Assembly (NCBI GenBank): GCA_017993055.1
Contig: JAGONM010000026.1
Span: forward strand, 1 to 37,717
Length of the DNA stretch: 37,717 bases
Direction of reading: 5' to 3'
From: Armatimonadota bacterium
GTDB taxonomy: Bacteria > Armatimonadota > UBA5829 > DTJY01
The notes below the pieces were generated by a model. That model was given only the letters and a program-made list of their open reading frames with translations, was not told the origin of the DNA and did not search any database. Of this stretch, positions 1 through 37,717 are shown piece by piece. Both the position numbers and the translations under genes were made by a program. How positions within the stretch are numbered: the stretch's first letter is position 1; the number at the start of each line of letters is the position of its first letter.

Positions 1-282
1 GTCACCGGCGGCATCGGCGTGAACAACATCGGCCTGCTGGTGAGCGTGGCAGGCAAGATCACGCACGACGACACCGGGTTCGCCTATGTTGACGACGGCT
101 CGCTCGTTCAGGACGGCTCCGGCTGGATCGGCGTCCGCGTGGACAAGACCGGCCTGACGGCCGCCTTCACCGAGGGCAAGCAGTGCGTCATAACCGGCGT
201 CAGCTCGATACTGAAGCAGGGCGAAGTCTACATACCCGTCCTGAGGCCGAGAAGCGACGCCGACGCGGTGATATATCCATAG
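1..282 (+). CDS. C-terminal part of a secreted protein with OB-fold-like module (5' end outside window)
   Basis: The reading frame is open from base 1 and ends at a TAG at 280-282, so only about 93 C-terminal residues are visible. They match, nearly motif for motif, the last ~90 residues of the proteins at 389-4012, 4537-7608 and 23918-26947: 'N.IGLLVSVAGKIT', then 'F.YVDDGS', 'DGSG..GVRVD', 'V.TGVSS' and a final 'VLRPR'. This is the second half of a tandem OB-fold-like module. The catalytic or binding part of the protein lies upstream of the window. The next gene starts 106 nt downstream on the same strand, with a GC-rich hairpin between. The family resemblance is seen in the sequence; the OB-fold label is an inference from the beta-strand pattern. 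Confidence 0.85.
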   Translation, partial: VTGGIGVNNIGLLVSVAGKITHDDTGFAYVDDGSLVQDGSGWIGVRVDKTGLTAAFTEGKQCVITGVSSILKQGEVYIPVLRPRSDADAVIYP

Positions 283-297
283 AAACGGGAGTCAATC

Positions 298-327
298 CGG
301 GCCGCGCATCGGCGCGCGGCCCGCTTT
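298..327 (+). terminator. GC-rich hairpin, possible intrinsic terminator
   Basis: The arms GGGCCGCGC (299-307) and GCGCGGCCC (314-322) form a 9-bp stem closed by an extra C-G pair, with a 6-nt loop. Only CTTT follows, so it may be a weak terminator after the partial gene. Confidence 0.5.
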
Positions 328-388
328 CCGGCAGAGGCGCGGGCGAACCTGACCGGCTCCCTGCTGCCGAAAGGAGAAGTCGAGGCAG

Positions 389-3300
389 ATGAGAAGACTC
401 GAAACACTGCTGTGCATCGGCCTGGCATGCCTGTGCGCGTTCGGGGCCGCGGCATCCGCCGACACGGTCGGCCTGCGGTTCTACCAACAGGACCAGTTGA
501 GGATAGTCCAGCGCGAAGTTCCGGCGGGCAAGAACCTCGTCGAGGCCGCAGTGCGCGGGCTCGTCGAAGGGCCTACCGTGGAGGAGAAGGTCCTCGGCTA
601 CACCTCGGCGATACCGTCGGGTACGAAGGTCGAGGGCGTGGCGCTGACCTCGGACGGCGTGGAGGTCGGGCTCTCCGCCCAAGTGCTCGCCGGGTTCGAC
701 GAGGCCGCGCTCCAGAGCATCTTCGACCAGTTCACCGCCACCCTGGGCGACTTCCCGAAGATCAGGCAGATCAAGCTCACGCGCCAGGGCAAGCCGCTGT
801 CCGACTATCTCGCGCCCGCCCCGGTCGTCGGGGAGGCCGCGCCGCCGCTCGTAGAGGGCGTCTCGACCAGCGGGCTCGCGACCAGGAAGATCGCCATCGG
901 CCCGTCCCACGGGCGCTTCTGGAACGGCTCCGGCTGGTACTGGCAGAGGGGCGACCCGTGCGGGTTCGGCGAGGCCGTGCTGGAGGACACGAACAGCATC
1001 CGGCTGATGCAGTTCCTGTACCAGTACCTGACTCAGGACGGCGCGGCCGTATACTCCGCCCGCGAGCTCAACGAGAGCAACTGCTGCAACAGCTACGAGG
1101 GCCTGCCCTGGTGGAAGATGGCGTCATACTCCTGGCTGAGAGGCCAGGGATACCCGTGCTCCGTCTGGGCCAGCTCGTCCGGCAACTGCGGCGCCGAGAC
1201 CGCCGTCGGGCGCAGCAGCGACGACATCCGCGCGAGGCCGCTCTTCGCCGACTACCACGGGACCGACATCTACATCGCCCACCACACCAACGCGGGCGGC
1301 GGGGGCACGGCGAACGGGACGGAGACCTTCCGCGACACCCAGATGGTCTATCAGGCGCACGTCGCAAACAGCCTGAACCTGGCCAACAAAGTGCAGAGCA
1401 GCGTCGTCAACACGATTCGCTCCACGTTCGACGGCGAGGACATGTGGTCCGACCGAGGCGTGAAGGACTCGGCGGGCGGGTTCGGCGAGATCCGCATACC
1501 GAACCGCCCGGCGATCCTGATCGAACTGGCGTTCCACGACGCCTGCTCGAGAGACGCCCAGTACCTGACCGACAACTTCTTCCGATCGCTCACCATGTGG
1601 GGCATCTACAAGGGCATCTGCGACTACTTCGGCACTACGCCCACCTGGGACAAGTACTCCCTGGAGTACGTCAGCGACACGCTCCCGGCGGCGATGGAGA
1701 CCGGGCACTCCTACAACGTGAGCATCACCTTCCGCAACCGGGGCGTGCTCTGGACCGAGGCCCGGCAGATCAGACTGGGGGCCGTCGGGGACTACGATCC
1801 GTTCACGCCTCAGACCAGGCAGATCATCAGCGGCGAGGTGCGCCCGGGCCAGACGTACACGTTCAACTTCACGCTCACCGCGCCGAACTCCGGCGGCACG
1901 TATACCACCGACTGGCGGATGGTGCGCGACGGCTACCAGTGGTTCGGCCCGACTGTCAGCAAGACCTACGAGGTGGTCGGCCCGCCGGACACCGAGGCCC
2001 CCTCCGTGCCGACGGGGCTCTTCGCGGAGTCGGTCGGCCTGAACCAGGTCAACATAAGCTGGAACGCCTCGACGGACAACGTCGGCGTCATCGGCTACAA
2101 GCTCTTCAGGGACGGCGTGCAGATAGCCGACCAGCCCGGCCGGACCTTCCAGGACGCGGGCCGCGCGGCTAACACCCAGTACTGCTACACGGTGCTCGCC
2201 TACGACGCTGTCAACAACCAGTCCGCCCAGAGCGCGCCGTACTGCGCGATCACGCACCAGGTGGTCTGGCAGGACGGCTTCTATGACCTGAACAACTGGC
2301 CCGCCGACAAGGTGGCAAACGGCACCTTCCGCGGCCTGGAGACGTTCGACTGGGACAGCCACGGGACCTACCCCGGCGATGTGTGCGTCGCCACTCTGAC
2401 CGGGACGACCTCCACCCAGGGGTCGTACGCGTACAGGGCGCTGGCGGAGACTTACGCCGCCGGGTCGTTCGACTGCTTCCTCGCGGACCAGGCGGTCTCG
2501 AGCAGCAAGCAGGGCCTCCACATCAGGGGGTTCAACGGATCGAACGAGGCCTACTCGGCCTTCGTGGGGTGCTACCCCGATTCGCCGATGAACGGCGCAA
2601 AGTACGCCGCGGGCGTGTTCGACGGCTCCTCGTGGAGCTGGGCGCCGCAGGTCCAGATCCGCGCGATCGGCTGGCTCAACCTCCGCGTCGAGGTGGGGGT
2701 GAACGCCGTCAGGGCCTACTACAACGGCAGCCTGATCGGCACCCTGCCGAAACCCGCCGCCGCGGACACCTTCGGGCTGACCCGCGTGAACCTCGGCCAC
2801 CCGTACAACGTGAACACCGAGGGGTACTTCGACGACGCGCAGTTCACCGCGCCGCCGCCCGTCGCGCCCCTCCCGCTGGCCGCGACGCCTCTCAGCACGG
2901 AGAGCATCCGGTGGAACTACGCCGACCGCTCGCCGATCGAGACGGGCTACCTGCTGCTCGACGGGTCTCAGGCGCAGAAGGGTTCCGCCGGGAAGAACTC
3001 GTCCTCCATAGCGGAGTCCGGCCTCGCCGCGAACACCCAGTACTCCCGCCTGCTCCGGGGCAGGAACGGCACGGTCCTCGGGCCGCTCTCGGCGGGGTTC
3101 TCGGCATACACGCTCTCCGTCGCGCCGACGAGCGCGAACGTCACCTGCGACAGGTCGCCCGGCACGCCCTACGCGACTCCCGAGTTCGTCTTCACGGCGG
3201 TCGGAGGGTTCGGCGCGGGGAAGGTGCAGTACTACCGGTACGCATGGGACCAGAGCCCGACCCACTCGTGGACAGGCTCCGAGGCCCAGTGGAGCGCCGG

Positions 3301-4012
3301 CACGCTCGACCTCTCCGCCGCCTCGCCGGGCGACTGGTACCTGCACGTGAAGGGCTTCAACGGCGACGGCGTGGAGAACGGCGCGCTGACCCTCGGGCCG
3401 TACCAGTACGAGGCGGCAACCTCGACGATCGCCGAGATCAAGGCCCTGCCGGACGGCTCATCGGCCGCGGTAGCGGGGAAGGTCGTGACGGCGAACTTCG
3501 GCTCGTTCTTCTACATCGAGGAGCCTGACGGCAGCTCGGGCATCAGGGTGAACGCGGGCGGGCCCGCTACCGGCGCGCTGGCGTCGGTCTCCGGCACGAT
3601 TCAGACCGTCGGCGGCGAGCGCGTGATAGCGAGCGCCTCGGTCGGCTCGTCCGGCACCGGAGCGATCCCGGCGGCCGCCCTGCTGAAGAACCTGTCGCTC
3701 GGCGGAGGAAGCCTGAACGCATACACCCCGGGCGTGATGGACGGCCTCGGGGCGAACAACCTCGGTCTCTTCGTGTCGGTCGCCGGCAGGGTGACGCACG
3801 TCGGGGCGGGGTTCTGCTACGTGGACGACGGCTCGATGCAGGCGCAGGACGGTTCGGGGTACCCGGGCGTCCGCGTGGATACGTCCTCGATAACCGCGCC
3901 CGCGATGGGGACTTACGCGGTGATCGAGGGCATCAGCTCGACGTACGCGATCGGCTCGGAGAACGTCCGGATGCTCCGCGCGACGGGGAAGGTGAGCTAC
4001 ACGCTGCCCTGA
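389..4012 (+). CDS. Secreted multidomain N-acetylmuramoyl-L-alanine amidase (amidase_3) with GerMN, Ig-like, FN3 and C-terminal OB module
   Basis: 1207 aa. A signal peptide spans about residues 1-24. A GerMN-like domain follows (about 26-140). An amidase_3 catalytic domain spans about 166-415, with likely zinc ligands His174 (in GPSHG), Glu199 and His299 (in AHHTNAG) and catalytic Glu379 (in LIELAF). This family cleaves the amide between MurNAc and the peptide stem. After it come an NBR1-type Ig-like domain (about 425-530), FN3 (about 535-622), a LamG/jelly-roll-like region, another FN3-like stretch and the tandem OB-like module (about 1012-1207). The catalytic set looks complete, although the HxNA loop has an extra His. 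GerMN plus amidase_3 is usually linked to cell-wall remodelling; here the large adhesive-type tail suggests an exported, surface-associated enzyme. AAGGAG at 369-374 and GAGG at 380-383 precede the ATG. The substrate could also be peptidoglycan of other cells. Confidence 0.88.
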   Translation: MRRLETLLCIGLACLCAFGAAASADTVGLRFYQQDQLRIVQREVPAGKNLVEAAVRGLVEGPTVEEKVLGYTSAIPSGTKVEGVALTSDGVEVGLSAQVLAGFDEAALQSIFDQFTATLGDFPKIRQIKLTRQGKPLSDYLAPAPVVGEAAPPLVEGVSTSGLATRKIAIGPSHGRFWNGSGWYWQRGDPCGFGEAVLEDTNSIRLMQFLYQYLTQDGAAVYSARELNESNCCNSYEGLPWWKMASYSWLRGQGYPCSVWASSSGNCGAETAVGRSSDDIRARPLFADYHGTDIYIAHHTNAGGGGTANGTETFRDTQMVYQAHVANSLNLANKVQSSVVNTIRSTFDGEDMWSDRGVKDSAGGFGEIRIPNRPAILIELAFHDACSRDAQYLTDNFFRSLTMWGIYKGICDYFGTTPTWDKYSLEYVSDTLPAAMETGHSYNVSITFRNRGVLWTEARQIRLGAVGDYDPFTPQTRQIISGEVRPGQTYTFNFTLTAPNSGGTYTTDWRMVRDGYQWFGPTVSKTYEVVGPPDTEAPSVPTGLFAESVGLNQVNISWNASTDNVGVIGYKLFRDGVQIADQPGRTFQDAGRAANTQYCYTVLAYDAVNNQSAQSAPYCAITHQVVWQDGFYDLNNWPADKVANGTFRGLETFDWDSHGTYPGDVCVATLTGTTSTQGSYAYRALAETYAAGSFDCFLADQAVSSSKQGLHIRGFNGSNEAYSAFVGCYPDSPMNGAKYAAGVFDGSSWSWAPQVQIRAIGWLNLRVEVGVNAVRAYYNGSLIGTLPKPAAADTFGLTRVNLGHPYNVNTEGYFDDAQFTAPPPVAPLPLAATPLSTESIRWNYADRSPIETGYLLLDGSQAQKGSAGKNSSSIAESGLAANTQYSRLLRGRNGTVLGPLSAGFSAYTLSVAPTSANVTCDRSPGTPYATPEFVFTAVGGFGAGKVQYYRYAWDQSPTHSWTGSEAQWSAGTLDLSAASPGDWYLHVKGFNGDGVENGALTLGPYQYEAATSTIAEIKALPDGSSAAVAGKVVTANFGSFFYIEEPDGSSGIRVNAGGPATGALASVSGTIQTVGGERVIASASVGSSGTGAIPAAALLKNLSLGGGSLNAYTPGVMDGLGANNLGLFVSVAGRVTHVGAGFCYVDDGSMQAQDGSGYPGVRVDTSSITAPAMGTYAVIEGISSTYAIGSENVRMLRATGKVSYTLP

Positions 4013-4024
4013 ATGGAGTGAACT

Positions 4025-4047
4025 CCCTCTCCCTCGAAGGGAGAGGG
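4025..4047. repeat. Palindromic repeat CCCTCTCCCT-N3-AGGGAGAGGG
   Basis: A perfect 10-bp inverted repeat with a 3-nt loop, followed by a 'TCGGGGTGAGGG' flank. The same element occurs at 13013-13035 with its flank inverted. It is an interspersed extragenic palindrome lying just after a stop codon. Confidence 0.8.
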
Positions 4048-4086
4048 TCGGGGTGAGGGCGACCTTGCCCCCCGGTATTCGGCGAG

Positions 4087-4116
4087 GGGCGGTCCCGCAC
4101 GGGGCCGCCCTTTTTT
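4087..4116 (+). terminator. Rho-independent terminator after the amidase gene
   Basis: The stem GGGCGG (4087-4092) / CCGCCC (4105-4110), with further pairing inside the loop, is followed directly by six T residues (4111-4116). It lies 75 nt after the amidase stop codon. Confidence 0.85.
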
Positions 4117-4127
4117 CGCGCCCGGGA

Positions 4128-4158
4128 ACGAGTACGAGTAGGAGTACGAGTACGAGCA
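4128..4158. repeat. Degenerate hexanucleotide repeat (GAGTAC/GAGTAG)
   Basis: About five units of the hexamer family GAGTAC, GAGTAG and GAGCAG, just after the terminator. The same family occurs at 13976-14013, 14150-14222 and 21155-21187, always near gene ends or starts. Confidence 0.75.
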
Positions 4159-4173
4159 GGGAGGCCAAAGGAA

Positions 4174-4295
4174 AGCCCCAGCCGGCAAAGGAGGAAACAG
4201 CTGGGGCTCAGACGGAAGGAGGTCGGATTGCAGGGACAGGGTAGATGATTGCTGGTACAGACTGCCATTGTCCCCGGGTATGGTGGTAATCCGAC
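4174..4295 (+). other. Structured intergenic segment with nested inverted repeats (possible RNA element)
   Basis: Three stems can be drawn: AGCCCCAGC/GCTGGGGCT (4174-4182 with 4200-4208); an outer stem GTCGGATT/AATCCGAC (4222-4229 with 4288-4295); and, nested in it, GGGACA/TGTCCC (4233-4238 with 4269-4274) around a 30-nt loop. This segment is more AT-rich than its surroundings. It lies about 240 nt upstream of the 4537 gene. I do not recognise it as a known riboswitch. No terminator follows immediately. Confidence 0.45.
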
Positions 4296-4427
4296 TGCGC
4301 GCTATTCGCTTTTCCACTTATTCAGACGCTGAATCGCGCCGAAAGGTTCCCGTTTGCGACCCGGAAGTTGAGGGTGTTTCTCGCAGATAAGCTCCACGGA
4401 CGCCCGCGCCCGAACGCCCGCCGCGGG

Positions 4428-4455
4428 TTGCGCGTTCGAGGGATCGTGGTACAAT
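4428..4455 (+). promoter_or_regulatory. Candidate sigma-70-type promoter upstream of the 4537 gene
   Basis: TTGCGC (4428-4433), a 16-nt spacer and TACAAT (4450-4455), with a TGG extension before the -10 box. It would give a second, vegetative start upstream of the sigma-54 site. The -35 match is weak. Confidence 0.4.
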
Positions 4456-4492
4456 GGTCGAGGGACGCCCGCTTGAGGGCCGCGGCCCTCAT

Positions 4493-4508
4493 TGGCACGA
4501 TTCTTGCA
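4493..4508 (+). promoter_or_regulatory. Sigma-54 (RpoN) promoter of the 4537 gene
   Basis: TGGCACG (4493-4499), ATTC, TTGCA (4504-4508): a full match to the -24/-12 consensus with GG-N10-GC spacing. The predicted start is near 4519, leaving an ~18-nt leader with GGGAG at 4521-4525 before the ATG at 4537. The 18-nt string ATTGGCACGATTCTTGCA is repeated exactly at 11741-11758. Sigma-54 promoters need an enhancer-binding activator, which is not in this window. Confidence 0.85.
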
Positions 4509-4536
4509 CTGATGCACTATGGGAGTGTGAGTCCGC

Positions 4537-7500
4537 ATGTATACCCGAAGGGCGGTCCGCGCCTTGTTCACGGCACTCGCGGCGGCGCTGTGCCTCGCCT
4601 CGCTCGCCTCGGCCGACCGCATCGTCCAGAGCGACGACTTCGACGACGGGGACCTGACCGCCGGTCCGAGATGGACGTACGTCAAGCCCGGGTCCGCCGC
4701 CGTCAGCGGCGAGCAGAAGACCTCCGGCTCGTACAGCCTGAAGGTCGCGTCGAACAACGAGCTCGGCGCGGTACACACTTGCTCCGGCGTGAGGAGCGCC
4801 GACCAGCCGTTCACCAGCACGTTCAACCTTTACGTCGAGTCCATGGGTGACGAGGCGATCCCGTGGTCGGTCCAGAACGCGGACGCGGGTATCGCGGCGA
4901 TCATCTTCATCCTGCCGGGCGGCCTTGTCCAGTTGTACGTTCCCGGCTCCGGTTCCGGCGTGACGGTCAACCTGGCCCGGCATATCTCTTACGGCGCGTG
5001 GCACTCGTTCCGAGTCACCTACGACGGCCTCACGACGAACCTCTACCTCGACGGCAGCGCCGTACCCGACGCAAGCATCTCCCTCACTTACATGCGCGAG
5101 CCGTCGTACGTGTGCGTCGGCAACTTCGTCATGGCTCACACGAGCACGTTCTACGTGGACGACCTGGTCTTCACCAGGCCCGGAGACGTCGCGCCCGCGA
5201 AGATATACGTCCAGGTCTGCTCGGACACCTCGACCGGAGGGATCAACACCGCCGCCGAGCACATTGACTTTCCCGAGCTGGACACCACATACACGACCCC
5301 GGAAGGCCAGGCGGCGCGCGTCATGTCGGAGTCCTACCGCGACGCCCACCGCGACAGCCTCGGGAATACGATCAAGTTCACATGGTACATGCAGATGGGT
5401 TCGGTCTACTCCGCCGGGACCGACACCGGCCCGCTGCTTCCGTTTGAGCTGATGGAAGACTACCACGGCGGCTCGATCGAGCGCTGGGGCGACGAGATGG
5501 CCTATCACTACCACACATGGTTCTGGAGCGACCCGAACGGCGACGGCCTCTGGTACTGGAACCAGGCCCCGGACTTCAGTTACTGCAGGCCGGATTTCGA
5601 CCGCACCATGGCGCACATGCTGCTCGACCGGGGGTTCTACCCGTCTTCTTTCCGGAGCGGCTGGCACTACATGGACGACGGGTGGCAGAGCTACCTGGAC
5701 GAGCTTATCCCCTACCGCTTCGAGAACGACTGGCCGGCCTACCGCACCACCACCGAGGAGCCGCTCGGCAACCTCTACGACTGGCGGCGCGCCCCGTCCG
5801 CCTGGGTGCCCTGGCATCCCGACCCGAACGACTACCAGTCACCCGGCGCGCTCAGGGGCTGGGAATCGAGGAGCAAGTACATCGCCGGCGCGACGACAGC
5901 GATCCTCACCGAAGCATTCTACAAGGCGCTCGACGGCGAGGCGCAGCTCCTCACGCTCTTCTCCCACCTGAAAGAGGCGGACTTCCCCGAGCAGGTGGAC
6001 GCGCTGCACATCCGCCTGAGCGACCTGCACGCGAGCCTGCCGCTGGTGGATTTCGAGTACCTCACAGGCCGGGAGTGCATGCTGAAGTGGCGGAACGGCT
6101 CGGACGTCACCCCGCCGAACATCCAGGTCGAGACCGAGGACGCGGGTGGAATGCGCACGGCGACCATCACCTTCGACGAGCAGATCTACCAGCTCAGGCC
6201 GTTCGCCGCTCGCTCCGACGCCCAGGGGAACTACGAACTCATGGCCTGCGCCCTCGTCGGCCCGAACCGGTGGCGTGTCTCGTACGACGTCGCCGATACG
6301 GTGCAGGCGGCCGTCGGCGTGACCGACTGGTTCGGCAACCCGGCGGTGAGATTCCTGCCGACGCCGCTCCGGATCACGGACGCCGCCGCATCGAACGTCA
6401 TCACGACGGGCGCCGAGGTCCGCTGGAAGACGAACCGGCCGGCCGACACCCGCGTCGAGTATGAGAACGTATCGTCGCCGGGAGCAGCGTCCGCGCTCTT
6501 CGAGGCGGAGCGGAAGCTTGCGCACCGGGTGACTCTTGCCGGCCTGCTCCCCGGGCAGGTGTACAGAGTCCGGCTCTCCGCGCAGGACGAGAACGGCGGC
6601 GAGGCGGAATCCGAGGAACTCTACATACTGACTCCGGTGCTCGACGCCTTCATCATAGACAACCTCGACCCGGGGTTCAGCGTCGAGGGCGCCTGGTCAA
6701 CCGGAAGCGTGACCCCGGGGGCCTACGGCCCGGACTACCGCTACGCGAGCGCGAGCCCCTCAGGAACGTCCCGGGCGTACTGGACGTGGACCGCCCCCGC
6801 GGACGGCATCTACGACGTGCAGGCCAGATGGTCCGCCGGCGCGAACCGCTCTACGGCCGCGCGGTACTCAGTGATCATCGGCGGGAACGAGTACAACCGC
6901 ACGGTTGACCAGCAGGTGAACGGCGCCACGTGGAATGTTCTCGGCACGAACAGCCTTTCGCAGGGCGACACCGTGACCGTGAGGCTGACGAACGCGGCGG
7001 ACTCGGGGTTCGTGGTCATTGCCGACTCCGTCAGATTCGAGCCCGCCTACACGCCGGTCGAGAACATCGGGATCGCGAGGCTTCTCTCCGACGGCGAGAG
7101 CGTCCTCGTCACCGGCGCGGTGACCGGCGTCTTCGGCTCGCGGTTCTATGTCGAGGCGCTCGACCGGTCGTCCGCGGTCGAGGTGCAGGGATTGGGCGTC
7201 TCCGTTGGCGACGTCGTCGAAGTCGGGGGGACGCTCTCGACCGCCGCCGGCGAGCGCATGCTGATCGGCCGACACATCAAACCGACCGGCGAGACCGCCC
7301 ACCTTCGCCCCCTCGGAGTCGCCGGGAGGAGCCTGAACGACTGCGCTTCGGGAATACTCGTGAGAATCTGGGGCCGGGTGACCTCGGTGGGAAGCGGCTT
7401 CTTCTACGTGGATGACGGATCGGGGCTGACGGACTGCGCGGGCGGGATCGGGCTGAGGGTGGACTCCTCGCGCCTGACTTCGCCTCCCGCGCCGGATGAC

Positions 7501-7608
7501 CTCGCGGTCGCGACCGGCGTCCTATCGACGGAAACCCACGACTGCGGTGAGGTACGCGTGCTTCGACCCCGCGCGGACGACGATCTTCGCGCTTATCCCG
7601 GATACTAA
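4537..7608 (+). CDS. Large secreted protein: LamG-like, polysaccharide deacetylase-like, golvesin-like and tandem OB domains
   Basis: 1023 aa with a signal peptide (about 1-26). A concanavalin/LamG-like domain covers about 27-215. A central region (about 220-530) resembles NodB/glycoside hydrolase-deacetylase barrels, with an H-Y-H motif at His324/His326 in an 'DEMAYHYHTW' context and 'FRSGW' further on; this assignment is remote. An FN3-like segment (about 605-695) follows. A golvesin/Xly-type carbohydrate-binding beta-sandwich (about 700-835) comes next, recognisable by 'NLDPGFSVEG.W' and 'VIADSVRFEP'. The protein ends in the same tandem OB-like module as its neighbour (about 845-1023). It probably acts on extracellular polysaccharide. 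It has no PEP-CTERM or LPXTG signal even though its promoter is of the sigma-54 type used by the PEP-CTERM genes here. The function of the central domain is unproven. Confidence 0.8.
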   Translation: MYTRRAVRALFTALAAALCLASLASADRIVQSDDFDDGDLTAGPRWTYVKPGSAAVSGEQKTSGSYSLKVASNNELGAVHTCSGVRSADQPFTSTFNLYVESMGDEAIPWSVQNADAGIAAIIFILPGGLVQLYVPGSGSGVTVNLARHISYGAWHSFRVTYDGLTTNLYLDGSAVPDASISLTYMREPSYVCVGNFVMAHTSTFYVDDLVFTRPGDVAPAKIYVQVCSDTSTGGINTAAEHIDFPELDTTYTTPEGQAARVMSESYRDAHRDSLGNTIKFTWYMQMGSVYSAGTDTGPLLPFELMEDYHGGSIERWGDEMAYHYHTWFWSDPNGDGLWYWNQAPDFSYCRPDFDRTMAHMLLDRGFYPSSFRSGWHYMDDGWQSYLDELIPYRFENDWPAYRTTTEEPLGNLYDWRRAPSAWVPWHPDPNDYQSPGALRGWESRSKYIAGATTAILTEAFYKALDGEAQLLTLFSHLKEADFPEQVDALHIRLSDLHASLPLVDFEYLTGRECMLKWRNGSDVTPPNIQVETEDAGGMRTATITFDEQIYQLRPFAARSDAQGNYELMACALVGPNRWRVSYDVADTVQAAVGVTDWFGNPAVRFLPTPLRITDAAASNVITTGAEVRWKTNRPADTRVEYENVSSPGAASALFEAERKLAHRVTLAGLLPGQVYRVRLSAQDENGGEAESEELYILTPVLDAFIIDNLDPGFSVEGAWSTGSVTPGAYGPDYRYASASPSGTSRAYWTWTAPADGIYDVQARWSAGANRSTAARYSVIIGGNEYNRTVDQQVNGATWNVLGTNSLSQGDTVTVRLTNAADSGFVVIADSVRFEPAYTPVENIGIARLLSDGESVLVTGAVTGVFGSRFYVEALDRSSAVEVQGLGVSVGDVVEVGGTLSTAAGERMLIGRHIKPTGETAHLRPLGVAGRSLNDCASGILVRIWGRVTSVGSGFFYVDDGSGLTDCAGGIGLRVDSSRLTSPPAPDDLAVATGVLSTETHDCGEVRVLRPRADDDLRAYPGY

Positions 7609-7717
7609 GGTTCCGGCGGGCGCATCGCCGCGCACCCCCCGGCAAGAAACTGTGAAAACTTTGTGAACAATGCACTTTCGGGGGAACTTTCCTCGCCCCC
7701 GCGTCGTATCATAAGTA

Positions 7718-7857
7718 GGAAAAGCACTCATTCTGATGTGCAGAATGCTCCTTTCCAATACCTCCTTGCCCAGGCCGGGCGGAGGGCGGATTCAAGGTCC
7801 CGACCGACTTCCGCCCGGCGCATCTGGAGCCTCACCGAAAGGTGAGGCTCTTTTTTT
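7718..7857 (+). ncRNA. Candidate small structured RNA ending in an intrinsic terminator
   Basis: This gene-free stretch folds into consecutive stems: GGAAA/TTTCC (7718-7722 with 7752-7756) enclosing CATTCT/AGAATG (7729-7734 with 7742-7747); then GCCGGGCGGA/TCCGCCCGGC (7774-7783 with 7810-7819); then the terminator at 7827-7857. A TATCAT box at 7707-7712 could be a -10 element, but no good -35 is visible. It is more AT-rich than the coding regions and has no credible ORF. No known family was recognised; 6S and SRP RNA were considered and do not fit. Confidence 0.45.
7827..7857 (+). terminator. Strong Rho-independent terminator
   Basis: A 10-bp stem GAGCCTCACC/GGTGAGGCTC with a GAAA tetraloop and a run of seven T. 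The nearest gene stop is 220 nt upstream, so it most likely ends a non-coding transcript. Confidence 0.92.
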
Positions 7858-7954
7858 GCGCTCTGCGTAGACCCACCCCTCCCCCTTGCCCCCTCCCTCT
7901 CAGGGGAGGGGGGTTCCGTGCGCCGGACGGAAACCTCCCCCGGCGCCCACTCCG

Positions 7955-8116
7955 CTGTCCCCCTTATCAAGGGGGACCGGCCTCCGGGCCGAGGGGGTTC
8001 GGCTTCCCACGGCCTTCCTGAACCTCCCCCAGCCCCTCCTTGATAAGGAGGGGAGCTAGAACCGCTGTCCCCCTTGTCAAGGGGGACCGGCCTCCGGGCC
8101 GAGGGGGTTCGGCTTC
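7955..8116. repeat. Two copies of a GC-rich palindromic repeat (family C)
   Basis: The units CTGTCCCCCTTATCAAGGGGG, ACCGGCCTCCGGGCCGAGGG and a linked CCCCTCCTTGATAAGGAGGGG palindrome appear twice (about 7955-8056 and 8063-8116). The same composite element lies at 18300-18518, 23019-23116, 27127-27222 and 33114-33226. It yields only spurious ORFs. Confidence 0.85.
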
Positions 8117-8253
8117 TGTTCTTGCGCCTACTCGATCCCGCCCGCGAAAACCCGTATTTCACACAGTTGGCGGCGCGGGCCGGCCGTGCTACCATGTACA
8201 CAGAAACGGTAAGCCGTTTCCGGCGGCGAGGCCGCCCGCGAGCACCGCAAAGA

Positions 8254-8479
8254 ATGTGACGAATTGTTGTTCGGAAAGGGAACTTTGGACCCGGATACTT
8301 CGTCACATAAGTGATTGTGAGCATTGCTCGCAGTGCTCACGATGCCTGAGACGGGAAGCGATTCATATGGCTTAGGCCAACGGGGGGTTGGATCGCTCTC
8401 GTCTCACGCTCGCAAAACTGAATAAAGTCCTAGCGTAAACGCAGAGGACCGGCCGAGGCAGCCGGTCTCCTGCGTTTTT
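8254..8479 (+). ncRNA. Candidate structured RNA of about 225 nt with its own terminator
   Basis: Ordered stems fill this gene-free region: ATGTGACGAA/TTCGTCACAT (8254-8263 with 8299-8308); GTGAGCA/TGCTCAC (8317-8323 with 8334-8340); a long stem from TGAGACG (8347) to CGTCTCA (8406), extended by GCGAT/ATCGC with one bulged A; ACGCT/AGCGT (8406-8410 with 8432-8436); and the terminator 8439-8479. Upstream (about 8200-8232) two more small hairpins occur. This density of non-repeat stems with a terminator suggests a functional RNA, either free or a 5' leader of the DUF1080 gene at 8737. No match to tmRNA, RNase P, T-box or GEMM was recognised. Confidence 0.5.
8439..8479 (+). terminator. Rho-independent terminator
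   Basis: A 15-bp stem (8439-8453 with 8461-8475) containing one A-C mismatch and one G-U pair, a 7-nt loop, and TTTTT at 8475-8479. Confidence 0.85.
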
Positions 8480-8514
8480 GTGCTGATTTGTGGGAGGCGC
8501 GTCTCCGCAGGCTG

Positions 8515-8638
8515 GGTCGGCCTCTCGATATGCCACCAGAGTGGCTACTCGAGGAGAACGGTTGGGCTGTCTGCCAGGCTTCCCGGCCCCAGCCCCGTCT
8601 AGTCTCGAGTAGCCCTCAGGGCATATCGAGAGACGGCC
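8515..8638. repeat. Long inverted-repeat element of about 120 bp (family G)
   Basis: The outer arms (GGTCGGCCTCTCGATATGCC and GGCATATCGAGAGACGGCC) and the inner arms (GGCTACTCGAG and CTCGAGTAGCC) surround a ~40-nt core. A diverged full copy lies at 19738-19857, and half-size forms lie at 30690-30728, 32890-32926 and 37697-37717. It looks like a non-autonomous palindromic element; no transposase is present. Confidence 0.75.
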
Positions 8639-8736
8639 AGATCTGGCATCGCCACCCGCTGAACCCGAGCGCACCCCGGCATAGGCAGGTACGGCCCTCC
8701 GCGCCGTCGAAACTGATAGAAAGGAGGGCTACCGAC

Positions 8737-9309
8737 ATGAAACGACTTGCGCTGACACTCACCTTCGTGATGCTCGCGGTCTGCTCCGTCGCGATCGCCG
8801 GCAAGCACGTCCCGCCGTGGTTCAAGCCGCTCTTCAACGGCAAGGACCTGACCGGCTGGAAGCACGACGCCGAGGTCGAGAAGCACTGGAAGGTCGTAGA
8901 CGGCGTCATCACCTACGACGGCAAGGGCGACTCCCTGCGGACCGAGAAGGACTACCGCAACTTCATCCTGATGGTTGACTGGAAGATAGACAAGGGCGGC
9001 GACAGCGGCATCTATCTCCGAGGCCAGCCGCAGGTCCAGATCTGGGACAACCCGATCGGCTCAGGCGGGCTCTACAACGACAACAATCAGCCGCGCCGGA
9101 ACGTGGACAGGCCGGTCGGCGAGTGGAACAGCTTCGTCATCATCATGCGTAACGGCTACGTCACCGTCATCGAGAACGGCGTCCAGGTGGTGGACCGCGT
9201 GAAGATGAACAGCATCAACGGCCTGCCTGAGACGGGGACGATCGAGCTTCAGCATCACAACAGTCCGCTCTGGTTCAAGGACATCTACATCCGCGAGCTG
9301 CCGGACTGA
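8737..9309 (+). CDS. Secreted DUF1080 / 3-keto-disaccharide hydrolase-like protein
   Basis: 190 aa with a signal peptide (about 1-22). The mature protein is a single concanavalin-like DUF1080 domain: 'F..LFNGKDLTGW' at the start, 'DFEL...W.I..GGDSGIYLRG' in variant form (MVDWKIDKGGDSGIYLRG), 'P.GEWN.F', and 'I.LQHH..P.WFKDIYIREL' at the end. Family members bind or cleave glycosides; some hydrolyse 3-keto-glycosides. The ATG at 8737 is chosen because AAAGGAGGG lies 8 nt upstream and the signal peptide begins there; a longer open frame back to 8488 runs through repeat DNA. No operon partner is adjacent. Enzymatic activity is not certain, since many members may only bind sugars. Confidence 0.9.
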   Translation: MKRLALTLTFVMLAVCSVAIAGKHVPPWFKPLFNGKDLTGWKHDAEVEKHWKVVDGVITYDGKGDSLRTEKDYRNFILMVDWKIDKGGDSGIYLRGQPQVQIWDNPIGSGGLYNDNNQPRRNVDRPVGEWNSFVIIMRNGYVTVIENGVQVVDRVKMNSINGLPETGTIELQHHNSPLWFKDIYIRELPD

Positions 9310-9347
9310 TCGCCAGACTCAGGCACGATGTCATTCTGAGCCCTGTT

Positions 9348-9437
9348 CGGGCAGGAGTTGTACTCCTGCCCGCAGGACTAGGGAGGGAGTTGAACTCCCG
9401 CAGGCGGTGATCCGGGCAGGAGTACAACTCCTGCCCG
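9348..9437. repeat. Three clustered short hairpins with related loops
   Basis: CGGGCAGGAGT-N3-ACTCCTGCCCG at 9348-9372 and again at 9413-9437 (11-bp perfect stems), with GGGAGT-TGA-ACTCCC at 9385-9399 between them. They fill the gap before the glycyl radical enzyme gene. The last hairpin ends 4 nt before the first possible ATG. Confidence 0.8.
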
Positions 9438-9441
9438 AACG

Positions 9442-11694
9442 ATGGAGTACTTTACCACCCACCCACCCAGTGAGATTGAGCCAATGACCTACAGGCCCTC
9501 GGCGCGAATCAAACGGCTGCGGGAGAGGATGCTCGCCCAGCCGGAGGAGCTGTTTCACGGGCGCGCATACTGCCCCTACTACTACCTCGAGGGCTGGATG
9601 GCGCACGAGGGCGAGCCCCTGCCGACCCGGAACGCCTACGCGCTCGCGAACATCATCGAGCGGATGCCGGCCCGCATCACCGACGGGGAGCTGATCGCCG
9701 GCGAGCACGGCAACCCCTGCTATCTGATCCCCTTCGTTCCCGAGATCCCGAGCGAGTGGACGCAGGACATCGCGTCGCATCTTACCGACGAGGAACGGGA
9801 GCGCTTCCTCTCATGGACCGAGCAACTGCCTCCCAGGTGGCAGGCGGAACCGACTCCGCCGGAGATCACGCTCGCGCAGGAGCACGGCGTCATATCGGTC
9901 TGGGGCACGGACCTGAACCACAGCATCCGGGACTACGAGAAGGTCCTCCGGCTCGGGTTCTCAGGCATACGGGCGGAGGTCGAGGCCCACCCCCACCCCG
10001 GTCCCAACCACCTCGCCTGGCTCAGGATATGCGACGCGGCGACGACTCTCGGGACGCGCCATGCCGAGGAAGCCCGCCGCCTCGGATTGGATGAGATCGC
10101 CGAGGTGTGCGAGCGCGTCCCTGCCGAGCCCGCCCGGACGTTCCGGGAGGCCGTGCAAGCCCTCTGGTTCGCGCACATGATCACTTGCTGGGAGGACGGG
10201 ATCAACGCGAACGGCATCGGCCGGATAGACCAGTTCCTCCGGCCGTACCTCGAGCGCGACCTTGCGGAGGGGCGGCTCGACATGGACGAGGCCGCCGAAC
10301 TGCTCGCCGCCCTGTGGGTGAAGCTCTACCAGGCATACGACGTCCAGCAGATGATGATCGGCGGGCAGAAGGCCGACGGGAGCGACGCCGTCAACCCGCT
10401 GAGCTACCTCGCGCTCGACGTGACCGAGGGGCTCGGCTTCGTGAGGTGCCTCTCCGCGCGCCTGCATCGGGGCAGCCCGAGAGAGTTCGTCGAGAGGTGC
10501 GTGGACCTGGTGGCGCAGGGCGGCGGCATCCCGTTCTTCTTCAACGACGAGGCGCTCATCCCCGCGCTCGTGTCGAAGGGGATTCCGATCGAGGACGCGC
10601 GCGACTACGCGGCGATCGGCTGCATCGAGATCACGATCCCCGGCAAGGCGAGTCCACACGCCGTCAGCCACTGGATCAACCTGGCGAAGTGCCTCGAACT
10701 CGCGCTCAATGATGGGCGCGATCTGCTGAACGACGCTCAGGTTGGGCCGAAGACCGGTTCGCTGGCCGACTTCGATTCGATGGACGACGTGCTCGCGGCC
10801 TACTCGAAGCAGCTCGACTACTTCGCGGAATGGTCGGTCCACGGCTCGAACGCCGCCGAGCTTGCTCACAGGGACCAGTACCGGCTGCCCTATCTCTCCC
10901 TGCTCACCGACGACTGCGTCTCGGACGGCCTCGACATCATCGAGGGAGGCGCGCGGTACAACTACCACTCCAGCGCGGCGATGGGCATCCCGAACGCCGC
11001 CGACAGCCTGGCCGCCCTCCGAACCGCTGTCTTCGAGGACGGAACCGTCAGCCGCGAGGAGATGCTCCGGGCGCTCCGAACCAACTTCGAGGGGCTCGAG
11101 GACCTGCGCCTCTACCTGAAGAACCGCATCCCGAAGTACGGGAACGACGAGCCTCTGCCCGACGGGTACGCGGCGGAACTGGCGAGGCAGTACTGCGAGG
11201 TCCTCGGCCGGTACCGGACACCGAGCGGCGGGGGCTACCACGTCCACCTCTTCACGTTCACGCTGATGCTTCCGATGGGGCAGGCGACCGGCGCATCGCC
11301 CGACGGCCGGCTGGCGGGCGAGCCGCTCGCGTACAGCGTATCCCCGGTCCAGGGGCGCGATCTCGAGGGTCTGACGGCGGTGATCAACTCGCTCAGCCGG
11401 ATACCGCACCATCTGGTGGCGGCGAGCAGCTCGGCGATCCTGGAGGCGCACCCGAGCCTGCTGGAGGGGTCCGGGAAGCAGGCGTTCACCGACCTGCTGA
11501 TCGCGTCGGTCAACCTCGGGGTCGGGCAGTTGCAGTTCAACGTCGTGAGCGCCGAATCACTCCGCGCCGCCCAGGAGGACCCCGAGCGCTACGGGAGCCT
11601 CTGCGTGAGGGTCTCGGGGTTCAGCCAGCAGTTCTGCCTCCTCGACCGCGCCATGCAGGACCACATCATCGCCCGCACCAAGCACCGGAAGTGA
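9442..11694 (+). CDS. Glycyl radical enzyme of the pyruvate formate-lyase superfamily, GCxE type
   Basis: 750 aa, the usual length for the family. The radical-bearing loop is RVSGF with Gly726. The active-site loop is GCIE with Cys394 and Glu396. Pyruvate formate-lyase has two adjacent cysteines here. The GCxE form is typical of dehydratases, decarboxylases and C-N lyases (glycerol/diol dehydratase, choline lyase, hydroxyproline dehydratase), so it is probably not a true PFL. The substrate cannot be told from sequence. The enzyme is oxygen-sensitive and needs a radical-SAM activase, none of which is in the window. The start is uncertain: ATG at 9442 follows a hairpin, while ATG at 9484 begins 'MTYRPSARIKRLRERML', which looks more like the family's N-terminus. 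It stands alone, followed by an unrelated PEP-CTERM gene. Confidence 0.9.
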   Translation: MEYFTTHPPSEIEPMTYRPSARIKRLRERMLAQPEELFHGRAYCPYYYLEGWMAHEGEPLPTRNAYALANIIERMPARITDGELIAGEHGNPCYLIPFVPEIPSEWTQDIASHLTDEERERFLSWTEQLPPRWQAEPTPPEITLAQEHGVISVWGTDLNHSIRDYEKVLRLGFSGIRAEVEAHPHPGPNHLAWLRICDAATTLGTRHAEEARRLGLDEIAEVCERVPAEPARTFREAVQALWFAHMITCWEDGINANGIGRIDQFLRPYLERDLAEGRLDMDEAAELLAALWVKLYQAYDVQQMMIGGQKADGSDAVNPLSYLALDVTEGLGFVRCLSARLHRGSPREFVERCVDLVAQGGGIPFFFNDEALIPALVSKGIPIEDARDYAAIGCIEITIPGKASPHAVSHWINLAKCLELALNDGRDLLNDAQVGPKTGSLADFDSMDDVLAAYSKQLDYFAEWSVHGSNAAELAHRDQYRLPYLSLLTDDCVSDGLDIIEGGARYNYHSSAAMGIPNAADSLAALRTAVFEDGTVSREEMLRALRTNFEGLEDLRLYLKNRIPKYGNDEPLPDGYAAELARQYCEVLGRYRTPSGGGYHVHLFTFTLMLPMGQATGASPDGRLAGEPLAYSVSPVQGRDLEGLTAVINSLSRIPHHLVAASSSAILEAHPSLLEGSGKQAFTDLLIASVNLGVGQLQFNVVSAESLRAAQEDPERYGSLCVRVSGFSQQFCLLDRAMQDHIIARTKHRK

Positions 11695-11720
11695 ACCGCC
11701 GAGATGCCAAGAATGCAGAA

Positions 11721-11740
11721 AACCTGGTAGAATTGCCGGG
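11721..11740 (+). promoter_or_regulatory. Operator-like palindromic motif upstream of the sigma-54 site
   Basis: AACCTGGTA-GAAT-TGCCGGG, 2 nt upstream of the -24 box. Near-identical arms occur at 22867-22887 and 28319-28337, each in front of other genes. It may be a regulator binding site. Confidence 0.4.
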
Positions 11741-11742
11741 AT

Positions 11743-11758
11743 TGGCACGATTCTTGCA
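11743..11758 (+). promoter_or_regulatory. Sigma-54 promoter of the HAF-repeat PEP-CTERM gene
   Basis: TGGCACG (11743-11749), ATTC, TTGCA (11754-11758): a consensus -24/-12 pair identical over 18 nt to the one at 4491-4508. The predicted start is near 11769, giving a 72-nt leader with AGGAGG at 11829-11834. Confidence 0.9.
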
Positions 11759-11840
11759 GATAGGAGTAGATGCAAGGCTAGTCTCTTAGAGGCAGAGCAC
11801 CACTTCACCTGCCCCAACGAACCGATAGGAGGATGGGAAT

Positions 11841-12917
11841 ATGAAGTGCCTGCGTACTATCGTAGTTGTCTGCGCTCTACTCTATCCGTGTATGACCGCA
11901 CACGCCGCCGTTCGCTACAGCATCACCGATCTGGGTAGCTTCGGAGGTGAGTTGACCCTGGTCAATGGGATTAACGACAACGGCTGGGTGGTTGGCAGCT
12001 CTGATAACTTGAGTGGCGAGCCCCAGGCATTCCTATGGAGACCTGGAATAGGGATGACCAACCTCGGTACGTTTGGTGGCAGATTCTCATATGCGTATGA
12101 CGTCAACAACAGCAATGTGGTGAGTGGGAGTGCGTCGCCCTCATGGGGCGCGGGTGGTGCCTTCGTTTGGTCGTCAACCACCGGAATGGTTGCCTTGCCA
12201 AGCCCTCCAGGCTATCAGCTTAGCACTGCGGCTCGTGCTATAAATGAGTTGGGGCAGATCGCGGGCTATGGTGGACCTCAGTTCGATCCCATAGTGTGGA
12301 CATCCTCGGGCGACGCTCACTTCCTCCATAGGTTCGGCCCGTACGTAGAGGGGGGCGCATATGATATCAACGACAGCGGGGTCGCGGTGGGTTCATGTGT
12401 AGATTTCTCGGAATCGGGTGGGGGCCGCCGATATGCTGCGCGTTGGAACTCGTCCTCATATGACGGAGGGTTCATCAGTGTTGATGCGTGCGCCTACGCC
12501 GTGAACAATCTGAATGAGATAGTGGGTCAGCGCCGCGGCGTTCCCGTCCTATGGGGAGACTTCTATCCGCCCGTTGTTGTTCTCGGCACTCTGGGTGGCG
12601 GCACGGGCGCTGCCTACGATATCAATGACCACTCACAGGTGGTAGGGCGTGCTGCGAACGCCGCTAATCTCTCCAGGGGCTTCCTGTGGGACCGTACGAA
12701 TGGCATGGTTGATCTCAATGATCTGGTTGACACATCCCTAGGTTGGAATCTGTCCACCGCATCAGCAATCAACAACAACGGCTGGATAGCCGGCAGCGGC
12801 ACGGTCAACGGGGAGACGCACGGATTCCTCCTGACCCCTGTCCCCGAGCCGGGGGGACTGCTGGCTCTGGGAAGCGGACTGGTCGGACTCCTCGTATTCC
12901 GCCGGCGGAATCACTGA
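11841..12917 (+). CDS. Secreted HAF-repeat protein with PEP-CTERM sorting signal
   Basis: 358 aa. A signal peptide covers about 1-23. The body is made of HAF-type repeats of the form 'L.LGTFGG..S.AYDVNN...VVG.S......AF.W....GM', which is expected to give a beta-propeller-like fold. The C-terminus is a canonical PEP-CTERM tripartite signal: VPEPG at 334-338, a hydrophobic helix and RRR at 354-356 followed by two residues. Such proteins are cleaved by an exosortase in the membrane and are usually tied to exopolysaccharide production. No exosortase is in this window. Codon use is less GC-rich than in neighbouring genes (more A/T at third positions), suggesting a different origin or relaxed selection. 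AGGAGG lies 6 nt before the ATG. A strong inverted repeat (12944-12983) follows. Confidence 0.93.
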   Translation: MKCLRTIVVVCALLYPCMTAHAAVRYSITDLGSFGGELTLVNGINDNGWVVGSSDNLSGEPQAFLWRPGIGMTNLGTFGGRFSYAYDVNNSNVVSGSASPSWGAGGAFVWSSTTGMVALPSPPGYQLSTAARAINELGQIAGYGGPQFDPIVWTSSGDAHFLHRFGPYVEGGAYDINDSGVAVGSCVDFSESGGGRRYAARWNSSSYDGGFISVDACAYAVNNLNEIVGQRRGVPVLWGDFYPPVVVLGTLGGGTGAAYDINDHSQVVGRAANAANLSRGFLWDRTNGMVDLNDLVDTSLGWNLSTASAINNNGWIAGSGTVNGETHGFLLTPVPEPGGLLALGSGLVGLLVFRRRNH

Positions 12918-12943
12918 GACGCTGAGGTACGGAATTGCTGAAC

Positions 12944-12983
12944 AGAGAAGGCCGTTTCGGAGATCACCGAAGCGGCCTTCTCT
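12944..12983. terminator. Long inverted repeat between convergent genes, probable bidirectional terminator
   Basis: AGAGAAGGCCG plus TTTCGG pairs with CCGAAG plus CGGCCTTCTCT (17-bp stem with one wobble, 6-nt loop). No long T-run follows on either strand. Its position between the convergent ends of 11841-12917 and 13043-13978 supports the call. Confidence 0.65.
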
Positions 12984-13012
12984 ATTGTCCATAGTTCTCA
13001 CCCTCGCCCCAA

Positions 13013-13035
13013 CCCTCTCCCTTCAAGGGAGAGGG
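13013..13035. repeat. Palindromic repeat CCCTCTCCCT-N3-AGGGAGAGGG
   Basis: Second copy of the element at 4025-4047, with a 3-nt loop. It ends just before the stop codon of the GH130 gene on the other strand. Confidence 0.8.
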
Positions 13036-13042
13036 AGTCATG

Positions 13043-13978
13043 TCAGTACGACACGATCTTCGGCGGGTGGCTACCCTCGAGGCAGGCGGCGATCAGCTCA
13101 TCCACCGGGCAGGTCGCGAGGCCGATGACGGTATCCGCCGCTCCGTAGTAGACCTTCAGCTCGCCGTCCGGTTCGAGGATCGCTCCGTTCGAGAACACCA
13201 CGTTCGGCACCTCGCCGCAGCGCTCGTAGTACTCCCTCGGCGTCAGGATGAACTCCGGACACTGGCCGATCACCTGAGTCGGGTCCTCCAGGTCGAGCAG
13301 CACCACGCCGAGCCGGTAGACCACATTGCACGCGAACCACACGCCGTGGATGATCTGCAGCCAGCCCTTGTCGGTCCGGATCGGCGTCGGGCCGATGCCC
13401 CACTTCTCGCGCATCCAGGTCTCGATCTGCAGGTTGATCGGCTGCCAGTCGCCCCAGTGGACGAGGTCCGGCGAGTAGGCGATGAACGTCACCGCGTCGT
13501 TCCCGCTCATCGGGCGTTCGAGGCGCGCGTACCGGCCCTTGATCTTCTCCGGGAAGAGCGCGCAGTTGCGGCTCCACGGCTGAGTGATATGCGGCATGCG
13601 CTCGAACGTCACGAAATCGGTCGTGCGCGTGAGGCCGATGCGGACGGTCTCCTGCATCGTCTGGGCGCAGTAGGCGATGTAGTACGCGCCCTCCAGGAAG
13701 GTCACGCGCGGGTCGTATCGGTGCTTCTCCCAGACCAACTGCTCGGGCGTGCCGGGGATCTCGATCGGCTCGGGGTTGACGGTGAAGTGGATGCCGTCGC
13801 CGCTCATGGCGACGTGCAGGTGGTTGTCGCGGCGGCCGTCCTCGACCCGGGGGATGAGGACGTACTTGTCGCCGAACTTCGTCGCCCCGCAGTTGTAGAT
13901 GGCGTTGATGTGGTACGGCAGATCCTTGTACGTCAGGATCGGATTGCCGGGGTATCGCTTCAGAAGCTCCTCTTTCAT
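13043..13978 (-). CDS. GH130 family mannoside phosphorylase-like protein
   Basis: 311 aa, cytoplasmic, no signal peptide. It is a five-bladed GH130 propeller: 'NPILTYKDLPY..N.I.N.G', then 'LIPRVEDG', the catalytic-Asp segment DPRVTF (Asp89), 'NCALFPEKI.GRYARLERP', and the C-terminal 'YYGAADTVIGLAT'. GH130 enzymes phosphorolyse beta-1,4-mannosides to mannose 1-phosphate, or hydrolyse beta-mannosides in some subfamilies. The exact substrate is open. The ATG at 13978 is chosen because AGGAG lies 7 nt upstream on the minus strand, although the frame is open to 14068; that ribosome-binding site is part of a hexanucleotide repeat. A sigma-70-type promoter is seen at 14116-14145. It is flanked by other carbohydrate genes but not in an obvious operon. 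Confidence 0.92.
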   Translation of the reverse strand: MKEELLKRYPGNPILTYKDLPYHINAIYNCGATKFGDKYVLIPRVEDGRRDNHLHVAMSGDGIHFTVNPEPIEIPGTPEQLVWEKHRYDPRVTFLEGAYYIAYCAQTMQETVRIGLTRTTDFVTFERMPHITQPWSRNCALFPEKIKGRYARLERPMSGNDAVTFIAYSPDLVHWGDWQPINLQIETWMREKWGIGPTPIRTDKGWLQIIHGVWFACNVVYRLGVVLLDLEDPTQVIGQCPEFILTPREYYERCGEVPNVVFSNGAILEPDGELKVYYGAADTVIGLATCPVDELIAACLEGSHPPKIVSY

Positions 13979-14013
13979 ACTCGTACTCCTACTCGTACTC
14001 GTGCTCGTGCTCG
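13976..14013. repeat. Hexanucleotide repeat supplying the GH130 ribosome-binding site
   Basis: Read on the minus strand this is a run of GAGCAC, GAGTAC, GAGTAG, GAGTAC and GAGT ending directly in the ATG of the GH130 gene. The AGGAG formed at one GTAGGAGT junction sits 7 nt before the start. Confidence 0.8.
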
Positions 14014-14115
14014 AAGGCCGTGCGTTGTCAACGCATGATGAACGGAGAAAAGGATGGGTTGGTCGCACGCTGAGACGCTATCCGTTCATCGGTTTCCATA
14101 TCCGTTGACCGGCTC

Positions 14116-14145
14116 ATTGTAGTCACGGGGAAGAGGCAACGTCAA
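14116..14145 (-). promoter_or_regulatory. Sigma-70-type promoter of the GH130 gene
   Basis: On the minus strand: TTGACG (14145-14140), an 18-nt spacer and TACAAT (14121-14116). It predicts a start near 14109 and a ~130-nt leader. Confidence 0.6.
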
Positions 14146-14149
14146 GTTC

Positions 14150-14222
14150 GAGGACGAGCACGATTCGCGAGTAGGAGTACGATTACGAGTAGGAGCGCGA
14201 TTACAAGTAGGAGTGCGAGGAG
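14150..14222. repeat. Longer degenerate hexanucleotide repeat
   Basis: GAGTAGGAGTAC, GATTACGAGTAG, GAGCGCGATTAC and GAGTAGGAGTGC type units run between the GH130 promoter and the CAP-gene terminator. Same family as 4128-4158. Confidence 0.7.
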
Positions 14223-14235
14223 GTCGGAGATAGAA

Positions 14236-14263
14236 AGCGCCGGGACGGTCTCGCCCCGGCGCT
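14236..14263 (-). terminator. Hairpin terminator of the CAP-domain gene
   Basis: A 9-bp stem AGCGCCGGG/CCCGGCGCT, followed on the minus strand by TTTCTATC. It lies 33 nt past the stop codon of the gene at 14297-14881. Confidence 0.6.
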
Positions 14264-14296
14264 CGAAATCACCACACCCGATTCACCCGCCGAACG

Positions 14297-14881
14297 TCAG
14301 TCCTTCCTTGCGAGGAACATCTGTGTCACGTAGTACCTGCCGTCCTCGGTGATGTACTCCCCGACGCCGATGCGCTCGTACCGATCCTCCAGGATGTTCG
14401 CCCGGTGGCCTTCGCTGTTCATCAGCGCCTTGTGGCCGCGCTCCACGTCAACTATCGAGCAGTAGAAGAGGTTCTCCCCGACAAGCGCCCATGACGGCCT
14501 CGACGCCATCGCCAGGTAGCGGTCGAGCGGCGACTTCAGCCCCTTGGTGGGGGAGGTGTGCGAGAAGTACTCCATGTCGCCCATCTCCCTGCTGTGCGCC
14601 CGCGCGACTTTCACCAGCATCGGGTCGGCGGTCAGTCGGTTCAGGCCGCGCTCCTCGCGCTCCATGTTCACGAACGCGACGAACTCCCGTTCCCGGGCCG
14701 TCATCGCGGAGGCGGTAGGCCTCGCCGGAGCGTATCCGGCCTCGATCGGCATGCGCGCGCTTGCGGGCATCGCCATCGCCGAGGGCGCGACGGCCATGTC
14801 CGGAGTGACGTTCGCGGGCGGAGCCGGTGACAGGCTGCTCGCGGTCATCAACAGGCCAAAGAACAAGGACAGACTTCCCAT
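14297..14881 (-). CDS. Secreted CAP/SCP-domain protein (YkwD-like)
   Basis: 194 aa. A short signal peptide (about 1-19) is followed by an Ala/Pro/Met-rich linker to about residue 60 and a CAP domain (about 62-194). Family motifs are present: His96-x2-Glu99 (HSREM), YFSHTSP, GENLFY, SEGHRANILE, RIGVG and TQMFLARKD. Bacterial CAP proteins of this type are extracellular and of mostly unknown activity. AGGAGG lies 9 nt before the ATG on the minus strand. It is transcribed divergently from the SGNH gene, sharing a 174-bp gap in which I see no convincing promoter. Confidence 0.9.
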   Translation of the reverse strand: MGSLSLFFGLLMTASSLSPAPPANVTPDMAVAPSAMAMPASARMPIEAGYAPARPTASAMTAREREFVAFVNMEREERGLNRLTADPMLVKVARAHSREMGDMEYFSHTSPTKGLKSPLDRYLAMASRPSWALVGENLFYCSIVDVERGHKALMNSEGHRANILEDRYERIGVGEYITEDGRYYVTQMFLARKD

Positions 14882-15055
14882 TATGGACTACCTCCTGCGC
14901 CGGAGTGATCGCTCCCCACGTTTGCTTACCATTGGATTATGCCTCGAACCAGCAGGTCAGCTAGCTGGGAATAGTACCTGTTTTCGCTTCAAGGGATTCG
15001 CTTCCCGTGCGGAGAACATGGGTGTGAACGAGAGCGATGCTGACGGAGTAGAGCC

Positions 15056-16345
15056 ATGAATATGAGTCCTCTGATCACCCTGGCGCTGGTAGCCCTGTGC
15101 GCGAGCGCCTCGTGTGCGGCGGTGCTCCCGCTCGACAGGCCCGGGATGGGCGTCCGGGTCGAGGCCGGGAAGTACGTCGTCCGCGGCAAGACCATCGAAG
15201 TCCGGGCGGCCGTCGAACTGGCGGTCGAGCCCGCGAGCCGAGTCGCAGCCACCAACGAGCCGCACGTCCTCGGCGACGAGCCGCCCGCCACCTGGCACCT
15301 GGGCACCGCGCTCAAGCACACGCTCGGCCCGGTGGACAAGGGCACGCGCATGCCCTTCGCCCTTGACCCCGACTCGGTGCGCGTCCACGCGGACGGCAAG
15401 GTCTACCGCGAGGGGACCGACTACTTCCTCGACCGGGACTGGGGCGGGATGAGCAGGCTCCCTGACGGCTCGATCGCGGCAGGGCAGAAGGTCATGGTGG
15501 ACTATGCCGCCTACCTCGAGCGCGTGGACGTCGTCCAGGTCTCGAAGGAAGGCGCGGTCTCCGTCAAGACCGGGAAGCCCGTCCCGGTGTGCGCCCGCGC
15601 GCCGAGGCCGGACCCGGGATGCGCCGCGCTGGCGAACGTCTACGTCCCCTACCGCACGGCGAAGATCGAGGCGGGCAACATCTACCCGATGCCCGAGAAG
15701 GACCTCACATGGCGGAGCTTCGTCAAGGCGAGCGGGCGGGAGCACCTCGCCAACACACTCGGCCTGCTGAAGGCGGGGAGGCGGGTGACCGTCGTCTGCT
15801 GGGGCGACAGCGTCACGGCGGGCGGATCGGCCAGCTCGCCCGAGAAGACCTACGTCGAGCTGTTCCGCACGCGCCTGAAGAAGGCCTGGCCTAACGCAGA
15901 GATCAACCTGATCAACGCGGGCATCGGCGGATCGAGCACCGACTCCCGACGCGCGGGCTTCGAGAAGGAAGTGCTCGACCTGAACCCGGACCTCATCACG
16001 GTCGAGTTCGTCAACGACCTGGGCCTGCCCGCCGAACGGATCGCCGCCAACTACGCGGAGTTCATCGGCAGGGCGCGCGCCAGGAACCCGAAGGTCGAGT
16101 TCATCGTCATCACGCCGGCGAGCATCCTGCCGGCATGGATGGGCAACTTCCCGGTCTTCATCCCGGCGGTGCGGAAGGCGGCGGCCGACAACAAGGTCGC
16201 GCTGGCGGATGCGTCCAACATCTGGGAGAACCTGCGGACGGTCGGAATCCCGTACATGACGCTGAACGCCAACGCCATCAACCACCCGGACGACCTGGGC
16301 CACGAGTTCTTCGCGGCGTGCCTGATGCGCCTTATGTCGCGGTAG
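15056..16345 (+). CDS. Secreted SGNH/GDSL-family hydrolase
   Basis: 429 aa with a signal peptide (about 1-21). The first ~220 residues form a non-catalytic beta-rich region. The SGNH domain covers about 230-429: block I WGDSVT with nucleophile Ser252; block II NAGIGGSS; block III 'VEFVND', where the usual GxND is changed; and block V HPDDLGHEF, holding the catalytic Asp/His. Such enzymes de-acetylate or de-acylate polysaccharides. Together with the next gene it suggests sugar processing. GGAG lies about 10 nt before the ATG; a second ATG 6 nt later is possible. A long palindromic repeat separates it from the isomerase gene. Confidence 0.88.
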   Translation: MNMSPLITLALVALCASASCAAVLPLDRPGMGVRVEAGKYVVRGKTIEVRAAVELAVEPASRVAATNEPHVLGDEPPATWHLGTALKHTLGPVDKGTRMPFALDPDSVRVHADGKVYREGTDYFLDRDWGGMSRLPDGSIAAGQKVMVDYAAYLERVDVVQVSKEGAVSVKTGKPVPVCARAPRPDPGCAALANVYVPYRTAKIEAGNIYPMPEKDLTWRSFVKASGREHLANTLGLLKAGRRVTVVCWGDSVTAGGSASSPEKTYVELFRTRLKKAWPNAEINLINAGIGGSSTDSRRAGFEKEVLDLNPDLITVEFVNDLGLPAERIAANYAEFIGRARARNPKVEFIVITPASILPAWMGNFPVFIPAVRKAAADNKVALADASNIWENLRTVGIPYMTLNANAINHPDDLGHEFFAACLMRLMSR

Positions 16346-16354
16346 GGAGAAGAC

Positions 16355-16530
16355 TCGAAGCACGAAACTCGAAATTCGAAACAATACCGAATGACCAAAA
16401 AAGGCAAACCGGAAAACGGGGACTCCCCTCCGGCATTTGCCTTCTTCCCCTTTGTGATTTGTTTCGTGCTTCGTGCTTCGAATTTCGAATTTGCCTTGCC
16501 TTTTCGTGCTTCGAATTTCGATTTTTCCGA
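16355..16530. repeat. Long palindromic repeat rich in GAATTCGAA-like words (family F)
   Basis: Arms built from 'CGAAGCACGAAA', 'CGAAATTCGAAA' and their reverse complements enclose a core with GGAAAACGGGGACTCCCCTCC. A second copy of nearly the same sequence lies at 34797-34988. The copy ends directly before the ribosome-binding site of the next gene. Confidence 0.88.
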
Positions 16531-16540
16531 AGGAGTAATC

Positions 16541-17362
16541 ATGTCCAGGATCAAGCTCGGAGTCATCACCGGCCTGAGGGGCGGGCCGGACGAGTCGTTC
16601 GCGAAGGTGCGGGAGACCGGCCTTCCCACCTGCCAGGTCTCGGTGTGGGACCCGGGGTTCTACACCGACGAGAACATCCGCGCGCTGACGGATGCGTCCG
16701 CCAAGCATGGGGTCGAGATCACCTCGATCTGGACCGGCTGTCCCGGCCCTGCGGTCTGGAACTTCACGGAAGGCCCCTCGACCATCGGCCTCGTCCCGCC
16801 GGAGCACCGGGAGATGCGCGTGGACGCCCTGAAGAAGGGCGCGGAGTTCGCCGCCAGGTGCGGGGTCGCCTCGATAACGACGCACGCCGGTTTCATCCCG
16901 GAGAACCCGAACGACCCCCTCTACGCGGGCACCGTCGAGGCGCTGGCGGCCGTCGCTGGGCGGTGCCGGGAACTCGGCATCCTGTTCTGCTTCGAGACGG
17001 GCCAGGAGACGCCGATCACCCTGCTCCGGGTGATGACCGACGTCGGCACGGGCAACCTCGGGGTCAACCTCGACCCGGCGAACCTGCTGATGTACGGCAA
17101 GGCGAACCCGGTGGACGCGCTCGACATCCTCGGGCCATACGTCAAGGGCGTCCACGCGAAGGACGGCGAGTACCCGACCGAGCCGGGCAAGCTCGGAGTC
17201 GAGAAGGCGCTCGGCGAGGGGCGGGTCAACTTCCCGGTTCTGATACCCAGGCTGAAGTCGTTCGGATTCACGGGCGCGCTGACCATCGAGCGGGAGATCA
17301 GCGGTCCCCAGCAGGTCGCGGACATCAAGCGCGCGATGGAGATCCTCGAGCCGCTCTGCTGA
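16541..17362 (+). CDS. Sugar phosphate isomerase/epimerase family protein (AP endonuclease 2-like TIM barrel)
   Basis: 273 aa, cytoplasmic. It is a xylose isomerase-like TIM barrel with the expected metal ligands: Glu152 (FETGQ), Asp178 (NLDPANL), His205 (GVHAKDG) and Glu250 (TIERE). Members isomerise or epimerise keto- and aldo-sugars or inositol derivatives; the substrate here is unknown. The ATG at 16541 has AAGGAG 5 nt upstream; the open frame to 16391 runs through the palindromic repeat and is not coding. It may be co-transcribed with the SGNH gene 195 nt upstream. Confidence 0.9.
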   Translation: MSRIKLGVITGLRGGPDESFAKVRETGLPTCQVSVWDPGFYTDENIRALTDASAKHGVEITSIWTGCPGPAVWNFTEGPSTIGLVPPEHREMRVDALKKGAEFAARCGVASITTHAGFIPENPNDPLYAGTVEALAAVAGRCRELGILFCFETGQETPITLLRVMTDVGTGNLGVNLDPANLLMYGKANPVDALDILGPYVKGVHAKDGEYPTEPGKLGVEKALGEGRVNFPVLIPRLKSFGFTGALTIEREISGPQQVADIKRAMEILEPLC

Positions 17363-17442
17363 CGCCGGGCTCTAACGAGGGGCGCGCGATTGTGGCATAA
17401 TGTAATATGTAGCGAAACTCCTCACCGCGGAAGAAGGACCGA

Positions 17443-18288
17443 GTGGAAGCACTGCGCATCGAGGGTCCGGAGCCTCAGTCTCGCCTTATCAACAGCCTCG
17501 CCGACGCGCTCGCCCGGGATGAGCGAATCCAGGCATGCTGGCTGAGAGGCTCGTTCGCGAGGGGCGCGAGCGACCGATACTCCGACATTGATTTCGCCGT
17601 CGCCGTGGACGACGAGGAGTTCCACCACGGCTTCCAGAGCGCGAAGCAGATCGCGTCCGAGGCCGGCGAGTGCGTCATCGCCTGGGACAGCCCGAAGGAC
17701 GTGAACGGCGCTGGGTTCACCGCTTTCTACGCCGACTGCAACTTCCTGGACGTGAAGGTCTACCGCTCGTCCCGCGTATCCAGCCTGCCCGCCTCCGACC
17801 CCGTGCTCCCGATCTTCGACCGCCGAGGCCTGCTCGATCAGCCGAGGACGGTCGGCCAGCCTGAGGACAGCCTCGCGCCCCCTGTCGGCGACACCGTGCA
17901 GTGGAAGATGACCTTCTTCTGGATATGCGTCTACTCCGCGGTCAGGTTCATCAAGCGCGAGGAGTTCTGGTACGCGGCGGGGATGATCAACGCGGTCAGG
18001 GGCACGCTCGCGCAGGCGTTCTGGCTGTGGAACCACCCCGACGACGTGACGGACATGTCGTTCCTGGTGTGGGGAGTGGTGCGCCGGGATCTCGACCCCG
18101 CGCTGATCGCCGAGCTGAACGCGACCGTCCCCGATTCCGAGCGGCGGGAGATGGCGGGCGTCCTCGGCGGGCTGATCGAGATGATGGAGCGGCACGGGAA
18201 GCGGATCGCGTCCGACACCGGGGCGGAGTACCCGGGCGCGCTGGCGCACGTCGTTTCGGGCTACTACCGGGCGGAGTGCGGCGCCTGA
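17443..18288 (+). CDS. Nucleotidyltransferase (aminoglycoside adenylyltransferase-like)
   Basis: 281 aa with a GTG start; AAGGA ends 4 nt upstream. The N-terminal polymerase-beta fold carries GS at 36-37 and the DxD metal motif Asp48/Asp50 (GSFARGASDRYSDIDF), with the third carboxylate probably Asp103 (FLDVKVY). The C-terminal helical half ('AGMINAVRGTLAQAFWLW') resembles ANT-type adenylyltransferases. It transfers a nucleotide to a small-molecule or protein substrate that cannot be named from sequence; a resistance role is only one possibility. AT-rich words (CATAAT, TAATAT at 17396-17408) upstream may be part of a promoter but lack a -35. Confidence 0.85.
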   Translation: MEALRIEGPEPQSRLINSLADALARDERIQACWLRGSFARGASDRYSDIDFAVAVDDEEFHHGFQSAKQIASEAGECVIAWDSPKDVNGAGFTAFYADCNFLDVKVYRSSRVSSLPASDPVLPIFDRRGLLDQPRTVGQPEDSLAPPVGDTVQWKMTFFWICVYSAVRFIKREEFWYAAGMINAVRGTLAQAFWLWNHPDDVTDMSFLVWGVVRRDLDPALIAELNATVPDSERREMAGVLGGLIEMMERHGKRIASDTGAEYPGALAHVVSGYYRAECGA

Positions 18289-18299
18289 CCGACGCGTAA

Positions 18300-18518
18300 G
18301 CTCCCCTCCTTATCAAGGAGGGGCTGGGGGAGGTTCCGGGAAGGCCCCCCGGGGAAACAGAACCCCCTCGGCCCGGAGGCCGGTCCCCCTTGATAAGGGG
18401 GACAGCACGTGAAGCTCCCCTCCTTATCAAGGAGGGGCTGGGGGAGGTTCCGCGGGAAGCCCCCGGGAAGCAGAACCCCCTCGGCCCGGAGGCCGGTCCC
18501 CCTTGATAAGGGGGACAG
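18300..18518. repeat. Two tandem copies of family C palindromic repeat
   Basis: Each unit starts with CTCCCCTCCTTATCAAGGAG and ends with CCCCCTTGATAAGGGGGACAG. The units lie at about 18300-18408 and 18415-18518. Confidence 0.88.
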
Positions 18519-18541
18519 CATAGTCGCAAGGGAGACAGCGA

Positions 18542-18610
18542 GCCGTCATCCTGAACTTGATTCAGGATCCACCGTTCTGCATGGATGCTGAACCAAGTTC
18601 GGCATGACGG
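18542..18610. repeat. Paired imperfect palindromes (family B, TCATCCTGAA...)
   Basis: GTCATCCTGAACTTGATTCA with its inverted partner, then a second hairpin ending CGGCATGAC. Other copies lie at 26961-27026, 29140-29202, 30855-30920 and four times after 37030. It fills the rest of the gap before the UroD-like gene. Confidence 0.85.
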
Positions 18611-18631
18611 CATGAGGCATCTCGTCCCGCC

Positions 18632-19690
18632 TCAGTACCTCCCGTGCTTCTCGATCAGCTCCATCGCGTAGCGGTAGTTCTCCCACGAGACCGTCGGCGG
18701 GACGGAGTGGTCCGAGTGGAAGATGTACCCCCCGCCCTTCATCGCGACAGGGAGCTTGCCGCCGATCTCCTCCTCGATGTCCGCCTTCGTGCCGGAGAGC
18801 TTGCGGACGTCAATGTTGCCGAAGAAGGTGATCTGTTTCCCGAACCGCTCCTTGAGCGCGCGCACGTCCTGGCCGCACTTCGCCTCGAGCGGCTGGATCG
18901 CGGCGAACCCGGCCTCGATGAACTTCGGGATCAGCGACTCGATCTTCCCGCAGGAGTGGAGGATCACCGGCTTGCCGAGATCGTTGAAGAAGTCGCACAT
19001 CCGCTTGTGCGCGGGCCACAGGAGTTCCTCGTAGCACGCAGGCGAGAACAGCGTCGAGTTCCGGTACCCGAGGTCGCCGTAGAACCACGCCCCGTCGAAA
19101 TCAACGCCGACGTCGAGGTACTTCTGCGCCATCCCGACGATGAGGTCGGTGTACGTCTCGAAGACGTCCCTCGCCACCTCCGGCTCGTCCATCAAAAGGG
19201 TGAAGATGTTCACCTGCCCGAAGACCGGCCACGCGCACTCGTATGCCTCGGTGGCGGTGAAGTGCAGGAACTTCCCGGTCTTGCGCGCCTCGTCGTACGA
19301 CTCCTTGAGGTTCTCGGGCATGCGGGAGTCGTCCGCGGTCAGGCGGTCCTTGTACTCGAACCAGTCCTTGCCGGTGTTGATCGTGTGGCTGATCCAGTGG
19401 GGGGTGTGGCCCGACTCGCGCTTCACGTCCTTGCGGGTGACGCCGTTGGCGTCCTTCTGGACGACATACTCGTCGGTGTCCTCGTAGACCTCCACGGGGA
19501 GCATGAGGCTGTTGTTGTGCCCCCAGATGCCGGCGAAGTCGAAGCCGAACATCTCGCCGACGTCCCGGCCCTCCTCGAGGCCCTCGGTCTTCCATCGGGC
19601 GACGGTCTCGCTCCAGATCGCGTCCGCGCGGCCGATCCGGTCCGGGATGCCGCCGGTAAGTGTTGTCAGGATGCGCTCGCGTGAGGTCAT
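18632..19690 (-). CDS. Uroporphyrinogen decarboxylase-like (corrinoid methyltransferase type) protein
   Basis: 352 aa, cytoplasmic TIM barrel. The HxC zinc motif of MtaA/MtbA/CmuA-type methyltransferases is seen as His245-Ser-Cys247 (LHSCGK), with another cysteine at 272. The Arg/Asp residues expected of true heme-pathway HemE at the N-terminus are not seen, so a methyl-transfer or related role is more likely than heme synthesis. Such genes are abundant in Armatimonadota and Planctomycetes genomes, usually without a known substrate. AGGAG lies 5-6 nt before the ATG on the minus strand. It is monocistronic as far as visible, with repeats on both sides. Confidence 0.88.
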   Translation of the reverse strand: MTSRERILTTLTGGIPDRIGRADAIWSETVARWKTEGLEEGRDVGEMFGFDFAGIWGHNNSLMLPVEVYEDTDEYVVQKDANGVTRKDVKRESGHTPHWISHTINTGKDWFEYKDRLTADDSRMPENLKESYDEARKTGKFLHFTATEAYECAWPVFGQVNIFTLLMDEPEVARDVFETYTDLIVGMAQKYLDVGVDFDGAWFYGDLGYRNSTLFSPACYEELLWPAHKRMCDFFNDLGKPVILHSCGKIESLIPKFIEAGFAAIQPLEAKCGQDVRALKERFGKQITFFGNIDVRKLSGTKADIEEEIGGKLPVAMKGGGYIFHSDHSVPPTVSWENYRYAMELIEKHGRY

Positions 19691-19737
19691 TTTGTCTCCT
19701 GTCAGACGTGGGAGGCGACTCCAGTAGGCGACAGGTG

Positions 19738-19857
19738 GGTCAGCCTCTCGTTATGCCGCCGGAGCGGCTACTCGAGAAGATCGGGTTGCTTCCCCGGGAA
19801 CGAAACCGTCCAGTCTCGAGTAGGTTTCGCTGGAAACCATATCGAGAGACGGCCTTG
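19738..19857. repeat. Second full copy of the long inverted-repeat element (family G)
   Basis: Outer arms CCTCTCGTTATGCC and CATATCGAGAGACGGCC, inner arms GGCTACTCGAG and CTCGAGTAGG, with a shorter, diverged core than the copy at 8515-8638. Confidence 0.75.
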
Positions 19858-19886
19858 CTCCGCAACGGATCGTCGTTGCCCGATCA

Positions 19887-21134
19887 CTACTGCTTCACCG
19901 CCCGGCTCACGTTCGCCAGGATCTGCACGTCGCCCGTGCTGCGGTTCTCGATCTTCACCGGGCCGGCCATCATCGTGTTCCCCATGACGACCGCCGTCTT
20001 GACGCCCGGGCCGAGCGTGACGTGGTTCGTGCCGTGCGAGAACCGGCAGTTCTGAACGGTCAGATCGCCCCCGACGCCCTCGACCGCATAGAGACCCGCG
20101 TCCCAGTTGACGAAGTTGCACTGGACAAAGCTCGCCGATCCGCCCGCGACCCTGGCGACTCTCTTCGACGGGCCCCAGAACGCGCAGTTCGAGAACTGGA
20201 CGACGCCGGTATGGCTCTTCGCCACCTCGATCTCGGTCTCAGCGCCCGTGCCGCCGACGAACTCGCCGTTGGTGAAGAGCAGGCCGGGCTCCTGGGTCTG
20301 CTCGACCAGGATCGCGGTCTGCGCCCAGTCTATCCCGTTGCCGAGGAAGTTGCCGTTGCACGCGCCGTCCTTATTGGCGAAGAAGCGCATCCCGATCTTG
20401 CAGCCGTAGGAGAAGGTGTTGAAGACGTACTCCCAGTCGGACCGGGCGAACTCGAAGGCGGTGGTGTTCTCGAAGAGGTACTTGATGATGTCCGGCCAGG
20501 ACGGCATGCCCTCGGCGTCGGACCTCAGCCAGTAGTGCGGGTTGAAGTGGACGTTCTCGATCCGGCCGATGTCGGTGCACTTGTCCACGAAGACCCCGAT
20601 CTTGAGCGGGCAGCCGAAGACGTTGCGGACGTAGTGCAGCTCGTTACCGTGCGTGCCGAAGTCAATGCCCTTGTACGGGTTCACCAAGGTGCAGTCCTGG
20701 ATGGAGCAGTGCATCCCGCTGCCCTGGATCGTCCACGGATAGGCGATAGTGCCGGGGACTCGCTGCTCTGGGTAGAAGATGGTGAGCCCCTTGACGCCGC
20801 TGCTCGGGGTGAGGCTGATGAGCGCCGGATCGGTCTCCTTGCCCTTCCCGGCATACGCGAGGATGACGGTGCCCTTTATGAGCTGAGCGTGGTGGGGGGC
20901 CTTCCACTCGCCCTCGAGGGTCACGCCCTCCGGTACGGTGATCGGCTTGTCGAGGCGGTACCTGCCGGTCGGGAGCTTGACCGTCCCGCCGCCGGACGCC
21001 GCGCATTGGTCGAGCGCCGCCTGCACCGCCGCCGAGTCGTCCGCCTTCCCGTCGCCCTTCGTGTTCAGGACGTCCGCCCCGCACGAACCCAGAATCAGAA
21101 CCGCCGCCAGCCCGCATATCCAGTGTATAGTCAT
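19887..21134 (-). CDS. Secreted right-handed beta-helix protein (pectate lyase superfamily type)
   Basis: 415 aa. The N-terminus is a signal sequence; Cys18 in LGSC could be a lipobox, although the n-region lacks basic residues. The mature start 'LNTKGDGKADDSAAVQAALD' is the Pect_lyase_3/GH55-like signature, followed by 'GG.V.LP.G.Y.L..PI.VP.GVTL.G'. The rest is a series of short beta-helix coils rich in 'N..F' and 'Q.C.F' turns to the C-terminus. This family holds polysaccharide lyases, hydrolases and epimerases; no catalytic residues can be assigned. GGAGGAGGAAGG sits just upstream of the ATG, preceded by the hexanucleotide repeat. It is 58 nt downstream of the H-X9-DG gene on the same strand, so it may be in an operon with it. 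Confidence 0.87.
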   Translation of the reverse strand: MTIHWICGLAAVLILGSCGADVLNTKGDGKADDSAAVQAALDQCAASGGGTVKLPTGRYRLDKPITVPEGVTLEGEWKAPHHAQLIKGTVILAYAGKGKETDPALISLTPSSGVKGLTIFYPEQRVPGTIAYPWTIQGSGMHCSIQDCTLVNPYKGIDFGTHGNELHYVRNVFGCPLKIGVFVDKCTDIGRIENVHFNPHYWLRSDAEGMPSWPDIIKYLFENTTAFEFARSDWEYVFNTFSYGCKIGMRFFANKDGACNGNFLGNGIDWAQTAILVEQTQEPGLLFTNGEFVGGTGAETEIEVAKSHTGVVQFSNCAFWGPSKRVARVAGGSASFVQCNFVNWDAGLYAVEGVGGDLTVQNCRFSHGTNHVTLGPGVKTAVVMGNTMMAGPVKIENRSTGDVQILANVSRAVKQ

Positions 21135-21154
21135 GCCTTCCTCCTCCGAGAGTT

Positions 21155-21187
21155 CCTACTCGTACTCATACTCGTAATCGTACTCGA
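21155..21187. repeat. Hexanucleotide repeat upstream of the beta-helix gene
   Basis: On the minus strand GAGTAC, GATTAC, GAGTAT, GAGTAC and GAGTAG units run between the H-X9-DG gene stop and the ribosome-binding site of the beta-helix gene. Confidence 0.75.
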
Positions 21188-21192
21188 TCTGC

Positions 21193-22098
21193 CTACGGTA
21201 TCTTCGACTTCCGCTTGATGATCGGCCACTCTTCCCGAGAGACCCGTGCGACGTGCCCGTCAAGGAAGAGGACAGCCCTGGACCCGTCTTCCCTTTCAGT
21301 CCCTTCATGGAATACCGCCATGTCCTGCGGGAACTGGATATGGGCCACCTTGTGCAGGGAGAGTATGGTGTTCACCGGATAGAGGTCACCGGTCCGAGGA
21401 TCGGTGAATATGTCCATGCTCGGGGCGCCCGGTCGAATCTGGCTGGCATAGGGATGCAGCAGCCCCCTTACTTGTTCGGGGTTCTTCATCGGGGGAAGCT
21501 TCTCGCCCCAGGCCTGTATATACATGCTAAGCGCCTGACCCATCACGTGCAGGTTTTGGAGCGACTGGTCGACTCCCTCACTTGGAGCATTCTCGTCATA
21601 CTCGTCCGCACCGAAGAGCGCCTTGCTCTCGGCGATCTCCTCATCGAGGCTAAACGCCCGAATATCCCTCATGGCGCCGACCGCGCGAAGGTTGAGGAGC
21701 GATGGAGTAAGCTCGGTTTCCGTGGTCAGCACCGGAGGGTCCGAGTCATCACTGTACTGCATCGTCCTGGCGATGTCAGATATGCGCGGCTTCTGTTGGT
21801 AAGCGAGCAGATAGGTTTCGCCCCCTACCTGGTAGGTCGTGCCCCTGGTGTAGTAGATTGTCAGCGGGGTCGGGGTCATCTCCCTGGCTGCCATGATGGT
21901 CAGGTAGTCGGCGAACACTGAGCCGCTCTCGGCGACGTTGAAGCGCCTCCACCCGCTGTCCAGATCACCGAGCTTGATAGTGAGTGGAGCCAGTCGTCCG
22001 GAGAGAAGCTCCTCCAAGCTGGTATCCGCAATCGCCATGGACTGCAGAATGACAAGGAGAAGGGTTGCAGGAATCGAAACTGCGGTGACACGTCTCAT
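21193..22098 (-). CDS. Secreted protein with H-X9-DG-like C-terminus (DUF1559-related)
   Basis: 301 aa. A normal signal peptide (about 1-24) replaces the prepilin leader. The middle has 'LQNLHVMGQALSMYIQAWGEKLPP', recalling the 'NLKQIGLA..MY..DY...PP' block of DUF1559 pseudopilins. Near the end is 'RAVLFLDGHVARVSREEW', the DG part of the H-X9-DG domain, but with a longer spacing from the preceding His. The function is unknown; it is probably periplasmic or extracellular. The ATG at 22098 has GGGAGG 7 nt upstream; the open frame to 22377 overlaps the next gene and is not used. The stop is followed after 58 nt by the beta-helix gene. Confidence 0.8.
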   Translation of the reverse strand: MRRVTAVSIPATLLLVILQSMAIADTSLEELLSGRLAPLTIKLGDLDSGWRRFNVAESGSVFADYLTIMAAREMTPTPLTIYYTRGTTYQVGGETYLLAYQQKPRISDIARTMQYSDDSDPPVLTTETELTPSLLNLRAVGAMRDIRAFSLDEEIAESKALFGADEYDENAPSEGVDQSLQNLHVMGQALSMYIQAWGEKLPPMKNPEQVRGLLHPYASQIRPGAPSMDIFTDPRTGDLYPVNTILSLHKVAHIQFPQDMAVFHEGTEREDGSRAVLFLDGHVARVSREEWPIIKRKSKIP

Positions 22099-22171
22099 AG
22101 CTGCACCTCCCAACGAATCTTGACTGCTTGTTCGCTGGGGAGGTGGGCTAGTCCTGCAAGGAGGATGGAGG

Positions 22172-22789
22172 TCAGCTGTCAGGGGTCGTCCGAGGTGTGA
22201 GAAGCGTCCGACCGATCCGACGCCGGAGCCCCAACACCAGACACCCAACACCCAACACCACGAAAGCCGACGGCTCCGGGACCATCGTCCCGCCGACGCG
22301 GACGCCGAGCTGGGCGATCTCGTGCCAGGTCCGGCCGTCGTCGCCCGACGCGAGGGCCGTGTTCCCCCGATACGCATAGGCCGCCGCGCCCATGAACTCC
22401 GAGTCGCCGGGGGCGATCGCGAGGTAGTAGGTAGTCCGGGCCTCGAGCGCGATCGGCTTGACCGTCCAGTAGGCGAACATCAGCGCCGGGCCGTAGATCG
22501 GGTCCACCCGCCAGGATGCGAGCGCGGTCTTCTCGATCTCGCGGTAGTCGCGCGCGAGGGTCACCCTCATCCCCGCGCCGTTCGGGTCCATCCCGCTCGC
22601 GACCGCCGCGCCGATCTGCTCGATCACCGCCGCCCGGGGCACGCTGAACGGCTGGGCGACGACGTCCGTCACCATCCCCTTCCCGATCCCGATGCCGAGG
22701 TTGTAGATCGGGTATCCGTCGTAGAGCCACTCCGCGCGGGCGTGCCCGGCGCAGACCAGCATGAGCATGCATACCGTGAGAGTTCGCAT
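22172..22789 (-). CDS. PEP-CTERM protein with unusual C-terminal extension
   Basis: 205 aa. Signal peptide about 1-19. The mature domain (about 20-165) is beta-rich and resembles the choice-of-anchor type domains of exosortase targets ('YNLGIGIGKGMVTDVVAQPF', 'AAAYAYRGN'). The PEP-CTERM signal follows: VPEPS at 170-174, a hydrophobic stretch and RRR at 189-191. Most PEP-CTERM proteins stop a few residues after the arginines, but this one runs on for 14 residues. The short leader has GGGGGA 6 nt before the ATG and a sigma-54 promoter at 22814-22829. The H-X9-DG gene follows 73 nt downstream on the same strand. Confidence 0.88.
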   Translation of the reverse strand: MRTLTVCMLMLVCAGHARAEWLYDGYPIYNLGIGIGKGMVTDVVAQPFSVPRAAVIEQIGAAVASGMDPNGAGMRVTLARDYREIEKTALASWRVDPIYGPALMFAYWTVKPIALEARTTYYLAIAPGDSEFMGAAAYAYRGNTALASGDDGRTWHEIAQLGVRVGGTMVPEPSAFVVLGVGCLVLGLRRRIGRTLLTPRTTPDS

Positions 22790-22813
22790 CGCCTGTCCCC
22801 CGTAAGTCGTCAG

Positions 22814-22829
22814 TGCATGATTCGTGCCA
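22814..22829 (-). promoter_or_regulatory. Sigma-54 promoter of the 22172-22789 PEP-CTERM gene
   Basis: On the minus strand TGGCACG-AATC-ATGCA: a full -24 box and a one-base change in the -12 box, with GG-N10-GC spacing kept. The flank (AT before, CTGA after) also resembles the 4493 site. The predicted start is near 22803, about 14 nt before the ATG. Confidence 0.75.
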
Positions 22830-22866
22830 TATCGCGCGTTTGCCGCGAATACCCGCTCCCCGCGCG

Positions 22867-22887
22867 AACCTGGTAAGAATACCGGTT
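22867..22887. promoter_or_regulatory. Operator-like palindrome in the divergent promoter region
   Basis: AACCTGGTA-AGAA-TACCGGTT, a near-perfect 8-bp inverted repeat with a 4-nt spacer. It lies about 40 nt upstream of the minus-strand sigma-54 site and 16 nt upstream of the plus-strand -35 box. See also 11721-11740 and 28319-28337. Confidence 0.5.
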
Positions 22888-22902
22888 TTCGCGCTCGAGT
22901 CA

Positions 22903-22931
22903 TTGACCTGCGGGTAACGGGGGAGTAAACT
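22903..22931 (+). promoter_or_regulatory. Sigma-70-type promoter for the 23184 operon
   Basis: TTGACC (22903-22908), a 17-nt spacer and TAAACT (22926-22931). The transcript would carry a ~245-nt leader containing the repeats at 22966-23116. Confidence 0.6.
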
Positions 22932-22965
22932 GGTAACAAGCAATGGTGCTCCACCCGATCCGACA

Positions 22966-23116
22966 GCCCTGAGCGCCCGGAGCGAAGCGGAGAGCGTATC
23001 GAAGGGCCCGGGAGAGCAGAACCCCCTCGGCCCGGAGGCCGGTCCCCCTTGGTAAGGGGGACAGCGAATCCGCTCCCCTCCCTATCGAGGAGGGGCTGGG
23101 GGCGGTTCCCGAGGGC
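22966..23116. repeat. Family A plus family C repeats
   Basis: Family A (GCCCTGAGCGCCCGGAGCG to TATCGAAGGGC) at 22966-23007, then family C (CCCCCTCGGCCCGGAGGCCG and CCCCTCCCTATCGAGGAGGGG) to about 23116. They sit in the 5' leader of the next gene. Confidence 0.85.
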
Positions 23117-23183
23117 GGCCGGTGCGGCGCGCCCGGAACACGGCACCATCGTAACGAGTCTATCAAACCAGGAGGTGGTTCAA

Positions 23184-23900
23184 ATGCAGCAAAGCAAGGC
23201 AAATCGTCTCTTGCGCGGCCTGCTGCCGATCATCGCAGTCATTCTACTTCTTATTCCCATCCTCGCCTGCGCCGTCCACCGGGCCAGGGAGGCGTCCGAG
23301 CAGCAGACGTGCGCGGAGAACCTCAAGCGCCTTGGGGTCGCGTGCGAGATGTACCAGGCCGACTGGGACGACGTCCTCGTCCCCTACGGCGCGCCGTTCG
23401 CCTGGACTCCGTGCGGCATGTGGCCCATTCTCCTTGACGCGTACATCAGGAAGATTCCAGGAAGCATCCCGTACGGTGACGTGCCGCCCGAGTACCGGTG
23501 CCCCAGCCGGCCCGATACGAAGGCGTGGGCGTACGAGCGCGACTACGGGATGAACCAGAAGTGCGGTGGCTGGATGGCCGTGAATCCCACCCCGTCTCAG
23601 ATCGTGGTCGTGCCAGTGGCGAAGGTCAGGTATCCATCGCAGACGATCCGAATCGCCGACGTAGAATGGGGCGCCGTGGGCGGAAGCTGGTTCGCCGCGA
23701 CGCCTGTTGAGTATATCGCCGGTGACCCGGACTGCAAGCGCTTCCCGGAGTGGCACAGCGACAAGGGAAACGTGCTCTGGATTGACGGGCACGTATCGGC
23801 GATGACGCGCGACCAGTACAACATGCGGGACGACGGCCCGTACAGCGGCCAGATATGGCTCCGGTTCGAAGGCCCGAAGCCGGCTCTGCCGGCGGACTGA
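23184..23900 (+). CDS. Membrane-anchored H-X9-DG protein (pseudopilin-like, DUF1559-related)
   Basis: 238 aa. An N-terminal transmembrane helix (about 12-32) is followed by 'HRAREASEQQTCAENLKRLG' and 'MYQADWDD', the conserved DUF1559/pseudopilin block. The C-terminal motif is exact: His, nine residues (SDKGNVLWI), Asp-Gly. The usual prepilin peptidase site (G-[FM]-T-L-[IV]-E) is absent from the N-terminus, so it is probably not processed as a pilin. CAGGAGGTG lies upstream of the ATG at 23184. Only 17 nt separate it from the propeller gene, so the two are likely co-transcribed. A paralogue with the same layout is at 27542-28243. The function is unknown; a role near a type II secretion-like or cell-surface system is inferred from the family. 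Confidence 0.85.
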   Translation: MQQSKANRLLRGLLPIIAVILLLIPILACAVHRAREASEQQTCAENLKRLGVACEMYQADWDDVLVPYGAPFAWTPCGMWPILLDAYIRKIPGSIPYGDVPPEYRCPSRPDTKAWAYERDYGMNQKCGGWMAVNPTPSQIVVVPVAKVRYPSQTIRIADVEWGAVGGSWFAATPVEYIAGDPDCKRFPEWHSDKGNVLWIDGHVSAMTRDQYNMRDDGPYSGQIWLRFEGPKPALPAD

Positions 23901-23917
23901 CGGAAAGGAGGGCCCAA

Positions 23918-26900
23918 ATGAAGCACGTGCGTTTGTGCCTTACCATTGCATTTATTCTTTCATTCATCTGCGGCGCGGGTTACGCTCAATACGACCTCGG
24001 CCAGCCGGTTCGCCTGGACACGCGACCGGTCACGGCGGGCTCGACCGGGTGGTTCCAGTCGAACCCGGCGATCGCAAGCTCCGGGACCATCTACCTGGCC
24101 GTCTGGGTGGATATGCGGGATGCCGGGCGTCCGTCGGACCTCTATGCCGCCCGCATCGCCGACGACGGGACCGTCCTCGACCCGCTGGGTATCAGGCTCA
24201 CCACGAACGCCTCCGTCGCCGGCAGGCCCGACGTCTGCTGGAACGGCGAGAGCTTCTTCATAGTCTACGCGGGCAACTCAGGGGTCGTGGGGACGCGCAT
24301 TCTGAGCCTCAGGGTCTCGCCCAACGGAGCGGTGTTGGATCAGCAGCCCGTGGTTGTCTGTGACAGCGGCCAGCCGCGCAATCCGCGGACGGCGTGGAAC
24401 GGTACGCATCACACGGTAGCGTGGATAGGCGACACTGAGAGCCCCGCGAGTTACGGCGGGGTATTCAGCCGAACGGTCAGTCTCGGCGGAACCGTCTCCG
24501 GGACCGTCAACACCGTTTGCGCCGGGGCCGTGACGAGCGATCTGGGCGCGAGCAACGTGGCGATCGCGTCGGCCTTCTACGGACCGACCCTGGTGGTATG
24601 GGCGGACGAACGGAATTCGGCCGACACCTCGACCGATCTCTACGGGCGAATCGTAGGCGCAGACTCCGACTTCCCGATCTCCACGGACGCCGGAGCGCAG
24701 GATCAACCGCACGCATGTTACACGAGCGAGCAGTTCATGGTGGTTTGGACGAGCAGGCAGCAGTCCTACAGCTTCATAATGGCCAGGCGCGTCACGACAA
24801 GGGGCACACTGCCCGATCCGTTCAGTACCATCATCAGCGCCGCCACTGAGCGGCAGTTCGATCCGCAGGTCGCGGCGGAGGGCAACAGCCAGCGGGGGCT
24901 GGTCACGTGGACGCGGAAGGCCGGTCTCGGGCAGCTCGACATCTACGCCGGACGCGTCGGGTTCGACGGCGCGGCGCTCGACGGGGCCGGTTTCCCGGTC
25001 TGCGCGGAGAGCGATCGGCAGATCAGGCCGTGCGTCGGGTCTGCCGCCGCCGGCTACCTTGTCTGCTGGATGGATTCGAGGAACGACGCGGGTCCCACGG
25101 TGCCGGGCTTCGGCTTCCAGGTCCGGGGCAGGCGGGTCGAATCCACCGGAACCCCCGCCGGAAGCGAGTTCCCGCTGACGCGCTCGGCTCCCCAGCACAA
25201 GGCGTCGTGCTCGGCCTACAGCGGACGGGAGTTCCTAGTCTGCTGGGAGGAGTGGACCGATGCGGGCCGGACACTCTACGGCGAGGTGCTGAACGCCTAT
25301 GCCGGTTCGCCCGTCACCGCCCCGACGCCCTTCGCGATCGCTCAGGTCGCGGTCGAGCACCCATATCCGGCGGCGGCCTGGAACGGCGAGAACTTCGTCG
25401 TCATTTGGCTCGACGGCGGTGAGTTGTCGCCCGGAGTCGTCGGCCCGAACAAGGTGATGGCCGCGCGCATATCCCGCGCCGGCACGGTCCTCGATCCCGC
25501 GGGCATCGTGGTTTATGACGGCGGCGCGACCTCGATCCGCGTCAGGCCCGCGGTTGCGTCGGACGGCAATCGCTGTCTCGTCGCGTTTCGACCCGGGAAT
25601 TGGTTCTATGGGTACGTGGGTGACGTCAACGGGGTACTGCTCTCCCGCGACGGCGCACTCTCCCCCGCCGTCCTCGTGGGCACGTCGAGGAGCCGCTCCG
25701 TCCACGAAGGACTCGCCGCCTGCTGGACCGGCCAGCGCTACATCGTTGCCTGGAAGCGGGCCCTGGACATCAGGAATCCTCCACCGTACACTCTCGGCGG
25801 TATAGACTATGCCACCGTAACCGCCGACGGAGTGCCTTCTGGGGTCCGCAGCATCACCGACGAGACGTGCCCGGACTACTTCAAGCTCGCCTGCAGCGGC
25901 GGGAATGTGCTCCTGGCAGCCTACGGACCGGAGATCGTCACCCGGAGGTTTTCTCTGACCGGCAATCTGCTGGATACGACGCCTCTGATCATCCCGCAGT
26001 CCGCCGGTGCCGACTCCGTGAACGTCGCGTGGAACGGCGCGGACTACATCATTACATGGCTGTCCGGCAAAGAGAACGCCGCGAGCGCTCAGCCCTGGCA
26101 GGACGACATGGTGGCCGCGCGGGTCAACTACTTCAACCAGCTCGTAGATACCGTGCCCATCTCGGTAACGGATACTCCCTTGTCGGAACTCGGCGGCTCG
26201 ATGTGCGCCGGACCTCCGGGCCGCGTCTTCCTCGCGTATTCGAACTCGGACGGCCCGCCGTACCGGTCCACGCGGGCGAAGGGGCTCTTCCTCGACGCCT
26301 GGTTGACGGTGAGCAGCATCGGGCAGATCGGCCGGCTCTACGAAGGCGCCCGCGTCAACGTTCCCGGCGAGGTGGTGACCGCACTGTTCCCAATGTACTT
26401 CCGTGATACCGACGGCCACTCCCGTATATACGACCGCTTCTATATTCAGGAAGGCCGCTCGTTCGGCATAGGGGTCAAGTCTCCCCGCAGCGAAGGTTCG
26501 CCGGTTGCCGGCAACGCGGTCTCGTTCAGCGGCAGGCTGAAAAAGATCAACGGCGAGGCCACGATAGAATCATCCGATGTCAACGTCATCAGCACATCGA
26601 ATCCCTTGCCGGCCCCGATCGGCATGACCTGCCGCAATCTCGGCGGCGTCGGTCCGACCTCGGCGTTCACCAGCGTTGACGGCGCGCTCGGTCTCTACAA
26701 CGTCGGCCTGCTCGTGAAGACCTGGGGCAGGGTGACGAGCGTCGAAGGCGATACCTTCTACCTCGACGACGGCTTGAACGTGCCCATAGATCAATGGCGA
26801 GTCGGCGTGAAGGTCTACGGGACGGCCCCGCCTTCGCCCTATGCCGAGGTGACCGGGATATCGGGGTCCGAGACCTTTGGCGACAAGATCATCCGGGTCA

Positions 26901-26947
26901 TCCGCGCGACCGACGTGCGGGGGATCAGTGACCCGCCGCTCCGGTGA
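23918..26947 (+). CDS. Large secreted beta-propeller-like protein with C-terminal tandem OB module
   Basis: 1009 aa. Signal peptide about 1-24. Residues ~25-780 are built from repeats of the type 'P..AWNG..F.V.W.D.R....D.YA.R....G..LDP.GI', which indicates one or two beta-propellers of the sialidase/WD40-like kind. No Asp-box enzyme site was recognised. The last ~200 residues are the tandem OB-like module: first half 'GQIGRLYEGARVNVPGEVVT' with 'FYIQEGRS.GIGVKS', second half 'NVGLLVKTWGRVTSVEGDTF' with 'YLDDGL' and 'GVKVYG'. It is probably a surface or extracellular binding protein. GGAAAGGAGGG precedes the ATG at 23918; an in-frame extension to 23855 overlaps the upstream gene and is rejected. 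It is likely the second gene of the 23184 operon. Confidence 0.85.
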   Translation: MKHVRLCLTIAFILSFICGAGYAQYDLGQPVRLDTRPVTAGSTGWFQSNPAIASSGTIYLAVWVDMRDAGRPSDLYAARIADDGTVLDPLGIRLTTNASVAGRPDVCWNGESFFIVYAGNSGVVGTRILSLRVSPNGAVLDQQPVVVCDSGQPRNPRTAWNGTHHTVAWIGDTESPASYGGVFSRTVSLGGTVSGTVNTVCAGAVTSDLGASNVAIASAFYGPTLVVWADERNSADTSTDLYGRIVGADSDFPISTDAGAQDQPHACYTSEQFMVVWTSRQQSYSFIMARRVTTRGTLPDPFSTIISAATERQFDPQVAAEGNSQRGLVTWTRKAGLGQLDIYAGRVGFDGAALDGAGFPVCAESDRQIRPCVGSAAAGYLVCWMDSRNDAGPTVPGFGFQVRGRRVESTGTPAGSEFPLTRSAPQHKASCSAYSGREFLVCWEEWTDAGRTLYGEVLNAYAGSPVTAPTPFAIAQVAVEHPYPAAAWNGENFVVIWLDGGELSPGVVGPNKVMAARISRAGTVLDPAGIVVYDGGATSIRVRPAVASDGNRCLVAFRPGNWFYGYVGDVNGVLLSRDGALSPAVLVGTSRSRSVHEGLAACWTGQRYIVAWKRALDIRNPPPYTLGGIDYATVTADGVPSGVRSITDETCPDYFKLACSGGNVLLAAYGPEIVTRRFSLTGNLLDTTPLIIPQSAGADSVNVAWNGADYIITWLSGKENAASAQPWQDDMVAARVNYFNQLVDTVPISVTDTPLSELGGSMCAGPPGRVFLAYSNSDGPPYRSTRAKGLFLDAWLTVSSIGQIGRLYEGARVNVPGEVVTALFPMYFRDTDGHSRIYDRFYIQEGRSFGIGVKSPRSEGSPVAGNAVSFSGRLKKINGEATIESSDVNVISTSNPLPAPIGMTCRNLGGVGPTSAFTSVDGALGLYNVGLLVKTWGRVTSVEGDTFYLDDGLNVPIDQWRVGVKVYGTAPPSPYAEVTGISGSETFGDKIIRVIRATDVRGISDPPLR

Positions 26948-26960
26948 TGCGCGACTCACG

Positions 26961-27222
26961 GCGTCACCCTGAACTCGATTCAGGGCCCACGTGATTCTGG
27001 ATGCTGAATCGAGTTCAGCATGACGGTGGAGCGGCATGTGGCGGCCGGTAGTGGCCGTGGCTCGGTGCCGGCCAGCCGCCCTTCGATACACGCGCCGGAG
27101 CGCGCACTCAGGGCTTACGGAGCCGGAACCTCCCCCAACCCCTCCTTGATAAGGAGGGGAGCTTCCTGCTGTCCCCCTTGACAAGGGGGACCGGCCTCCG
27201 AGCCGAGGGGGTTCTGCCTCCC
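26961..27222. repeat. Cluster of family B, A and C repeats
   Basis: Family B at about 26961-27026, family A (reverse orientation, GCCCTTCGATACACGCGCCG to ACTCAGGGCT) at about 27079-27117, and family C at about 27127-27222. No gene is seen in this stretch. Confidence 0.85.
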
Positions 27223-27273
27223 CTACCTTTCCGCGAGGGAATGCCTGCCCGGACCGCGAAACGTAGACCTGGC

Positions 27274-27480
27274 ATGGGCGACTACGACGACATCGAGGAC
27301 GAGGACCGCGAGGAGAAGCGCCGCCGCAGGGAAATGGAGGACGACGAGGACGCCCTGACCTTCGTCATCGCGGACGAGCACGCCAGGCAGTGGAGGGAAG
27401 CCCACGGCGGGTCGTGCTGCCTGGTCCCGGCCGCGGTCGCTCTCGCGCTTGCCCTCGCGGCCGCCGTCCTGATGCGGTGA
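27274..27480 (+). CDS. Possible small membrane protein, highly charged
   Basis: 68 aa. The first ~40 residues are very rich in Asp, Glu and Arg (DDIEDEDREEKRRRREMEDD), and the last ~20 form a hydrophobic helix (VPAAVALALALAAAVLM) ending in Arg. That layout fits a small C-tail-anchored protein. No good ribosome-binding site is visible; an upstream ATG at 27241 would add 11 residues but has GAGGGA directly adjoining it. It is unrecognised, and the charged bias could be chance in high-GC DNA. The next gene starts 61 nt downstream. Confidence 0.45.
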   Translation: MGDYDDIEDEDREEKRRRREMEDDEDALTFVIADEHARQWREAHGGSCCLVPAAVALALALAAAVLMR

Positions 27481-27541
27481 ACCCGCTCCGGGGCGTATCC
27501 TTTCGCCGCCCCGTCCCGTCTATCCCGTGGAGGGTGCCGAG

Positions 27542-28243
27542 ATGCCCGAGAAGAGAGCTTGGAGTTGGGTTCTCGCCGTGATCGCGGTGCTGGCCGCGGT
27601 CGCCGCGCTTGCGTGGACGGCCGTCGCGGTCGCGAAGAACCTGCGCGAGGCGTCCCGGCAGAACCAATGCATGGAGAACCTGCGGCTGCTCGGCCGCGCG
27701 TGCGAGATGTACCAGAATGACTGGCACGGAGTCCTCGTCCCCTACGGCGCGCCGTTCGCGTGGAGTCCAAACGGCATATGGCCGGTCCTGCTCGACCCGT
27801 ACCTGAAGCGGATGGTCGGCGGCGCCTCGGTAAGAACGAACCTGGCGAAGATATTCAAGTGCCCAGATGACGAAGGTTTGGAGTGTTTCTGCTTCAGACC
27901 CAGCTATGGCATGAACCAGAGGTGCGGGGGCTGGCAGCCGAAAGGGAAGCCGGTAGTCATCTCGCTGAAAAGCGTCAAGTTCCCGTCCGCGACCATCCGA
28001 ATCGCGGAGGTGATGTGGGAAGCGCAGGCCGGAAGCCTCTTCGCCGCCAGGCCGAGCGATTACAGGCCACACGACCCCACATCCCATATGTTCGCGACCT
28101 GGCACAGGGGCAGGGGAAACGTCCTCTGGATTGACGGGCACGTCTGCTCGATGACGCTGGAGCAGTACAACCTGCGGGACAAGGGACCGTACGACGGCAA
28201 CATCTGGCTCCGCCTCGAAGGCCCGAAGCCGCCTCGGCCGTAG
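27542..28243 (+). CDS. Membrane-anchored H-X9-DG protein, paralogue of 23184-23900
   Basis: 233 aa. A transmembrane helix (about 9-31) is followed by 'LREASRQNQCMENLRLLGRA' and 'CEMYQNDWHGVLVPYGAPFAW', nearly identical in layout to the 23184 protein. It ends with the same motif: His, RGRGNVLWI, Asp-Gly-His. Both share 'YGMNQ.CGGW' and the C-terminal 'YNLRD.GPY.G.IWLR.EGPKP'. It too lacks the prepilin peptidase cleavage site. GGAGGG lies 7 nt before the ATG at 27542; a GTG 15 nt upstream is in frame but less likely. The function is unknown. Confidence 0.87.
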   Translation: MPEKRAWSWVLAVIAVLAAVAALAWTAVAVAKNLREASRQNQCMENLRLLGRACEMYQNDWHGVLVPYGAPFAWSPNGIWPVLLDPYLKRMVGGASVRTNLAKIFKCPDDEGLECFCFRPSYGMNQRCGGWQPKGKPVVISLKSVKFPSATIRIAEVMWEAQAGSLFAARPSDYRPHDPTSHMFATWHRGRGNVLWIDGHVCSMTLEQYNLRDKGPYDGNIWLRLEGPKPPRP

Positions 28244-28318
28244 AGGGTTCAGAGCTCCAGATTCAACAGGCGGCGTCTCTCCCCCCTCCCTCCAATCCTC
28301 CCCCGTTCCCTCCGATAA

Positions 28319-28337
28319 TACCGGTAGAACTACCAGG
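28319..28337. promoter_or_regulatory. Operator-like palindrome overlapping the ribosome-binding site of the CheC-like gene
   Basis: TACCGGTA-GAAC-TACCAGG, the reverse-complement form of the motif at 22867-22887. It overlaps AGGAGG (28335-28340) of the next gene, so a bound protein or the RNA form could block translation. Confidence 0.4.
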
Positions 28338-28348
28338 AGGGTTCAGCC

Positions 28349-29098
28349 ATGCAGCACCGGGACAGGTTCAGGGAACAGCTTGCCTTCGCGAGGGAGATCG
28401 GCTCGACGGCCGCCTCGCACGCCGCCCGCGCGGTCGAGGAGACGGTCGGGGCGGGCGTCCGCGTCTCCGAGATCAACTCCGGGCTCTTCCGCGTCATCTC
28501 GCTGATGGAGATGGTGACCGACCCGGCGAACAAGGCTGTAGGGGTGGTCGCGCGCGTCGAGGGGAAGGCTCCCGGCCACGCGCTCTTCCTGTTCCCGTAC
28601 GCCGACGCTCCCGCGCTGGTGGACAAGGTGGACGCCAACCCGGACGGCACCACGAAGCAGATTGACGGCTACGCGCTCTCCGTGCTGAGCGGGCTCGGCG
28701 GGAAGCTGATCTCCTCGTCGCTCGCGGCGTTCTCCGACGAGACGGGCCTCGCCTTCCGCATCGGCGCGACTCAGACGCTGGTTGACATGGCGTGGGCGGT
28801 CGTGTCGAAGGTCTTCATGGCGGCGCTCGCCACCGACGAGAACGCGGTCATGGTGGCCAGCAGGTTCGGCGACGGGCCGGGAGTGCTCGACGGGCTGTTC
28901 CTCTACATCCCCGGGCCGGGGAGCCTTCAGGCGATGGAGGCCGCGCGCGCCGGGAAGCTCGGCATAGAGCTTGACCTCGGGGAGTTCCCGCACGAATCGG
29001 AGCCCGCCCGGAGGCTCGACATCGAGCCGGACACCGCCGGCCGGGTGATCCCGCTTACGATGTGGGACATAGACTACGACCTGCCCGCGGCGGCGTGA
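28349..29098 (+). CDS. CheC-like protein with both phosphatase sites degenerate
   Basis: 249 aa, cytoplasmic. The layout follows CheC: an N-terminal helix 'LAFAREIGSTAASHAARAVE' aligns with the first CheC active-site helix, 'LSVLSGLGGKLISSSLAAFS' with the second, and 'FLYIPGPGSLQAM' with the end of the fold. CheC/CheX/FliY phosphatases dephosphorylate CheY with an E-x2-N motif in each helix. Here the first is Glu16-x2-Ser19 and the second is Gly115-x2-Gly118, so the key Asn is lost in both and the Glu in one. It is probably a binding or structural homologue, not an active phosphatase. AGGAGGG lies upstream of the ATG. A membrane sensor-like gene is nearby (30114-30584), but no other chemotaxis gene is present. 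Confidence 0.75.
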   Translation: MQHRDRFREQLAFAREIGSTAASHAARAVEETVGAGVRVSEINSGLFRVISLMEMVTDPANKAVGVVARVEGKAPGHALFLFPYADAPALVDKVDANPDGTTKQIDGYALSVLSGLGGKLISSSLAAFSDETGLAFRIGATQTLVDMAWAVVSKVFMAALATDENAVMVASRFGDGPGVLDGLFLYIPGPGSLQAMEAARAGKLGIELDLGEFPHESEPARRLDIEPDTAGRVIPLTMWDIDYDLPAAA

Positions 29099-29139
29099 TC
29101 GGCGGCGGGAAGGGATAAGGGGTAAGCAAGACCGCCCCT

Positions 29140-29258
29140 GACGTCATGCCGGACACGATCCGGCATCCAGAGGGATGGATCCTGAATCGAGTTCAGGATG
29201 ACGCGGCGCTCGTTCAGGGTGCCGGTCACCCATCACCCATCACTCATCACGAATCACC
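29140..29258. repeat. Family B repeat and short TCACCCATCA-type tandem repeat
   Basis: Family B at about 29140-29202 (GTCATGCCGGACACGATCCG and its partner), then CACCCATCACTCATCACG words at about 29227-29258, which contain the stop codon of the oxidoreductase gene on the other strand. Confidence 0.8.
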
Positions 29259-30104
29259 GACAGCCACCCACGCCCCGCCGGCGGCGAGCGACTCGTCCGC
29301 GCGCTCCAGCACCGAGACCAGGGCCGTCGCCCGCTCCGCCGGGAAGCCGCCCTCCCCCGTGCGGAAGAACTCGACGTTCCGGCGCATCAGGTTCGCGTAG
29401 AACCCGTCGAAATCCGCGACCGCCGCCGACCGGTACGTCTCCGCGCTCGTCCGGATGCCGACCGTCCAAGGGAAGAGCGACCACATGTCGTCCGCCGCCC
29501 GCACCGTCACGAACGCGCGCCTGCCCCCGCCGTAGTCGAGCGTCACCATCCGGCTCGACGGCGTGCCGGTGTCCGCGAGCCGCTCGATGCCCGCGCCCAT
29601 CACCCGGAGCGCCATCGCCAGCGTGTGAAGGCCGTAGTTCCTCCACTCGCCCATGCCCGTCACCCACACCTCGGCCGGCTCGCCCTCGATCTCGCCTAGC
29701 AGCGCCTCCAGTTCCACCGCGAACGCGAGGCCGGAACTGGACGTTATCCTCGCGCCGTGCCGCTCCGCGAGGGCCACTATCTCCCGGGCGTCGGCGGCGC
29801 TGAAGGAGAGCGCCTTGTCTATTGCCGTCGGCTTGCCGAAGGGGAGCACCCCCCGGCAGAGCTTCAGGTGGTCGGGGATGTCGTCCGGCGCGAGGACGAT
29901 CGCCGCGTCGGCACTCCCGACGGCCTCGGCGATGCTCCCGGCCCGGGGAACCCCGTTCTTCGCGCACCAGTCGTCGCCCCGGGGGTCGGACTCCCAGGCG
30001 GCGGAGACATCGGCGCCCAGGTCGGAGAGCGGGCCTCTCAGCAGGGAGAGGAACTTGTCCGCGTGGTAGTTGTTCAGGTGGTGGTCAATGAAAGCGATGC
30101 GCAT
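29247..30104 (-). CDS. Gfo/Idh/MocA-like oxidoreductase, shortened
   Basis: 285 aa, shorter than the usual 330-380. The N-terminal Rossmann half starts 'MRIAFIDHHLNNYHADKF' and lacks the normal GxGxxG loop, so nucleotide binding is uncertain. The 'EKP' motif appears as Asp-Lys97-Ala (AIDKALS), and a candidate catalytic His160 follows (NYGLH). Family members oxidise or reduce sugars and inositols with NAD(P). The last residues and the TGA stop lie in a short tandem repeat, so the C-terminus may have been trimmed or replaced by repeat insertion. GGGAG precedes the ATG on the minus strand. The membrane-sensor gene ends 10 nt upstream on the same strand, so the two probably form an operon. Confidence 0.8.
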   Translation of the reverse strand: MRIAFIDHHLNNYHADKFLSLLRGPLSDLGADVSAAWESDPRGDDWCAKNGVPRAGSIAEAVGSADAAIVLAPDDIPDHLKLCRGVLPFGKPTAIDKALSFSAADAREIVALAERHGARITSSSGLAFAVELEALLGEIEGEPAEVWVTGMGEWRNYGLHTLAMALRVMGAGIERLADTGTPSSRMVTLDYGGGRRAFVTVRAADDMWSLFPWTVGIRTSAETYRSAAVADFDGFYANLMRRNVEFFRTGEGGFPAERATALVSVLERADESLAAGGAWVAVGDS

Positions 30105-30113
30105 GGAACTCCC

Positions 30114-30584
30114 TCAGCGGTTCGAGACGCCGATCCACACGGTGCCGACGCGGCTCGTAAGGTTCATGACGGGCACGGAGGCGTGGTTGACCCCCCCGCC
30201 CTCGACCGGCTCAGCGAACGGCTTGCCCTGGAAGGCCCTGTCCGTGTGGACTTCCGCCATGCCGTCGGTGTTGACGATGGCGACGTACGCGAGCCCGCCG
30301 CGGGTCACCGCCTGGTCGGCGTACTGCTGAAGCTCCTCCCAGTTGCCCTGAACGATCTGCCGGTTGCCGAACGTGGCGATCGCGCCGGCGACCTGGTCGG
30401 CGACCTCTCTCTGGGCGGCGGCCAGGTCGGCCTGTGACGAGGCCTTGAGCGACCGGAGGGCCATCGCCTGGGAGACCCAGAGGACCAGCGCGGCGACGAC
30501 GACCAGCGCGAGGAGGATGAGGGCCCACCTCAGCGTGATCCTCCTGTCCAGGAACCCCTTCTTCGGGGATATCGAATCGTTCAT
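30114..30584 (-). CDS. Single-pass membrane protein with extracytoplasmic sensor-like domain
   Basis: 156 aa. A short cytoplasmic N-terminus rich in Lys/Arg, one transmembrane helix (about 20-42), then a helical segment (ASSQADLAAAQREVADQVAG) and a beta-rich C-terminal part with 'GLAYVAIVNTDGMAEVHTD' and 'GTVWIGVSN'. This resembles the periplasmic half of a Cache/PAS-like sensor, as in chemoreceptors or histidine kinases, but no signalling output domain follows. The ATG at 30584 is preferred over one 15 nt upstream because GGAGGTGA lies 5-6 nt before it. It is probably co-transcribed with the oxidoreductase 10 nt downstream. Confidence 0.75.
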   Translation of the reverse strand: MNDSISPKKGFLDRRITLRWALILLALVVVAALVLWVSQAMALRSLKASSQADLAAAQREVADQVAGAIATFGNRQIVQGNWEELQQYADQAVTRGGLAYVAIVNTDGMAEVHTDRAFQGKPFAEPVEGGGVNHASVPVMNLTSRVGTVWIGVSNR

Positions 30585-30661
30585 CTCGCTCACCTCCATC
30601 GGCGGTCGGGCGGCTGCCCCTACTACTGTACCAGATTACCGGGCCGAGGGGAAGGGCGCGG

Positions 30662-30925
30662 GGGAGTGATGGGTGATGAGTAGTCGGACCCGCTAGTCTC
30701 GAGTAGCGAAGCGTATCGAGAGACGGCGGCATGCGCAGCGGCCGCGCCTCAGTGCCGACCGGCCGCCCTTCGATACACTCTCCGCTCCGCTCCGAGCACT
30801 CAGGGCTCACGGTTCCTGTCGGACGCAAGACGGGCGTCACCCTGAACGACCGCCCGTCATCCTGAACTCGATTCAGGATCCACGGACGCGCATGGATGCC
30901 GGATCGTGTCCGGCATGACGTCAGG
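30662..30925. repeat. Cluster of D, G, A and B repeats
   Basis: A short GGGTGATGAG stretch (about 30662-30682), a half-size family G element (30690-30728), family A (about 30767-30810) and family B (about 30838-30922). No gene is seen between 30600 and 30990. Confidence 0.8.
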
Positions 30926-30955
30926 GGCGGTCTTGCCCCCTGCCCCTCCCCGCAC

Positions 30956-30984
30956 TTGGCAATCCTCGCGCAAAATGCTAGAAT
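30956..30984 (+). promoter_or_regulatory. Sigma-70-type promoter of the double-SIS gene, probably leaderless
   Basis: TTGGCA (30956-30961), a 17-nt spacer and TAGAAT (30979-30984), with a TG extension (TGC) before the -10. The expected start falls at 30990-30992 and the ATG is at 30991, so the transcript would have little or no 5' leader. No Shine-Dalgarno sequence is seen. Confidence 0.75.
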
Positions 30985-30990
30985 GCCCGC

Positions 30991-32847
30991 ATGGACCACA
31001 CGAATGCGCGCGAGCAGGCAGACAAGTTCCTCGCCGAGGCCGGCCAGTTCCGCCTCGGCGACCTGTTGACCGAGTCATCGCACCCCGTCACGAAGCAGTT
31101 GAGCTACGTCGCGAAGGAGAGCACCTCCGACGCGCTCAAGCTCCTCTTCCAGGTTGACGCCGACGTGGTCGCCAAAATGCGCGAGCTGGCGGAGAGCGGG
31201 CGGCTCGTCGAGATCAAGAACACCGTCCGTGACGCGATCCTCGCCGGCGGGAAGCTCTTCTTCACCGGGTGCGGAGCGACCGGGCGGCTCAGCATCCAGC
31301 TCGACTCGACCTGGCGGTTCTTCTGGAAACAGCAGGCCGAGAAGGCCCGGGCAGAGGGGCGCGATCCCTCCCGCTTCGAGGACCTGGAGCACCGCACGTT
31401 CAGCGCCATGGCGGGCGGCGACTTCGCGCTCATCAAGTCGGTCGAGGGCTTCGAGGACTTCACCGCGTTCGGCGGCAAGCAGGTCGGCGACCTCGGCATC
31501 GGCAGGGGCGACGTGCTCTTCGCGATCACCGAGGGCGGCGAGACCTCGTTCGTCATCGGCACGGCGTGGAAGGCCGTCGAGGTCGGCGCGAAGGTCTATT
31601 TCGTCTACAACAACCCCGACGACGTCCTGCGGGAGCACGTCATCCGCAGCCGCGAGGTGATCGAGGACCCGCGCATCGAGAAGATCAACATCACCACCGG
31701 CCCGATGGCGATCATGGGCTCCACGCGCATGCAGGCGACCTCCAGCGAGCTCTGCACGATGATCACGATCCTGGAGATGGTCTGCCGCGACCTGCTCGGC
31801 CTCGAATCGGAGGGCGTCCCCGGCGAGTTCGCCTCACTGCTCGCGGAGATCCACTCGACGCTGATGTCCGGCGAACTCAGGAACCAGCTCGCGAAGTACA
31901 CCGAGACGGTCGTCGGCATCTACGGCAAGGGGAAGAAGGACAACTACTTCGCCGACCGCCTCGGGATAGACGTGCTGACCGACACGACGGAGCGCTCGCC
32001 GACGTTCTGCATCCCCGCTTTCCGCAAGTGGGACGACCCGCAGGCGGACGAGTCGTGGACCTACCTCTTCCTGCCGCACGAGGGCGCGGAGAACGCCTGG
32101 ACGAATCTGCTCAACCGCCCGCCGCGCGGCCTCGCGTGGAGCGACGACGAGATTCTCGCGCTGGTCGGCCCGGAGCAGGCCCCCCGGCAGTACGAGATCA
32201 TGCGCCAGATCGGCACGGAGGAGATCCTGCGCTTCAGGATCGGGTCGGACGGCCTCCGGTACAGGCCGGCGGACCCCGGCGACGGGTTCGCGTGCGTGGT
32301 GACCGAGGCGGAGAAGCAGTCGCTCCTCCGGCCGGGCGGTTTCTACCGGACGATGCTCGAGAAGGCGCGGGACGGCGGGGCGCACGCTTCGTTCTTCTTC
32401 CTCGGGCGGGAGGCCGCCGTCGAGGAGGTGAAGGAGTTCGCGGTGTCGTGGGACGTCCCGGCGAACGCGGTCTACCTGCCTGTCCCGGAGAACGACCTCC
32501 TGCTCGACGGGCTGACGCGCATCGGCGTGAAGATGATGCTGAACGCGATGTCCACGCTCACGATGGTGAAGCTCGGCCGCGTGCTGGGGAACTGCATGGT
32601 CGCGCTGGTGCCGAGCAACCTGAAGCTGATAGACCGCTCGACGAGGTTCATCGCGGAGCTGACGGGGATGTGCTACGACGACGCCTGCCGCCTGCTCCAC
32701 GAGTCCATCGAGTACGTGGCCCCGAGGATGCTTTCGGGCCGGACCTACCCGCCGGTCGTGGCGCTCTCCGTCATGCGGCACAACCACGCCCTCGATCCCG
32801 AGGCGGCGGAGGAACGCGTCTGGAAGGAACTCGGCCGCGGGCGTTGA
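30991..32847 (+). CDS. Double-SIS protein of the MurQ/glucokinase-regulator type
   Basis: 618 aa, twice the length of MurQ and about that of animal GKRP. The N-terminal half has MurQ landmarks: 'LLTESSHPVTKQLSYV', 'FFTGCGATGRLSIQLDST' (about 91-107), 'AGGDFALIKSVEGFED' and 'TGPMAIMGSTRMQA'. The C-terminal half repeats the SIS fold and ends with the MurQ-like 'NAMSTLTMVKLGRVLGNCMV' and a 'TGMCYDDACRLL' helix. MurQ has a catalytic Glu after the GRL.VLDAS loop; here that position is Thr or Trp, so MurNAc-6-phosphate etherase activity is doubtful. A sugar-phosphate-binding or regulatory role is more likely. The start matches a leaderless promoter. No kinase gene is adjacent. Confidence 0.85.
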   Translation: MDHTNAREQADKFLAEAGQFRLGDLLTESSHPVTKQLSYVAKESTSDALKLLFQVDADVVAKMRELAESGRLVEIKNTVRDAILAGGKLFFTGCGATGRLSIQLDSTWRFFWKQQAEKARAEGRDPSRFEDLEHRTFSAMAGGDFALIKSVEGFEDFTAFGGKQVGDLGIGRGDVLFAITEGGETSFVIGTAWKAVEVGAKVYFVYNNPDDVLREHVIRSREVIEDPRIEKINITTGPMAIMGSTRMQATSSELCTMITILEMVCRDLLGLESEGVPGEFASLLAEIHSTLMSGELRNQLAKYTETVVGIYGKGKKDNYFADRLGIDVLTDTTERSPTFCIPAFRKWDDPQADESWTYLFLPHEGAENAWTNLLNRPPRGLAWSDDEILALVGPEQAPRQYEIMRQIGTEEILRFRIGSDGLRYRPADPGDGFACVVTEAEKQSLLRPGGFYRTMLEKARDGGAHASFFFLGREAAVEEVKEFAVSWDVPANAVYLPVPENDLLLDGLTRIGVKMMLNAMSTLTMVKLGRVLGNCMVALVPSNLKLIDRSTRFIAELTGMCYDDACRLLHESIEYVAPRMLSGRTYPPVVALSVMRHNHALDPEAAEERVWKELGRGR

Positions 32848-32849
32848 CG

Positions 32850-33440
32850 GGTGATTGGTGATTGGTGACCAGTGACCGGAAGGGAACCCGCCAGTCCTGA
32901 GTAGCGAAGCGTATCGAAGGACGCCTTGGAGTGCGATGGCTTGACATCGCTTTTCCGGGCCGTGGCTCGACGCGGCCGTCGCTCCGGGCGTCAAGCCGCC
33001 CTGCCGAAAGCGGCGTCGTGCCGCCGCACTCCAAAGAGCCCGTGCCGGCCAGCCGCCCTTCGATACACGCGCCGGAGCGCGCACTCAGGGCTTACGGTGT
33101 GGTTGGCTTCCGGCCCTCCCCCAGCCCCTCCTTGATAAGGAGGGGAGCTCGAACCGCTGCCCCACTTGCCGACTATGCTGTCCCCCTTATCAAGGGGGAC
33201 CGGCCTCCGGGCCGAGGGGGTTCTGCCTCCAGCGCCCTTCGATACACTCTCCGCTTCTCTCCGAGCACTCAGGGCTGACGGTGTTGTTTTGCCCGCTCCG
33301 AGCACTCAGGGCCGGCGGCTCCGCTCACCCATCACCCACCACTCATCACCCATCACTCATCACCCATCACTCATCACTCATCACGCCCCAGTCTGCCCTT
33401 CGATACACTCTCCGCTTCGCTTCTAGCGCTCAGGGCTGGC
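32850..33440. repeat. 600-bp gene-free region filled with at least five repeat families
   Basis: In order: a GGTGATTGGTGA stretch (32850-32878), half-size family G (32890-32926), a ~105-bp imperfect palindrome starting GGAGTGCGATGGC and ending GCCGCCGCACTCC (about 32928-33033), family A (about 33055-33092), family C (about 33114-33226), family A again (about 33234-33276), ACCCATCACTCATCACC tandem words (about 33327-33386), and a further family A (about 33398-33438). Confidence 0.88.
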
Positions 33441-33462
33441 GGTGGTCGGCATCAGGCGGCCC

Positions 33463-34785
33463 CTACGCCGCCTTGCGGACGGCCTCGCGCTCCTCGGGCC
33501 CGCGCCTCATCGCCGCCCGGATCGCGAGCGTCTCGTAGACCGCCGATATCTCCCCCGCGTGGACCGCCATCGGCCTGGGCGCCTTGATGCGAACGCGCAG
33601 GTGCCGGGGCATCGCCCGGTGCTCCACGACGCACCTCATCTGCAGGGCCAGGCTCTCCGCGTTCCCGCGCTCGAACAGCAGGCCGTTCTCGCAGTGCCTC
33701 ACGACGTCCGGCAGGCCGCCGACCGCCGAGGCGATCACCGGCACGCGCGCGCCGAGCGCCTCCAGCACGGTGCGGGGCGGGTTCTCCGGCGCGAGGGTCG
33801 GGCAGACGCACACGTCCGTCTCGGAGAGGAGCCGGTGGAGCATCGAGTGATCGTAGTCCGCCCCGAAGGCGACTGCGGGGAGCCGGTGCTGGAGCTTCAG
33901 GACCTTCTGCTCGATCTCCCGCGAGTACTGCGGGTCGGAGATCCGGCCCTGCATCGAGATGCGGAGCCTGTCTCGGATGTCCTCCAGCATCGAGGCCGCC
34001 TCGACGAGCAGGTGGGGGGCCTTCGTCCGGGAGATCTCGCCGACGTATCCGAAGGTGATCGGCCCGCCGGAGTCGTGCTCCCGTCGGTGCTTCCACGCCC
34101 AGAGGGCCTCCGCGGTCTTCGCGGCGGGAAGTATCCTCGCGATCCTGCCCTCGGGGATGCCGTGGGAGAGCAGGGTCTCGAGCATGAAGTCGGATTCCGC
34201 GAGGATCATGTCCGCCCCGCCGAGCCACTCGATCATCCGGGAGTACCTGTCAGCGTAGGCCTGCGCGCTTTCGCAGGTCGGCGTGCACTCCAGGCACTCG
34301 CCGCACTTCGCGCCGTTCCCGGCGTCCGCGCAGACCTCTCCCTGGCGGTTGACGAGACTGCCCCTCGGGCAGATCAGCCGGAAATCGTGCATCGAGACGA
34401 CGGTCGGCAGGTCGTACTCCCGCGCGGTGGGGATGAGCGAGGCGCAGAACCCCTCGATGCTGTGGAAGTGGACCATCTCCGGCTCGATCTCGTGGAGCAT
34501 CCGGCGGAACATCTGCTCGCAGTCGGGGTTGCTCACCTCGCCCGCGGGATCCTGGGGGCCGCCGGGGGCGCGGCGGTTCGTGACGGCATAGACCGCCGTG
34601 CCGCCGCAGTCGCGCCTGCACACCGAGAAGCTCCTCTGCCCTTCGACGTGCAGAGGCGACGCGGCCAGGAGCGCGTTCCGATGGCCCTTCAGCGCGAGCT
34701 GTTCGCACAGTTCCTGCGTGTAGGCCACCGTGCCGTCGCCGATGTGTTCCGGGGGATGCCCCCATCCGACGTGGAGAATCTTCAT
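33463..34785 (-). CDS. GT4-type glycosyltransferase with cysteine cluster (copy 1)
   Basis: 440 aa, GT-B fold. The N-terminal half starts 'MKILHVGWGHPPEHIGDGTV' and contains 'VSMHDFRLICPRG' followed by a cysteine cluster (C-x8-C-x2-C-x2-C-x3-C in 'CADAGNGAKCGECLECTPTC'), which may bind metal. The C-terminal half has the GT4 donor-site motif 'PPRTVLEALGARVPVIASAV'. It transfers a sugar from a nucleotide-sugar donor to a growing glycan; donor and acceptor are unknown. It is a close paralogue of the gene at 35360-36667. GGAGGTGA lies 4 nt before the ATG at 34785; the open frame beyond runs into the family F repeat. It is the last gene of a minus-strand cluster with the TPR gene. Confidence 0.9.
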   Translation of the reverse strand: MKILHVGWGHPPEHIGDGTVAYTQELCEQLALKGHRNALLAASPLHVEGQRSFSVCRRDCGGTAVYAVTNRRAPGGPQDPAGEVSNPDCEQMFRRMLHEIEPEMVHFHSIEGFCASLIPTAREYDLPTVVSMHDFRLICPRGSLVNRQGEVCADAGNGAKCGECLECTPTCESAQAYADRYSRMIEWLGGADMILAESDFMLETLLSHGIPEGRIARILPAAKTAEALWAWKHRREHDSGGPITFGYVGEISRTKAPHLLVEAASMLEDIRDRLRISMQGRISDPQYSREIEQKVLKLQHRLPAVAFGADYDHSMLHRLLSETDVCVCPTLAPENPPRTVLEALGARVPVIASAVGGLPDVVRHCENGLLFERGNAESLALQMRCVVEHRAMPRHLRVRIKAPRPMAVHAGEISAVYETLAIRAAMRRGPEEREAVRKAA

Positions 34786-34796
34786 CTGTTCACCTC

Positions 34797-34988
34797 CGGA
34801 GCGAAATCCGAAATTCGAAGCACGAAAAGGCAAGGCAAATTCGAAATTCGAAATCCGAAGCACGAAATTCGAAACAATACCGAATGACGGAAAAGGGCAA
34901 ACCGGAAAACGGGGACTCCCCTCCGGCATTTGCCGTTTTCCCCTCTTGTGTTTTGTTTCGAATTTCGAATTTCGTGCTTCGTGCTTTC
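34797..34988. repeat. Second copy of the long palindromic repeat (family F)
   Basis: Arms of CGAAATTCGAAGCACGAAA type words and a core with GGAAAACGGGGACTCCCCTCC, as at 16355-16530. It sits inside the glycosyltransferase cluster between the TPR gene and copy 1. Confidence 0.88.
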
Positions 34989-34992
34989 CCGA

Positions 34993-35358
34993 TCAGGCTG
35001 CTTTCCCCATCTCGATCGCGGCCAGCTCGCGCCGGGCCTCCGCATGATCGGGCTCGAGCTCGAGCGCGCGCAGGAAGGCCGCCCGGGCCTGGCCGTCCTC
35101 GCCGATCATCGCGTAGCACCGGCCGAGCGCCGTCAGCGTGTCCGGGTTCGCCGGCTCATAGACCAGGCTGTCGCGGTACTCGGACGCCGCCTCCCAGTAG
35201 GAGCCGATCTCGCAGAGCACGTCGCCCATCGCCTGGTAGGCCCCCGGGTACTCCGGGTCGAAACCGATCGCGCGCGAATAGCACTTCATCGCCTCGGGGA
35301 AGCGCCCCCTGGACGCCAGCAGCCGCCCCAGTTCCACCATCGCCTGCGCGTGGTTCAT
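34993..35358 (-). CDS. Small TPR protein between two glycosyltransferases
   Basis: 121 aa made of about three tetratricopeptide repeats: 'MVELGRLLASRGRFPEAMKC', 'AYQAMGDVLCEIGSYWEAAS' and 'TLTALGRCYAMIGEDGQARA', each followed by the '..AL.L.P' helix. There is no signal peptide, so it is cytoplasmic. TPRs bind proteins; the position suggests an adaptor for the flanking glycosyltransferases. The stop of the upstream glycosyltransferase and this ATG are one base apart (TGA-G-ATG), so translation is probably coupled. GAAAGG lies further upstream as a weak ribosome-binding site. Confidence 0.88.
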   Translation of the reverse strand: MNHAQAMVELGRLLASRGRFPEAMKCYSRAIGFDPEYPGAYQAMGDVLCEIGSYWEAASEYRDSLVYEPANPDTLTALGRCYAMIGEDGQARAAFLRALELEPDHAEARRELAAIEMGKAA

Positions 35359-35359
35359 C

Positions 35360-36667
35360 TCACGCAGCCTTTCTCGCGGCAGCGGGCGCTTCGGCCTCGC
35401 GCTCGACCGCGGCGGATTCGTAGATGCCCGCCATCTTGTTCGCGTGCCAGCTCATCGGGTTCGGCGCGTTGAAGTTCATCCGCATCGCGGAGACCATCGC
35501 TGGGTTCTCGACCATCTGCCTCATCTGCGCGGCGAGGTCAATGTGGTTGCCCGGCTCGAAAAGCAGGCCGTTGTAGCCGTGCCCGATGATCTCCGACGAG
35601 GCGCCGATCATGGATGCGATGACGGGGACTCCCGCCCCCAGGGCCTCCATCGTGGAGCGGGAGAGCGGGTTGCGCCATATCTGCGGCGAGACGTACACGT
35701 CCACGCCTTCGTAAATCTCGGTCAGGGAGTCCGGCCGGTAGTGGCCGGCGAACTCGATCTCGGGGACGTCGCCGCCGAGGGAGCGGATCACGGCCTGTAT
35801 CTCGCGGCCGTACGCCTCGTCCTCGACCTGCCCGCGGATGGTGATGCGGACCCGGTCCTTCAGGTCTCGGAGGAGCTTCGCCGCCTCGACCAGCAGGTGA
35901 GGGGCGTTCCTCCGGGCGACTGTGCCGGAGAACGCGAAGGTCATCACGGCGGGCTCGTCCTCGGTCTCGGACCGCTTCTCCCAGAGCTTCTCCGCGAGCG
36001 CGGAGGCGGGGCTTAGGACGGTCACGCGCCGGCAGGCGACCTCCTGCTCCGCCAGGAAGTCCGCGGCGGTGGCGGATGGCGCGATCACCTTCTCGGCGCC
36101 GTCGAGCCACTCGAGCACGAGGCGCCTCCGCTCCGCGAACGCCTCCTCCCGGGACTTTTCGGGCCGGCCGCCCTCGACGCACTGCGCGCACTTCCGGCCG
36201 TCGCCCGGCCCGGCGCACACCTCGCCGTCCGCGTCGAGCAGGTGGCGCCTCGGGCAGATGAACTGGTGGTCGTGAAGGGAGACGACATACGGTCTGCCCA
36301 TCTCCCCGGCAACTTCCATGAGCGACGCCGGGAAGCCCTTCAGGCTCTGGAAGTGGACGACGTCGGGGTTGAAATGCTGTATCGCGTAGCGGAAGGCCCG
36401 CTCGCACTGGGGGTGGCAGATGTCCGCCTCGGGGTCGAACGGTCCGTCCTCGTCGCGGTTGGCGACGCCGTAGATCTCGACGCCCTCGCAGTTCCTGCGG
36501 AAGACGGAGTAGGGCCGGCCGCCGGTGACGCTCAGGGGAGAGGGCGCGAACGCGGCGGTGTAGTGGCCCTGCGCCAGGAGGCGCTTCGCCAGCTCGTGCG
36601 TGTACCCGACAGGGTGGCTCGCCAGGTGGTCGGGCGGGTGCCCGCATCCTACGAACATGATCCTCAT
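35360..36667 (-). CDS. GT4-type glycosyltransferase with cysteine cluster (copy 2)
   Basis: 435 aa, GT-B fold. It starts 'MRIMFVGCGHPPDHLASHPV' and has 'VSLHDHQFICPRRHLL' followed by C-x8-C-x2-C ('CAGPGDGRKCAQC'), like copy 1 with two fewer cysteines. The donor-site motif is 'SRSTMEALGAGVPVIASMIG'. Its role is sugar transfer onto a surface glycan or exopolysaccharide; substrates are unknown. The ATG at 36667 is favoured over one 6 nt upstream because GGAGG then lies about 9 nt away. It is the first gene of the cluster and is coupled to the TPR gene. The upstream ~110 bp (36668-36777) is AT-rich with TTGTAC and GATAAT words on the minus strand and probably holds the promoter, which I cannot define. 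Confidence 0.9.
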   Translation of the reverse strand: MRIMFVGCGHPPDHLASHPVGYTHELAKRLLAQGHYTAAFAPSPLSVTGGRPYSVFRRNCEGVEIYGVANRDEDGPFDPEADICHPQCERAFRYAIQHFNPDVVHFQSLKGFPASLMEVAGEMGRPYVVSLHDHQFICPRRHLLDADGEVCAGPGDGRKCAQCVEGGRPEKSREEAFAERRRLVLEWLDGAEKVIAPSATAADFLAEQEVACRRVTVLSPASALAEKLWEKRSETEDEPAVMTFAFSGTVARRNAPHLLVEAAKLLRDLKDRVRITIRGQVEDEAYGREIQAVIRSLGGDVPEIEFAGHYRPDSLTEIYEGVDVYVSPQIWRNPLSRSTMEALGAGVPVIASMIGASSEIIGHGYNGLLFEPGNHIDLAAQMRQMVENPAMVSAMRMNFNAPNPMSWHANKMAGIYESAAVEREAEAPAAARKAA

Positions 36668-36779
36668 ACCCATTCTCCTCCGTCCTTTCCGCCTCGAAAC
36701 CGGCCCCTATTTCCACAAATCCCCGGAAATGTACAAGCATTTTTGATTATCGGAAAGATTTTCTTCGGGCTTTAGGGGT

Positions 36780-36916
36780 CGGATGGGTGATGAGTGATGG
36801 GTGATGAGTGGTGGGTGATGAGTGATGGGTGATGAGTGGTGGGTGATGAGTGATGAGTGGTGGGTGATGGGTGATGGGTGATGAGTGATGAGTGGTGGGG
36901 GGTGGGTGATGAGTGA
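36780..36916. repeat. GGGTGATGAGTGATGAGTGG tandem minisatellite (family D)
   Basis: About 137 bp made of GGGTGATGAG, TGATGAGT and GGTGGGTGAT words with a period near 7-8 nt. Shorter stretches lie at 29227-29258, 30662-30682 and 33327-33386. It encodes only spurious 'HHPSLITHH' peptides. Confidence 0.9.
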
Positions 36917-36927
36917 GCGGAGCCGCC

Positions 36928-37717
36928 GGCCCTGAGTGCTCGGAGCGGGCAAAACAACACCGACAGCCCTGAGTGCTCGGAGCGAAGCGGAGAGTGTATC
37001 GAAGGGCGTTCTCGGGGCACACCCCAACCGTCATGCCGGACCCGATCCGGCATCCAGAAGGATGGATCCTGAATCGAGTTCAGGATGACGGGGCGTTGCG
37101 TCCGACAGAAACCGTCAGCCCTGAGTGCTCGGAGCGGGCAAAACAACACCGACAGCCCTGAGTGCTCGGAGCGAAGCGGAGAGTGTATCGAAGGGCGTTC
37201 TCGAGGCACGCCACCCACCGTCATGCCGGACCCGATCCGGCATCCAGAAGGATGGATCCTGAATCGAGTTCAGGATGACGGGGCGTTGCGTCCGACAGAA
37301 ACCGACAGCCCTGAGCGCTCGGAGCGGGCAAAACAACACCGTCAGCCCTGAGTGCTCGGAGCGAAGCGGAGAGTGTATCGAAGGGCGTTCTCGAGGCACG
37401 CCCCAACCGTCATGCCGGACCCGATCCGGCATCCAGAAGGATGGATCCTGAATCGAGTTCAGGATGACCGGGCGTTGCGTCCGACAGAAACCGACAGCCC
37501 TGAGTGCTCGGAGCGAAGCGGAGAGTGTATCGAAGGGCGTTCTCGAGGCACGCCCTAACCGTCATGCCGGACTCGATCCGGCATCCAGAGGGATGGATCC
37601 TGAATCGAGTTCAGGATGACACCCTTGGCGGCACGCGGCACAGGAACCGAAAGCCCTGAGTGCTCGGAGCGAAGCGGAGAGTGTATCGAAGGGCGTCCTG
37701 AGTAGCCCAGCGTATCG
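36928..37717. repeat. Tandem array of a composite ~190-bp unit (families A and B)
   Basis: Each unit contains family A (CCCTGAGTGCTCGGAGCG to GTATCGAAGGGC), a GTTCTCGAGGCACGCC linker and family B (GTCATGCCGGACCCGATCCG to GAGTTCAGGATGAC), followed by GCGTTGCGTCCGACAGAAACC. Family B starts at about 37031, 37221, 37410 and 37562: spacings of 190, 189 and 152 bp. The short spacing lacks a 38-bp partial duplication of family A. The array runs on past the end of the window, where a half-size family G element begins (37697). No gene is present. Confidence 0.9.

Follow-up and report, generated by a model that had tools for sequence, protein, structure and literature searches.

Four proteins encoded on one contig of an Armatimonadota genome end in homologous tails of about 200 residues, and these tails represent a paired OB module that recurs dozens of times in the same genome, mostly at the C-terminus of secreted proteins. 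As far as sequence profiles can tell, the module appears to be a domain family missed by current annotation. We propose, with slightly less than even confidence, that it is a non-catalytic, acidic two-OB attachment unit that docks exoenzymes and adhesins onto the cell's own extracellular layer, likely an EPS/PEP-CTERM matrix.

The window, meaning the whole stretch of DNA analyzed here, spans positions 1-37717 of contig C26, in a 3.72-Mb genome that is 99.6% complete. The carriers and their modules are located as follows.

389..4012, + strand: CDS P0001, with signal peptide, Germane, Amidase_3, Ig-like and fn3-like domains and a C-terminal paired OB module (Pfam PF10646, PF01520, PF16158)
Signal peptide of P0001, called by heuristic: MRRLETLLCIGLACLCAFGAAA
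about 3404..4009, + strand: paired OB module of P0001 (aa 1006-1207), by homology (HMM E 1e-65) and AlphaFold2 (pLDDT 92.9, pTM 0.89)
3428..3685, + strand: first OB barrel of P0001, HIN/RMI2/YgiW-like (model strands E20-E94; VIA Z 11.1 to 5yzp and 9.8 to 1nnx, residues 3-85)
3764..4000, + strand: second OB barrel of P0001, RPA14 / MCM-N / tRNA-synthetase anticodon-binding-like (model strands E123-E199; VIA Z 10.6 to 8aas_C, residues 88-202)
4537..7608, + strand: CDS P0002, with signal peptide, LamG-like, fn3 and Golvesin_C domains and a C-terminal paired OB module (Pfam PF25275, PF00041, PF13385)
7036..7605, + strand: paired OB module of P0002, by homology and HMM
23918..26947, + strand: CDS P0003, with signal peptide, a region first annotated as a beta-propeller (no Pfam match) and a C-terminal paired OB module
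26294..26944, + strand: paired OB module of P0003, by homology and HMM
1..282, + strand: fourth copy, second OB half only, cut at the contig start; its N-terminal part is probably on contig C10 (amidase paralogue of P0001)

The first-pass annotation had described a tail shared by four secreted proteins that are otherwise unrelated. The shared tail is borne out, with pairwise BLASTP E values between 7e-23 and 2e-6 (P0001/P0002 7e-23, P0001/P0004 5e-20, P0001/P0003 3e-15, P0002/P0003 6e-9). The claim that the upstream parts are unrelated stands for the carriers at large, which are diverse (37 Pfam families upstream of the module at E <= 1e-5), but it needs amending within the window. Bases 1-127 overlap exactly, over all 127 positions, with the open left end of contig C10. 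This contig encodes an amidase-type protein of 1173 aa that shares 59% identity with P0001 across 1174 aa. The overlap is probably an assembly-graph break within recent amidase paralogues, and the protein at 1-282 carries the second OB half alone because the contig begins there. Two of the four window proteins are thus probably paralogous amidases, which leaves three architectures instead of four. Beyond the window, an HMM built from the three complete window tails gave 63 matches in the genome, and iteration of the HMM settled on 62 proteins. The copies are mostly ~30-40% identical to that of P0001, and related sequences on named contigs come mostly from Armatimonadota MAGs.

The two-part organization noted at first reading corresponds, in the predicted structure, to two OB folds. 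The AlphaFold2 model of the P0001 module places two OB barrels at residues ~9-94 and 121-199, each a closed five-stranded barrel that qualifies it for the OB-fold superfamily, and either half aligns to solved OB domains with a Z score of 10-11 in a VIA fold search. Among the structures listed by the fold searches, none covered both barrels well. An hhalign comparison shows the two halves to be homologues (95.8%), and the unit therefore probably arose through duplication of a single OB domain. A single-OB form of the tail also exists: the proteins at L094:3457-3705, L095:4939-5193 and L093:939-1190 end with the first OB half alone.

Comparison with existing domains supports the suggestion that the module is undescribed. 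No Pfam or NCBIfam family model covers the paired module, the first window tail has zero matches in either collection, and a literature search of incomplete coverage found no description of such a module. Sequence profiles gave only weak OB-clan matches, to BOF/YgiW, tRNA_anti-codon, RPA14 and the OB domain of an extracellular nuclease. Membership in the BOF, tRNA_anti-codon or ExeM/NucH families is not indicated by these matches, which involve single or few copies with best E values of 3e-4 and 2e-3 among 53 copies. By fold and by remote sequence similarity, the module's nearest neighbors are mostly nucleic-acid-binding OB domains (RPA14, MCM, HIN, extracellular EEP nuclease), and one could imagine the module holding secreted proteins in an extracellular DNA matrix, as OB folds of the RPA, HIN or extracellular-nuclease type might do. 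The OB entries of the PDB are, however, mostly nucleic-acid proteins, so that the nearest matches say little about the ligand. The modules are moreover acidic, with a median pI of 5.15 and a median net charge of -3.5 (9 of 56 lie above pI 7), and for this reason we consider nucleic-acid binding improbable.

The distribution of the module was examined across the phylum and the window's class in a genome collection, with a query made from four close copies. Matches were found in 42 of 291 Armatimonadota genomes, 24 of them in the window's class; the other 18 have one or two matches each, and large arrays are confined to this one class. The collection holds 28 genomes of the class: 24 carry 22-102 copies and four carry none, namely G001, from the window's own family, and G010, G013 and G025, which form one genus of another family. 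On a FastTree tree of low support, the copies of G000 and G005 interleave, with 27 label changes compared with 41 for shuffled labels. Within-genome homogenization of the modules was accordingly not found in these two genomes, though copies do cluster by genome beyond what shuffled labels give. The interleaving implies that the multi-copy repertoire is older than the split of the two families, and the four zero-copy genomes have therefore most likely lost the module, in at least two events.

Such a pattern bears on the idea that the module has no common ligand at all, and is a stable C-terminal cap or dimerization domain spread through duplication and shuffling. Conservation falls mostly on structural OB residues, and a sequence identity of just ~30-40% between copies would be in keeping with a cap. 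The maintenance of 22-102 copies in 24 genomes of several families, together with their coordinated total absence from four, suggests a shared function instead, and we regard the cap as a poor candidate.

The early suggestion that the module might co-occur with a specific membrane enzyme found its counterpart in exosortase. PEP-CTERM/EpsH is an EPS-associated sorting system (Haft 2006, PMC1569441) whose tag of ~24 residues lies at the extreme C-terminus of its substrates (PMC1569441). Class-wide, exosortase (PF09721) and PEP-CTERM (PF07589) follow the module: the 24 genomes that have it have both, and the four without it have neither (24/24 versus 0/4). The exosortase gene of the window's genome belongs to an EPS locus that also includes Wza-like, Wzc-like, sugar-transferase, flippase and Wzy-like genes. 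G005, from a family other than the window's, has a complete genome on a single contig; in it, a PEP-CTERM gene and an OB-module gene that are mutually adjacent adjoin a Wzc-Wza-exosortase-DUF3485 operon (L184:2-9655). Genome-wide in G005, genes of the two systems lie side by side more often than chance predicts, though the signal is weak: based on 13 listed PEP-CTERM positions (12 loci), four of the 12 loci lie <=2.5 kb from a module gene (rotation p 0.02), with p 0.08 at 4 kb. Outside the class, genomes G028-G030 have exosortase and PEP-CTERM and no OB array.

What the zero-copy genomes lack goes well beyond these two systems. They hold 1, 0, 0 and 0 fn3 domains, compared with 8-54 in the seven positive genomes of the class that were checked. 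All four still have Poly_export and three still have secretin, so export as such was not lost. The shared loss spans the whole exoprotein program, and the exosortase link is a correlation within this broader loss. Since the loss is this wide and comprises two independent events, dependence of the module on exosortase cannot be shown from it; a lifestyle change that shed the entire exoprotein program accounts for the co-loss equally well. Orthologues that had lost just the tail would have offered a natural experiment, which failed: none of the four genomes has any relative of P0001. Devoid of the OB module, exosortase and PEP-CTERM, and with hardly any fn3 domains left, G001, G010, G013 and G025 are natural cases of a lost exoprotein program.

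The carriers are secreted proteins, as first supposed: a home-made heuristic called a signal peptide in 51 of 53 complete carriers, compared with 38 of 139 module-free genes of the same regions, and five carriers might be lipoproteins. The families found upstream include fn3, carboxypeptidase-regulatory-like, Amidase_3, GHL10, Golvesin_C, S8 and C1 peptidases, metallophosphatases and beta-helices. Many carriers are hydrolases or glycosidase-like proteins, which would suit a CBM-like substrate-binding module that targets enzymes to external polymers, such as plant or microbial glycans or other cells, and has no relation to the producer's own surface layer. Internal and triple tandem copies, described below, are placed as binding modules typically are, and the interleaving of copies from two families (the 27 label changes) fits the old, diversified repertoire that this reading would imply. 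On the other hand, a single module type sits on carriers as unlike in substrate as cell-wall amidases, peptidases, phosphatases and structural-repeat proteins, which argues for a common destination over a common substrate, and neither a strong C-terminal bias nor the exact match with exosortase is expected of CBMs. We therefore judge a CBM-like role somewhat unlikely, although it deserves more weight than the other alternatives considered here.

The constant C-terminus of the first-pass annotation proved to be a strong bias but not a rule. In the window's genome, 44 of the 60 copies whose 3' end is known finish <=6 residues from the stop codon, where uniform placement expects 0.67, and the remaining 16 are internal. 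In G005, 58 of 68 copies end <=12 residues from the stop, four more <=26, and six are internal. Some proteins, among them L087, carry three copies in tandem, which suggests multivalent binding, and by eye some internal copies precede GH3-like, glycosidase-like or PQQ-propeller-like domains. Four genomes of other Armatimonadota classes have the full paired module as one internal copy. Frequent placement in mid-protein, named at the outset as an argument against a localization module, is therefore in part what we observe.

In nine of the internal-copy proteins of the window's genome, the OB module is followed by a second, unrelated C-terminal module of ~195 aa with the motif WNL...GDGYW...GHP...GYWWD...HGYW...DLALIVP. 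There are 21 copies of it in this genome, for example at L076:1978-2553 (- strand), L041:5497-6123 (+ strand) and L039:5069-5707 (+ strand), and 15 in G002; in L186 and L187, from other classes, it likewise comes after the one internal OB copy. We tested this second module as an alternative determinant and set it aside: three of the four zero-copy genomes still have it, and it is not linked to the OB module. The C-termini of L187 and L185, which have a single OB copy and also come from other classes, show an apparent dockerin-type repeat by eye.

These positions weigh on whether the module acts as a genuine C-terminal domain for sorting or secretion, recognized by an outer-membrane translocon or a transpeptidase and then removed, in the manner of the T9SS C-terminal domain. 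The module is a beta fold that ends tens of proteins with signal peptides, its distribution in the class is all-or-none, and it co-occurs with a transpeptidase-like membrane enzyme, all of which such a domain would show. The absence of known tail signals, already noted for the window proteins, nevertheless extends in part to the wider set. The window carriers have no PF07589 match, as PEP-CTERM substrates would, and no Por_Secre_tail match; no Por_Secre_tail-type match was found among 53 copies either, and the internal and triple tandem copies also set the module apart from T9SS tails. None of the 62 carriers has a C-terminal segment of transmembrane hydrophobicity (maximum 1.52, Kyte-Doolittle, 18 residues), so that the hydrophobic helix of an LPXTG sortase substrate is missing as well. 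With about a quarter of the copies internal, triple tandems present and no membrane helix in the tails, the module is unlikely to be a sorting signal that is processed off; given single internal copies in other classes as well, we give the sorting-domain reading little credence.

Of the two functions first envisaged, localization or glycan binding, the form of a strict sorting signal is unsupported, given the internal copies, the tandem triples and the copies before catalytic domains, but a docking or binding module fits better. The attachment unit that we favor would be carried in common by exported enzymes and adhesins and would dock them onto the producer's own extracellular layer, most likely the exopolysaccharide or PEP-CTERM protein matrix that the exosortase locus helps to produce. 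Retention would be non-covalent, with the module kept on the mature protein. The fold, secretion, placement, carriers and distribution are computational results, and we infer binding as such, an EPS or PEP-CTERM receptor and non-covalent retention; no conserved binding-site signature or ligand was identified, and the most conserved residues look structural.

In a more ambitious version, which we think rather unlikely, the module would belong to a new surface-retention system of one Armatimonadota class, in which the OB-tailed proteins (22-102 per genome) would be clients that dock onto a receptor or polysaccharide of the exosortase/PEP-CTERM layer, with exosortase substrates as the scaffold, an OB-fold counterpart of the cellulosome. 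If the exosortase link is functional, the OB-tailed proteins would make up a layer of clients resting on the PEP-CTERM matrix. The module offers a testable handle on how a mostly uncultured bacterial class organizes 20-100 secreted enzymes and adhesins per genome, and, once named, the domain family could help to predict extracellular proteins.

Among known OB families, BOF (PF04076; YgiW/YdeI) and tRNA_anti-codon (PF01336) have the five-stranded OB barrel in common with the module halves. They are weakly matched by 8 and 5 of the 53 copies respectively (best E 3e-4), and YgiW (1nnx) is also a fold match of the module (Z 9.8). Both are single domains, whereas the module consists of two fused OB folds used as a tail on large exoproteins, and neither gives a strong match. 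The OB domain of extracellular nucleases (ExeM/NucH type; PDB 9sf8) is likewise secreted and has a profile match over the first half of the module (E 0.008), and one copy matches NF033681 (E 0.0017). Unlike it, the module is paired, mostly C-terminal and found on dozens of unrelated carriers, with the nuclease domain unmatched among the listed carrier families.

Among systems that mark exoproteins, PEP-CTERM/exosortase resembles the module in giving tens of signal-peptide proteins a common C-terminus, in its tie to EPS loci and EpsH, and in occupying the same 24 genomes. The PEP-CTERM tag is nevertheless short, includes a membrane helix and is confined to the C-terminus, whereas the OB module is a soluble domain of 200 residues that can be internal or in tandem. 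The T9SS C-terminal domain is, like the module, a folded beta domain that ends many exoproteins; the OB module differs in not being strictly C-terminal, in matching none of the Pfam/NCBIfam models for it and in belonging to a different phylum. The closest likeness in use, from general knowledge, is to dockerins, repeated non-catalytic modules that lie mostly at the C-terminus of tens of unrelated cellulosomal exoenzymes per genome. Dockerins consist of calcium-binding EF-hand-like repeats, whereas the module consists of OB folds, and no cohesin-like scaffold was identified. The resemblance, that of a non-catalytic and mostly terminal module on many unrelated exoenzymes, is one of use and not of family membership: by analogy, the paired OB module may work like a dockerin or a CBM without being assigned to either family.
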